A stretch of DNA of 64,000 nt from Chondrosia reniformis (Eukaryota > Porifera > Demospongiae > Chondrillida > Chondrillidae), in contig OX359193.1 of NCBI GenBank assembly GCA_947172415.1, positions 6,690,501 to 6,754,500 of the forward strand, in the 5' to 3' direction. The notes under the pieces are model-generated. The model had not been told where the DNA came from. It made no database searches and saw nothing but the letters and a program-made list of their open reading frames with translations. Shown piece by piece: positions 1-64,000 of the stretch (its first letter is position 1; every line of letters begins with the position of its first letter). The translations under genes and the position numbers were made by a program.

Positions 1-3000
1 AATTGTGGTATACAAAGTTAATGTATGGTGAGAGATAGGGCAAATTTTAAGTTTCATCAAAATTTCAAAAACCCATTGGACATCCTCTATATATGTCTGT
101 GAATGCTGACAGAAAGATTTAGCTGCATATCTCTCCATTTGATGGAGTGACAGCCCTCAGTGTACATTAAATTGTGGTATACAAAGTTAATGTATGGTGA
201 GAGATAGGGCAAATTTTAAGTTTCATCAAAATTTCAAAAACCCATTGGACATGCTAAATAGATGACTGTGAATGCTGACACAAAGAGTTAGCTTCATATC
301 TCTCCATTTGATAGTGTGACAGCCCTCAATGTACATTAAATTGTGGTATACAAAGTTAATGTATGGTGAGAGATAGGGCAAATTTTAAGTTTCATCAAAA
401 TTTCAAAAACTCATTGGACATGCTAAATAGATGTCTGTGAATGCTGACACAAAGAGTTAGCTTCATATCTCTCCATTTGATAGAGTGACAGCCCTCAATG
501 TACATTAAATTGTGGTATACAAAGTTAATGTATGGTGAGAGATAGGGCAAATTTTAAGTTTCATCAAAATTTCAAAAACCCATTGGACATGCTCTATAGA
601 TGTCTGTGAATGCTGACAGAAAGATTTAGCTGCATATCTCTCCATTTGATGGAGTGACAGCCCTCAGTGTGTGTACATTAAATTGTGGTATACAAAGTTA
701 ATGTATGGTGAGAGATAGGGCAAATTTTAAGTTTCATCAAAATTTCAAAAACCCATTTGACATGCTAAATAGATGACTGTGAATGCTGACACAAAGAGTT
801 AGCTTCATATCTCTCCATTTGATAGAGTGACAGCCCTCAATGTACATTAAATTGTGGTATAGAAAGTTATGTATGGTGAGAGATAGGGCAAATTTTAAGT
901 TTCATCAAAATTTCAAAAACTCATTGGACATGCTAAATAGATGTCTGTGAATGCTGACACAAAGAGTTAGCTTCATATCTCTCCATTTGATAGAGTGACA
1001 GCCCTCAATGTACATTAAATTGTGGTATACAAAGTTAATGTATGGTGAGAGATAGGGCAAATTTTAAGTTTCATCAAAATTTCAAAAACCCATTGGACAT
1101 GCTAAATAGATGTCTGTGAATGCTGACACAAAGAGTTAGCTTCATATCTCTCCATTTGGTAGAGTGACAGCCCTCAGTGTACATTAAATTGTGGTATACA
1201 AAGTTAATGTATGGTGAGGATAGGGCAAATTTTAAGTTTCATCAAAATTTCAAAAACTCATTGGACATGCTAAATAGATGTCTGTGAATGCTGACACAAA
1301 GATATAGCTTCATATCTCTCCATTTGATAGAGTGACAGCCCTCAATGTACATTAAATTGTGGTATACAAAGTTAATGTATGGTGAGAGATAGGGCAAATT
1401 TTAAGTTTCATCAAAATTTCAAAAACCCATTTGACATGCTAAATAGATGACTGTGAAAGCTGACACAAAGAGTTAGCTTCATATCTCTCCATTTGATAGA
1501 GTGACAGCCCTCAATGTACATTAAATTGTGGTATACAAAGTTATGTATGGTGAGAGATAGGGCAAATTTTAAGTTTCATCAAAATTTCAAAAACTCATTG
1601 GACATGCTAAATAGATGTCTGTGAATGCTGACACAAAGAGTTAGCTTCATATCTCTCCATTTGATAGAGTGACAGCCCTCAATGTACATTAAATTGTGGT
1701 ATACAAAGTTAATGTATGGTGAGAGATAGGGCAAATTTTAAGTTTCATCAAAATTTCAAAAACTCATTGGACATGCTAAATAGATGTCTGTGAATGCTGA
1801 CACAAAGAGTTAGCTTCATATCTCTCCATTTGGTAGAGTGACAGCCCTCAGTGTACATTAAATTGTGGTATACAAAGTTAATGTATGGTGAGAGATAGGG
1901 CAAATTTTAAGTTTCATCAAAATTTCAAAAACCCATTGGACATGCTCTATAGATGTCTGTGAATGCTGACAGAAAGATTTAGCTGCATATCTCTCCATTA
2001 GATGGAGTGACAGCCCTCAGTGTACATTAAATTGTCTTATACAAAGTTAATGTATGGTGAGAGATAGGGCAAATTTTAAGTTTCATCAAAATTTCAAAAA
2101 CCCATTGGACATGCTCTATAGATGTCTGTGAATGCTGACACAAAGATTTAGCTACATATCTCTCCATTTGATGGAGTGACAGCCCTCAGTGTACATTAAA
2201 TTGTGTTATACAAAGTTAATGTATGGTGAGAGATAGGGCAAATTTTAAGTTTCATCAAATTTTCAAAAACCCATTGGACATGCTCTATAGATGTCTGTGA
2301 ATGCTGACAGAAAGATTTAGCTGCATATCTCTCCATTTGATGGAGTGACAGCCGTAAGTGTACATTAAATTGTGTTATACAAAGTTAATGTACGTATGGT
2401 GAGAGATAGGGCAAATTTTAAGTTTCATCAAAATTTCAAAAACCCATTGAACATGCTCTATAGATGTCTGTGAATGCTGACACAAAGATTTAGCTTCATA
2501 TCTCTCCATTTGATAGAGTGACAGCCCTCAATGTACATTAAATTGTGGTATACCAAGTTAATGTATGGTGAGAGATAGGGCAAATTTTAAGTTTCATCAA
2601 AATTTCAAAAACCCATTGGACATGCTCTATAGATGTCTGTGAATGCTGACAGAAAGAGTTAGCTGCATATCTCTCCATTTGATGGAGTGACAGCCCTCAG
2701 TGTACATTAAATTGTGGTATACAAAGTTAATGTATGGTGAGAGATAGGGCAAATTTTAAGTTTCATCAAAATTTCAAAAACCCATTGGACATGCTCTATA
2801 GATGTCTGTGAATGCTGACAGAAAGATTTAGCTGCATATCTCTCCATTTGATGGAGTGACAGCCCTCAGTGTACATTAAATTGTGGTATACAAAGTTAAT
2901 GTATGGTGAGAGATAGGGCAAATTTTAAGTTTCATCAAAATTTCAAAAACCCATTGGACATGCTAAATAGATGTCTGTGAATGCTGACACAAAGATTTAG

Positions 3001-3050
3001 CTTCATATCTCGCCATTTGATAGAGTTACAGAACTACAGTTCATGTACTG
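1..3050. repeat. 169-bp satellite array S0
   Basis: About 18 head-to-tail monomers; the opening motif AATTGTGGTATACAAAG recurs at 1, 170, 339 and onward. Two monomer classes are visible, one with GCTCTATAGATG and one with GCTAAATAGATG. A variant reading CCCATTTGACATG recurs about 674 bases apart (752 and 1426), which suggests a local four-monomer higher-order period. The array runs off the left edge of the window and is non-coding: 169 is not a multiple of 3. Confidence 0.97.
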
Positions 3051-4080
3051 TTTTGTTAGAGAAAATTGCGTAATACTATATATGGCCGACCGTTAGAAGG
3101 TATATGATAAAGACAAAATTCCATACTATATCTGAAAATCTAGAATACTTTCCAATTTTTTATACATAGGGATATGCACTGTGTAGTACTTGATTGTTAT
3201 TGAAGTACTATCTATCCATATATTTTATATGGATCTCGTTAAAGTGAAATTTCGTCAATCGACAGCCAACGAAACTCCAAAGAAAAAAAGTTGGACCATA
3301 CCGAACGCTACCATCCACGACGCTCATAGGCCGGGATCGGTGGTAACGCTCTGCCGAGTTGAGCTTTGGGTGTCACTTGCGTGAGAAGAACCAGTTCTTC
3401 TCGATATGGCCGACTCATATGAATCCTAAGATATCAGATGCCAATCCCACATTACGTGGAACCCCCCCGAAATCCGGATTATTGGTGAGCACGTCTCTAT
3501 GGCACCAACCGATTAGGAGACAGCTTCAGAGTCTAAGCGCTACCAACCTCTATGGGAACCGCAACCACCATAGAGATGTGTCCAGGTAGGCCTACTATAT
3601 AAGGTTTTTCGCTTCTATTTATATGAAGTTTTGTCCAAAGAAAACGGTTGTGGTTGGGACCTTTTTTAATATATTTCTCGTTATTTCCAGATCAGTGAGT
3701 TGCTTCAAGCAAATTTAAAGACATAGGCAGTATTAGTGATTCACCTGAAAACTGAGAAAGGCGAAAAAAATCCTGTAAGTGTCTTGATGGGCCGAGGAGA
3801 ACGACTTTTCTGATCCCAATTATTTTCGAGAAATCGTCAATTTATTCCACTTTAATTCCAGAGCAGTGAATCGTTCCAAGCAATTTTACACACATACGCA
3901 GTATTTCCAATACATCTCAAAACTGTGGCAAATGAAAAAAAAAGCCTGTATGTGTCTTGGTGGAGGGAGGAGAGTGACTTTTCATGATACAGAAAACTAG
4001 ATATAGCGAGAGGTCCGATATTTATCGTCTGTACGATATTAATTTCAATGATCGATATTTCAATTAGGCCCGTTTTATTA
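3051..4080. repeat. 1.03-kb non-satellite module, copy M1
   Basis: Unique-looking sequence embedded in the satellite. Its middle (about 3,270-3,580) is clearly more GC-rich than the satellite. It contains an 18-bp palindrome AGAAGAACCAGTTCTTCT, a 12-of-13 inverted repeat (CACGTCTCTATGG against CCATAGAGATGTG) and two diverged direct repeats about 171 bases apart (starting near 3,688 and 3,859). No protein or RNA family was recognised. The small open frames in it lack ATG starts and look fortuitous. Confidence 0.85.
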
Positions 4081-6706
4081 TGTGTGTGAATGCTGACACA
4101 AAGATGTAGCTTCATATCTCTCCAGTTGATAGAGTGACAGCCCTCAATGTACATTAAATTCTGTTATACCAAGTTAATGTATGGTGAGAGATAGGGCAAA
4201 TTTTAAGTTTCATCAAAATTTCAAAAACCCATTGGACATGCTCTATAGATGTCTGTGAATGCTGACACAAAGATTTAGCTGCATATCTCTCCATTTGATG
4301 GAGTGACAGCCCTCAGTGTACATTAAATTGTGGTATACAAAATTAATTTATGGTGAGAGATAGGGCAAATTTTAAGTTTCATCAAAATTTCAAAAACTCA
4401 TTGGACATGCTAAATAGATGTCTGTGAATGCTGACACAAAGAGTTAGCTTCATATCTCTCCATTTGATAGAGTGACAGCCCTCAATGTACATTTAATTGT
4501 GGTATACAAAGTTAATGTATGGTGAGAGATAGGGCAAATTTTAAGTTTCATCAAAATTTCAATAACCCATTGGACATGCTCTATAGATGTCTGTGAATGC
4601 TGACACAAAGATTTAGCTTCATATCTCTCCATTTGATAGAGTGACAGCCCTCAATGTACATTAAATTGTGGTATACAAAGTTAATGTATGGTGAGAGATA
4701 GGGCAAATTTTAAGTTTCATCAAAATTTCAAAAACCCATTGGACATGCTCTATAGATGTCTGTGAATGCTGACAGAAAGATTTAGCTGCATATCTCTCCA
4801 TTTGATGGAGTGACAGCCCTCAGTGTACATTAAATTGTGGTATACAAAGTTAATGTATGGTGAGAGATAGGGCAAATTTTAAGTTTCATCAAAATTTCAA
4901 AAACCCATTGGACATGCTCTATAGATGTCTGTGAATGCTGACACAAAGATTTAGCTACATATCTCTCCATTTGATGGAGTGACAGCCCTCAGTGTACATT
5001 AAATTGTGGTATACAAAGTTAATGTACGTATGGTGAGATATAGGGCAAATTTTAAATTTCATCAAAATTTCAAAACCCCATTGGATATGCTCTATAGATG
5101 TCTGTGAATGCTGACACAAAGATATAGCTTCATATCTCTCCATTTGATAGAGTGACAGCCCTCAATGTACATTAAATTGTGGTATACAAAGTTAATGTAT
5201 GGTGAGAGAAAGGGCAAATTTTAAGTTTCATCAAAATTTCAAAAACCCATTGGACATGCTCTATAGATGTCTGTGAATGCTGACAGAAAGATTTAGCTGC
5301 ATATCTCTCCATTTGATGGAGTGACAGCCCTCAGTGTACATTAAATTGTGTTATACAAAGTTAATGTATGGTGAGAGATAGGGCAAATTTTATATAAGTT
5401 TCATCAAAATTTCAAAAACCCATTGGACATGCTCTATAGATGTCTGTGAATGCTGACACAAAGATATAGCTTCATATCTGTCCATTTGATAGAGTGACAG
5501 CCCTCAATGTACATTAAATTGTGGTATACAAAGTTAATGTATGGTGAGAGATAGGGCAAATTTTAAGTTTCATCAAAATTTCAAAAACTCATTGGACATG
5601 CTAAATAGATGTCTGTGAATGCTGACACAAAGAGTTAGCTTCATATCTCTCCATTTGATAGAGTGACAGCCCTCAATGTACATTAAATTGTGGTATACAA
5701 AGTTAATGTATGGTGAGAGATAGGGCAAATTTTAAGTTTCATCAAAATTTCAAAAACCCGTTGGACATGCTCTATAGATGTCTGTGAATGCTGACAGAAA
5801 GATTTAGCTGCATATCTCTCCATTTGATGGAGTGACAGCCCTCAGTGTACATTAAATTGTGGTATACAAAGTTAATGTATGGTGAGAGATAGGGCAAATT
5901 TTAAGTTTCATCAAAATTTCAAAAACCCATTGGACATGCTCTATAGATGTCTGTGAATGCTGAGAGAAAGATTTAGCTGCATATCTCTCCATTTGATGGA
6001 GTGACAGCCCTCAGTGTACATTAAATTGTGTTATACAAAGTTAATGTATGGTGAGAGATAGGGCAAATTTTAAGTTTCATCAAATTTTCAAAAACCCATT
6101 GGACATGCTCTATAGATGTCTGTGAATGCTGACAGAAAGATTTAGCTGCATATCTCTCCATTTGATGGAGTGACAGCCGTAAGTGTACATTAAATTGTGT
6201 TATACAAAGTTAATGTACGTATGGTGAGAGATAGGGCAAATTTTAAGTTTCATCAAAATTTCAAAAACCCATTGGACATTCTCTATAGATGTCTGTGAAT
6301 GCTGACACAAAGATTTAGCTTCATATCTCTCCATTTGATAGAGTGACAGCCCTCAATGTACATTAAATTGTGGTATACCAAGTTAATGTATGGTGAGAGA
6401 TAGGGCAAATTTTAAGTTTCATCAAAATTTCAAAAACCCATTGGACATGCTCTATAGATGTCTGTGAATGCTGAGAGAAAGATTTAGCTGCATATCTCTC
6501 CATTTGATGGAGTGACAGCCCTCAGTGTACATTAAATTGTGGTATACAAAGTTAATGTATGGTGAGAGATAGGGCAAATTTTAAGTTTCATCAAAATTTC
6601 AAAAACCCATTGGACATGCTCTATAGATGTCTGTGAATGCTGACACAAAGATTTAGCTTCATATCTCGCCATTTGATAGAGTTACAGAACTACAGTTCAT
6701 GTACTG
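4081..6706. repeat. 169-bp satellite array S1
   Basis: About 15 monomers between modules M1 and M2. Some carry small indels, such as TTTTATATAAG in place of TTTTAAG near 5,388. The last monomer degenerates into the module edge (CGCCATTTGATAGAGTTACAG), the same junction seen at the other modules. Confidence 0.96.
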
Positions 6707-7735
6707 TTTTGTTAGAGAAAATTGCGTAATACTATATATGGCCGACCGTTAGAAGGTATATGATAAAGAAAAAATTCCATACTATATCTGAAAATCTAGA
6801 ATACTTTCCAATTTTTTATACATAGGGATATGCACTGTGTAGTACTTGATTGTTATTGAAGTACTATCTATCCATATATTTTATATGGATCTCGTTAAAG
6901 TGAAATTTCGTCAATCGACAGCCAACGAAACTCCAAAGAAAAAAAGTTGGACCATACCGAACGCTACCATCCACGACGCTCATAGGCCGGGATCGGTGGT
7001 AACGCTCTGCCGAGTTGAGCTTTGGGTGTCACTTGCGTGAGAAGAACCAGTTCTTCTCGATATGGCCGACTCATATGAATCCTAAGATATCAGATGCCAA
7101 TCCCACATTACGTGGAACCCCCCCGAAATCCGGATTATTGGTGAGCACGTCTCTATGGCACCAACCGATTAGGAGACAGCTTCAGAGTCTAAGCGCTACC
7201 AACCTCTATGGGAACCGCAACCACCATAGAGATGTGTCCAGGTAGGCCTACTATATAAGGTTTTTCGCTTCTATTTATATGAAGTTTTGTCCAAAGAAAA
7301 CGGTTGTGGTTGGGACCTTTTTAATATATTTCTCGTTATTTCCAGATCAGTGAGTTGTTTCAAGCAAATTTAAAGACATAGGCAGTATTAGTGATTCACC
7401 TGAAAACTGAGAAAGGCGAAAAAAATCCTGTAAGTGTCTTGATGGGCCGAGGAGAACGACTTTTCTGATCCCAATTATTTTCGAGAAATCGTCAATTTAT
7501 TCCACTTTAATTCCAGAGCAGTGAATCGTTCCAAGCAATTTTACACACATACGCAGTATTTCCAATACATCTCAAAACTGTGGCAAATGAAAAAAAAAGC
7601 CTGTATGTGTCTTGGTGGAGGGAGGAGAGTGACTTTTCATGATACAGAAAACTAGATATAGCGAGAGGTCCGATATTTATCGTCTGTACGATATTAATGT
7701 CAATGATCGATATTTCAATTAGGCCCGTTTTATTA
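6707..7735. repeat. 1.03-kb module, copy M2
   Basis: Near-identical to M1. It carries type-A markers: GTGACTTTTC, AGCGAGAGG and CAATTAGGCCCG at the right end. It sits at the left of the first 7.1-kb repeat block, so it is the counterpart of M4. Confidence 0.9.
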
Positions 7736-10695
7736 TGTGTGTGAATGCTGACACAAAGATGTAGCTTCATATCTCTCCATTTGATAGAGTGACAGCCCTC
7801 AATGTACATTAAATTCTGTTATACCAAGTTAATGAATGGTGAGAGATAGGGCAAATTTTAAGTTTCATCAAAATTTCAAAAACCCATTGGACATGCTCTA
7901 TAGATGTCTGTGAATGCTGACACAAAGATTTAGCTTCATATCTCTCCAGTTGATAGAGTGACAGCCCTCAATGTACATTAAATTCTGTTATACCAAGTTA
8001 ATGTATGGTGAGAGATAGGGCAAATTTTAAGTTTCATCAAAATTTCAAAAACCCATTGGACATGCTCTATAGATGTCTGTGAATGCTGACAGAAAGATTT
8101 AGCTGCATATCTCTCCATTTGATGGAGTGACAGCCCTCAGTGTACATTAAATTGTGGTATACAAAATTAATTTATGGTGAGAGATAGGGCAAATTTTAAG
8201 TTTCATCAAAATTTCAAAAACTCATTGGACATGCTAAATAGATGTCTGTGAATGCTGACACAAAGAGTTAGCTTCATATCTCTCCATTTGATAGAGTGAC
8301 AGCCCTCAATGTACATTTAATTGTGGTATACAAAGTTAATGTATGGTGAGAGATAGGGCAAATTTTAAGTTTCATCAAAATTTCAATAACCCATTGGACA
8401 TGCTCTATAGATGTCTGTGAATGCTGACACAAAGATTTAGCTTCATATCTCTCCATTTGATAGAGTGACAGCCCTCAATGTACATTAAATTGTGGTATAC
8501 AAAGTTAATGTATGGTGAGAGATAGGGCAAATTTTAAGTTTCATCAAAATTTCAAAAACCCATTGGACATGCTCTATAGATGTCTGTGAATGCTGACACA
8601 AAGATATAGCTTCATATCTCTCCATTTGATAGAGTGACAGCCCTCAATTACATTAAATTGTGGTATACAAAGTTAATGTATGGTGAGAGAAAGGGCAAAT
8701 TTTAAGTTTCATCAAAATTTCAAAAACCCATTGGACATGCTCTATAGATGTCTGTGAATGCTGACAGAAAGATTTAGCTGCATATCTCTCCATTTGATAG
8801 AGTGACAGCCCTCAGTGTACATTAAATTGTGTTATACAAAGTTAATGTATGGTGAGAGATAGGGCAAATTTTATATAAGTTTCATCAAAATTTCAAAAAC
8901 CCATTGGACATGCTCTATAGATGTCTGTGAATGCTGACACAAAGATATAGCTTCATATCTCTCCATTTGATAGAGTGACAGCCCTCAATGTACATTAAAT
9001 TGTGGTATACAAAGTTAATGTATGGTGAGAGAAAGGGCAAATTTTAAGTTTCATCAAAATTTCAAAAACCCATTGGACATGCTCTATAGATGTCTGTGAA
9101 TGCTGACAGAAAGATTTAGCTGCATATCTCTCCATTTGATGGAGTGACAGCCCTCAGTGTACATTAAATTGTGTTATACAAAGTTAATGTATGGTGAGAG
9201 ATAGGGCAAATTTTATATAAGTTTCATCAAAATTTCAAAAACCCATTGGACATGCTCTATAGATGTCTGTGAATGCTGACACAAAGATATAGCTTCATAT
9301 CTCTCCATTTGATAGAGTGACAGCCCTCAATGTACATTTAATTGTGGTATACAAAATTAATGTATGGTGAGAGATAGGGCAAATTTTAAGTTTCATCAAA
9401 ATTTCAAAAACCCATTGGACATTCTCTATAGATGTCTGTGAATGCTGACACAAAGAGTTAGCTTCATATCTCTCCATTTGATGGAGTGACAGCCCTCAAT
9501 GTACATTAAATTGTGGTATACAAAGTTAATGTATGGTGAGAGATAGGGCAAATTTTAAGTTTCATCAAAATTTCAAAAACCCATTGGACATGCTCTATAG
9601 ATGTCTGTGAATGCTGACACAAAGATATAGCTTCATATCTCTCCATTTGATGGAGTGACAGCCCTCAATGTACATTAAATTGTGGTATACAAAGTTAATG
9701 TATGGTGAGAGATAGGGCAAATTTTAAGTTTCATCAAAATTTCAAAAACCCATTGGACATGCTCTATAGATGTCTGTGAATGCTGACACAAAGAGTTAGC
9801 TTCATATCTCTCCATTTGATGGAGTGACAGCCCTCAATGTACATTAAATTGTGGTATACAAAGTTAATGTATGGTGAGAGATAGGGCAAATTTTAAGTTT
9901 CATCAAAATTTCAAAAACCCATTGGACATGCTCTATAGATGTCTGTGAATGCTGACACAAAGATATAGCTTCATATCTCTCCATTTGATGGAGTGACAGC
10001 CCTCAATGTACATTAAATTGTGGTATACAAAGTTAATGTATGGTGAGAGATAGGGCAAATTTTAAGTTTCATCAAAATTTCAAAAACCCATTGGACATGC
10101 TCTATAGATGTCTGTGAATGCTGACACAAAGATATAGCTTCATATCTCTCCATTTGATAGAGTGACAGCCCTCAATGTACATTTAATTGTGGTATACAAA
10201 ATTAATGTATGGTGAGAGATAGGGCAAATTTTAAGTTTCATCAAAATTTCAAAAACCCATTGGACATGCTCTATAGATGTCTGTGAATGCTGACACAAAG
10301 AGTTAGCTTCATATCTCTCCATTTGATAGAGTGACAGCCCTCAATGTACATTAAATTGTGGTATACAAAGTTAATGTATGGTGAGAGATAGGGCAAATTT
10401 TAAGTTTCATTAAAATTTCAAAAACTCATTGGACATGCTAAATAGATGTCTGTGAATGCTGACACAAAGATTTAGCTTCATATCTCTCCATTTGATGGAG
10501 TAACAGCCCTCAATGTACATTAAATTGTGGTATACAAAGTTAATGTATGGTGAGAGATAGGGCAAATTTTAAGTTTCATTAAAATTTCAAAAAACCCATT
10601 GGACATGCTCTATAGATGTCTGTGAATGCTGACACAAAGATTTAGCTTCATATCTCGCCATTTGATAGAGTTACAGAACTACAGTTAATGTACTG
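7736..10695. repeat. 169-bp satellite array S2
   Basis: About 17-18 monomers. Between about 9,280 and 10,320 the variants GATATAGCTTC and GAGTTAGCTTC largely alternate, giving a two-monomer (338-bp) higher-order repeat. It has one monomer more than its duplicate S4: two consecutive GATATAGC monomers at about 9,962 and 10,131. Confidence 0.95.
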
Positions 10696-10736
10696 TTTTG
10701 TTAGAGAAAATTGCGTAATACTATATTTATTATTAT

Positions 10737-12580
10737 TATTATTATTATTATTTTATTTAACGTGCCACATGCATAGCACTAGGACAGACTGTCCTATGAG
10801 GCACACACCAATACATATATCATGACAAATAAATCAGTTCAACAAAATATCAAGTCATCAATCAAAAAGGTCAACTAAATCTAGCAGTCCACATCTTCAA
10901 AATAATCTTAAGGATTGAGTGATGCTTGCATCCTTGATCCAGAATGGCAAATAGTTTATCATCATCAGTCATCAAATCAAACCCCAGTGCTACCCGTGAC
11001 AAAGACTGAAAAAGGTCCACCCGCTCATCCTTCCATCTCTCGCACTCCAGCAGCCAATGTTGTACATCTTCCACCTTCCCCAAATCACACTCCCCACATG
11101 TTCTCTCCGCTCTCTCGAGACCCCTCCACCTTCCACATTCAATCCTAAGTGGGGCTGTCCCACCCCTGATCATCATCATCATCCGTCTCTTACCCTTATC
11201 TGCCACATCTAAACATCGAGATTCACCACCTTTCTCCTTCAAAAGTTTCAACAAGGCCAACTTGGGTTTTGTGACCAGTTCACCATCCCATTCATTTTCC
11301 ACCTTCCTTCTCGCACAAGCCTGTAACATCATTGTGATTTCTCTGCATGACAGCCCTTTTACCTCCTTGGCACCGATTCCACCCCAACCAAAACATTCCA
11401 GGTATTTTTTCAGATTCTTCATCCATCCTCCACCACTCTTAGCCGCCTCCAACACTGCTGCCCTCAAAATCCTTCCTTCAAACAGTGGATTCGTCATAAC
11501 CTTCAACCAGAATGTAACACATCTCACCCTTGCAAGCCAGACCACCGGGAAAGCATCAGCCTCCATCATCAGGGATACCTTTGGGTGGCGCACACCCACC
11601 CCAAAGAAGATTCTCAGGGCCCTTAACTGTAGCTGGTTCAACCCATCTAACTTCTGATGGCAACCCCAGATCTCTGCCCCATACAACAACACGGATTCCA
11701 CCAGTGACTGCATCAACTGCATAAACGACCTGCCGTTCACCTCCCCAACTGACTCCCGACACCTCCGCAGCCAAGCACCTAATGCCTGAGACCCCATTTC
11801 CACCCGATGCTCCACCATACTTGAGCAGCCCAAACTGTCATCCACCATACAGCCCAAGTACTTGTAAGTAGACACCCATGGGAGCTCCTTCTCACCAATA
11901 CTGAAATGATCAGCACACTTATTGACCCCTCTTTTCCTCATGTGCATTACCGCACTCTTTTCCACATTTATCTCAACGGACCATTCCTCACACCAACTTT
12001 CTAAGCACTGGAGACTCTTCCTCATATCATCTGCACTCTCAGCCAATAGAGCTGTGTCATCGGCAAACAGCAGACCAGGTACCATAATTTCATCACACAT
12101 CACCCCACAATCCTTATCCTTTAATTTAGTTACCAACCCGTTGATATACAAGGAAAAAAGAACTGGAGATAACACACACCCCTGCCGTAAACCTTTTGTC
12201 ACTTCAAACTCTTCACCTAGGCATCCATCAATTCTCACTTGAGACACACTACCACCGTACAAACTCTTCAAGAAGGTGAGGAAGCGCCCATTTACACCAT
12301 AACCCTCTAAGCAACCCCACAGCTTCTTCCTGTTCACCCGATCATACGCCTTCTTAAAGTCAATAAAAGCTGTTAGCATCCCATCTGACTTCTTTGACAG
12401 CATTGACTGGCCAATCAACAGCAAGGACAGGATTTGATCCCTACAACTCCTACCACTGCGAAAACCACCCTGTTCATCAACCAAGGTACCTTCTGTTTCT
12501 AAAAAGGTAGTCAGCCGCATGTTCAGAACCATGCACATGATCTTGCAAACCAAGGATGTCAGGGATATACCTCTAAAGTT
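10737..12580 (-). mobile_element. 5'-truncated non-LTR retrotransposon (LINE), copy 1
   Basis: A 1,844-bp insertion inside module M3. Read on the minus strand it starts inside the reverse-transcriptase domain, runs through an open frame of 569 codons plus stop, and ends in a ~130-base 3' tail closing with a (TAA)n run (about eight units). Flanking module sequence is continuous across the insertion (CTATAT left, ATGGCCGACC right), and the uninterrupted site is present in M1, M2, M4 and M6. No target-site duplication longer than 1-2 bases is visible. The 5' truncation is typical of LINE integration. The clade is not assigned; the TAA tail and the C-terminal zinc knuckle argue for an APE-type LINE. 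Confidence 0.95.
10871..12580 (-). CDS. LINE reverse transcriptase, 5'-truncated ORF (569 aa)
   Basis: The frame opens at the truncation point with NFRGISLTSLVCKI, a classic RT block near the start of the domain, so there is no genuine start codon. RT motifs follow in order: FIDFKKAYD with the first catalytic Asp (about residues 72-80), GLRQGCVLSPVLF (about 130-142) and LFADD with the paired catalytic Asp (about 171-175), then YLGCM in the thumb region. Near the C-terminus is a CX2CX9HX4C knuckle (about 495-513), common in APE-type LINEs. No endonuclease or ORF1 is present. The frame is open throughout, so the insertion is young or the block was recently homogenised. An independent mobile copy is not expected because the 5' half is absent. 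Confidence 0.93.
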   Translation of the reverse strand, partial: NFRGISLTSLVCKIMCMVLNMRLTTFLETEGTLVDEQGGFRSGRSCRDQILSLLLIGQSMLSKKSDGMLTAFIDFKKAYDRVNRKKLWGCLEGYGVNGRFLTFLKSLYGGSVSQVRIDGCLGEEFEVTKGLRQGCVLSPVLFSLYINGLVTKLKDKDCGVMCDEIMVPGLLFADDTALLAESADDMRKSLQCLESWCEEWSVEINVEKSAVMHMRKRGVNKCADHFSIGEKELPWVSTYKYLGCMVDDSLGCSSMVEHRVEMGSQALGAWLRRCRESVGEVNGRSFMQLMQSLVESVLLYGAEIWGCHQKLDGLNQLQLRALRIFFGVGVRHPKVSLMMEADAFPVVWLARVRCVTFWLKVMTNPLFEGRILRAAVLEAAKSGGGWMKNLKKYLECFGWGGIGAKEVKGLSCREITMMLQACARRKVENEWDGELVTKPKLALLKLLKEKGGESRCLDVADKGKRRMMMMIRGGTAPLRIECGRWRGLERAERTCGECDLGKVEDVQHWLLECERWKDERVDLFQSLSRVALGFDLMTDDDKLFAILDQGCKHHSILKIILKMWTARFS

Positions 12581-13579
12581 ATGGCCGACCGTTAGAAGGT
12601 ATATAGTAAAGACAAAATTCCATACTATATCTGAAAATCTAGAATACTTTCCAATTTTTTATACATAGAGATATGCACTGTGTAGTACTTGATTGTTATT
12701 GAAGTACTATCTATCCATATATTTTATATGGATCTCGTTAAAGTGAAATTTCGTCAATCGACAGCCAACGAAACTCCAAAGAAAAAAAGTTGGACCATAC
12801 CGAACGCTACTATCCACGACGCTCATAGGCCGGGATCGGTGGTAACGCTCTGCCGAGTTGAGCTTTGGGTGTCACTTGCGTGAGAAGAACCAGTTCTTCT
12901 CGATATGGCCGACTCATATGAATCCTAAGATATCAGATGCCAATCCCACATTACGTGGAACCCCCCCGAAATCCGGATTATTGGTGAGCACGTCTCTATG
13001 GCACCAACCGATTAGGAGACAGCTTCAGAGTCTAAGCGCTACCAACCTCTATGGGAACCGCAACCACCATAGAGATGTGTCCAGGTAGGCCTACTATATA
13101 AGGTTTTTCGCTTCTATTTATATGAAGTTTTGTCCAAAGAAAACGGTTGTGGTTGGGACCTTTTTTAATATATTTCTCGTTATTTCCAGATCAGTGAGTT
13201 GTTTCAAGCAAATTTAAAGACATAGGCAGTATTAGTGATTCACCTGAAAACTGAGAAAAGCGAAAAAAATCCTGTAAGTGTCTTGATGGGCCGAGGAGAA
13301 CGACTTTTCTGATCCCAATTATTTTCGAGAAATCGTCAATTTATTCCACTTTAATTCCAGAGCAGTGAATCGTTCCAAGCAATTTTACACACATACGCAG
13401 TATTTCCAATACATCTCAAAACTGTGGCAAATGGAAAAAAAGCCTGTATGTGTCTTGGTGGAGGGAGGAGAGCGACTTTTCATGATACAGAAAACTAGAT
13501 ATAGTGAGAGGTCCGATATTTATCGCCTGTACGATATTAATGTCAATGATCGATATTTCAACTAGGCTGGTTTTATTAG
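12581..13579. repeat. 1.03-kb module, copy M3 (split by LINE)
   Basis: Right part of M3; its first 41 bases lie at 10,696-10,736, left of the LINE. It is type B, with GCGACTTTTC, AGTGAGAGG, ATCGCCTGT and a right end of CAACTAGGCTGG. In this type one of the diverged internal repeats has a 66-codon open frame; I see no family similarity and treat it as chance. Confidence 0.9.
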
Positions 13580-13997
13580 ATGTGTGTGAATACTGACACA
13601 AAGATTTAGCTTGATATCTCTCCATTTGATAGAGTGACAGCCCTCAATGTACATTAAATTCTGTTATACCAAGTTAATGTATGGTGAGAGATAGGGCAAA
13701 TTTTAAGTTTCATCAAAATTTCAAAAACCCATTGGACATGCTCTATAGATGTCTGTGAATGCTGACACAAAGATTTAGCTGCATATCTCTCCATTTGATG
13801 GAGTGACAGCCCTCAGTGTACATTAAATTGTGGTATACAAAGTTAATGTATGGTGAGAGATAGGGCAAATTTTAAGTTTCATCAAAATTTCAAAAACCCA
13901 TTGGACATGCTCTATAGATGTCTGTGAATGCTGACACAAAGATTTAGCTTCATATCTCGCCATTTGATAGAGTTACAGAACTACAGTTCATGTACTG
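13580..13997. repeat. 169-bp satellite array S3 (short)
   Basis: About two and a half monomers between M3 and M4. Together with one module it forms the 1,448-bp period seen between 12,689 and 14,137 and again between 19,812 and 21,260. Confidence 0.95.
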
Positions 13998-15027
13998 TTT
14001 TGTTAGAGAAAATTGCGTAATACTATATATGGCCGACCGTTAGAAGGTATATGATAAAGAAAAAATTCCATACTATATCTGAAAATCTAGAATACTTTCC
14101 AATTTTTTATACATAGGGATATGCACTGTGTAGTACTTGATTGTTATTGAAGTACTATCTATCCATATATTTTATATGGATCTCGTTAAAGTGAAATTTC
14201 GTCAATCGACAGCCAACGAAACTCCAAAGAAAAAAAGTTGGACCATACCGAACGCTACCATCCACGACGCTCATAGGCCGGGATCGGTGGTAACGCTCTG
14301 CCGAGTTGAGCTTTGGGTGTCACTTGCGTGAGAAGAACCAGTTCTTCTCGATATGGCCGACTCATATGAATCCTAAGATATCAGATGCCAATCCCACATT
14401 ACGTGGAACCCCCCCGAAATCCGGATTATTGGTGAGCACGTCTCTATGGCACCAACCGATTAGGAGACAGCTTCAGAGTCTAAGCGCTACCAACCTCTAT
14501 GGGAACCGCAACCACCATAGAGATGTGTCCAGGTAGGCCTACTATATAAGGTTTTTCGCTTCTATTTATATGAAGTTTTGTCCAAAGAAAACGGTTGTGG
14601 TTGGGACCTTTTTTAATATATTTCTCGTTATTTCCAGATCAGTGAGTTGTTTCAAGCAAATTTAAAGACATAGGCAGTATTAGTGATTCACCTGAAAACT
14701 GAGAAAGGCGAAAAAAATCCTGTAAGTGTCTTGATGGGCCGAGGAGAACGACTTTTCTGATCCCAATTATTTTCGAGAAATCGTCAATTTATTCCACTTT
14801 AATTCCAGAGCAGTGAATCGTTCCAAGCAATTTTACACACATACGCAGTATTTCCAATACATCTCAAAACTGTGGCAAATGAAAAAAAAAGCCTGTATGT
14901 GTCTTGGTGGAGGGAGGAGAGTGACTTTTCATGATACAGAAAACTAGATATAGCGAGAGGTCCGATATTTATCGTCTGTACGATATTAATGTCAATGATC
15001 GATATTTCAATTAGGCCCGTTTTATTA
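13998..15027. repeat. 1.03-kb module, copy M4
   Basis: Type A, matching M2 including the ATGATAAAGAAAAAATTCC variant near its left end. It marks the start of the second ~7.1-kb block. Confidence 0.9.
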
Positions 15028-17818
15028 TGTGTGTGAATGCTGACACAAAGATGTAGCTTCATATCTCTCCATTTGATAGAGTGACAGCCCTCAATGTACA
15101 TTAAATTCTGTTATACCAAGTTAATGAATGGTGAGAGATAGGGCAAATTTTAAGTTTCATCAAAATTTCAAAAACCCATTGGACATGCTCTATAGATGTC
15201 TGTGAATGCTGACACAAAGATTTAGCTTCATATCTCTCCAGTTGATAGAGTGACAGCCCTCAATGTACATTAAATTCTGTTATACCAAGTTAATGTATGG
15301 TGAGAGATAGGGCAAATTTTAAGTTTCATCAAAATTTCAAAAACCCATTGGACATGCTCTATAGATGTCTGTGAATGCTGACAGAAAGATTTAGCTGCAT
15401 ATCTCTCCATTTGATGGAGTGACAGCCCTCAGTGTACATTAAATTGTGGTATACAAAATTAATTTATGGTGAGAGATAGGGCAAATTTTAAGTTTCATCA
15501 AAATTTCAAAAACTCATTGGACATGCTAAATAGATGTCTGTGAATGCTGACACAAAGAGTTAGCTTCATATCTCTCCATTTGATAGAGTGACAGCCCTCA
15601 ATGTACATTTAATTGTGGTATACAAAGTTAATGTATGGTGAGAGATAGGGCAAATTTTAAGTTTCATCAAAATTTCAATAACCCATTGGACATGCTCTAT
15701 AGATGTCTGTGAATGCTGACACAAAGATTTAGCTTCATATCTCTCCATTTGATAGAGTGACAGCCCTCAATGTACATTAAATTGTGGTATACAAAGTTAA
15801 TGTATGGTGAGAGATAGGGCAAATTTTAAGTTTCATCAAAATTTCAAAAACCCATTGGACATGCTCTATAGATGTCTGTGAATGCTGACACAAAGATATA
15901 GCTTCATATCTCTCCATTTGATAGAGTGACAGCCCTCAATTACATTAAATTGTGGTATACAAAGTTAATGTATGGTGAGAGAAAGGGCAAATTTTAAGTT
16001 TCATCAAAATTTCAAAAACCCATTGGACATGCTCTATAGATGTCTGTGAATGCTGACAGAAAGATTTAGCTGCATATCTCTCCATTTGATAGAGTGACAG
16101 CCCTCAGTGTACATTAAATTGTGTTATACAAAGTTAATGTATGGTGAGAGATAGGGCAAATTTTATATAAGTTTCATCAAAATTTCAAAAACCCATTGGA
16201 CATGCTCTATAGATGTCTGTGAATGCTGACACAAAGATATAGCTTCATATCTCTCCATTTGATAGAGTGACAGCCCTCAATGTACATTAAATTGTGGTAT
16301 ACAAAGTTAATGTATGGTGAGAGAAAGGGCAAATTTTAAGTTTCATCAAAATTTCAAAAACCCATTGGACATGCTCTATAGATGTCTGTGAATGCTGACA
16401 GAAAGATTTAGCTGCATATCTCTCCATTTGATGGAGTGACAGCCCTCAGTGTACATTAAATTGTGTTATACAAAGTTAATGTATGGTGAGAGATAGGGCA
16501 AATTTTATATAAGTTTCATCAAAATTTCAAAAACCCATTGGACATGCTCTATAGATGTCTGTGAATGCTGACACAAAGATATAGCTTCATATCTCTCCAT
16601 TTGATAGAGTGACAGCCCTCAATGTACAATTAATTGTGGTATACAAAATTAATGTATGGTGAGAGATAGGGCAAATTTTAAGTTTCATCAAAATTTCAAA
16701 AACCCATTGGACATTCTCTATAGATGTCTGTGAATGCTGACACAAAGAGTTAGCTTCATATCTCTCCATTTGATGGAGTGACAGCCCTCAATGTACATTA
16801 AATTGTGGTATACAAAGTTAATGTATGGTGAGAGATAGGGCAAATTTTAAGTTTCATCAAAATTTCAAAAACCCATTGGACATGCTCTATAGATGTCTGT
16901 GAATGCTGACACAAAGATATAGCTTCATATCTCTCCATTTGATGGAGTGACAGCCCTCAATGTACATTAAATTGTGGTATACAAAGTTAATGTATGGTGA
17001 GAGATAGGGCAAATTTTAAGTTTCATCAAAATTTCAAAAACCCATTGGACATGCTCTATAGATGTCTGTGAATGCTGACACAAAGAGTTAGCTTCATATC
17101 TCTCCATTTGATGGAGTGACAGCCCTCAATGTACATTAAATTGTGGTATACAAAGTTAATGTATGGTGAGAGATAGGGCAAATTTTAAGTTTCATCAAAA
17201 TTTCAAAAACCCATTGGACATGCTCTATAGATGTCTGTGAATGCTGACACAAAGATATAGCTTCATATCTCTCCATTTGATAGAGTGACAGCCCTCAATG
17301 TACATTTAATTGTGGTATACAAAATTAATGTATGGTGAGAGATAGGGCAAATTTTAAGTTTCATCAAAATTTCAAAAACCCATTGGACATGCTCTATAGA
17401 TGTCTGTGAATGCTGACACAAAGAGTTAGCTTCATATCTCTCCATTTGATAGAGTGACAGCCCTCAATGTACATTAAATTGTGGTATACAAAGTTAATGT
17501 ATGGTGAGAGATAGGGCAAATTTTAAGTTTCATTAAAATTTCAAAAACTCATTGGACATGCTAAATAGATGTCTGTGAATGCTGACACAAAGATTTAGCT
17601 TCATATCTCTCCATTTGATGGAGTAACAGCCCTCAATGTACATTAAATTGTGGTATACAAAGTTAATGTATGGTGAGAGATAGGGCAAATTTTAAGTTTC
17701 ATTAAAATTTCAAAAAACCCATTGGACATGCTCTATAGATGTCTGTGAATGCTGACACAAAGATTTAGCTTCATATCTCGCCATTTGATAGAGTTACAGA
17801 ACTACAGTTAATGTACTG
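15028..17818. repeat. 169-bp satellite array S4
   Basis: About 16-17 monomers, the duplicate of S2 and nearly identical to it in monomer order. It is shorter by exactly one monomer: two anchor positions 845 bases apart in S2 are 676 bases apart here. Confidence 0.95.
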
Positions 17819-17859
17819 TTTTGTTAGAGAAAATTGCGTAATACTATATTTATTATTAT

Positions 17860-19703
17860 TATTATTATTATTATTTTATTTAACGTGCCACATGCATAGC
17901 ACTAGGACAGACTGTCCTATGAGGCACACACCAATACATATATCATGACAAATAAATCAGTTCAACAAAATATCAAGTCATCAATCAAAAAGGTCAACTA
18001 AATCTAGCAGTCCACATCTTCAAAATAATCTTAAGGATTGAGTGATGCTTGCATCCTTGATCCAGAATGGCAAATAGTTTATCATCATCAGTCATCAAAT
18101 CAAACCCCAGTGCTACCCGTGACAAAGACTGAAAAAGGTCCACCCGCTCATCCTTCCATCTCTCGCACTCCAGCAGCCAATGTTGTACATCTTCCACCTT
18201 CCCCAAATCACACTCCCCACATGTTCTCTCCGCTCTCTCGAGACCCCTCCACCTTCCACATTCAATCCTAAGTGGGGCTGTCCCACCCCTGATCATCATC
18301 ATCATCCGTCTCTTACCCTTATCTGCCACATCTAAACATCGAGATTCACCACCTTTCTCCTTCAAAAGTTTCAACAAGGCCAACTTGGGTTTTGTGACCA
18401 GTTCACCATCCCATTCATTTTCCACCTTCCTTCTCGCACAAGCCTGTAACATCATTGTGATTTCTCTGCATGACAGCCCTTTTACCTCCTTGGCACCGAT
18501 TCCACCCCAACCAAAACATTCCAGGTATTTTTTCAGATTCTTCATCCATCCTCCACCACTCTTAGCCGCCTCCAACACTGCTGCCCTCAAAATCCTTCCT
18601 TCAAACAGTGGATTCGTCATAACCTTCAACCAGAATGTAACACATCTCACCCTTGCAAGCCAGACCACCGGGAAAGCATCAGCCTCCATCATCAGGGATA
18701 CCTTTGGGTGGCGCACACCCACCCCAAAGAAGATTCTCAGGGCCCTTAACTGTAGCTGGTTCAACCCATCTAACTTCTGATGGCAACCCCAGATCTCTGC
18801 CCCATACAACAACACGGATTCCACCAGTGACTGCATCAACTGCATAAACGACCTGCCGTTCACCTCCCCAACTGACTCCCGACACCTCCGCAGCCAAGCA
18901 CCTAATGCCTGAGACCCCATTTCCACCCGATGCTCCACCATACTTGAGCAGCCCAAACTGTCATCCACCATACAGCCCAAGTACTTGTAAGTAGACACCC
19001 ATGGGAGCTCCTTCTCACCAATACTGAAATGATCAGCACACTTATTGACCCCTCTTTTCCTCATGTGCATTACCGCACTCTTTTCCACATTTATCTCAAC
19101 GGACCATTCCTCACACCAACTTTCTAAGCACTGGAGACTCTTCCTCATATCATCTGCACTCTCAGCCAATAGAGCTGTGTCATCGGCAAACAGCAGACCA
19201 GGTACCATAATTTCATCACACATCACCCCACAATCCTTATCCTTTAATTTAGTTACCAACCCGTTGATATACAAGGAAAAAAGAACTGGAGATAACACAC
19301 ACCCCTGCCGTAAACCTTTTGTCACTTCAAACTCTTCACCTAGGCATCCATCAATTCTCACTTGAGACACACTACCACCGTACAAACTCTTCAAGAAGGT
19401 GAGGAAGCGCCCATTTACACCATAACCCTCTAAGCAACCCCACAGCTTCTTCCTGTTCACCCGATCATACGCCTTCTTAAAGTCAATAAAAGCTGTTAGC
19501 ATCCCATCTGACTTCTTTGACAGCATTGACTGGCCAATCAACAGCAAGGACAGGATTTGATCCCTACAACTCCTACCACTGCGAAAACCACCCTGTTCAT
19601 CAACCAAGGTACCTTCTGTTTCTAAAAAGGTAGTCAGCCGCATGTTCAGAACCATGCACATGATCTTGCAAACCAAGGATGTCAGGGATATACCTCTAAA
19701 GTT
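17860..19703 (-). mobile_element. 5'-truncated LINE, copy 2 (duplicate of copy 1)
   Basis: Same length, truncation point, insertion base and tail as the copy at 10,737-12,580, shifted by exactly 7,123 bases. Because the flanking module and satellite match as well, it arose by duplication of the surrounding block, not by a second retrotransposition. Confidence 0.95.
17994..19703 (-). CDS. LINE reverse transcriptase ORF, copy 2
   Basis: The translated 560-residue stretch is identical to that of copy 1. All RT motifs are the same (FIDFKKAYD, GLRQGCVLSP, LFADD). Identity this complete over 1.7 kb means the block duplication is very recent, that conversion keeps the copies equal, or that the assembler placed one locus twice. 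Confidence 0.92.
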   Translation of the reverse strand, partial: NFRGISLTSLVCKIMCMVLNMRLTTFLETEGTLVDEQGGFRSGRSCRDQILSLLLIGQSMLSKKSDGMLTAFIDFKKAYDRVNRKKLWGCLEGYGVNGRFLTFLKSLYGGSVSQVRIDGCLGEEFEVTKGLRQGCVLSPVLFSLYINGLVTKLKDKDCGVMCDEIMVPGLLFADDTALLAESADDMRKSLQCLESWCEEWSVEINVEKSAVMHMRKRGVNKCADHFSIGEKELPWVSTYKYLGCMVDDSLGCSSMVEHRVEMGSQALGAWLRRCRESVGEVNGRSFMQLMQSLVESVLLYGAEIWGCHQKLDGLNQLQLRALRIFFGVGVRHPKVSLMMEADAFPVVWLARVRCVTFWLKVMTNPLFEGRILRAAVLEAAKSGGGWMKNLKKYLECFGWGGIGAKEVKGLSCREITMMLQACARRKVENEWDGELVTKPKLALLKLLKEKGGESRCLDVADKGKRRMMMMIRGGTAPLRIECGRWRGLERAERTCGECDLGKVEDVQHWLLECERWKDERVDLFQSLSRVALGFDLMTDDDKLFAILDQGCKHHSILKIILKMWTARFS

Positions 19704-20702
19704 ATGGCCGACCGTTAGAAGGTATATAGTAAAGACAAAATTCCATACTATATCTGAAAATCTAGAATACTTTCCAATTTTTTATACATAGAGATATGCA
19801 CTGTGTAGTACTTGATTGTTATTGAAGTACTATCTATCCATATATTTTATATGGATCTCGTTAAAGTGAAATTTCGTCAATCGACAGCCAACGAAACTCC
19901 AAAGAAAAAAAGTTGGACCATACCGAACGCTACTATCCACGACGCTCATAGGCCGGGATCGGTGGTAACGCTCTGCCGAGTTGAGCTTTGGGTGTCACTT
20001 GCGTGAGAAGAACCAGTTCTTCTCGATATGGCCGACTCATATGAATCCTAAGATATCAGATGCCAATCCCACATTACGTGGAACCCCCCCGAAATCCGGA
20101 TTATTGGTGAGCACGTCTCTATGGCACCAACCGATTAGGAGACAGCTTCAGAGTCTAAGCGCTACCAACCTCTATGGGAACCGCAACCACCATAGAGATG
20201 TGTCCAGGTAGGCCTACTATATAAGGTTTTTCGCTTCTATTTATATGAAGTTTTGTCCAAAGAAAACGGTTGTGGTTGGGACCTTTTTTAATATATTTCT
20301 CGTTATTTCCAGATCAGTGAGTTGTTTCAAGCAAATTTAAAGACATAGGCAGTATTAGTGATTCACCTGAAAACTGAGAAAAGCGAAAAAAATCCTGTAA
20401 GTGTCTTGATGGGCCGAGGAGAACGACTTTTCTGATCCCAATTATTTTCGAGAAATCGTCAATTTATTCCACTTTAATTCCAGAGCAGTGAATCGTTCCA
20501 AGCAATTTTACACACATACGCAGTATTTCCAATACATCTCAAAACTGTGGCAAATGGAAAAAAAGCCTGTATGTGTCTTGGTGGAGGGAGGAGAGCGACT
20601 TTTCATGATACAGAAAACTAGATATAGTGAGAGGTCCGATATTTATCGCCTGTACGATATTAATGTCAATGATCGATATTTCAACTAGGCTGGTTTTATT
20701 AG
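19704..20702. repeat. 1.03-kb module, copy M5 (split by LINE)
   Basis: Type B, the counterpart of M3 at an offset of 7,123; its first 41 bases are at 17,819-17,859. Confidence 0.9.
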
Positions 20703-21120
20703 ATGTGTGTGAATACTGACACAAAGATTTAGCTTGATATCTCTCCATTTGATAGAGTGACAGCCCTCAATGTACATTAAATTCTGTTATACCAAGTTAA
20801 TGTATGGTGAGAGATAGGGCAAATTTTAAGTTTCATCAAAATTTCAAAAACCCATTGGACATGCTCTATAGATGTCTGTGAATGCTGACACAAAGATTTA
20901 GCTGCATATCTCTCCATTTGATGGAGTGACAGCCCTCAGTGTACATTAAATTGTGGTATACAGAGTTAATGTATGGTGAGAGATAGGGCAAATTTTAAGT
21001 TTCATCAAAATTTCAAAAACCCATTGGACATGCTCTATAGATGTCTGTGAATGCTGACACAAAGATTTAGCTTCATATCTCGCCATTTGATAGAGTTACA
21101 GAACTACAGTTCATGTACTG
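20703..21120. repeat. 169-bp satellite array S5 (short)
   Basis: About two and a half monomers, the counterpart of S3, with one visible difference (CAGAGTTAATG for CAAAGTTAATG near 20,960). Confidence 0.95.
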
Positions 21121-22149
21121 TTTTGTTAGAGAAAATTGCGTAATACTATATATGGCCGACCGTTAGAAGGTATATGATAAAGAAAAAATTCCATACTATA
21201 TCTGAAAATCTAGAATACTTTCCAATTTTTTATACATAGGGATATGCACTGTGTAGTACTTGATTGTTATTGAAGTACTATCTATCCATATATTTTATAT
21301 GGATCTCGTTAAAGTGAAATTTCGTCAATCGACAGCCAACGAAACTCCAAAGAAAAAAAGTTGGACCATACCGAACGCTACCATCCACGACGCTCATAGG
21401 CCGGGATCGGTGGTAACGCTCTGCCGAGTTGAGCTTTGGGTGTCACTTGCGTGAGAAGAACCAGTTCTTCTCGATATGGCCGACTCATATGAATCCTAAG
21501 ATATCAGATGCCAATCCCACATTACGTGGAACCCCCCCGAAATCCGGATTATTGGTGAGCACGTCTCTATGGCACCAACCGATTAGGAGACAGCTTCAGA
21601 GTCTAAGCGCTACCAACCTCTATGGGAACCGCAACCACCATAGAGATGTGTCCAGGTAGGCCTACTATATAAGGTTTTTCGCTTCTATTTATATGAAGTT
21701 TTGTCCAAAGAAAACGGTTGTGGTTGGGACCTTTTTTAATATATTTCTCGTTATTTCCAGATCAGTGAGTTGTTTCAAGCAAATTTAAAGACATAGGCAG
21801 TATTAGTGATTCACCTGAAAACTGAGAAAAGCAAAAAAATCCTGTAAGTGTCTTGATGGGCCGAGGAGAACGACTTTTCTGATCCCAATTATTTTCGAGA
21901 AATCGTCAATTTATTCCACTTTAATTCCAGAGCAGTGAATCGTTCCAAGCAATTTTACACACATACGCAGTATTTCCAATACATCTCAAAACTGTGGCAA
22001 ATGGAAAAAAAGCCTGTATGTGTCTTGGTGGAGGGAGGAGAGCGACTTTTCATGATACAGAAAACTAGATATAGTGAGAGGTCCGATATTTATCGCCTGT
22101 ACCATATTAATGCCAATGATCGATATTTCAACTAGGCTGGTTTTATTAG
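21121..22149. repeat. 1.03-kb module, copy M6 (chimeric)
   Basis: The left half carries type-A markers (ATGATAAAGAAAAAATTCC; CTACCATCCACG near 21,380). The right half carries type-B markers (GAGAAAAGC near 21,826; GCGACTTTTC; CAACTAGGCTGG). The switch lies between about 21,380 and 21,825. Confidence 0.85.
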
Positions 22150-22700
22150 ATGTGTGTGAATACTGACACAAAGATTTAGCTTGATATCTCTCCATTTGAT
22201 AGAGTGACAGCCCTCAGTGTACATTAAATTCTGTTATACCAAGTTAATGTATGGTGAGAGATAAGGCAAATTTTAAGTTTCATCAAAATTTCAAAAACCC
22301 ATTGGACATGCTCTATAGATGTCTGTGAATGCTGACACAAAGATTTAGCTTCATATCTCTCCATTTGATAGAGAGTGACAGCCCTCAATGTACATTAAAT
22401 TCTGTTATACCAAGTTAATGTATGGTGAGAGATAGGTCAAATTTTAAGTTTCATCAAAATTTCAAAAACCCATTGGACATGCTCTATAGATGTCTGTGAA
22501 TGCTGACACAAAGATTTAGCTTCATATCTCTCCATTTGATGGAGTGACAGCCCTCAATGTACATTAAATTCATGTATACAAAGTTAATGTATGGTGAGAG
22601 ATAGGGCAAATTTTAAGTTTCATCAAAATTTCAAAAACTCATTGGATATACTCTATAGATATCTGTGAATGCTGACACAAAGATTTAGCTTCATATCTCG
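22150..22700. repeat. 169-bp satellite array S6, right edge
   Basis: About three monomers, more diverged than the rest (for example ATTGGATATACTCTATAGATATC near 22,645). It ends abruptly at TTCATATCTCG, where the 104-bp repeat starts. Confidence 0.93.
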
Positions 22701-23215
22701 AGTTTGCCGTTGCTTATATAAGTCAAAAATGCGATTAAGCACCTGGAGGCCTATAGAAGTTGCAATGAGTCATTTCAATTCACCTCGACTGCATTTTCCA
22801 ATAGTACAAGGCTTGCCGGTGCTTAAGCCTAAAATGGATTAAACACCAGGAGGCTTATAGGAGCTGCAATGTGTCGTTTCAAGTCACCTTGATTTCAATT
22901 TCCAATAGTACAAGGCTTGCCCGTGCCTAAGCCAAAAGTGGATTAAGCACCAGGAGGCCTATAGGAGCTGCAATGTGTTGTTTCAAGTCACCTCGATTGC
23001 ATTTTTCAATAGTACAAGGCTTGCCGGTGCTTAAGCCAAAAAGTGGATTAAGCACCAGGAGGCTTTTGAGAGCTACAAGGTGTAATTCCAAGTCACCTTG
23101 ATTGCATTTTTGAATAGTACAAGGCTTGCCGGTGCTTAAGCCAAAAAGTGGATTAAGCACCTGGAGGCCTATAGGAGTTGCAATGTGTCATTTCAATTCA
23201 CCTCTACTGTATTTT
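22701..23215. repeat. 104-bp tandem repeat, about 5 copies
   Basis: The motif TAGTACAAGGCTTGC recurs at 22,802, 22,906, 23,010 and 23,115, spacings of 104, 104 and 105. Each unit contains the inverted repeat GGTGCTTAA ... TTAAGCACC with a ~13-base loop. The sequence is unrelated to the 169-bp satellite. It ends about 60 bases before the ZGPAT stop codon. Confidence 0.93.
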
Positions 23216-23271
23216 AGTAATTAGTCAAAACATTTTGAACTAGGTTTTTGTGTACATACAAATACAATTCC

Positions 23272-25910
23272 TTAAAATTTGGTTAAAACTTTGTGCTGCC
23301 TTTTGTTTGAAATTGCAAGCTGTAAACTCTTTTCCTGGTTAGATAAATGTAATAGTTTGCTCTTTAATGCTTCACTCTTATCCTTGATATGACCCTCAAA
23401 ACTCACATCCCTACACCAATAGATTGTACTAATAAGCAGCATTTAAAAGCTACATTAACAACTTACCCTTTATTACGAAACTGCTGTTCCTGTAGTCTTT
23501 TCAAGCTCTCCTGTATGGCTGAAATCTCTCCTTCCACTTTATACAACTACACACAAAGTCATTGCAACCACATGGATTCAATAGGTTCCACTTCACAGTT
23601 AAGCATGGTCATACTTGAAGATTAAGATTAGCTCTTTTATCCACTTTTCTCTCCATTTCGTTTCTACTATTTGGATCTTTGTTCAAAATGATTGTATTTA
23701 GAAATTCAAAAGTATCCTAGACCATGACAATGACATCATAGATTAGATACTCTATGGTGACAGATTACTAATGTAATTATTCATTATAGTATAGACTGGT
23801 AATTGTGCTAATTCAGGTAAACAACAGAAGTGCAGAGAGGAGAAACATGACTGGCTTTACAACTGATTTACTTAGAATCCTAAGAAATGGTTAATAGTCA
23901 CTTACTACCTGCTCTGCACTGCCAGTAGAAACTCCTCCTTTTCTCATTGTAGTTTTTGTACTTCTTTTTGAATCATCCATTTTCTTCAATTTTCCATGTT
24001 CCCTCAGTTCCACACAAGCATCCAGTGACTTACCTGTCGGTTTAAAAGTGATTATAACCCTCATCTCCAGAGTTGTTGTTCTAAACCTTACCTTGAGGTA
24101 AAATTATAATATCAACTGGATCAATTCGACCTTCTCCATCCTTTCCAAGACCCTGTCTAGATATCACATGATAGTCATGTGATAGTCATGTGATAGTCAT
24201 GTGATAATCATGTGATAATCAGTAAGTGACTTTATAGAAACTTACCCCCTAATGTAGCCCATTTTGGCTAATAACTTTGACCCAATACCCTGCATGTGCA
24301 TAAATAGTTAATTGTAATACAAACTTTGAACAAGCAGGTTACCATTGGCAACACTCAGTACAATGAAACCACACTGTTCACTAGCACCACCAAATCAGTG
24401 TGAAGGTAGACATGCTATAGCAGAGTCAAAACATAGTCTGTTGCATTGTCATGGCAACCCACTTTAGTATGCTCCTCCCACTCTCCAAACGTCATGTCTT
24501 CCAATTCTGTTTTATGTGATGCAATCAATCGCAATCCTGCATCTTCTGGATTATCTTCACTGTCTGAGCTAGCTTCAGAACTTGACTCTTGAAGGTTAGA
24601 CTCAGTTCCAATAGGAAGCACATTATGATACTCAAGGTTTACTGTCTCTGAATGCCCCTCATATTCTATTGAGACCTAAAACATTAAACAATATAAACCT
24701 ACCTTGCTCAGATCATTCTGGCTATGGTAGAGTACAATTCAGAACATAAATTACACAAGCAGTTGAGGAGAATCACTCTCCATTAGCTGACAGTGTGTGT
24801 GTTACCTTGTCTTCAGCTAGATCAGTTACAATAGCCCTCTTCCACAAACTGTCACTTGCATCACGAGCGAGGCACATCACACCTGGTGCCAGAGAGGAGT
24901 GGTCTGGTTCATTGTACGGCTGAATCTTGGAACGTTCCACCACATAGCCATGGCAATACCTTAGAAACATGAGACAGACATACTTATATTGTGGATACTG
25001 CCTTGTGAGATAACATACCGACATTCATCTTCTGAAAATTTACATTTTCCATTTAAAAAAAATTGGCACGTCTTCATTTTATTAAATAATGGATTAAGAA
25101 ACAGCACACGTACCTGAGGCAAGCAAGATATAACCTAAACATCCACTCTACTACGTAGTTAGTTATCATCCATCCTACACATGTACCTCATGCAGTCCAT
25201 CGTCTGTAGGTTCCTCACACAATATAATGGCATTATGAAGTCCAGCTGCCCCCCAAGACTACAATTATACATACATCCACGTGACTGTAAACCATAATAC
25301 AATCTTTGTGACCGGCTAACTTGATCAAGAGGTACACAGCACCTGTTACCCGCCACATCTGTCGAGGGGCAAGCAGCATCAGATGAGACTTCCTTTGTGG
25401 TAGCTTCCTCTGTTCTTAAGTGACCATCTAATGCAAGCAGTAAGTTTTGCTTCTTTGCATCAAAGAGGCGCTCTACACAACAAAACACCCTAACCACTTA
25501 AAACCACAATTCCAAAACCATTTGTGCACCTTATATACTGTGATGGTTAGCTTTCTTACTAATTATCATATATATGTGTATATGATCTATGAATGATATA
25601 CGTATATAATGAGATCCACTAACTAGCACATATGGACTCATAACGAGTAGTGCTGCAACCCTTACCTTCAGTTATTTTGATTAGCTCCTGAAGGGAATTC
25701 CGCAACATCAATACATCTCTCCTACCGTCTTCCTCTATACTATCTCCTTGACTTAGAGTTTCTTCGAGTGCAGCCAGCTATGTTAGCAACGAAACAGAAC
25801 AAATAACGTTTCGCAGGTCCTTGCAAGCAATACGAATATAGTCGTACCTGGCCTTTATACTGGTCCAACTCTGTTTCCAGTTGACATTCTAAATACAAGG
25901 AATCGTCCAT
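23272..25910 (-). CDS. ZGPAT: Zinc finger CCCH and G-patch protein (ZGPAT)
   Basis: Nuclear RNA/DNA-binding protein; the vertebrate family member is a transcriptional repressor with links to splicing. Twelve exons, 434 codons plus stop: 25848-25910, 25666-25777, 25321-25472, 25187-25258, 25019-25113, 24806-24959, 24463-24675, 24246-24289, 24092-24156, 23909-24033, 23467-23546, 23272-23401. Order: N-terminal coiled region, Trp-rich segment (SWGAAGLHNA), CCCH finger C-X7-C-X6-C-X3-H split by an intron, Tudor-like stretch, acidic Ser-rich linker, G-patch (GIGSKLLAKMGY ... GLGKDGEGRIDP), C-terminal coiled coil ending HKVLTKF. The 62-bp intron at 25,259-25,320 is inferred from a frame change. Phases agree throughout. 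The start is the first ATG of the coding frame. Confidence 0.95.
24165..24225. repeat. 11-bp minisatellite in a ZGPAT intron
   Basis: About five copies of GATAGTCATGT (later GATAATCATGT) fill most of the 89-bp intron between the two G-patch exons, close to the acceptor that must be used for the frame to continue. Confidence 0.9.
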
Positions 25911-26092
25911 TTTATATTTCCGCGGATTAACCCCGCCCCCAGCGAGAAGATATTTTTAGAGTATTTTAAAAGTTACAGTAGAAATACAGCTAGGCATAAT
26001 GAATTATTATGTACAGGAAATGGATAAACAAGGGAGGTTTGGATTTTAAAATTGTCCTACAGCTGCCTCTAGCTATACATCTAAAGCTACGG

Positions 26093-27152
26093 TCATGGAC
26101 TGTTCCAAAACTGATGGTTGCCAGCATCAGGGGGGGCAGACATCATTTGCAAGAAAGGTTGCAACTGTTGCCCAAAAGGCCTACAAAACAGGATTGAGAA
26201 CATTAACATTAGCGCATTGTTCTTGCAGTGTAATAGTCAATATAACTTCCTTACGTTGATAGGACCTCTTTGGGTAAATCAATGATATATTTAGGGACTT
26301 CCTTGCCAGTCAAGAACTGGGTAATCTCATTGGAAAAGTTGTTACAATTGTGCTCCAACAGATTGTATTTGGAAGGCCTAAGTTAAAACAAATTTGAGTA
26401 CTCTGTGAACCCTTATGACAACTCCATAAAGACTTACACAAATTCAGAAGAAATACTGTGAAGGTATTCAGTGAAAACCTCAAAAGGAACTTCTGTGTTT
26501 CCCATTGTTTCAATTTTGGTGGGTTGTCCCATGATTGTTCCACCCTATAGGGATCAGGTAAAACAAGGCAAGGTGGGTAGATCATGCTATGTTTGCAGAT
26601 AAAGAGCAATAAACTCACTGGATTACAACTCTCTATACCCATCCCACCAAAGAAGAACTCCTGACCATATACCACCACACCAGTATGCCTGTACATGTAC
26701 AACCAACACATGGTATATACACACATTTAGAGGTTCTACACCAAACCATTACAACATTTATAACATGTGAATTATTTACCTTGACCCAGATATGATCATG
26801 TAGTAATTTATATTTGATGTCATTAAGTGCTACATGTATGAATTACATCAACTATAACCTCATCAACTGTGATTTAAACATAAATCACATCTACAATTCA
26901 AGCACACGCAATTAAGCTACATATCAAACTATCCCCATTCGGTTAAACAACGAGATATACGTTGCAACCTACCATATTCCATCTATCTGCTTTCCTAAAG
27001 TATTAGAAAGAAATATAAACAATGAAAATGCTAATTTTCATTATGTTTGTGTGTTCGTTTCTTACTAGTAACGTACCCAAAAACATAGGCGACAACTGAG
27101 ATGCCATCCCCATCGTTAGATCGTATATATACAGTTGAACTTTCTGGGCCAT
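26093..27152 (-). CDS. DESI1: Desumoylating isopeptidase 1 (PPPDE domain)
   Basis: Cysteine isopeptidase of the PPPDE/DeSI family, which removes SUMO from target proteins. Six exons, 161 codons plus stop: 27077-27152, 26973-26994, 26619-26688, 26438-26544, 26255-26377, 26093-26180. The protein starts [17 protein letters not shown], as in animal DESI1. The catalytic His lies in [11 protein letters not shown] and the catalytic Cys in [24 protein letters not shown] and [12 protein letters not shown] are further family blocks. Exon 2 is only 22 nt. In exon 4 two overlapping GT donors exist; only the downstream one keeps the frame. The length matches the vertebrate protein (~168 aa). It is transcribed in the same direction as its neighbours, with ~180 bases to the ZGPAT start. 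Confidence 0.96.
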
Positions 27153-27730
27153 CGTACACTAGTTCAAAGAATAGCGAAGGAGTAAATAGGTTGCTGAACT
27201 GTTGGCGTCTTGAAAGCGTGTCTACACGTAGCACTGGATTTGGGGAATTCCCCGTGAAAGACTTGCTTCGTCGTCTCTAAAACTTACTATTGCACAACCA
27301 ACCCACCAATGACCATCTGTCTATAGCTATATGCTGAGGTCAAAGGTTGTAGTGCAGATACTGGTACGTACTAGTAACGTACCCAAAAAACTCAATTAGG
27401 TATTTGAAACTTCAGCAATTTAATACATGTTGATACAGATGATATGTATGAAGACATATATGTATGTAGCTCCTTATATACCAACTCATGCCTTAGACTG
27501 AGTGACAGATAGGTATCATGGTTCATTGGTTCATTGAGAAAACTAGACTCACTGTAGCCAATACATTGGATCATATTAAAATTACACAGTCTGTCAGACA
27601 TACTGACACATGTGTCATGCAGCCAATTGTATCCAAACATTTTCTTGACAAAAACTATTCACAATACAAGTTAGGGATAGGGTAAATAGTTTAACAACTG
27701 TCTCCAGCAGTTTATTTGAGAGTAAGTGAT
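27153..27730. other. Spacer between DESI1 and the metallophosphoesterase gene
   Basis: 578 bases that must hold the DESI1 promoter/5' UTR and the phosphoesterase 3' UTR. Open frames here have no recognisable product and no splice context. Nothing else seen. Confidence 0.6.
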
Positions 27731-29992
27731 CTAATCAAATTTAAGCATGTGATAAGCATAAGAGGTAACAGCCCATTGACCCTTAAATGTCTTCCTGATG
27801 TCTGGATGGACACAGCCTCTCTGAAGGGTGTACAGTGCAAATCTGCCCTCCCTAAGTGACAGGCAGTAGTCACAGTAACGGTAGGTTGAGGATTTATTGT
27901 TCATTATGCTTACTTTAGTGCTCCAGGATTAGAAACAGTGATTCCTCCAATTTGAACTTTTCCACTGCAAAGGTGGGTGTGTCCATGAGGCATCAGAAAC
28001 ACCCTCTTTTGCTAATTAAACAGGAAAGAGTGCAGTTTACAGTGTAGCAGTGCACACCTGATACTTTAGAATGACAGAAATCATATATGCAGTATGCACA
28101 CAATAACACAATGTGTAAGAGACTGACATTTGGAAACAAGGGAATTATAATCTTTAATGGATATCCTATAGTTAACAATAACTGTGTATCCTTACCATAC
28201 ATTGACTAATAGCATTAGTGCCCCAACTTGATTCACATTAGCTCCAAATGTTTGGTTTGGTTGACTTATAAAGTGTAAAAATGTGTAAAAATGCAAATAC
28301 TCATTTACAAGTACTATGTTGAAGTGGGCACGAACCATCTTCAGATTAATAGGGGAGGGACAAATGAACCACTTTACAGTGCTACAGTACAAATCTAAAC
28401 TTACCGTTTCAGATCTACAGAGAAACTCTCTCAAATATGTAGACCCAGAGTAAGTAGGGCTGTACGGTGTGCTTGTATCAACTGCTGTGCTTGAGCCTTC
28501 AGGTCCGTTGTGAACCATAACAATTACACTGTCATTGGGTCTGAGGATTGTATTCTCTGGGTTACTGATTGGATCCAGCAGCAAACTAGCTTCTTTTGTA
28601 AACTCTTCTTCAGTAAGCAACGGATAGCCTACAACGGTCAAACAGAATATAGTGTTAAAGTGATGGGACTAGCTTAGAAACACAGTTTATGACTGAAAAC
28701 AAAGTGTTACTGTAGTTTACTAGAATGTATTGATATTACATACATATACACACAGATACGAAATGTCATGAAGTTCTCTAAGATACAGAATAATGGGCTG
28801 AATTCACTGCAGTGTTAAATGGATATTTGGACATTCAATAGGTGAATTCCTAGTTAGTCAATGTTAAGATCCTCTTGAGAATAATAAAGTGATAATGACA
28901 CCACAAGTACTCATTCTCAAACACCATGTATAAAGGGAATACACACAAGAAACAATTGGGCTGGGAATTGAACCCATGACTGCTTATTATAATCATCATT
29001 TTATTATTTAAAGAAAAAGAGCTAGTGGTATTATTTAAAGCTTTTAGATGACTACCAAATCACATCACATTTACATTTACAATAGATAAAAGATATTAGC
29101 TGAAGAGGTACATCTTACTTACTTAACCAAAACTGTTCTCCATCCTTATATACGGGGATTGAACCACCATATCCAACAATGTACAGATCAGATCTTAACT
29201 TGACAATCTTATTGTGAATATTCATTGGAACCCCATTTGGCTTAAAAACAGTAACTTTGTCCTCCATCTCAGGGTAGAACTCAGTATGGTCGTGCTAAAT
29301 ATTCAAATAAACATGCATCTACCTAATTATATTATCTCATCTACAATGACATGCTGAATATTCCATTATACAAAGTTATTTATATTTCTGTACTTCTTAC
29401 ATTGCCAGGTATGTACAGAACATTAGGGCAAAAGACAGCTATAGTGTCCAGCACTACCCGAAAGTCTTGAGTAAACTTTTCCACTTCCTCTTTTGGAAGT
29501 GAGTGATCCATAGGCATCTGTGTGATGTCACCTGACAACAGGGTTATATCAATCCTACAGTAGACAGGCAAAGTCCAGAAGTAGACTGATAAACAGTTGT
29601 ACTTGTAGATAGGCTGACAATTGGTAGCCACTCACTTTGTTTGTATATTTGATAGCCATTCCTTTAGTCCTTGAATGTGTTTATATGCAGTATGCACGTC
29701 AGATATATGCACTGAGCAAGTAGAACGATAACATATATGTATCATTGAAATAATAAAATCAAATCTCTTACACTAATTAAACGGATTTCTATATGGTTGA
29801 TTATGAATTTAATCTTTAATGTATCTCCCCCACATATAAACTACATAATAGGTAATTGAAACAGTAATAGATATCCACACCCGATGAAACCTAAGTCTTC
29901 ACGACAATGTACATCTATATACACAAAGAACCTGCCTTTTTAGCGCCACTTCACTTACAGATCGCTATTTCTTCATTCTCACGTGTAGTCAT
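27731..29992 (-). CDS. Calcineurin-like metallophosphoesterase
   Basis: Two-metal phosphoesterase of the calcineurin-like fold; the substrate is unknown. Seven exons, 292 codons plus stop: 29959-29992, 29636-29711, 29401-29554, 29123-29294, 28405-28628, 27914-28011, 27731-27851. All metal-site blocks are present in order: ILHISDVH (D-x-H, ~residues 12-18), LLSGDI (GD), IPGN|HDH (GNHD, split by an intron), VMVHNGPEGSS (late His) and MPHGHTH (GHTH). Nearly the whole chain is the catalytic domain, with no signal peptide or membrane segment, so it is probably cytosolic. It is not the MPPED1/2 type by eye. The start ATG lies 223 bases from the UXS1 ATG on the other strand, so the two genes share a promoter region. 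Confidence 0.9.
28880..28975 (-). mobile_element. tRNA-derived SINE fragment (copy 2)
   Basis: Minus-strand B box GGTTCAATTCC at 28,963-28,973, followed by sequence matching the tail of the element at 38,941-39,082 (TACTTGTGGT and ATCACTTT blocks). No A box is visible upstream, so the 5' part is lost. It sits in the phosphoesterase intron between 28,629 and 29,122. Confidence 0.6.
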
Positions 29993-30215
29993 GATGATAT
30001 TCCAATCAGTCTTCGGCTTTAAAAGCGAAATCTTAGGGCCTTCACATATACAGACTATCTATACATAGTAGTGTAGATAGATGGTCCAGCCTATATACAG
30101 CTAATTCAATTACTATAAAAATGGCGTCGTACGATGCAGAATCGCAACGTCCATTTTATCAATGAAGGAAGGAAATTTCGGAAGAGATGCTTGATTTAAA
30201 AACGACAAAAAAACT
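29993..30215. promoter_or_regulatory. Bidirectional promoter region, phosphoesterase / UXS1
   Basis: 223 bases between two divergent start codons must carry both promoters and both 5' UTRs. No convincing TATA box was picked. An ATG at 30,121 opens only a 14-codon frame and could be a small upstream ORF for UXS1. Confidence 0.6.
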
Positions 30216-35714
<5,499 letters not shown>

Positions 35715-36923
35715 ATGATAGGCTTCAATGTTTATTATTACTGTGTGTATATATAGGTATAAACGTACATATATGTACATTACCTAATTTTAAAATAGGA
35801 TAAACCTTTGATGTTTTTGTCTATTGCTTATTTAACAGTCAATTTTTGAATTTGAAACTACCTATGTAGCTATATTCATTATTGACTTCAAAGAGATTGA
35901 AGTTGTACAAATTTTAACAGTTCTATATATTATTCAGATGTCAATAGCAATTTAATCTACATAGTACTTACTCTGCCCTTTGAAATTAGGTTAGTGTATA
36001 ATTGCAAATATAAGTAACAGTGTGTGCACATTACGCTGACTAAGCAGTTTACCATATAAGGAATAATTGAATAAAGAAATATATGTTCACTCCTGTTACT
36101 CATGATCACACAATATATGTATATATTCAACTGTTTCCAGTGAAAATCACACTTACTTAGTTAAGAAAAGGATGCGTGGAGACTTGTGATGTGAAGTATT
36201 TCATCACTAAAAATGTTTGAAAGTAAAGTCTTTGCATCAAACCATCTAAAAATCCTTGTACATGAGAAGTACAACAGAAGCCTGGTGTGTCAGAGATCAT
36301 AATTTGATTTATAACTAAATGTAATCCCTTTAAGGTTCTAGTTTGTAATACAATCAGTGAATTTACTATGGTATGTTGTGTAGTAATAAAGCTGTTGTAG
36401 GATTCTGTGTATATAGACAGGCAGATGGTATATAAAACAGACCTAAATAATACCCTTATATGGTTAATTGCTTAGTCAGTATATACTTTATGTCGCAATG
36501 TATCCATTATTAAATTCTTAATGAGTGAGTCAAAGTAAAATTTAAGACTACAAGTTTGTTTGACCAGATTGACTATGGACCCATTGCAATGCATGGATAT
36601 TAATCGCATACTGCAACACAATGATTCATCAAATTATATATATAGCTAAGACTAAACACATATACCAACGCTCTACCTATAAATATTATAGTATATAACG
36701 CATGCAAGCTATTCATACATGACGTAAATGTTCATAATACCAATTACTGACCTAATTGCATCCCTTTTCAAGAAGTAGTGTAAGACGTTTGATGTGGTCA
36801 AATGATCCTAATTTAACACGTGCAGTTTGTTGGCTTCTCTTACAAAATACAGACAAAGTTCGCTCTACGTATATTATATAGTTAATCGAGAGGCAATAAA
36901 GCGTAGTTTTAATTTTGCTTAGA
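35715..36923. other. UXS1 - glypican spacer
   Basis: 1.2 kb of AT-rich sequence that should contain the UXS1 3' UTR and the first glypican promoter. No gene, RNA or repeat family was recognised. Confidence 0.6.
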
Positions 36924-39900
36924 ATGACGCTTCGGCTAGCTTACTTGGCCGTACTATCGGTACAATTGCTGGTTATCGCCAGTCAACGATCTTGCGATAA
37001 CGCGGAAGTCTACTTTTCGAATATAATCGATTCGTCGCTCTTGCTCTCCCGACCCAGGCCGAATCAAGGTACTTAAGTAATTGCACTGCCTCGATGTCGA
37101 TCACTTTATCTGACTCTTCAGGTCTTTAGTTTGGAGCTCGTAGCCTGTATATATGTTATGGACTCTTCTTTTTACTATAGAAAAAGTTTGTGATCATTCA
37201 GAGACATGCTGTAGTCAGGCAGCTGTATCAACACTTAAGGACATGACGGAAAGAGACACTAAGAACGTTATTCAAGTAGTTGTTGATGCATCAAAAGAAG
37301 AGTGTTCTGAAGACTATAATGGTTGGTTCGCGGACCACCACATAATGTTTTTTCATCATCTACAGGTCCTAATAACAGTTATATTTGATACATCCCATAT
37401 TACAATGTCTTCTGTGATCCGCGATCATTTAATTTGCCAGATTTTCTTTTCACTTTGTTATTCATTTCTTTAGAGGCTGTGTTAACCTTTATGGAAAAGG
37501 AAAAAACAATACTCAGGGATTTAATTCAGAGATATTTGGGGGAAGAAACGCAGCTTTCTGATGCACTATTTCAGCCTTTTGTTGAGATGATTGATTCCCT
37601 TGGAGTGTACTTAAAGGGTGAAAGGGAATTATGTGGAATTAGTGATTTGATACAAGACTTGACTGTAAAATACATGTGGGAACTCTTCCTACCAGACACC
37701 AGTGTATCATCAGAAACCTTTAGGACATGCACCAGAAACTTTATCCTAAGGACTTTTGAAAATGAAATTTCTACCACAAGATTTGCTATAGAGAAAATTT
37801 TATTACGTGTCTATCATGTAATCAGGTATAAGACGTTGTTATTCAAGGCAGTTGACAGTTTGATGCAGGAACCTTGGGCAGCTGAATGTAAGAGTGCTTT
37901 GATGCGACTTCGCTACTGTGATGGTTGTAGTGGCCTGCATTCAAATGCAAGTCAAAGGACCCTGTGCTACTCAGAGTGCTCTCAAGTTAACTCAATGTGT
38001 CTGAAAGGATACAAAGCATTAGAAAACATCACTGAGAGCTGGATTAGTATGAGTGACTCGATTAAATATGAATTTTTAGGTTTCAATCCAGATAATTTGC
38101 TTCGTGAACTGGTAAATATTTTTGCAGTGAATGATGCGCAAACTCATCAAAATGAAGTTAGTCAAGCATACAATCTATCTTTCAATTTATATACTAGTAG
38201 CATATATTTATGCTAATTGCATTAACAAGAAAAATGGAAGTTTGTGATACTTAAGAAAATTTATTGTTCTTTGATGAACTAGTTAGATTAAATATTATTC
38301 ATTGGACAGTCTGGTTTGATACTATACACCATTATAATGCATATTAATTTTACTAAGCAGTGCATGCACTCAACATAATTGGATAATATATTTCAAATTC
38401 ATATTGAATCATGTTTTCATTGCATAAGTTTTCTTAAGTTAACCTGTTGTACCATCTCATCTAGCTTTTTGTTTAAATTGAATTATATCCTTCATTTATA
38501 TAGCTCAATGAAGAGTGTCCAAATTCTATTCGTAAGAGAAATATCAACAGGAGAGTACAACGGAAGTCTCTTCAGAGAAGTTATCGTCAGTCCCAGGATT
38601 CTTTCAAATTACATCCTCATCTCCTCTCCCAAATTGACTGTGCTACTGAATTAGCCAAAGGAGTAAGAATTTCAAATCTTCTTTCCAAGATATGTGAGAA
38701 TGCTACTTCAACTTCTGGTTGTTCACCAGATAACAGGTGAAAATGGACTTATAATACACAAAACATCCCTGGGCTTCTCAATAAATATATAATTACTTCA
38801 TAAACTGAGAATGATGCAATCTACTATATAATAATAATAATCATAATACAAATCAGCTTGTTCTGATAAGATTACCTAAATGCTGCCTAATTACATACTT
38901 TGTAGATAGTATAAGAGGAGAAACACAAAGGGAGCTGTCAGGTTGTGTCCATTGTGGCAGAGCACTGGTGATCATAACCAGCTGTCCTGGGTTCAATTCC
39001 CAGCAACTGCTTCTTTTGGGTTTTTCCTTCATTACTTCATAATGTTGAGAAAAATTACTTGTGGTTTGATAATCACTTTTGCATGGTTATTCCTATCAAT
39101 GTGGATGATCAGAAAATCCCATGTAGAATTCAAATGAATCTCCTAGAAATATCTAATTCACCACACATTCCTTCCATTTCCCTTTTAGCTATGAAGAGCA
39201 TCCTATCTTTACTGCCAAATTTCAAAAGATAATAGAGGAGCTAGAAGAGGAGAGAAAATATGTCTTAAGAATACTATTTGTATGTGAGACTTATTACCCA
39301 CCTTCAGAGTGTCCACAGTTGGAAGTTGGTCCTTGTCCTTCGACCCCATCGCCACCACCTTGCTACAAAGGCAATGTTGGCAGTGATGCCTTATTGGGTT
39401 AGTTTCATTGTCTGTTTAATAAATTTACATTACATAATGTAGCCTATATATAGTACACAAATCATGACATGTGATTGTTTGTATACATAATTCTATAGTT
39501 TACTTATACTTTAACTACAGGATTTTGCAATTCACCAATTTCTTATTTCTTTACATGCCTATATATACCTGATTGTCTCTATAATATCTATCTCTATCTC
39601 TATCTATATATCTTATCTATTTATCTATATATCTATCTATTTATCTATATATCTATCTATCTATTTATCCATCTATTATACAGTATATTATATACCTGTA
39701 TCTATCTGTCTATCTATACCTATCTATCTGTCTGTCTCTCTATCTACACATATAGATCAAGATCTTGATGATGAGTACAGTGGGTTAGGTCCTCCCTGCA
39801 GAGAGACATCCACCAGGGTGCCCATCCTTTCGTCAGATATCCCCCATCTGTCTCCCAGGCCATATGTACCAACATCATCATCAGATGTTGCTATCACAGG

Positions 39901-39985
39901 AGACAATTCCGCACTAGTGGCATCCTTCAGTAGTTGTTTTATGCTCATAACTTTTCTTTTATCCTTACTCTTAGGATTAAACTAG
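36924..39985 (+). CDS. Glypican, GPI-anchored heparan-sulfate core protein (paralogue a)
   Basis: Cell-surface proteoglycan core. Six exons, 531 codons plus stop: 36924-37068, 37181-37321, 37474-38111, 38504-38736, 39189-39397, 39756-39985. A signal peptide (~1-21, ending near VIAS) is followed by a Cys-rich globular domain with the family pattern AECKSALMRLRYCDGCSGL ... LCYSECS ... MCLKGY. A basic stretch SIRKRNINRRVQRK (~aa 312-326) gives possible convertase sites, as in other glypicans. The acidic DQDLDDEYSGLG (~456-467) is a typical glycosaminoglycan attachment site. The protein ends in a hydrophobic tail (FMLITFLLSLLLGLN) fitting a GPI signal. Residues ~203-306 are nearly identical to paralogue b, with diverged flanks. 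It is the direct neighbour of UXS1. Confidence 0.93.
38941..39082 (+). mobile_element. tRNA-derived SINE (copy 1)
   Basis: A-box-like TGGCAGAGCACTGG at about 38,954 and perfect B box GGTTCAATTCC at 38,990-39,000, with a T-arm stem CTGGG/CCCAG. The 3' half matches the minus-strand copy at 28.9 kb. It lies in the glypican-a intron 38,737-39,188. A functional tRNA is unlikely because the acceptor arms pair poorly. Confidence 0.7.
39590..39745. repeat. (TATC)n microsatellite, glypican-a last intron
   Basis: Irregular TATC/TATT/TGTC tetranucleotide run ending about 10 bases upstream of the last exon acceptor. Confidence 0.9.
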
Positions 39986-40453
39986 AAACAAGATAATGAC
40001 ATCAATTGACATGTCATATATTCACAACAATAAGTTTGACATTCTATATATATTGTATATCAGTTTTATCTAAGTTTGTATTTTGAACTATAATTCACAA
40101 ACTATTACATCTAAACGTACAGTGATGTAATCCGCTGCTAATGGGGGTTCCGTATACTTCTTGCATACCTCGATCGGTCACGATGCTAACACCGCAAAGC
40201 TTGCTCTTGCGTATATATAATTGTTAATTAAGATTTATAGCTTCATAAACTTTAAAAGAGGAGCGATTTATAGTTCATTCGAACAGCAGAAAACACAAAT
40301 TTTGCTTCCTGATATCCAGGACATAATATTTTAAACTCGCAAGGGATTTAGATCAAATTTTAAACTTCAAGCGCCGGGAAGTCGAGGAGGTTCTATATCT
40401 TGAGTTTCAGCGAGGTACCGATCCAAACGAATACATCAAAGCTTTATCTGAAG
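39986..40453. other. Glypican a - glypican b spacer
   Basis: 468 bases between stop and next start. It should contain paralogue a's 3' UTR and b's promoter. No TATA box or repeat stood out. Confidence 0.5.
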
Positions 40454-43400
40454 ATGTTAGGAGAGAGAGATTTAAAGTCAAAACTGTTCTTCGTGACGGT
40501 TTTGGTACTACAGCTGCTAATTGTTCAAGGCCAGGAGTCATGTACTGACGCTAAAAGCTATTTCTATGGAGTCCTAGATCTAGACAGCTCTCTGTTATCG
40601 GTGAGACCCACGGAAAGGGCAGGTATGTTCTTACATATTCCTATATTTCTATATTGTATATGAATGTTTACGCACCAGTCATCGAGACTTTGTAATATAT
40701 ATTGTTGTGCTTTGTGTGTACTGTACAGTGGACGAGTTACAAAATTATACCATACAACATTCTTGCCAGATGGTGAACTATATATTTTGATCATATATAC
40801 TTGTATATCATTATAACTTTGCTGTCTGTGTCCGAGATACCCCCCATTTTTACTTATTCTCAGTTGAATTACATGTAGTGTGTGGTTTTTCGAAAAAATA
40901 TCTAATCTGATCGCTTATGAAACCTATTTATATGGTTGTTTTAGACAGGTGGCCGGATTATAAAGGTTTAACCTCTTTTGCTTTTTCCTCTTCGTAATGA
41001 TTGATTCTGGTTTGGCTTTTAATTGCTTTGATTTATAGATTAGCATGAATATACATGTATATAAGCTATCACAGCCATATAGAGCAATAAAAAGGCCTTA
41101 ATGTACATTGTATGATGTACTTAAACCAATCATCCAATGGATCAAAATATTTAGTCTCCTTTTATTGCTACATTCTATTTTATGGCAATGGCTCAATAAT
41201 AAACAAATAATGTGAATGGGAGTCAAGCAGCTGCTGGTAGAGTCCAAAATTGGTTCCAAATTTAAAGGCACATACCCTTTGATAACGTTCATATCAAATG
41301 TATGCCACCTGGTATATATACAGTGCAATACGGGGCAAGTAGCCCTGTATAGCATGGAGTATGCACACAATGTACTTAAAAATAATAATACATGTAGTAG
41401 TAATGAAAATGTAAGTGAAGTATAGAATGACATACAGTGTACGTAAATACTCACTTTGTCTCATAATCAGTAATTTGTGAGAAATGCCTTAAATTTAAAA
41501 ACAAGATAGTAACTACTTCAAGACTCAAAGAGTACACACAGTTGCAACTGGGTCCCTCCTTAAAAATATCCCCCCACCCCCTTGAAGAAATTGTAATAAG
41601 AAACAAACCTTATACTAGGTTGCCCTGTCTATATTTACTATATTGTATTTTGTCTCTCCATGGGATGTTCTCTAAAAGTGTTGTGTTTGCATAATATTTC
41701 ATAGATCAGCCATGTAATCAATCACTGACTTGCTGCACTGAGGCAGCTGTAAGAACACTCAAGGATATAGCCGAGAAGCACAACAAGGGAAGGATACAGA
41801 AAGTAGTTGATTCAGCTGCAAATATTGTTTGCTCTCCAGAACAATATGAAAGTGAGTTCAAAAGAACCAAAACTATAAGTGGGACAGCCAGTTGGTTTAG
41901 GAAGTGCTTTGATGCTATTCATTGTATCATCCAAAATGGAAAAGCCTGTTCTTTAATATTTTAAGGCTGCGCAGTTGTGTCTAGCTATAAGGATTATCTG
42001 ATGTAGTGCAGTTGCAGACTTCCTCTTTGGACTCATATGCTTTCATGTGATCACACCCGTAAGAGTAGGAAAACAGTCTGAAATACCAGGACAGCTACGT
42101 ATATAACTCTGTATAACTAGCTAATCTCCATTATGAAGTTCACCCTTTGTCCTTATTGTAATCAATTTTGTGTCATATGTCAGTCATGTGTATGTACCGT
42201 TTAATATTTTTATAAAAAATGAAATATTTGAAGTGATCACGCCTATGTGGGTGTGACCTAATATCTGCCACCATATGTAAAGGTGAGCTTTGTGTTAGTG
42301 TAAATTGCCTTATAACTATAAATACAACTCTCTATATGATAGTAGTTGATTTTCATTTTTAAAACCGTAAATATCATTAGTGATTTAGTCTGTTGGAGTA
42401 CCCTAGGATGATAATCCACTTTTGTAAGTTTGTTAAGTAAGAGAAATTAGTAAAAGCATTTGCTATATATTCACTGAATTACTTACATTTGATGACAAGA
42501 AGCTAGATAATTATATGACAATGAAATAGGTGGTATCCTCAGTCTCACCAAGACTATACCTAATCCACTTTAGGAAGGAGGGCATTTCTTTCAGATGTAG
42601 GAAGCCTGACTGTTCTAAGATACCATTTCCTTATATGGATATAATTGACATGTACGTACGTGTGGCTAAGGAAAAATTCATACAGAGGGTAGACTATTTC
42701 CTAGACGTACGTATTACCTAGGGAAAGCCTATAGGATTAGGATACAGTTTCATACCAATTATTATTTTCCCATTGGGCCAGATAGCTGTTTACGAAATTC
42801 TACCCATCATCATCAGAGACCCTGAGATCTGCTATAAAAGACTGCATGCACTCTATGCATTTTCATCGTTTCATTTGCTTAAAATGTTTTCCAAATTTTA
42901 CCTTTAGATGCTTTATCTGCCTTTAAACAAGTGGAAAAATTAGCAATTCATGTTGAGATTGAGCAGGCGTTGGGATCTGATCACTTTAGTGAGACTGTTC
43001 TGTTGCCATTTTATAATTTCATTGATGCAGTGGGAGTGTATCTCCAAGGTAACAGAAGCTTGTGCGGGGCAGAGAATTTGTTACCAAATCTTGCAGTCAA
43101 TTTTATATGGTCGCTACTGAAAATTGGAAATGCTGATGACTCAATTAATAAGAGTTGCTTCAGAACATATATACTCAGTAAATACAATGATATCATAAAC
43201 CAAGTCAAAGGTGAAGTGGAAGGCATTTTATTACGTGTCTATCACGTAATCAGGTATAAGACATTGTTATTCAAGGCAGTTGACAGTTTGATGCAGGAAC
43301 CTTGGGCAGCTGAATGTAAGAGTGGTTTGATGCGGCTTCACTACTGTGACGGTTGTAGTGGCTTGCATTCAAATGCAAGTCAAAGGACCCTGTGCTACTC

Positions 43401-45283
43401 AGAGTGCTCTCAAGTTAACTCAATGTGTCTGAAAGGATACAAAGCATTAGAAAACATTACTGAGAGCTGGATTAGTATGAGTGACTCGATTAAATATGAA
43501 TTTTTAGGTTTCAATCCAGATAATCTCCTTCGTGGATTATTTCACCTTTATGACCTTTCTAGCAATATAGAAACTATTAAATCAGAGGTAAGATCATACT
43601 TTTATCAATGAAAAAGTACATTCACAGTTGACTCAGTCAACATATTAATTATAATTACTGCTTAATTTGAACTGTAGTATTAGTACTGTGTGTGTTATCT
43701 CCGCTTGACATCTTACAATGTATATGTAACTCATAATCTAGGATGTGCTATGCTGTTAATTCAGCTGATATGTAAATAAAAGTAATTTATTTTCATTAAT
43801 ATACATATCATGTAGTCTTTCATGTTGTGCAATCTCAATATACTACTATTAAATGCATACATGCAGTAAATCAATTGATTATCTTACGTACTTTGTCTCT
43901 ATATTATTTTTTGATAGGTTACTAATCGTTGTCGTTCACCAAGAGTCAAAAAACAAGTTGTTGGTCATTCTGCAATAGTTCCAGATTTCAAATTCATTAC
44001 AAGGGACAAGAGACAGTCCGAGAGCTCTTTAATTCCTCATCTCCACTCCCAAATTGACTGTGCTACTGAATTAGCCAAAGGAGTGAGAGTTTCAAATCTT
44101 CTTTCTAAGATATGTGAGAATGCTACTTCTACTTCTGGTTGTGCACCGGATATTTATAACAGGTGAAAATGTTGGCTAAACTATTAATAATTTTGTAAAA
44201 TTCATACCTTTTAGCAGTGGACCCTTGTAACGTATAGGGTCTGGCAAGGGTACACCCAAAGAGTTGTTAATTATATTCCAACTGTGCACATCCATGTGTG
44301 TAGAATAAATTTGTACACAAACTTTGTCAAATTACTGTTTTAATCCACTTGTAAACCCAAAATGTATATATGTATTCGGTGTAGGTAAGTTTCCATAACA
44401 TTACAATGGTAGATTTCTCTTATAAATCCAGGACTCCCATATGTGCTAATGGGTCCATCATGTCTTAAATAGAAATTATAATACAACTTGTATTACATAC
44501 AATGCATTGTGTATCTACATACATGCATACCATTAATATTCTTGTAATGGAAATTGTCTTTTGTATGTAGCACCCAGAGAGCAGTATTTTCTCCAAAAAC
44601 CGAGGAAGTGTTGAACAAGTTGAAGAAGGAGAGGCTGTTTATCCTTACCATGTTGTACCAGTGCAATGAACCAGACTGTCCCAGCTTTAGAGAGTATCCC
44701 CATCCCTCCTCCTGTAGTACCACACCCACTTCTTCACCAGAGCCTTCTACAACCCCTCCCACAACCAATAACTGTGCCATTGGAAATGTTGGGGACCTGG
44801 ACACAGGTTAGGAATATAAGATCACATATCTATAACAATGTGCCTGCTGCATGTGTTTTCCAACATAGATGCCCCATTGGGTCTGGCTTATACATAAAAT
44901 ACCCCTAGCCCTACATCTTGTATAAAACATGAATTTCTTTGAGAACTAAAAATGGCTTCCAGCCAGTATGGAATGCTTCTAACTTATAATTTAGCAAGGA
45001 TCCATTGTGCAGAGTGTATATCTATATAATATGATTTTGTTTCTTAAGCTACTTTGTGATTTAACTGTTAATGTCTGCAGAAACAGATGATGATATGTCA
45101 TTCAGTGGGTCTGGAGATGGATGTCCTGACACAGTAGATTTGCAAGTACCAGTTACAGATGATCACAGCTATATAGCCTTATTACCATATACAACAAGGC
45201 CAAGTTCTGCTATATCTCAAACGTCTGGTTCTACTTTTACTGGTTTGTTCTTTCTTGCAATATTACTGGTAGCTGCACTTTGA
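40454..45283 (+). CDS. Glypican, GPI-anchored heparan-sulfate core protein (paralogue b)
   Basis: Tandem duplicate of the preceding glypican with the same six-exon plan and phases; 559 codons plus stop: 40454-40622, 41705-41851, 42908-43587, 43918-44162, 44571-44806, 45081-45283. Signal peptide with core LFFVTVLVLQLLIVQG (~11-26). Cys-rich domain with CNQSLTCCTEAA early and AECKSGLMRLHYCDGCSGL later. RDKR in exon 4 is a furin-type site at the place where the family is cleaved. A Pro/Thr/Ser-rich stalk follows. DDDMSFSGSGDG (~495-506) offers two Ser-Gly glycosaminoglycan sites. Hydrophobic C-terminus FTGLFFLAILLVAAL is a GPI signal. I start at the ATG 40,454 because upstream in-frame sequence has no ATG. 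Confidence 0.93.
42596..42840 (+). repeat. Family D repeat, diverged copy D2
   Basis: Contains CTAAGATACCATTT and, on the minus strand, the hammerhead-like core CTGATGATGATGGGTAG ... AACAGCTATCTGGCCC (about 42,770-42,830). It lies in a glypican-b intron. Confidence 0.65.
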
Positions 45284-46211
45284 ATTTATCCACTCTTCAC
45301 CAAATATGGCAATTTCTTCACTCTATCATTTTAAATCAACACTTATCAAATCAACCAAGTCAATACATAATCCTATATTTAGTAGTGTACACGTTATATT
45401 ATCTTGTTTTGTAGTCAATCATTACCCAGTTCATCCTCAGTGTAAAACCTCCACAAAATTTAAATTTTTGCTCTGACGGTGAATAATGAAGAAAATACTA
45501 TATATAAACTAGTTAATGGTTGCAGCTTTCATAGACATGTATGAAAGGCTTCCAATGAGTTTTTGCAAATTTTGATATCCATCCAAATTTGCCCTACCTC
45601 TCACCACACATTAACTTCGTATACCAGTAATTTTATGTACATTTAGTGCTGTAACTCTGTCAAATGGAGAGATATGAAGCTGCAACTTTGTGTTGTGTAG
45701 TATGGTATAGACTATTGAATATGGCCTATGGTTTTTTAGACATTTTCTTCTTTTGTATTCTTACTACACCTATGTATAATTCATCATTGGATTTTTATAT
45801 ACTTGAAGTTTGACCTTTCTTACAGAGAACACAGACCTAATTTTAAAACTCCTTTTCAATGTTTATCTTCCGTGGCTTCGTACACTAATTATTGTAACAT
45901 GAACTGCATATATATAGTTTAATGTACAGAAAACAAACACATACTACAAAATGCAGAATGGCATTACAAACCTATGTATTTACGTATGCATAGAAATCAA
46001 CAGTATAAGAAACTGCTATAATACGTTACTATATATGGGTGTATGGCCTGCACATACATATAGAGGATACAGATACATACAGAAGGGATGTGAATACAAA
46101 AATATTGTAGCTGGATATGTTACAAGCTATGGATGAGTGCAGAAAGTTAATAATGTTGCCAGGGGAATTTCAATTAATTAACTGCCAATAGAGACTTCAT
46201 TAGATCCTGTT
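45284..46211. other. Glypican b - YAP convergent spacer
   Basis: Two genes end here tail to tail. The spacer holds both 3' UTRs and one isolated satellite-like monomer (45,551-45,695). Nothing else recognised. Confidence 0.6.
45551..45695 (-). repeat. Isolated diverged copy of the 169-bp satellite monomer
   Basis: Reverse complement of the satellite: TCCAATGAGTTTTTG, TTTGCCCTACCTCTCACCAC, ACATTAACTTCGTATACCA and TCAAATGGAGAGATATGAAG all match in order and spacing. It covers most of one monomer length, starting in mid-monomer, and is more diverged than any monomer in the arrays. Confidence 0.88.
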
Positions 46212-49200
46212 TTAGACCTTGTACAATTCTGTATATTGATTGAGATCTGGTGGTGGAAAGTTAGGGTCAATAGAAGGTTGCAGATCTGAAGGAGCCTCGG
46301 GATCCATTCTGGTGACTCCAGTATCTACATTGGTACCAGGAAGATTATTGATAACATTGCCGTTCCAGGGTTGTTGGAATTGTTGGTGCCCAAACTGATT
46401 CATATGTACACCAGTGTCCATGTCATCTATGGCAGGGAATTCAGGGTAGTTGGGAGTTGCCACAACACCAGAATCTTGAGATCCCTGCCTGTGATGGTGC
46501 TCACTACCAGAGAGGTATGGATCAGCATGAAGCAGCTGAGATTGGGGTAGTCTTTTATCATGCACACGCCATCCAGGTTGTTGTTGTTGTTGTTGTTGTT
46601 GGGGCTGTTGTTGTTGGTGCTGAGAGAGGAAGGGCAGGCTGTACTGTCTAGTGTGCTGGTTGCCATGGTGAAATCCTAATCCACTACTGCCAGCTCCACC
46701 TCCATTAGCATTACTTCCGGGGCTGCCAATGGGACCACTGATGGATTTGGAATGGGAATGGGAAGGTTGAGGCCCCCATGATGGACGACCATGACTCATC
46801 TGTGGAAAAATAGTAACACAAAACACTCAACCCACATATGTGATCACCAAGATATAGCACTAATACTATCAGATAATTGTGGATATCAAGTAAAAATAAA
46901 AAGAAGGAAAAAATACTTTTTTTTAGTTGTTTGGTTAGATTGCCAAAATATCCCATAAACTATTAAATCTGAATGTTGTTTGAGGCAACTTACAGATGTG
47001 GTTGACTGATCCCATGCAGCTTGTCCAATGGGGCGTGTTGGTGTCATTGCTTGGTGCAAGGGGTGATGATGAGCAGGGGGGGCGTGGTTGTTGACTGATG
47101 CAAATGATCCACTTGGGCTGTTACTCTGTCCAGGTGTGTGAGCAACAGAGTGTATGTTGCGATGAGGACTGTGGGCCCCGGTAAGGGGGTGTTCCCACTG
47201 TGTAGTTCTCTCAATGTGACTACAGAGAATGAGAGTGAATGAATAATAACACAATTACCAACCAGTTCAACTGCTAACTGGAAAACCAGCTACACACTAC
47301 CCATAGGTAAAAGTTGCTATTGGATGCATACATAAAAACTGAACCCTATGATGAGGAAATCCTGGAGGTTTGTAAAGATTTTTGTCTCCACAAAAATTCT
47401 TCCCAGGAACACTCAAAATGCTATATACCTGCATACTGCCTAGCAACCATACAAGTTCACTGTATCTGTGTGGTATGGCAACATCACAGCAAAGGAATTA
47501 TCACCTATTCCAGCTGTAATATATACATGTGCCTACTCTGGTATACCCCATTTTAAAGGTCAGAGATAATCACCAAGAAGTCTGTTTTTTGCATTCTTAT
47601 CTTTCCTTACTGTAGTCAAAGGAAAGGGAAAGCAGTAAACAATTCATTCAAGAAGCCATAGCAGTAAGAGTGAGGAGAAACCAGACAGGTGCCCATCAAC
47701 TTTAGAACCACCCAACTTGCATAACAAGTAGCACAATGTGCACTCAATGTGTGCTATATATCCACTTCAGAATGATACTATTAACCACAAGTGTGTGGTA
47801 ATAGAAATTAAGATCTCACACAATTTTAAGTCACAAGGCAGCTGATGAGAAAAAAATTGGACAAAGTTGTCTTAATATATTAACTCCTATCATTTCCTTG
47901 ACAACTTCAAAGCAAAGATCCCTGTGACTTGTCCTACTGTGATCATATAGAGGAAATCACATAGTTACATGTAACTAAGATAGGACAAAGCATAATCAGA
48001 GAATACAAATTGAGGGGGTGGTGTTATATCCCATAAACTTTCCTATAGTTGGCCATATTTATAAGATCAGGGTAGGTGTTATACAATGATACATATGTAT
48101 GTCTAGGATACAAGAATTGCCTTCTCACAATGGTTTTAAAATAAAACACTCATACAAGAAAATACGTATTACGTATGTAGCAAAAACTTCTCCCTAGAAA
48201 TGGTTCAGTATTCCTTGATTATATAATTTAATTTTTGAAGGGATTTCCTTCAGTATTTCCAAAGTCTGATTTAAGACAAATTCACACATAACACCTCTAC
48301 ACACATCACTCAGGTTACACTGTACAAGTGTGACCGTGTGTAGGTGTGTGTAAATACTACTCAGAACTTCACACACAGAATGGTCCATTAGAATGGTTTC
48401 TGTATTCTGTTTCCCCTTAGCACAAAACTCCTTAAATTTGAATTTTACCTGATCAAGGGAGAAGCCTTGTAAAAGCACCAACCCCTTAAGGAAGGTGCTT
48501 ACTGTAATACATAAACACATAACTAAGGCACTATGTAGATAAACTATTATCCACACACCTGTAGGGTAATTCACAAGCTATACATATATGTATACACAAA
48601 TCATGTGATGTGTTCAGGTATTTAGATTTTACTATATACATACATACATAGCATAGGCCAAGGATTCACAGAAGATCAAGATAAAGAAAAAGACAAAGAT
48701 TCCCAGGATCACTGATGAAGGGTGGAATTCCCAGAAATGGTTGTCTGACCCAGTGGAGAAGAAGATGAAAGAAGGGAAAAGAAGGGAAAAGAAGGGAAAA
48801 GAAGGAAGAAAAGACTCCTGTATCTTCATCCAAAGCTCTCTTCAGGTTTAGTTCCCCTATAGGCTCTTTTACAGAATAGGCATATAGCATGTAGGAAAAT
48901 GGTATCTTAGATTTTTCATATGTATGTACGTACGTATGTACTTCTGTACAGTGCTCCACGACTAAAGAGTACATTTGTAAATAGTGTTTGTTATCTATAC
49001 AGAAGGTACATACATAGGACTCAAAGGTCAAGGTCACACTTGAACTGGAAGAAGCGCTGCAAATCAAACATTTAGATTACTACTTGTAAAGGTACGTGAA
49101 ACACTCAAAGTGAAGTGAATATGGAAAATAAATTGACGTATACACTCAACAAAGTTCAGAGAACTCTGGACCTATATAACCTATAGAAAACCACCTTTTT

Positions 49201-52200
49201 AACTGGTAAATTTTAACCATTTAAACTGGCTTTATGAAAAGGCTCTATACCACAACTAAAAATAGAAGTATGGAGCAAAGTGAAGGTGAATGACACTAAT
49301 GTAAACAGGACTTAAGAGCACCCAAGTCATTACGGCATAGAAACAAGGAAATTGTAAAATTTCACTTTTTATATTCAATGCCTAAAGGGACTCTCAATGA
49401 ACAACCAGTTCAAAGAAGACCAGCTGCCACTCTTATTACTCTAGCTTAAAGAATCACACCATCCTCACCCTACCCTGAAGACCGTCAGCTTTAGAAGCCT
49501 GATTATTGCATCCCCTACAAGTAGGAAAGGCTCACAAAGCTTCTTCCCTCTATGAATGTTTCCATGACAACCAGACAGAAAGTATAGAGAACTAAAATCA
49601 ACAAAATTCATTTAAGGTTTCCCATTAAATCAAAGGTTCCAGTGACACAAAATCTAAACTGATTATATGTAGCTAGTACAAGCCTCCTCTTCAATCCCAC
49701 AGAGTATCTACCACAAACTGGTATCCCACACTTGACCATACATGGCACATTTCTTCAATGACAAGACACAATTCTACAATCTGGTCACTTCATCCAGATT
49801 TACGTACATACATACGTAATTCTCAATCTTCATTCTACTATATACTACTAACTGATTACTATTACCACAACAAGCACACACATACAGATTGCTACAAGAT
49901 CAAATCCAGGCAATTCTGTTCTTCATGTACTTAATCTAGTATTTTCCTTAATCCTAACATCCTCCACCCACAAAATACATGGTCTGGTGACACAATGTCA
50001 ACCTAATGATATAGCAACAACTATGTGGTCTGACGTTACTCAACAGAGCACAGTGAACTTGGATGGTTGGGAACACAAGAACACACATTAAAGTCAAATA
50101 ACTAGCTATATCAGTTAGGCATGGACATGAAGCATGCTTACCACAGTTGACAGAGGCACATACAAACAAGTATATTTACACATAAAATTTAGGTAAATCA
50201 ATACACAAATATATCACAGAAGCTACAATTAAATACAGATAAAAGTGTCTATGTAAATAGAATCTTATTAACAAGTAGAAATGGCAAGACAATCAAAGGT
50301 AGTCATACAGTAATATGTTACTGTCAACTGACCTATGTACGTATATAGTTAAGTTATAAACACATTCTAAGAAAATCAGCCATATCCTTTACACAGAGCA
50401 AAAGTCACACAAAAGAGTGACTTACCATTTGAGTAATCTAAAACCCATTTTCCTACATACGTACTATGTCTATTATACAGTAAAGGTCTATAGGGAACTA
50501 AACCTAATGAGATCTTTGGATGAGGATACAAGAGTCTCCTATATATTCTCCACTGGGCCAGACACACTTACAGGAAGCACAAAGAAGCAACTTTTTGCCC
50601 ACAAGACTGACTAACCGTCTACAGTCTTGCTTCCTCTTACAAGGCAGTAATGGACACCTGATACTGCCTGGCAGCTGATGTCTAACAGCCGGGGGACAAA
50701 GAGGAGTTGGGTGCAGGTGTGGAGGACAGACACATTAACTTTGTGTAGGGGTCCTTAATAAGGAACAACTCCTCAAGACTTGGAAACTGTATCATAATAA
50801 CATAATGGCCAAAGATTGTACACAAGCCCGCATACGGTGATGAGTGCACTACAAAACTACATGAGCCTTTATCTGTGGTCTAACATACATTATGTACAAT
50901 AAGCAAACGGTCTCTATATTAGTCTTTATACTTACCTTTACAAGGTTAAATAAACAGTCTTTATTGCATGTACACATTAGCAAAAATTGATATAGTAGAT
51001 TATTTAATATTAAATTTGGCATATATGGTACAAAATTACGAGAATATCAATTTCAATTCATTTAAAAACAAAGTGACAGGGAATAAAATAATTCAAGATG
51101 AGTTCCACATTGAATAACTGCTCCACATACTGTACAAATTATTGAAACGTTATCGAACGACTTGGGAGACGAGCTCTACTGGTACTGGACGGTTAGGGCA
51201 AAACTCGGCCATTTCTCATATCTTGGAATTTAATAATGTAAGCGTGCACAAATAAGTTCAATCAACTTTATTTATGTACATACATAATATGAAATGTAAA
51301 CTAAGTATAAAAACAACAATGCTGAACAGTGGACTACCTACCTACGTACATGTACATAAACTGAAACAGCTGATCGTACGTACTACGTACATGTTCACAA
51401 AACATACTGTTTTAAAACAACCTCACTGATAAGGCTTTGTGGGATTGCAACTCTGTAGACCATGCAATATACATAATATATTCTTTTTATATGAGCTGAT
51501 GGGGACTTTCCTGGTTTAAATTATAATGATACAGTCTGGCACATTAAACAATTATTTGATTCCAGACAAACTGCCTTCAGAGAGGAACAAAGCAATAATA
51601 TCCCCCAATCCTCCAGTCAAGACATTTTGTGGTTACATTACAGGAGGTAGCACCCTAACCATACAAAGTCTTGCCTCAGTGAGTGAAGCCTTGGGAGGGC
51701 AAGTGCAAAGCCACTAAAAAGTGAAGTAAGCCATGACATAACAATATTTAAAAGACTTATCTCCGACTGGCATAACAGTTCATTAGAAAGTAGCACGTCA
51801 TCAGATGACACAATAACCAAACATATAAAAGGATAAAAAATTAATGAACTAAGATAGAAAAACAATTTGGTGTGTTTGAAAGGCTCACAGCACTTTTTAT
51901 AACATTTCTGAGATTCTGCAATGAGGTAGATTCAATGGGCTGGTCTTAAATTAGCTTACCACATCAACAGTCAAAAATATTGGATGTTCTGGTAACTATA
52001 CTTTAACATTATTTTCCAATGAATATCATGACATATATCATTCCTTTATCCTACATCTAAATGTCAAGCCAAAACCACAATTTATAAGTTTGATAATTTT
52101 TAAAAACATCTCCATAAAAGAAATACATTGTCCACAGTTGTACATTGACTGAAGGAAATGCTGCAACTTCACACTAGTACTATATACGGCACTTGCAAGG

Positions 52201-53524
52201 GTTCCCAATGCTGCTAAGATTATTCAAGTTAACCCCATGTTACAAGGATAATTCTGACACAGACAATTAAGGAAAAGAACAATCACAACTTTGATCTTCT
52301 TGTAGAAGATTAAAGTCTTTAAACTCATCCACAGAAATGTACATGCATAACATTATAGAAATATTGAACACTTGAAGGAAAGTTCTTTGACCAAATAACA
52401 CCTTATTAATACATCAACTTCTTGTTTGTAATAGTCAAAAGTCAATCTGTACATATCACAAACCCGTATGTAGGTGGATGGGAAACAATGAAGCAGACAT
52501 TCCAAAGGAATTACAGAATGACTCTACTTCTCAAGGGTGAGGCTTCAGAACCATTCCTGGTACATGTACAACGAGCTCATATCCATCTAGGTTATCAGAA
52601 ATATGTCATCATTATCTATGTGTGACAGTTATTGAACAGTCACACATTATTTGTGGGTTAAAGTAGTTGTAATTGTATTTGGTAAGAAAGTCTATGATAG
52701 TTGGAAAAGTATGAGAACATTTGGGGAAATATAATTAACAGTTTATCACAAGAAAGTGCTAACTACTGGCACCCTCCTTAAACAGAATGGCTACAATATC
52801 TTCCTTTCATCTGTGATAAACAGAAACAAACGGTTTCTCTCCTGATAAATGGATTAGACAGATGTTTTATTTAAAAACATGACGTTCACCACAGCCGTTA
52901 GGAAAGGTACAATTCACATCCTAAATAAAAACAATTAAACCTCTGACATCATCGGGGATGGTATAAGGTTAATAGAGGCTGAATACAATCCCACAACTCC
53001 CTCACAGACGATTCCCTGCTTTGTTGACTCGAATGACGTTGCCGTTTTACGAAACGATTACTGTTCTTCAATAATACGCTAAACACTACAAACTACCTTT
53101 AACATATTGAGACTCTAGAACACCACATTGTCCCTTGAAGAGACCAGGGATTAAGAAACGTAACAGTTATCTAATCTAATGCTCGATTAAAAAATCTACT
53201 TTTCCTATAATACAAATAGCCCAGTCAAATTATATCAAAGGCTTACTTTATATAATAGACATGACCTTCCTTGGTGTAGGACGCTTCCCAGCCGGGGGGA
53301 AGTTCGCCCAGTGGTTTCTGGTTCTGAGGGTGAACAAGACTCGCCGGTAGAGAATGTGCTCTCTGATGACTGCTACTCCCGCCTGCCATCGGCTCGCTGT
53401 TAAATGACGGTGGAAGGCCTGGTAGTTTCCGCTGCGGTTTCTGAGGGGTATCATTTCGTAGTACATCGAAAAGCTTGTCCAAAGACTCTGGATCAGTAAC
53501 GATTACAGTATGTCCTTCTGTCAT
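46212..53524 (-). CDS. YAP1: YAP/Yorkie transcriptional co-activator of the Hippo pathway
   Basis: Co-activator that binds TEAD/Scalloped factors and is excluded from the nucleus after LATS phosphorylation. Three exons, 363 codons plus stop: 53247-53524, 46994-47219, 46212-46799. TEAD-binding region ~1-45 (LDKLFDVLRN helix, then QRKLPGLPPSF). One WW domain (~75-104; LPPGWEASYTKEGHVYYI then NHIERTTQWEHP), split by a 6.0-kb intron. Three HxRxxS LATS-type sites: HQRAHS (Ser58) and HTRQYS (Ser222), both followed by LP as 14-3-3 sites need, and HHRQGS (Ser275) next to a DSG like the YAP phosphodegron. A polyQ run lies at ~230-242. The C-terminus has IDDMDTG and LPGTNVDTG as in YAP and ends LYKV, unlike the vertebrate TWL. 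The ATG is the only one in frame before the domain. Confidence 0.95.
48655..48925 (-). repeat. Family D repeat, copy D3
   Basis: About 270 bases matching D7 in reverse. In the plus-strand direction it carries a hammerhead-like core at 48,701-48,756: GGATCA, CTGATGA, GGG...CCC, AGAAA, TTGTC, TGACCC. A purine-rich GAAGGGAAAA repeat and the GAGCTCTC-like tail with CCCCTATAGGCTCTTTTACAG follow. Confidence 0.85.
50445..50575 (+). repeat. Family D repeat, copy D4 (truncated)
   Basis: Matches D7 from CATTTTCCTACATAC through AGGTCTATAGGGAACTAAAC and GGATGAGGATACA to CTCCACTGGGCCAGACACAC. The hammerhead core is cut off after the stem I strand. Confidence 0.8.
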
Positions 53525-53845
53525 TTTCAACTGACAAGAAAAGTCTCGCGAATTTCTTGCTTCGGGGGAGATAGAGTTCAAGACTGGAGCATTGGGGTTA
53601 CAACCGGAATGTCTCTAATTTCACGTTGTGGCACCTCGCCCACTGACTATGAATGTAATTAACTGAAAGGTGCCCAATCCGTGATTCATTAATCGGAATT
53701 AAACCGCAATATATCAATGCAATTATATAATATGTAGTAAGAATCCTTATTTAGAGTTAGTCTGTGTGCCTTATAACATCTGATCTCTTTACTATATGCA
53801 TATACATGTACATAGATGAGGTCAATAAGTCGCTTGGAATATATA

Positions 53846-53925
53846 TGACATTACGAATATACATATGACATTACGAATATACATATGACATTACAAATAT
53901 ACATATGACATTACGAATATATTGT
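53846..53925. repeat. 20-bp tandem repeat, 4 copies, upstream of YAP
   Basis: ACATATGACATTACGAATAT repeated four times with one to two changes, about 320 bases upstream of the YAP start codon. Confidence 0.9.
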
Positions 53926-53999
53926 TTTTGTAAATTTGTATCTGTTAAAACATATAAATGTTAGCAATTTGAAAAGGTATATATATATATTTCACTCTT

Positions 54000-54050
54000 T
54001 TATCATGTTTGCTGATGAAGACCTACGGGTTGAAACGTCCTATTATCAAT
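54000..54050 (+). ncRNA. Hammerhead-ribozyme-like motif (isolated)
   Basis: CTGATGA (54,012-54,018), hairpin GACC-TACG-GGTT with a UNCG-class loop, GAAAC (54,032-54,036), then GTC directly after. The stretch ACGT between GAAA and the cleavage-site C is self-complementary, so helix III would have no loop. Stem I pairs poorly, so this is probably a decayed copy. Confidence 0.45.
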
Positions 54051-54334
54051 AATTTATGTTGCTGTTGCTCAATAATACCTCTGGATTAAATATTTCACAG
54101 AATATGCAATTTCAAAATATAGATTAGATCCTACCAGCATTCTATATGTTCCTGCTTTATATATGCAATTTCAAATATTCCTGCTTTGAAGCTGATCAGA
54201 TTCAATGATCTTACACATCCTTATATGGCATACATGGATTACAACAACAAATCACAACATATACACTTTGTATCCTCTCCAACTATTTACATTACTGCAT
54301 TGGTCAATCTTCTTCAAGCATACAGGTTATGATC

Positions 54335-54395
54335 CAAAGATACAAGGAAAGATTTCAGGGTCACTGATGAAGGGTGGTATTCCTAGAAAGATACA
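54335..54395 (-). repeat. Family D repeat, fragment D5
   Basis: In the plus direction reads CAGGGTCACTGATGAAGGGT then GGTATTCCTAGAAAG, the 5' half of the hammerhead-like core; the 3' strand of stem I is lost. Confidence 0.7.
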
Positions 54396-54734
54396 ACAAC
54401 AACTAAACCCTGATAATATGATCACCTGTTGAATGAAGCCAAACAAATTAGCTATAGTTCCTGTAGGTGGTTTGATTAAGAAGGTATACTGTACATGCAT
54501 TAAAGTATAAGCTGATGGGATCTTCACCAAATTGTACATTCACATTCAGATAAAGTAACTGCATGTAGCTTTAATAATTTAATTGTTCAGATAATACAAT
54601 TATATTAATTTTACCTGTATATTCAATTACAGCATAGTTTACTGTTTATTTTACAGAATTGTTGAGGAAATTCATGAAAATTATGATTCAATAATTAGTA
54701 TGTAAGTGATTTTTGTCCTTTGAACAGCATTCCC

Positions 54735-57700
54735 TCATGGCTGCCCTTGCTGTAACTGATACTGCATTGGGAACACAGAAGGTGCTGTGACAGCAACCTG
54801 CACAAAGTGATTGCCTCCGCTTCCTCCTTGAAACTGGCCTGTAAAGGTTGGAGATTGGGGAACACCATAACCTCCACCAAAGTGGTAGAAGGGAGTTTGG
54901 CCGTTTGGTGACATTGACACAGCTATTGGACCACCGCTGGTCTGACCATCCAAGTTTAAGACTGGAAAGTTGAGAGCTGATGTACTACAAATAATTAAAG
55001 AAATCAGAAGTGACATATTAGTAACGCTAATATGGACATCGGGACTTAATGTCACTGAAATACATGGACATAAAATAAATCCATGTATTTCAGTGACCAT
55101 TAAATCCCTATGTCCATGTACGTATGTATTTCAGTGACCATTAAGTCCCTAATAGTATGTCTATGTACGTATGTATTTCAATGACCATTAAGTCCATATG
55201 TCCATGTCCCTCTCCTCTTTTATGTGCTCAGCTTACCTGTAGTACATTGGATAGGGAAAGAGGGGAGCAGGAAGGGAGGAGCCATACATAGAATACTGTT
55301 GCTGTTGCAAGGATGGTTGAACCTACAGAAACATACAGTCAAAACAATATATGTAACAATTATGAACACTTAAGAAATATATGTATGTATATGGAGCTCT
55401 ATATGTAGTAGTTTAGATGCCACAGTATAATAAAGAAACATTAGCTGCCTAGAAGGCACTGAAATAATGATATGCCTTAAGGTAAAGCAAGAAATGTTTC
55501 AAAATTACAAAATAAACTTTTCACCACTGTAAAACTTACCAACCATAACTGACAATAATATAATCTGTATATACTCATACACTGTAAAACCATATATTGT
55601 TTTGGTCCTTCAGTTTAGACTATACATACATACATACGTACCTGTTGCCTTATTGGCACATCAAAGTTTTCCTTTCCCCAGGAACACTGTAAGAAAGATG
55701 AAGAGAATTACAATACATACAACAAGTATAAATGTCTTCCATTGGCATTCTTCAAATGTTTACTAGCATAAAATAATTCTTTACTAGCGCCATCTCTTCT
55801 AATACACAGAATCCAGTAAAACTCTATATCAATTATATATGTATAAACACCATTTTCCTACATGTCTGTGATTAGAATGTACCACAATGCAATTATAGAG
55901 CTTTGGATGAGGATATAGTCTTCTTCACTTTCTTTTTCTCCTCCATTGGGTATGTGTAGAATCCTTTAAACCTCTACTAGTTTACACATGCAACAAATCT
56001 CTGTTTACCTTAACTATCTGCCCTTGTAAAGTCTGTCCATTCATAACACTGATAGCACCAGCTGCGATATCATGTGACTCATATTTGACAAATGCATATC
56101 CCTTTTCTGGGAATATCCTTAGGGCTAAAACAGAACCATATTGCTCACAGTGTTTTCTTAGCACCTTATCTATTGAATGAACAAGTTGAAAATGAAATTT
56201 ATGTATATAATATAAGCCTTGTTAATGTAAACATAGATAACCCATTAACCAGACATATGTAAGTATAGTGTTGTGATTCCATGGCCAAGAAAGTAGTAAT
56301 TCTGGTAGTCATGGAGAAGATCACGGACCACGTACATAGAAAACTGTATCTACACTGGCTCATTCGGAAGGTCCCCTTTGTCAACAGAAGGTTAGATAAC
56401 ACTTATAATTCCAAATAAATGGTATTGATAGAACATCAAGCAACTAAAGGGTCATAGTCAAGTATGTAAACATTCTATGAGGTATCCACATACATACATA
56501 CGTACCTATGCATTCCATACAATGTACGTATGTACTTGTATTCCTACACATACGTACATATACGTACGTATATATTATGTAATTTTACTTAGGAAGGTCA
56601 AAATCCCATCCAATAAAGTAATAACTAACAAGTACAATCTGCTTGTCTCTTGTCTCTTTTTGAAAGTATCAGTTTTTACTAACAATTAGCAGGAAATACA
56701 GTAATAGACCAAGTGTCCATTTAGTAGGCGATAGAAACCCAAACAAGGCCAAGTGTCTCCCAGTCTAGAGTGTGTTAAAGAGCCTTCTAAGCTTATCAGC
56801 TTAAGTACAATGATAAGGATACCTTTAGTAAAGGGGTAACTGTGAGAATATTGCTTCTCAGGATAACTAGGTATAAACAAAATCACTTGAATTCCTTACA
56901 GAGCCAGTAACCATGGAAATGGACCCAATATGGTGGGTTTGGCATGTCATACAACAACCTCTTAGCATAAGTGTTACAACAGAAGCCTTCAAACTAGTTT
57001 GATCCCCTTAAGGTATAAGGGAATTTGACTAACAGGACATGCCCTCCTGTCATAAACAATACAATACTTAATTTACCTAAACCAAGATTGCACTCCTAAG
57101 AAGTATAGTCAGTTGGACAAGGTCTATTATAGGCGTATACAAGTAAATCTTCAGGAATATATACCTCACCAAGTAAATATATCCTTTGTGCCATCTCTTA
57201 CCTACATATACACTTAATGACCCAATTAATATGTCACATCATATCGCACCTGATATGGAGGATGTGAGATTACCAATGTAGACAGTGGAGTTGTGGCTGC
57301 TGCTCTGTGCTGCTATCTCCTCAATACTGTGAGCTCTTGACTTCTTGATAGCCCAATTGGCCTTTATTGGCTTGCCATTTAGAGCCTTTCCATTAGTCCT
57401 TAATATGGCTTCCTCTGCATCCTAAAACATGTCCACAAAGTACAGGCTACTACATACGTATATGTCTACGGTTGTGCAATCAATATCTAGAAGTCAGCCA
57501 TTAAAAATGGCTGTTTTGAAAGTTGTCTTGATGAGCAAATAAGGTCATATCATTTTGGAAGTACATACGTATTTTTCCAAAAAAATCCATAAAACAATAT
57601 TTAGTATCATATTATCTCTTTCTGCGTATGTACATCATCAGTTAGTGTGTGCAGGATACAAAAACGTCATATGTTATGTTTACTGTGTCAGCAGCCATTT

Positions 57701-60700
57701 CTGCTGACAGATGTCATACGTATTTATGTATAATATTATGCCAATGTAATATATAATAATATAGGAGACAGCATAACAAGATGGCCTCACCGATGGCATT
57801 ACAATCACACAGGGAAAACATGCCATTTACTCTCTTTTTATATACATACGTACATAAATTTAGGGATAGCTGTGCTTTAAATGTTTCAAATATAATATTC
57901 ACACTCTGAGTAACAAATACGTATACCAATCAGTCCATGTAAGATATACAGACCGCAATATATGGTGAATAATGACAGGGATGATAGGGTCATTAGGACA
58001 ACAATATACGTGGCACAACAACAACATTAACCTTGTACCATTTGTGGGTAAATTAAAGATGAAATACTAACTACGGTTTTTCACTCACTTTTTTCTTTGC
58101 AAAAGTTACAAAACCAAAACCTCTAGATTTTCCTGACTGAATATCTCTCATTATCCGAACAAAACTACGTATAAGGAACAAACGATTCAACTTCCATATA
58201 CGTATGGGTACTGTTGGTCAATTCAATGCTGATTACGTATAGTCTGATACCCAGTCCCAGACCCATTTCTGAAAATGGGTTTGGGGACAAAGCAACAATC
58301 ATTTCAATCCTATTACATAATAGCTTATAATGAGTAAATTATGTAATTACAGCAGCAGCATTTAGTGTTAAGACCAGTGGAATCAATAATTGGCAAAGCA
58401 CTACTTCTTTTGACCATTAGTGGAGCATATGTAGATGTTACCATTAGTGTGACACTGATAGATCATTAATAATAATACAAACAGGTAATTTGAGTCAAGT
58501 AACTTGTTTGTGGGTTGCCTTAGAACAGCCTCATCCAAATAACTTTAACACTAGCCATCCAGAAGAAACTGATTGTAAAGCTAGTTAATAAGCTTTATTA
58601 CATCATACAATGTATCTAATATGATGCATTGTATGATTATATACTGACTTGCAGTTGGGCAAATTAAAAAAATGGCTGCTTTAAGGATGGACATTTTTAA
58701 AGTACTTTTAAAAGTTGATTGATTACCATAGAGACATGTGGCATTAGCTCACATTATATTTCCATATTGCATAAATGCTTTTTGCAATGTACTCTCATCA
58801 ACCTCTTCACTTAAATCTCCAACAAATACCGGAAAATCATCAGAAGAGTTGTGTCCTCCTGGCCCTGATAGAGCCCAGTTCACACGAAGTTGCTGCATCA
58901 AGTGATAAGAAAGGAGTCAAGTGTCTATGTCTACTAACAGACATTGCAGTCACGATTAAGATCTTTCAAAGATCAAGAAAGACCTCTCAGGACCAATAAT
59001 AAAAGGTAAAATGGACAAAAATAACTGCCTGGATTATTGGAGGTTCAGTAAGAGAAGAAACTGAACCCTCATACAATACTGTAAGTTGTGCCTACTGTAT
59101 CCCAACATTCAAGCCTAGGAGAAGTTAGTATAATATTGATGTATATGTTTATACCAGGATATGCATATGTACTAGGATAGGATCTTTGAGTACTGACCAA
59201 TCTAGGCACAGTAGATTAATACATAATGATACTATAGGTATGCAGCCTACAAGGTCACCTGTCAATGGCTGGAGGCACTGTTTATGCTCACACTGCCAAT
59301 AGTGCACAATGTGCACCTACCACTGGCCACACACATGAGTGAAAGTGGGCATGTCATAACAGGCCCTGAGAGGGTATCCTCCCACACATTACATACTCCA
59401 CGATACACAAACATTGACTGCACTTGAGCATATACCCACACATACACACATAACCACATACGCATACATAGGTGATGCAGTAAATAGTAATACAGAGATG
59501 ATGTACTGTCTTTACATATGTAGGAAGAATAGATCAGAGAATTCATAAAGTCCAAAGTATGTATGTTTTATGTATTTAATAATGTTAAACTATAGAGTAC
59601 AGCAGACATACTGCATTGTGTTTGGTAGAGTTCTCTGTATTACATACATACCTTTCCAAAAGCCATCTTTCCATTCATTTGTTTAATGGCTTGTTCAGCA
59701 GTGTGATGGTCAAAGAACTCCACAAAACAGTATGGATCAACTTTAGACTACAAAACACAAACACATTCATGCTATAGTCAGCAAGTGTAATCTAGTTCTG
59801 TCCACACAGAAATGGTACACATGCGAAAAGGAAATATTCAAGGTTTCAATTCTTTTGTGTGCAATTATGTGCTGAGCAGAGATTGTATTGGAGTGAGTTA
59901 CAGTCTAAACAGTCAGCACTTTACTGGCAATCCTGCAGGAACCCCAGAAATATCTGAGGCAGACCAATCACCTAACATACGTATGGATTATAATCCATTA
60001 AGGCTTTAGGCCCACGGATATTTCTGAACAGTCCTAAGTAACTCCCTGCAAGATTAAGACAAAAAGAGGTGGAATCATTGATTCCACCTCATTCCTAACC
60101 TGCCACTCCCCCTGCCCCTCCCAAACTGAAGCGAAGCCTGTTGACTGAGCTTAATTACCTTTGTATCATTCAGAGCTCTGAACATTCCAAATTTAGATTT
60201 GCTTGTTCAAACAAATAAAAACATTTACCACTCAAGTATTACACGCATACTTTCATATGTACATACACTAACATATCTGTAGGCACCTTATTATACTATG
60301 ACTCAAATCATACAATTGCTAATAATCTACTTCTCACAGTAGGAAGCCTATTTTGAGTGAAACAAAAGGCTTTAGCATTTAAACAATAAAGGAGACCTTT
60401 GAAGGTAAATGAAAGCAACCTGGGTACATGGCCCTTACTCACAACACACCACAAGTGGACTAGTACAGAGATGTAGCAAGTTGTAGATATGCAAATACTA
60501 TTTGTATTTATGTACACAAACGTACACGTCTATTTCTATGTACATAGTTATATGTGGGTTAGATGGCTGGAATTAATGAGTAGACTTACCGGGTACAATA
60601 CTTTGCAGTGCTTAATGTCACCACTGTTTTTAAATAATTCTTTTATCTGATCCTCAGGGATTGCTGGAGGTAAGTTTCCAACATATCTATTGCATTGGAA

Positions 60701-62065
60701 ATAGTAAAGAACAATCAGGAATTCCTCATTTCTAATTCTAGATCCGTGTACATACTCTTGCAATTACATACGTACATAAGCCAGATCAACTCTGTGAGTT
60801 CTAGACACTGCTCCAAGCTACTGGAGTCTTATATAATACATGTTTGTACTCAATCAACTTAATATTAATATGTGCACAGTTATATATTACCATTACACTT
60901 AAAGCTTATTCCTATGGATATATGGTTTCCTTGGTAGCAGGCCTCTGCTGCCTGATCAGCTATATAAACACTAAATGAAGAAGCCGCTCCAGTGCTTAGA
61001 CTGGCCCAAAGCAATTGGAAGTATTTACCTTTAGAAACACATCCAACATGACATGTACATATTCAGGAGAATGACTTCTACTTGCTGGTTAACACAAATG
61101 ACAATTCCTTTAACACTCCCAGACGTGACAAAGACATACATACCCTAGCAATACACAGATTTGACAAAATGGAGCACTCCACTATAGCAGCTTAAATTCA
61201 TGCCCCAACCAAGACACACGATTTCATTAAAAGTCACAATGTAAGCAGTTGTCATAACAACATCTTAGACATAATTCCCTTTTCCCAGGAACACTCTAAT
61301 TGCAAACAATATTGCTACACAAAGAAGGATACCTTTAAGGTACTTATCATTAACACACAATACCTGGGAGCTCAGAAGTGGTATGTAGGTCTCAGAAGTG
61401 GTAGTTCATAAATATGGCAAAACAACAATACATAATTTGTGTACACGCTATTTGAAAATGCTTTGTAGGGTTTGAATCCTGAAGGAATTCTAAAGGTTAT
61501 TCAAACACTTCTACAGCTAAAGCATGTGTTCAATACAACATATACTGTATCAGCAAACAGAGTACAGGGATAATTTGTATCTCTTTTATGCAGTAAGGTA
61601 TTTTTAAGGGTCGGCTGATCAATCTAATTGTAGCAAAGAACTAACATCATCTACAAACACAAGTGTAAAACAATATTGTCCTTGTGATTAGGACCTTAGT
61701 GCTTGCTTAGAGAGCCTCGTGATGCTTGTTTAATATGGTGGAAGATGAAATATCTTTCGCATCCAACACGGCTCTCCAAGCAAGCATTAAGGTTCTAATC
61801 ATAACACGGCCGCGAATGTACATGCTGACAAAGACAACCGCAGCAAGGTACCTTAAACAGTTCCTTATAATAAAGCAGAACCGCACGTTTCCTTTTCAAA
61901 TGTCCTTTTATCTGTTACAAGGAAACGGCCGTACTCTTGTTCGTCGACACAACCAAACACAAATCGATGCTTCTCAACTTACATGGTACAATTGCTATCT
62001 CTTCGACTTGCATCAGCAACCGTTCCGTTGACAGCAGATTTAGCGGATGCCATAACCGTGCTCAT
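54735..62065 (-). CDS. TIA1: TIA1/TIAR-type RNA-binding protein, three RRMs
   Basis: Binds U-rich RNA, aids 5' splice-site choice and forms stress granules in the animal family. Ten exons, 401 codons plus stop: 61983-62065, 60590-60686, 59652-59747, 58753-58892, 58089-58164, 57250-57421, 56009-56169, 55642-55686, 55237-55322, 54735-54984. RRM1 from ~28 (RNP2 IYVGNL; RNP1 PYCFVEF), RRM2 from ~113 (VFVGDL; SRGFGFVTF), RRM3 from ~210 (VYIGNL; GYAFVKY), then CSWGKE as in TIA1, and a Q/G/P-rich prion-like tail. Compared with vertebrates the 27-residue lead before RRM1 is longer and the tail has less Trp. It is divergent to the ankyrin-like gene at 62,479. Two introns hold foldback repeats. Confidence 0.95.
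55032..55206. repeat. Foldback hairpin plus tandem arm copies, TIA1 intron
   Basis: Arm 55,032-55,068 (ATGGACATCGGGACTTAATG...) pairs with 55,080-55,117 (...CATTAAATCCCTATGTCCAT) around an 11-base loop, with few mismatches. Two more copies of the second arm follow in tandem near 55,125 and 55,170. Confidence 0.85.
55852..55955 (+). repeat. Family D repeat, copy D6 (partial)
   Basis: CCATTTTCCTACATG, then GAGCTTTGGATGAGGATATA and CTTTTTCTCCTCCATTGGGT, matching D7 blocks in order. It lies in the TIA1 intron 55,687-56,008. Confidence 0.75.
58250..58288. repeat. Short hairpin, TIA1 intron
   Basis: GTCCCAGACCCATTT and AAATGGGTTTGGGGAC form a ~15-bp stem around CTGA with one bulge. Function unknown. 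Confidence 0.7.
61683..61804. repeat. Long imperfect inverted repeat in TIA1 intron 1
   Basis: Arms of ~35 bases (61,682-61,716 and 61,770-61,804) separated by ~53 bases. On the plus strand all but one of the non-Watson-Crick positions are G:U pairs; on the minus strand most become C:A mismatches. It resembles a pre-miRNA-like or foldback-element hairpin. Confidence 0.8.
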
Positions 62066-62478
62066 GGGTTTTCCTTAAATTAAGTGCAAACGGTTTCTTG
62101 TGGGTTGTTACCGGCTCGACAAATCAGCTGATTCGCGGACCCCGGCCGTTTTACAAGGTCCAGGGGTCCTATCTGTAAGGCCTTAATACTGAATTTAATC
62201 TGAGAAGACACAGGATTGCGAGATTCTTTAAAACTGATAGCAACCCGGAGGACACTGGGGGGAGTACTTGAAATAAATTTTATTGGCACCTCTTGAATTC
62301 TCAAGATCCCATTCGATGCTTTGTATTGCTATATTTGGCATTGATTTAATATTCTTACAGTACTATTTTTAGTATTATAAACGATATTCACAGATAATAT
62401 TGCGAAAGAGGGGATTTTCATCAGTCGAGAAACAGGGAGTATTTTTTTGCCGAGGCGGATTACCGGTGCTCCTGAGCC
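62066..62478. promoter_or_regulatory. Bidirectional promoter region, TIA1 / ankyrin-like gene
   Basis: 413 bases between two divergent start codons, somewhat richer in GC and CpG than its surroundings (CGGCTCGAC, GCGGACCCCGGCCG near 62,110-62,150). No TATA box chosen. Confidence 0.55.
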
Positions 62479-62580
62479 ATGGCCAATCAGCAAGTGTTTC
62501 AAGCTGTTACACATGGCGACGTCAACTTTTTGACTGCCTTACTTACAAAGCAAATTGATTTGCACAAAGCTAAAAACAAA
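62479..62580 (+). CDS. Ankyrin-repeat-like protein, first exon only (partial)
   Basis: ATG opens a 34-codon exon ending at a consensus donor (AAA|GTAAG). The peptide MANQQVFQAVTHGDVNFLTA and LLTKQIDLHKAKNK has the helix-turn-helix shape of an ankyrin repeat (A-x-x-G-D-x-x-x-L-x-x-L-L). The next exon was not found in the remaining 1.4 kb, so the gene continues past the window. The subfamily cannot be told from one repeat. Confidence 0.65.
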
Positions 62581-63554
62581 GTAAGATTTTTAATACATCG
62601 GACATGAAGAGTTAAAATTACTCCAGTATACACCGTATGTGTGTCTTATTTCTCCTATTACGAACCAACTAGTACTTGATATAAAGTACCATTGGTAAAT
62701 AGATGAACCTATAGACGCCTTGTTCACACATAGACAATTATACCTTTATTAGCCCGGTATACGCGTTCTGTGTGCGATGTTTGTGGCTTCACGTCTGAAT
62801 AGTATGTTTAAAATTAGCCATTTTGAGAATCTAATAGCATATTAATTAAGAAGCTTACATGATCACAAATAATTTTATAATCTGCACTTTTATGGAATAC
62901 ATACGTATCAGAGAGTACTCTCTAAGTAGGAATCTATTATACAATTGGGTCTATAGCGATACAAATATATTAATACCTTACTGTTCTTAAAGAGTCAGTA
63001 TTTAGAGAAACATTCTAAGCATGTCTATAAGTTTACATGAATATGAAAGTAGCTACTTTTATGAATGACAAAAGTAATAATCAAATATGTATATGTTATA
63101 GTGTTAAGTGTGAATGCAACCGTGTATGGACTAATGCATTCCCCTTATTTATTTTACTGCATATATACATGTATCTTGCAAATATCCATATTTTGTCGGT
63201 ATTGTAACACTAATACTTGTTAGATCCTAAATTCGAATCAAATTTGTTCATATCTTGTATATACGTTTACAGAGTACATTCCTGCGATCGTTGTTTCGTG
63301 TGTAAAAGGCATATATTTGCATATGAAAAGTTGATTACAGGGAATTCTCCTTGCTTTAAGGCCAACCCCTATAATACCTCAATGGACTTTCCTTTTAACA
63401 ATATCCCAAGGCAATGGAGTATTAATATACATGTGAGGGCAACCCAGTTCAATATCATGATTGAAAAAGATGGCAGTTCAATTTTCTTTAAGGTGGCAAA
63501 TGGTTTAGTAAAGGTCAAAGGTCATATATAAATGTAGAAAAGTAGTGTTTTATA

Positions 63555-63785
63555 TGAAAAATCTAAGATACCATTTTCCTACATGCTATATGCCTATTCT
63601 GTAAAAAGAGCCTATAGGGGAACTAAACCTAAAGAGAGCTTTAGATGAAGATACAGGAGTCTTTTCTTCCTTCTTTTCCCTTCTTTCATCTTCTCCACTG
63701 GGTCAGACAGCCGTTTCTGGGAATTCCACCCTTCATCAGTGATCCTGGGAGTCTTTGTCTTTTTCTTTATCTTGATCTTCTGTGA
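63555..63785 (+). repeat. Family D repeat, copy D7
   Basis: Best-preserved copy. Starts ATGAAAAATCTAAGATACCA and includes AAGAGCCTATAGGGGAACTA and CTTTAGATGAAGATACAGG. On the minus strand it carries the hammerhead-like core (63,696-63,749): GGATCA, CTGATGA, GGG...CCC, AGAAAC, GGCTGTC, TGACCC. Confidence 0.85.
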
Positions 63786-63842
63786 ATCCTATGTAATTAA
63801 TTTGAATTCTTCTTTAACCTTATATTTATGTTATGCAGAACT

Positions 63843-63985
63843 TGGGGCAGAGGGGGCAAAATGAAAATTTCAAAATTTAGGGGGGGGGCAATGTATGAGG
63901 GTGTCGAAGCAGTTTAGGGGGGCCCTGACCTACTTAGCATTCGCCCCCCCCTAGGATTGATTTTGCCCCCCTCTATGCAGCCCTG
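63843..63985. mobile_element. Small foldback (MITE-like) element
   Basis: Imperfect ~40-base inverted arms: GCAGAGGGGGCAAAAT ... AGGGGGGGGGCAATG on the left; CATTCGCCCCCCCCCT ... ATTTTGCCCCCCTCTATGC on the right. The middle is ~45 bases with no coding capacity. No target-site duplication was identified. Confidence 0.65.
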
Positions 63986-64000
63986 TAGGTGTTGTGATTT

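Follow-up and report, generated by a model that had tools for sequence, protein, structure and literature searches.

In canonical hammerhead ribozymes, a G10.1-C11.1 pair sits at the base of stem II. Among Penelope-like retroelements, the Naiad and Chlamys elements that are the subject of Craig et al. 2021 reportedly have an N-terminal endonuclease and are said to be without canonical hammerhead motifs. A CxC motif between the endonuclease and the reverse transcriptase (RT) is a criterion for the Naiad type. Minimal hammerheads are known in Penelope-like elements, and the available part of one account calls their in vivo activity a mystery (PMC7761336); for hammerheads of this minimal type I kind in Penelope-like elements and Terminons, the same text points to Cervera and de la Pena 2014 and Lunse et al. 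2017. For the Anolis element PAc, the accessible sections of PMC11167929 report that the hammerhead is dispensable for insertion in vitro, that reads neither start nor stop at the hammerhead site, and that reverse transcription is initiated at an internal position of the RNA rather than at the 3' end. The axolotl hammerhead HHR_Amex2 has a U.U at the base of helix II, and a repeat carrying this U.U cuts 22% in an hour, according to the portion of PMC7229834 at hand. Here, we describe family D, a repeat of the sponge Chondrosia reniformis, whose motif is probably an atypical dimer-type hammerhead that cut the RNA of its host element and has weakened in the young lineage.

The window, a 64,000-nt stretch of the C. 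reniformis genome, contains two copies of the ~243-bp family D unit, which forms the 3' end of a pseudo-LTR. Copy D3 (48657-48920, + strand) belongs to the young subfamily and carries an internal A/G-rich insertion; copy D7 lies at 63554-63790 on the - strand (core 63745-63700, octamer ACGGCTGT at 63714-63707), and the two are 88.6% alike over 262 bp. The first-pass annotation had read hammerhead-like strings in a set order, and these are borne out in D3 (48706-48751, +) and D7 (63745-63700, -): GGATCA, CTGATGA, A-GGG-loop-CCC-A, GAAA, an octamer, C, and TGACCC. On the + strand of D3, the 5' strand of stem I (GGATCA, 48706-48711) is followed by the CTGATGA box (C3-A9, 48712-48718), the stem II region (48719-48733; A, GGG at 48720-48722, loop, CCC at 48730-48732, A), the GAAA box (G12-A14 and A15.1, 48734-48737), the helix III octamer ATGGTTGT (A15.1 to U16.1, 48737-48744), and the 3' strand of stem I (TGACCC, 48746-48751). 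Based on hammerhead anatomy, the scissile bond is predicted 3' of C17 at 48745 (48745..48746, +; repeat nt 89/90). The outer A.A of stem II occupies the canonical G10.1-C11.1 place. Stem I of D3 and D7 had been read as GGATCA/TGACCC, which pairs at five of six positions and has one A.C mismatch.

The remaining copies in the window are less complete. The decayed copy D2 (42775-42822, -) retains the order GGGTCT CTGATGA..TAAACAGCTATC TGGCCC that had been described for it, but its core is broken: T replaces G12 in the GAAA box, and the inner position of stem I holds T.T. D5, considered half a copy, is a unit fragment (54348-54389, +) with nothing past GAAA, and only the 3' part of the unit is present at 50426-50537 (-). 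The octamers ATGGTTGT, ACGGCTGT, and ACAGCTAT read as annotated. Their proposed self-complementarity holds in full for ACGGCTGT, counting G.U pairs (-9.7 kcal/mol), and in part for ACAGCTAT (-4.1 kcal/mol), but not for ATGGTTGT, which forms no stable duplex with itself (+1.4 kcal/mol). A descriptor written after D had been seen (CTGANGA, stem II of at least 3 bp, GAAA, a self-complementary 4-, 6-, or 8-mer, H17, and at least 5/6 pairs in stem I) matches D3 and D7 only within the window; as copies of one family, these count as one independent sighting. Random sequence of like composition gave 28 matches in 1.166e9 strand-bases, or ~0.003 expected per window.

Across the genome (117 Mb in 15 contigs), the ~243-bp unit has about two thousand matches, 1831 by a core-blind pattern and 2152 by a 3'-end pattern. 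Copies share the start GCCAAGG and the end TTTTTCAT, with unrelated flanks outside. Starts fall at nt 1-7 in 47 of 63 copies, about fifteen of them inside longer copies; this set comes mostly from hammerhead-stretch searches, and at least two members (L118 and L125) end at the edge of the stretch examined. A 12-bp target duplication was recognized by eye at L085. The pattern CTGATGAN{6,30}AAACRGCTRTC (CTGATGA..AAACRGCTRTC) matched 1153 + 1151 = 2304 times, compared with 0 for the reversed-pattern control; by our own count among the matches listed, 25/100 were of the canonical kind and the remainder D-like. We also observed a shortened D copy directly 3' of a few TTAGGG repeats (L152) and an array built from part of the D unit (G000:C2:756964-757401), in which eight copies like AATTGGCCCAGTGGAGAAG recur, many in 25-bp steps.

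Two subfamilies were defined from 46 distinct 62-nt rows, drawn from 48 distinct strings among 100 matches listed, with repeated strings and most indel forms left out. In this set, the older subfamily has stem I GGGTCA/TGGCCC, fully paired (6/6), and octamer ACAGCTGT, and the young subfamily has stem I GGATCA/TGACCC, with one A.C (5/6 paired), and octamer ACGGCTGT; the young-lineage motif looks weakened by this A.C. The A.A beside stem II, previously flagged as atypical, is confirmed as the consensus of both subfamilies (15/21 old and 24/25 young distinct rows), and other combinations at this place are A-U (2 distinct rows), A.G (3), and G.A (2). It had been suggested that stem I keeps pairing as bases change. 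This is the case at one position (U-G old, U-A young), but the next goes from G-C in the old to A.C in the young subfamily. Altogether, one pair is seen as C-G, U-G, and U-A, another is broken in the young lineage, and the copies are very alike; we found no convincing stem covariation among D copies. In old rows, core and other sites both show 0.052 changes per site, so that core conservation above the remaining sites is absent there; the nominal values for young rows are 0.022 in the core and 0.048 at other sites. Because dead insertions are expected to decay freely, these rates say little.

How D relates to hammerheads was assessed feature by feature. The CUGANGA and GAAA boxes occur in order, and a stem I of about 6 bp surrounds the core (6/6 in the older consensus, 5/6 in the young). 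Helix III would form by pairing of two octamers, with 8/8 pairs in the predicted fold of the older consensus dimer; the young octamer is self-complementary with G.U, but the minimum-energy fold of the young dimer does not pair it in this way. At the base of stem II, A.A replaces G10.1-C11.1, and the Rfam hammerhead search, run on the window and on 20 D loci, gave no match at E<=10, whereas canonical hammerheads elsewhere in the genome do match RF00163. Because the motif fails on G10.1-C11.1 and on Rfam, we file it as a hammerhead-like variant rather than as a canonical member of the class. A hammerhead origin is nonetheless likely, because boxes, stem I, octamer, place, and genomic company agree. 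The first-pass annotation is partly supported: it named the right kind of motif, a Penelope-like type I hammerhead with a minimal helix III and dimer action. The Rfam search went against it and covariation was not convincing, whereas the 5'-end pile-up at the predicted cut site and the dimeric fold of the older consensus favor it.

Monomer fold energies of the D consensuses are no better than those of shuffles (z 0.34 and 1.10), compared with z -2.47 and -3.25 for two canonical motifs from the same genome. For two strands of the older consensus, the predicted minimum-energy fold is a dimeric hammerhead layout, with stem I between strands, stem II within each strand, the octamers paired with each other throughout, and the core bases free (10/10 on both strands), a topology shared with the two canonical motifs. 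The young consensus dimer gave no hammerhead fold (forced -21.9 vs best -36.4 kcal/mol). Dimer energies are also ordinary, as 174 and 238 of 300 shuffles are as low. Thermodynamic stability was therefore rejected as evidence for a ribozyme, shuffles being as stable.

The genome contains other hammerheads. The RF00163 type I model gave 73 scored matches, 51 of them over the 34-bit cut-off (best E 4.7e-8) and some paired ~354 bp apart, with canonical cores such as CTGATGAGTCCTAATAAGGACGAAACAGCTGTC or CTGATGAGCCCTAAAGAGGGCGAAACAGCTGTC; the type III model gave 46 genomic matches, none over its cut-off. The octamer ACAGCTGT is common to the canonical type I hammerheads examined and the older D copies. 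L029-L058 are retrozyme-like repeats that contain type I hammerheads and carry this older-D octamer, some of them arranged in tandem ~354 bp apart; they are candidate passengers of the Penelope-like element. In these 30 hammerhead loci, we found no link to D beyond the octamer, the exceptions being nearby D insertions or fragments (L046, L032, and L056) and matches no longer than 24 nt.

A second hammerhead-like family, CTGATGAAGACC..GGTYGAAACGTC, occurs at 54012-54035 of the window and at 305 genomic places; its pattern matched 155 + 150 times (one match D-like), vs 3 in the reversed control. Its core carries an additional A following A9, and its helix III is 4 nt long. Among 43 distinct strings from 100 listed, with repeats, one D-like string, and forms with a longer stem omitted, stem II of this family has 10 cells changed on both sides vs 2.9 in shuffles (0/500 reach 10), but the number of pairs with two-sided change, 2, is ordinary (306/500 shuffles). 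The window also includes a long inverted repeat at 55032-55117 with several microRNA matches, all below Rfam cut-offs.

The first-pass annotation regarded family D as a free non-coding repeat, a view that we replace: judged by its sequence context, family D makes up the 3'-terminal ~243 nt of the pseudo-LTR in an autonomous Penelope-like retroelement. At one locus, a coding region (two overlapping frames in that copy) lies between two direct repeats of 726 bp that are 98% alike, and each repeat ends in a D unit, the two units lying 3501 bp apart. The coding region has a GIY-YIG motif near the N terminus, then RT motifs (YIDD). Six copies extend upstream by some 780 bp or more, via the promoter into the reverse-transcriptase frame, and in long copies TATATAA sits 30 bp upstream of unit nt 1. 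Together with the starts at nt 1-7 and the target duplication at L085, this placement fits an RNA start near nt 1 and reverse transcription from the end of the unit. A genome search with the first frame of the element yielded 74 matches, several in 997-aa open frames, the matched part being stop-free. In six elements whose frames are open over a long stretch, 12/12 pseudo-LTRs carry the identical core; in four decayed relatives, it is present in 5/8 stretches with mismatches allowed, and one more (L125) ends at the examined edge.

Within the 973-residue protein, residues 102-135 matched Pfam PF01541 (GIY-YIG; E 2.1e-4, 22.0 bits), just below the cut-off of 22.6. RVT_1 matched a piece of the protein weakly (E 0.0018, 18.5 bits vs a cut-off of 29.6) and had no match at E<=1 on the whole 973 residues; YIDD and GIPMGT are visible by eye. 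A CEC between the endonuclease and RT fits the CxC motif, and the domain order fits a Naiad-like host element. Searches of the protein against Pfam and PDB sequences gave weak or no useful matches, and its AlphaFold structure models were uninformative (mean pLDDT 33.2 and 32.2).

The many ~243-bp copies with preferred ends and unrelated flanks would also suit an independent SINE-like repeat that had borrowed a hammerhead and was unrelated to the Penelope element. This reading is extremely improbable: the unit ends both of the near-identical direct repeats of a coding element, six copies run upstream via the promoter into the reverse-transcriptase frame, and no tRNA gene was found in the window. 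It was rejected on this upstream continuity. In L002 and L005, a lysine-rich frame stays open over much of the unit, which, along with the ordinary fold energies, would favor chance resemblance or a stretch kept for coding or protein binding. These frames meet stops within or just behind the unit and never reach the main ORF. The descriptor, although post hoc, is expected to match far less than once per window, the octamer is common to the Rfam-scoring hammerheads of the genome, and the motif sits in a Penelope pseudo-LTR, a known place for such motifs according to the available part of PMC7761336. We consider chance or coding very unlikely and rejected it on the expected count, the shared octamer, and the pseudo-LTR place.

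Copying of RNA that had been cut after nt 89 should yield insertions beginning at nt 90. A pattern for such ends, with nt 90 preceded by three bases all differing from GTC, matched 57 + 48 = 105 times genome-wide in raw counts, and its reversed control 0 times. A control pattern for ends at nt 86, where the sequence likewise begins with TG and only two preceding bases are barred, gave 12 raw matches, one of them in L162. At nt 91 without T before it, there were 23 raw matches, nine of which were one repeated GTG form; nt 83 gave 8 matches and is a poor control, its pattern barring CAT flanks.

Forty nt-90 loci, picked from 100 listed, were checked, skipping variants (TGT and AGA) and the 8-row array at C2:757 kb and including just 2 of a 13-row run at C2:2.5-3.6 Mb. 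True ends, without upstream D sequence beyond 9-10 nt words, were found at 34 of the 40, which is no rate for all 105 because the loci were chosen to avoid duplicates and variants; the other six are internal rearrangements or variants. Two pairs of ends share flanks, leaving 32 independent ends. Among the 100 matches listed of the 105, at least 19 are local duplicates, 8 rows lie within 0.5 kb at C2:757 kb, 13 form the one-kind run at C2:2.5-3.6 Mb (two with a shared flank), and 6 are TGT/TG rows that look like C89 deletions, a form seen once among the core-blind matches. By type, 59 of these 100 rows are TGG (older), a share that duplicates inflate, and 41 are TGA (young), vs 31/100 of the older type among the core-blind copies listed (own count). 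Cutting, if it took place, was perhaps stronger in the older lineage, with its full stem I.

The junctions bear on the exact position of the end. Among the 100 rows listed, ACA/T is the commonest junction (40 rows), and 6 rows read CAT/T. The T in ACA/T may belong to the target, so that the end could be nt 91 rather than nt 90. By our own reading, T90 is not preceded by CA in 13/34 checked true ends, four of these being CAT/TG; since T90 completes no CAT in these 13, nt 90 is favored there.

Copies were also sampled by their 3' end, covering 82 of 100 listed of the 2152 matches: 40 were examined individually (22 picked for having no core listed near and 18 taken consecutively without choice) and 42 were read from pattern listings. 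Of the 40, 26 start at nt 13 or later, with 2 starts at nt 90, 2 at nt 83, 1 at nt 86, and 1 at nt 92; one of the two nt-90 copies has a stretch like D nt 1-16 directly upstream. The 5' ends of these copies (L131-L170) cluster also at unit nt 160-172 (8/40). Four chimeric copies (L181, L182, L183, and L199) join unit nt 90 to another unit position, a structure that template jumping could produce if the RNA ended at nt 90.

Because of the pile-up of 5' ends at nt 90, past cutting activity in living cells seems to us more probable than its absence. The opposing view is that the motif is a dead relic, hammerhead by descent and inactivated by the A.A before the present copies, with the nt-90 ends due to a transcription start at G91, a reverse transcriptase stop, or short-homology joining to CAT-ending targets. 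Consistent with this view, Rfam misses the motif, both subfamilies have the A.A, the young subfamily has the A.C as well, ACA/T leads the junctions (40/100 among the matches listed), and further 5'-end clusters exist. Yet nt 86 offers the same TG start and has 12 matches vs 105 at nt 90, and a CAT target cannot explain T90 in the 13 of 34 checked true ends. A polymerase halted by the fold would presumably stop near nt 96, ahead of stem I, rather than at the inner edge of that stem. A dead relic is in our view rather unlikely.

On the reading that we prefer, a hammerhead that cut the RNA of its element, a TATA-box promoter in the pseudo-LTR would start RNA at about unit nt 1, and nt 50-95 of this RNA would make up a minimal type I hammerhead whose helix III lacks a loop. 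Two motifs, from both pseudo-LTRs of one transcript or from two RNAs, would pair via octamer ACAGCTGT, and cleavage would follow nt 89. From the 3' end of the unit (..TTTTTCAT), reverse transcription would proceed to the RNA 5' end, and the resulting short copies would begin at nt 1-7 (uncut RNA) or nt 90 (cut RNA). What the sequences themselves show is the anatomy of the element, the preferred 5' and 3' ends, the presence of the motif in both pseudo-LTRs, and the excess of 5' ends at nt 90; catalysis, dimer action, and timing are what we infer. The fuller proposal, that in an N-terminal-endonuclease Penelope-like element an A.A variant cuts in vivo as a dimer and the cut 3' product is reverse transcribed, is one that we put forward tentatively.

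Our literature searches, with subscription papers outside their scope, found nothing joining Penelope-like, Naiad, and hammerhead, and nothing joining hammerhead ribozyme, retrotransposon, truncated copies, and cleavage site. Within the literature searched, the new points are the motif in an N-terminal-endonuclease element, an A.A form of it that may number two thousand copies, and the reading of copy ends as traces of cutting. Counting the 5' ends of genomic copies at a predicted cut site makes in vivo activity testable in any genome. If our reading is true, it extends hammerheads to a Penelope group said to be without canonical ones, adds a natural core variant invisible to the Rfam model, and means that the genome keeps a countable record of ribozyme activity.

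By the criteria for these groups, the D host shares with Naiad and Chlamys elements its domain order, the CxC between endonuclease and RT, and pseudo-LTRs; those elements are said to be without canonical hammerheads, while the D host carries a non-canonical one. As described in the available part of PMC7761336, the minimal hammerheads of Penelope-like elements and Terminons resemble D in their place in the pseudo-LTR, tandem arrangement, minimal or missing helix III, and proposed dimer action; D differs in its A.A at 10.1/11.1, the N-terminal GIY-YIG of its host, and being missed by RF00163. PAc, a Poseidon element of Anolis, likewise has a hammerhead at the pseudo-LTR/ORF border and an internal start of reverse transcription, but its endonuclease is C-terminal and its ORF begins at hammerhead stem II, according to the accessible sections of PMC11167929. 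Retrozymes consist of tandem 150-450 bp non-coding units, each with a type I hammerhead. The D copies examined are mostly single, have preferred ends, and are part of a coding element, and we therefore do not consider D a retrozyme. The ~354-bp tandem hammerhead units of this genome, comparable to metazoan retrozymes as presented in the portion of PMC7229834 at hand, share octamer ACAGCTGT with older D and have the same in silico dimer topology. Unlike D, these retrozyme-type hammerheads have G10.1-C11.1 and score over the Rfam cut-off, and they otherwise share no sequence with D in the 30 loci. In the same portion of PMC7229834, the U.U at the helix II base of an axolotl hammerhead that cuts provides a parallel to the A.A of D.
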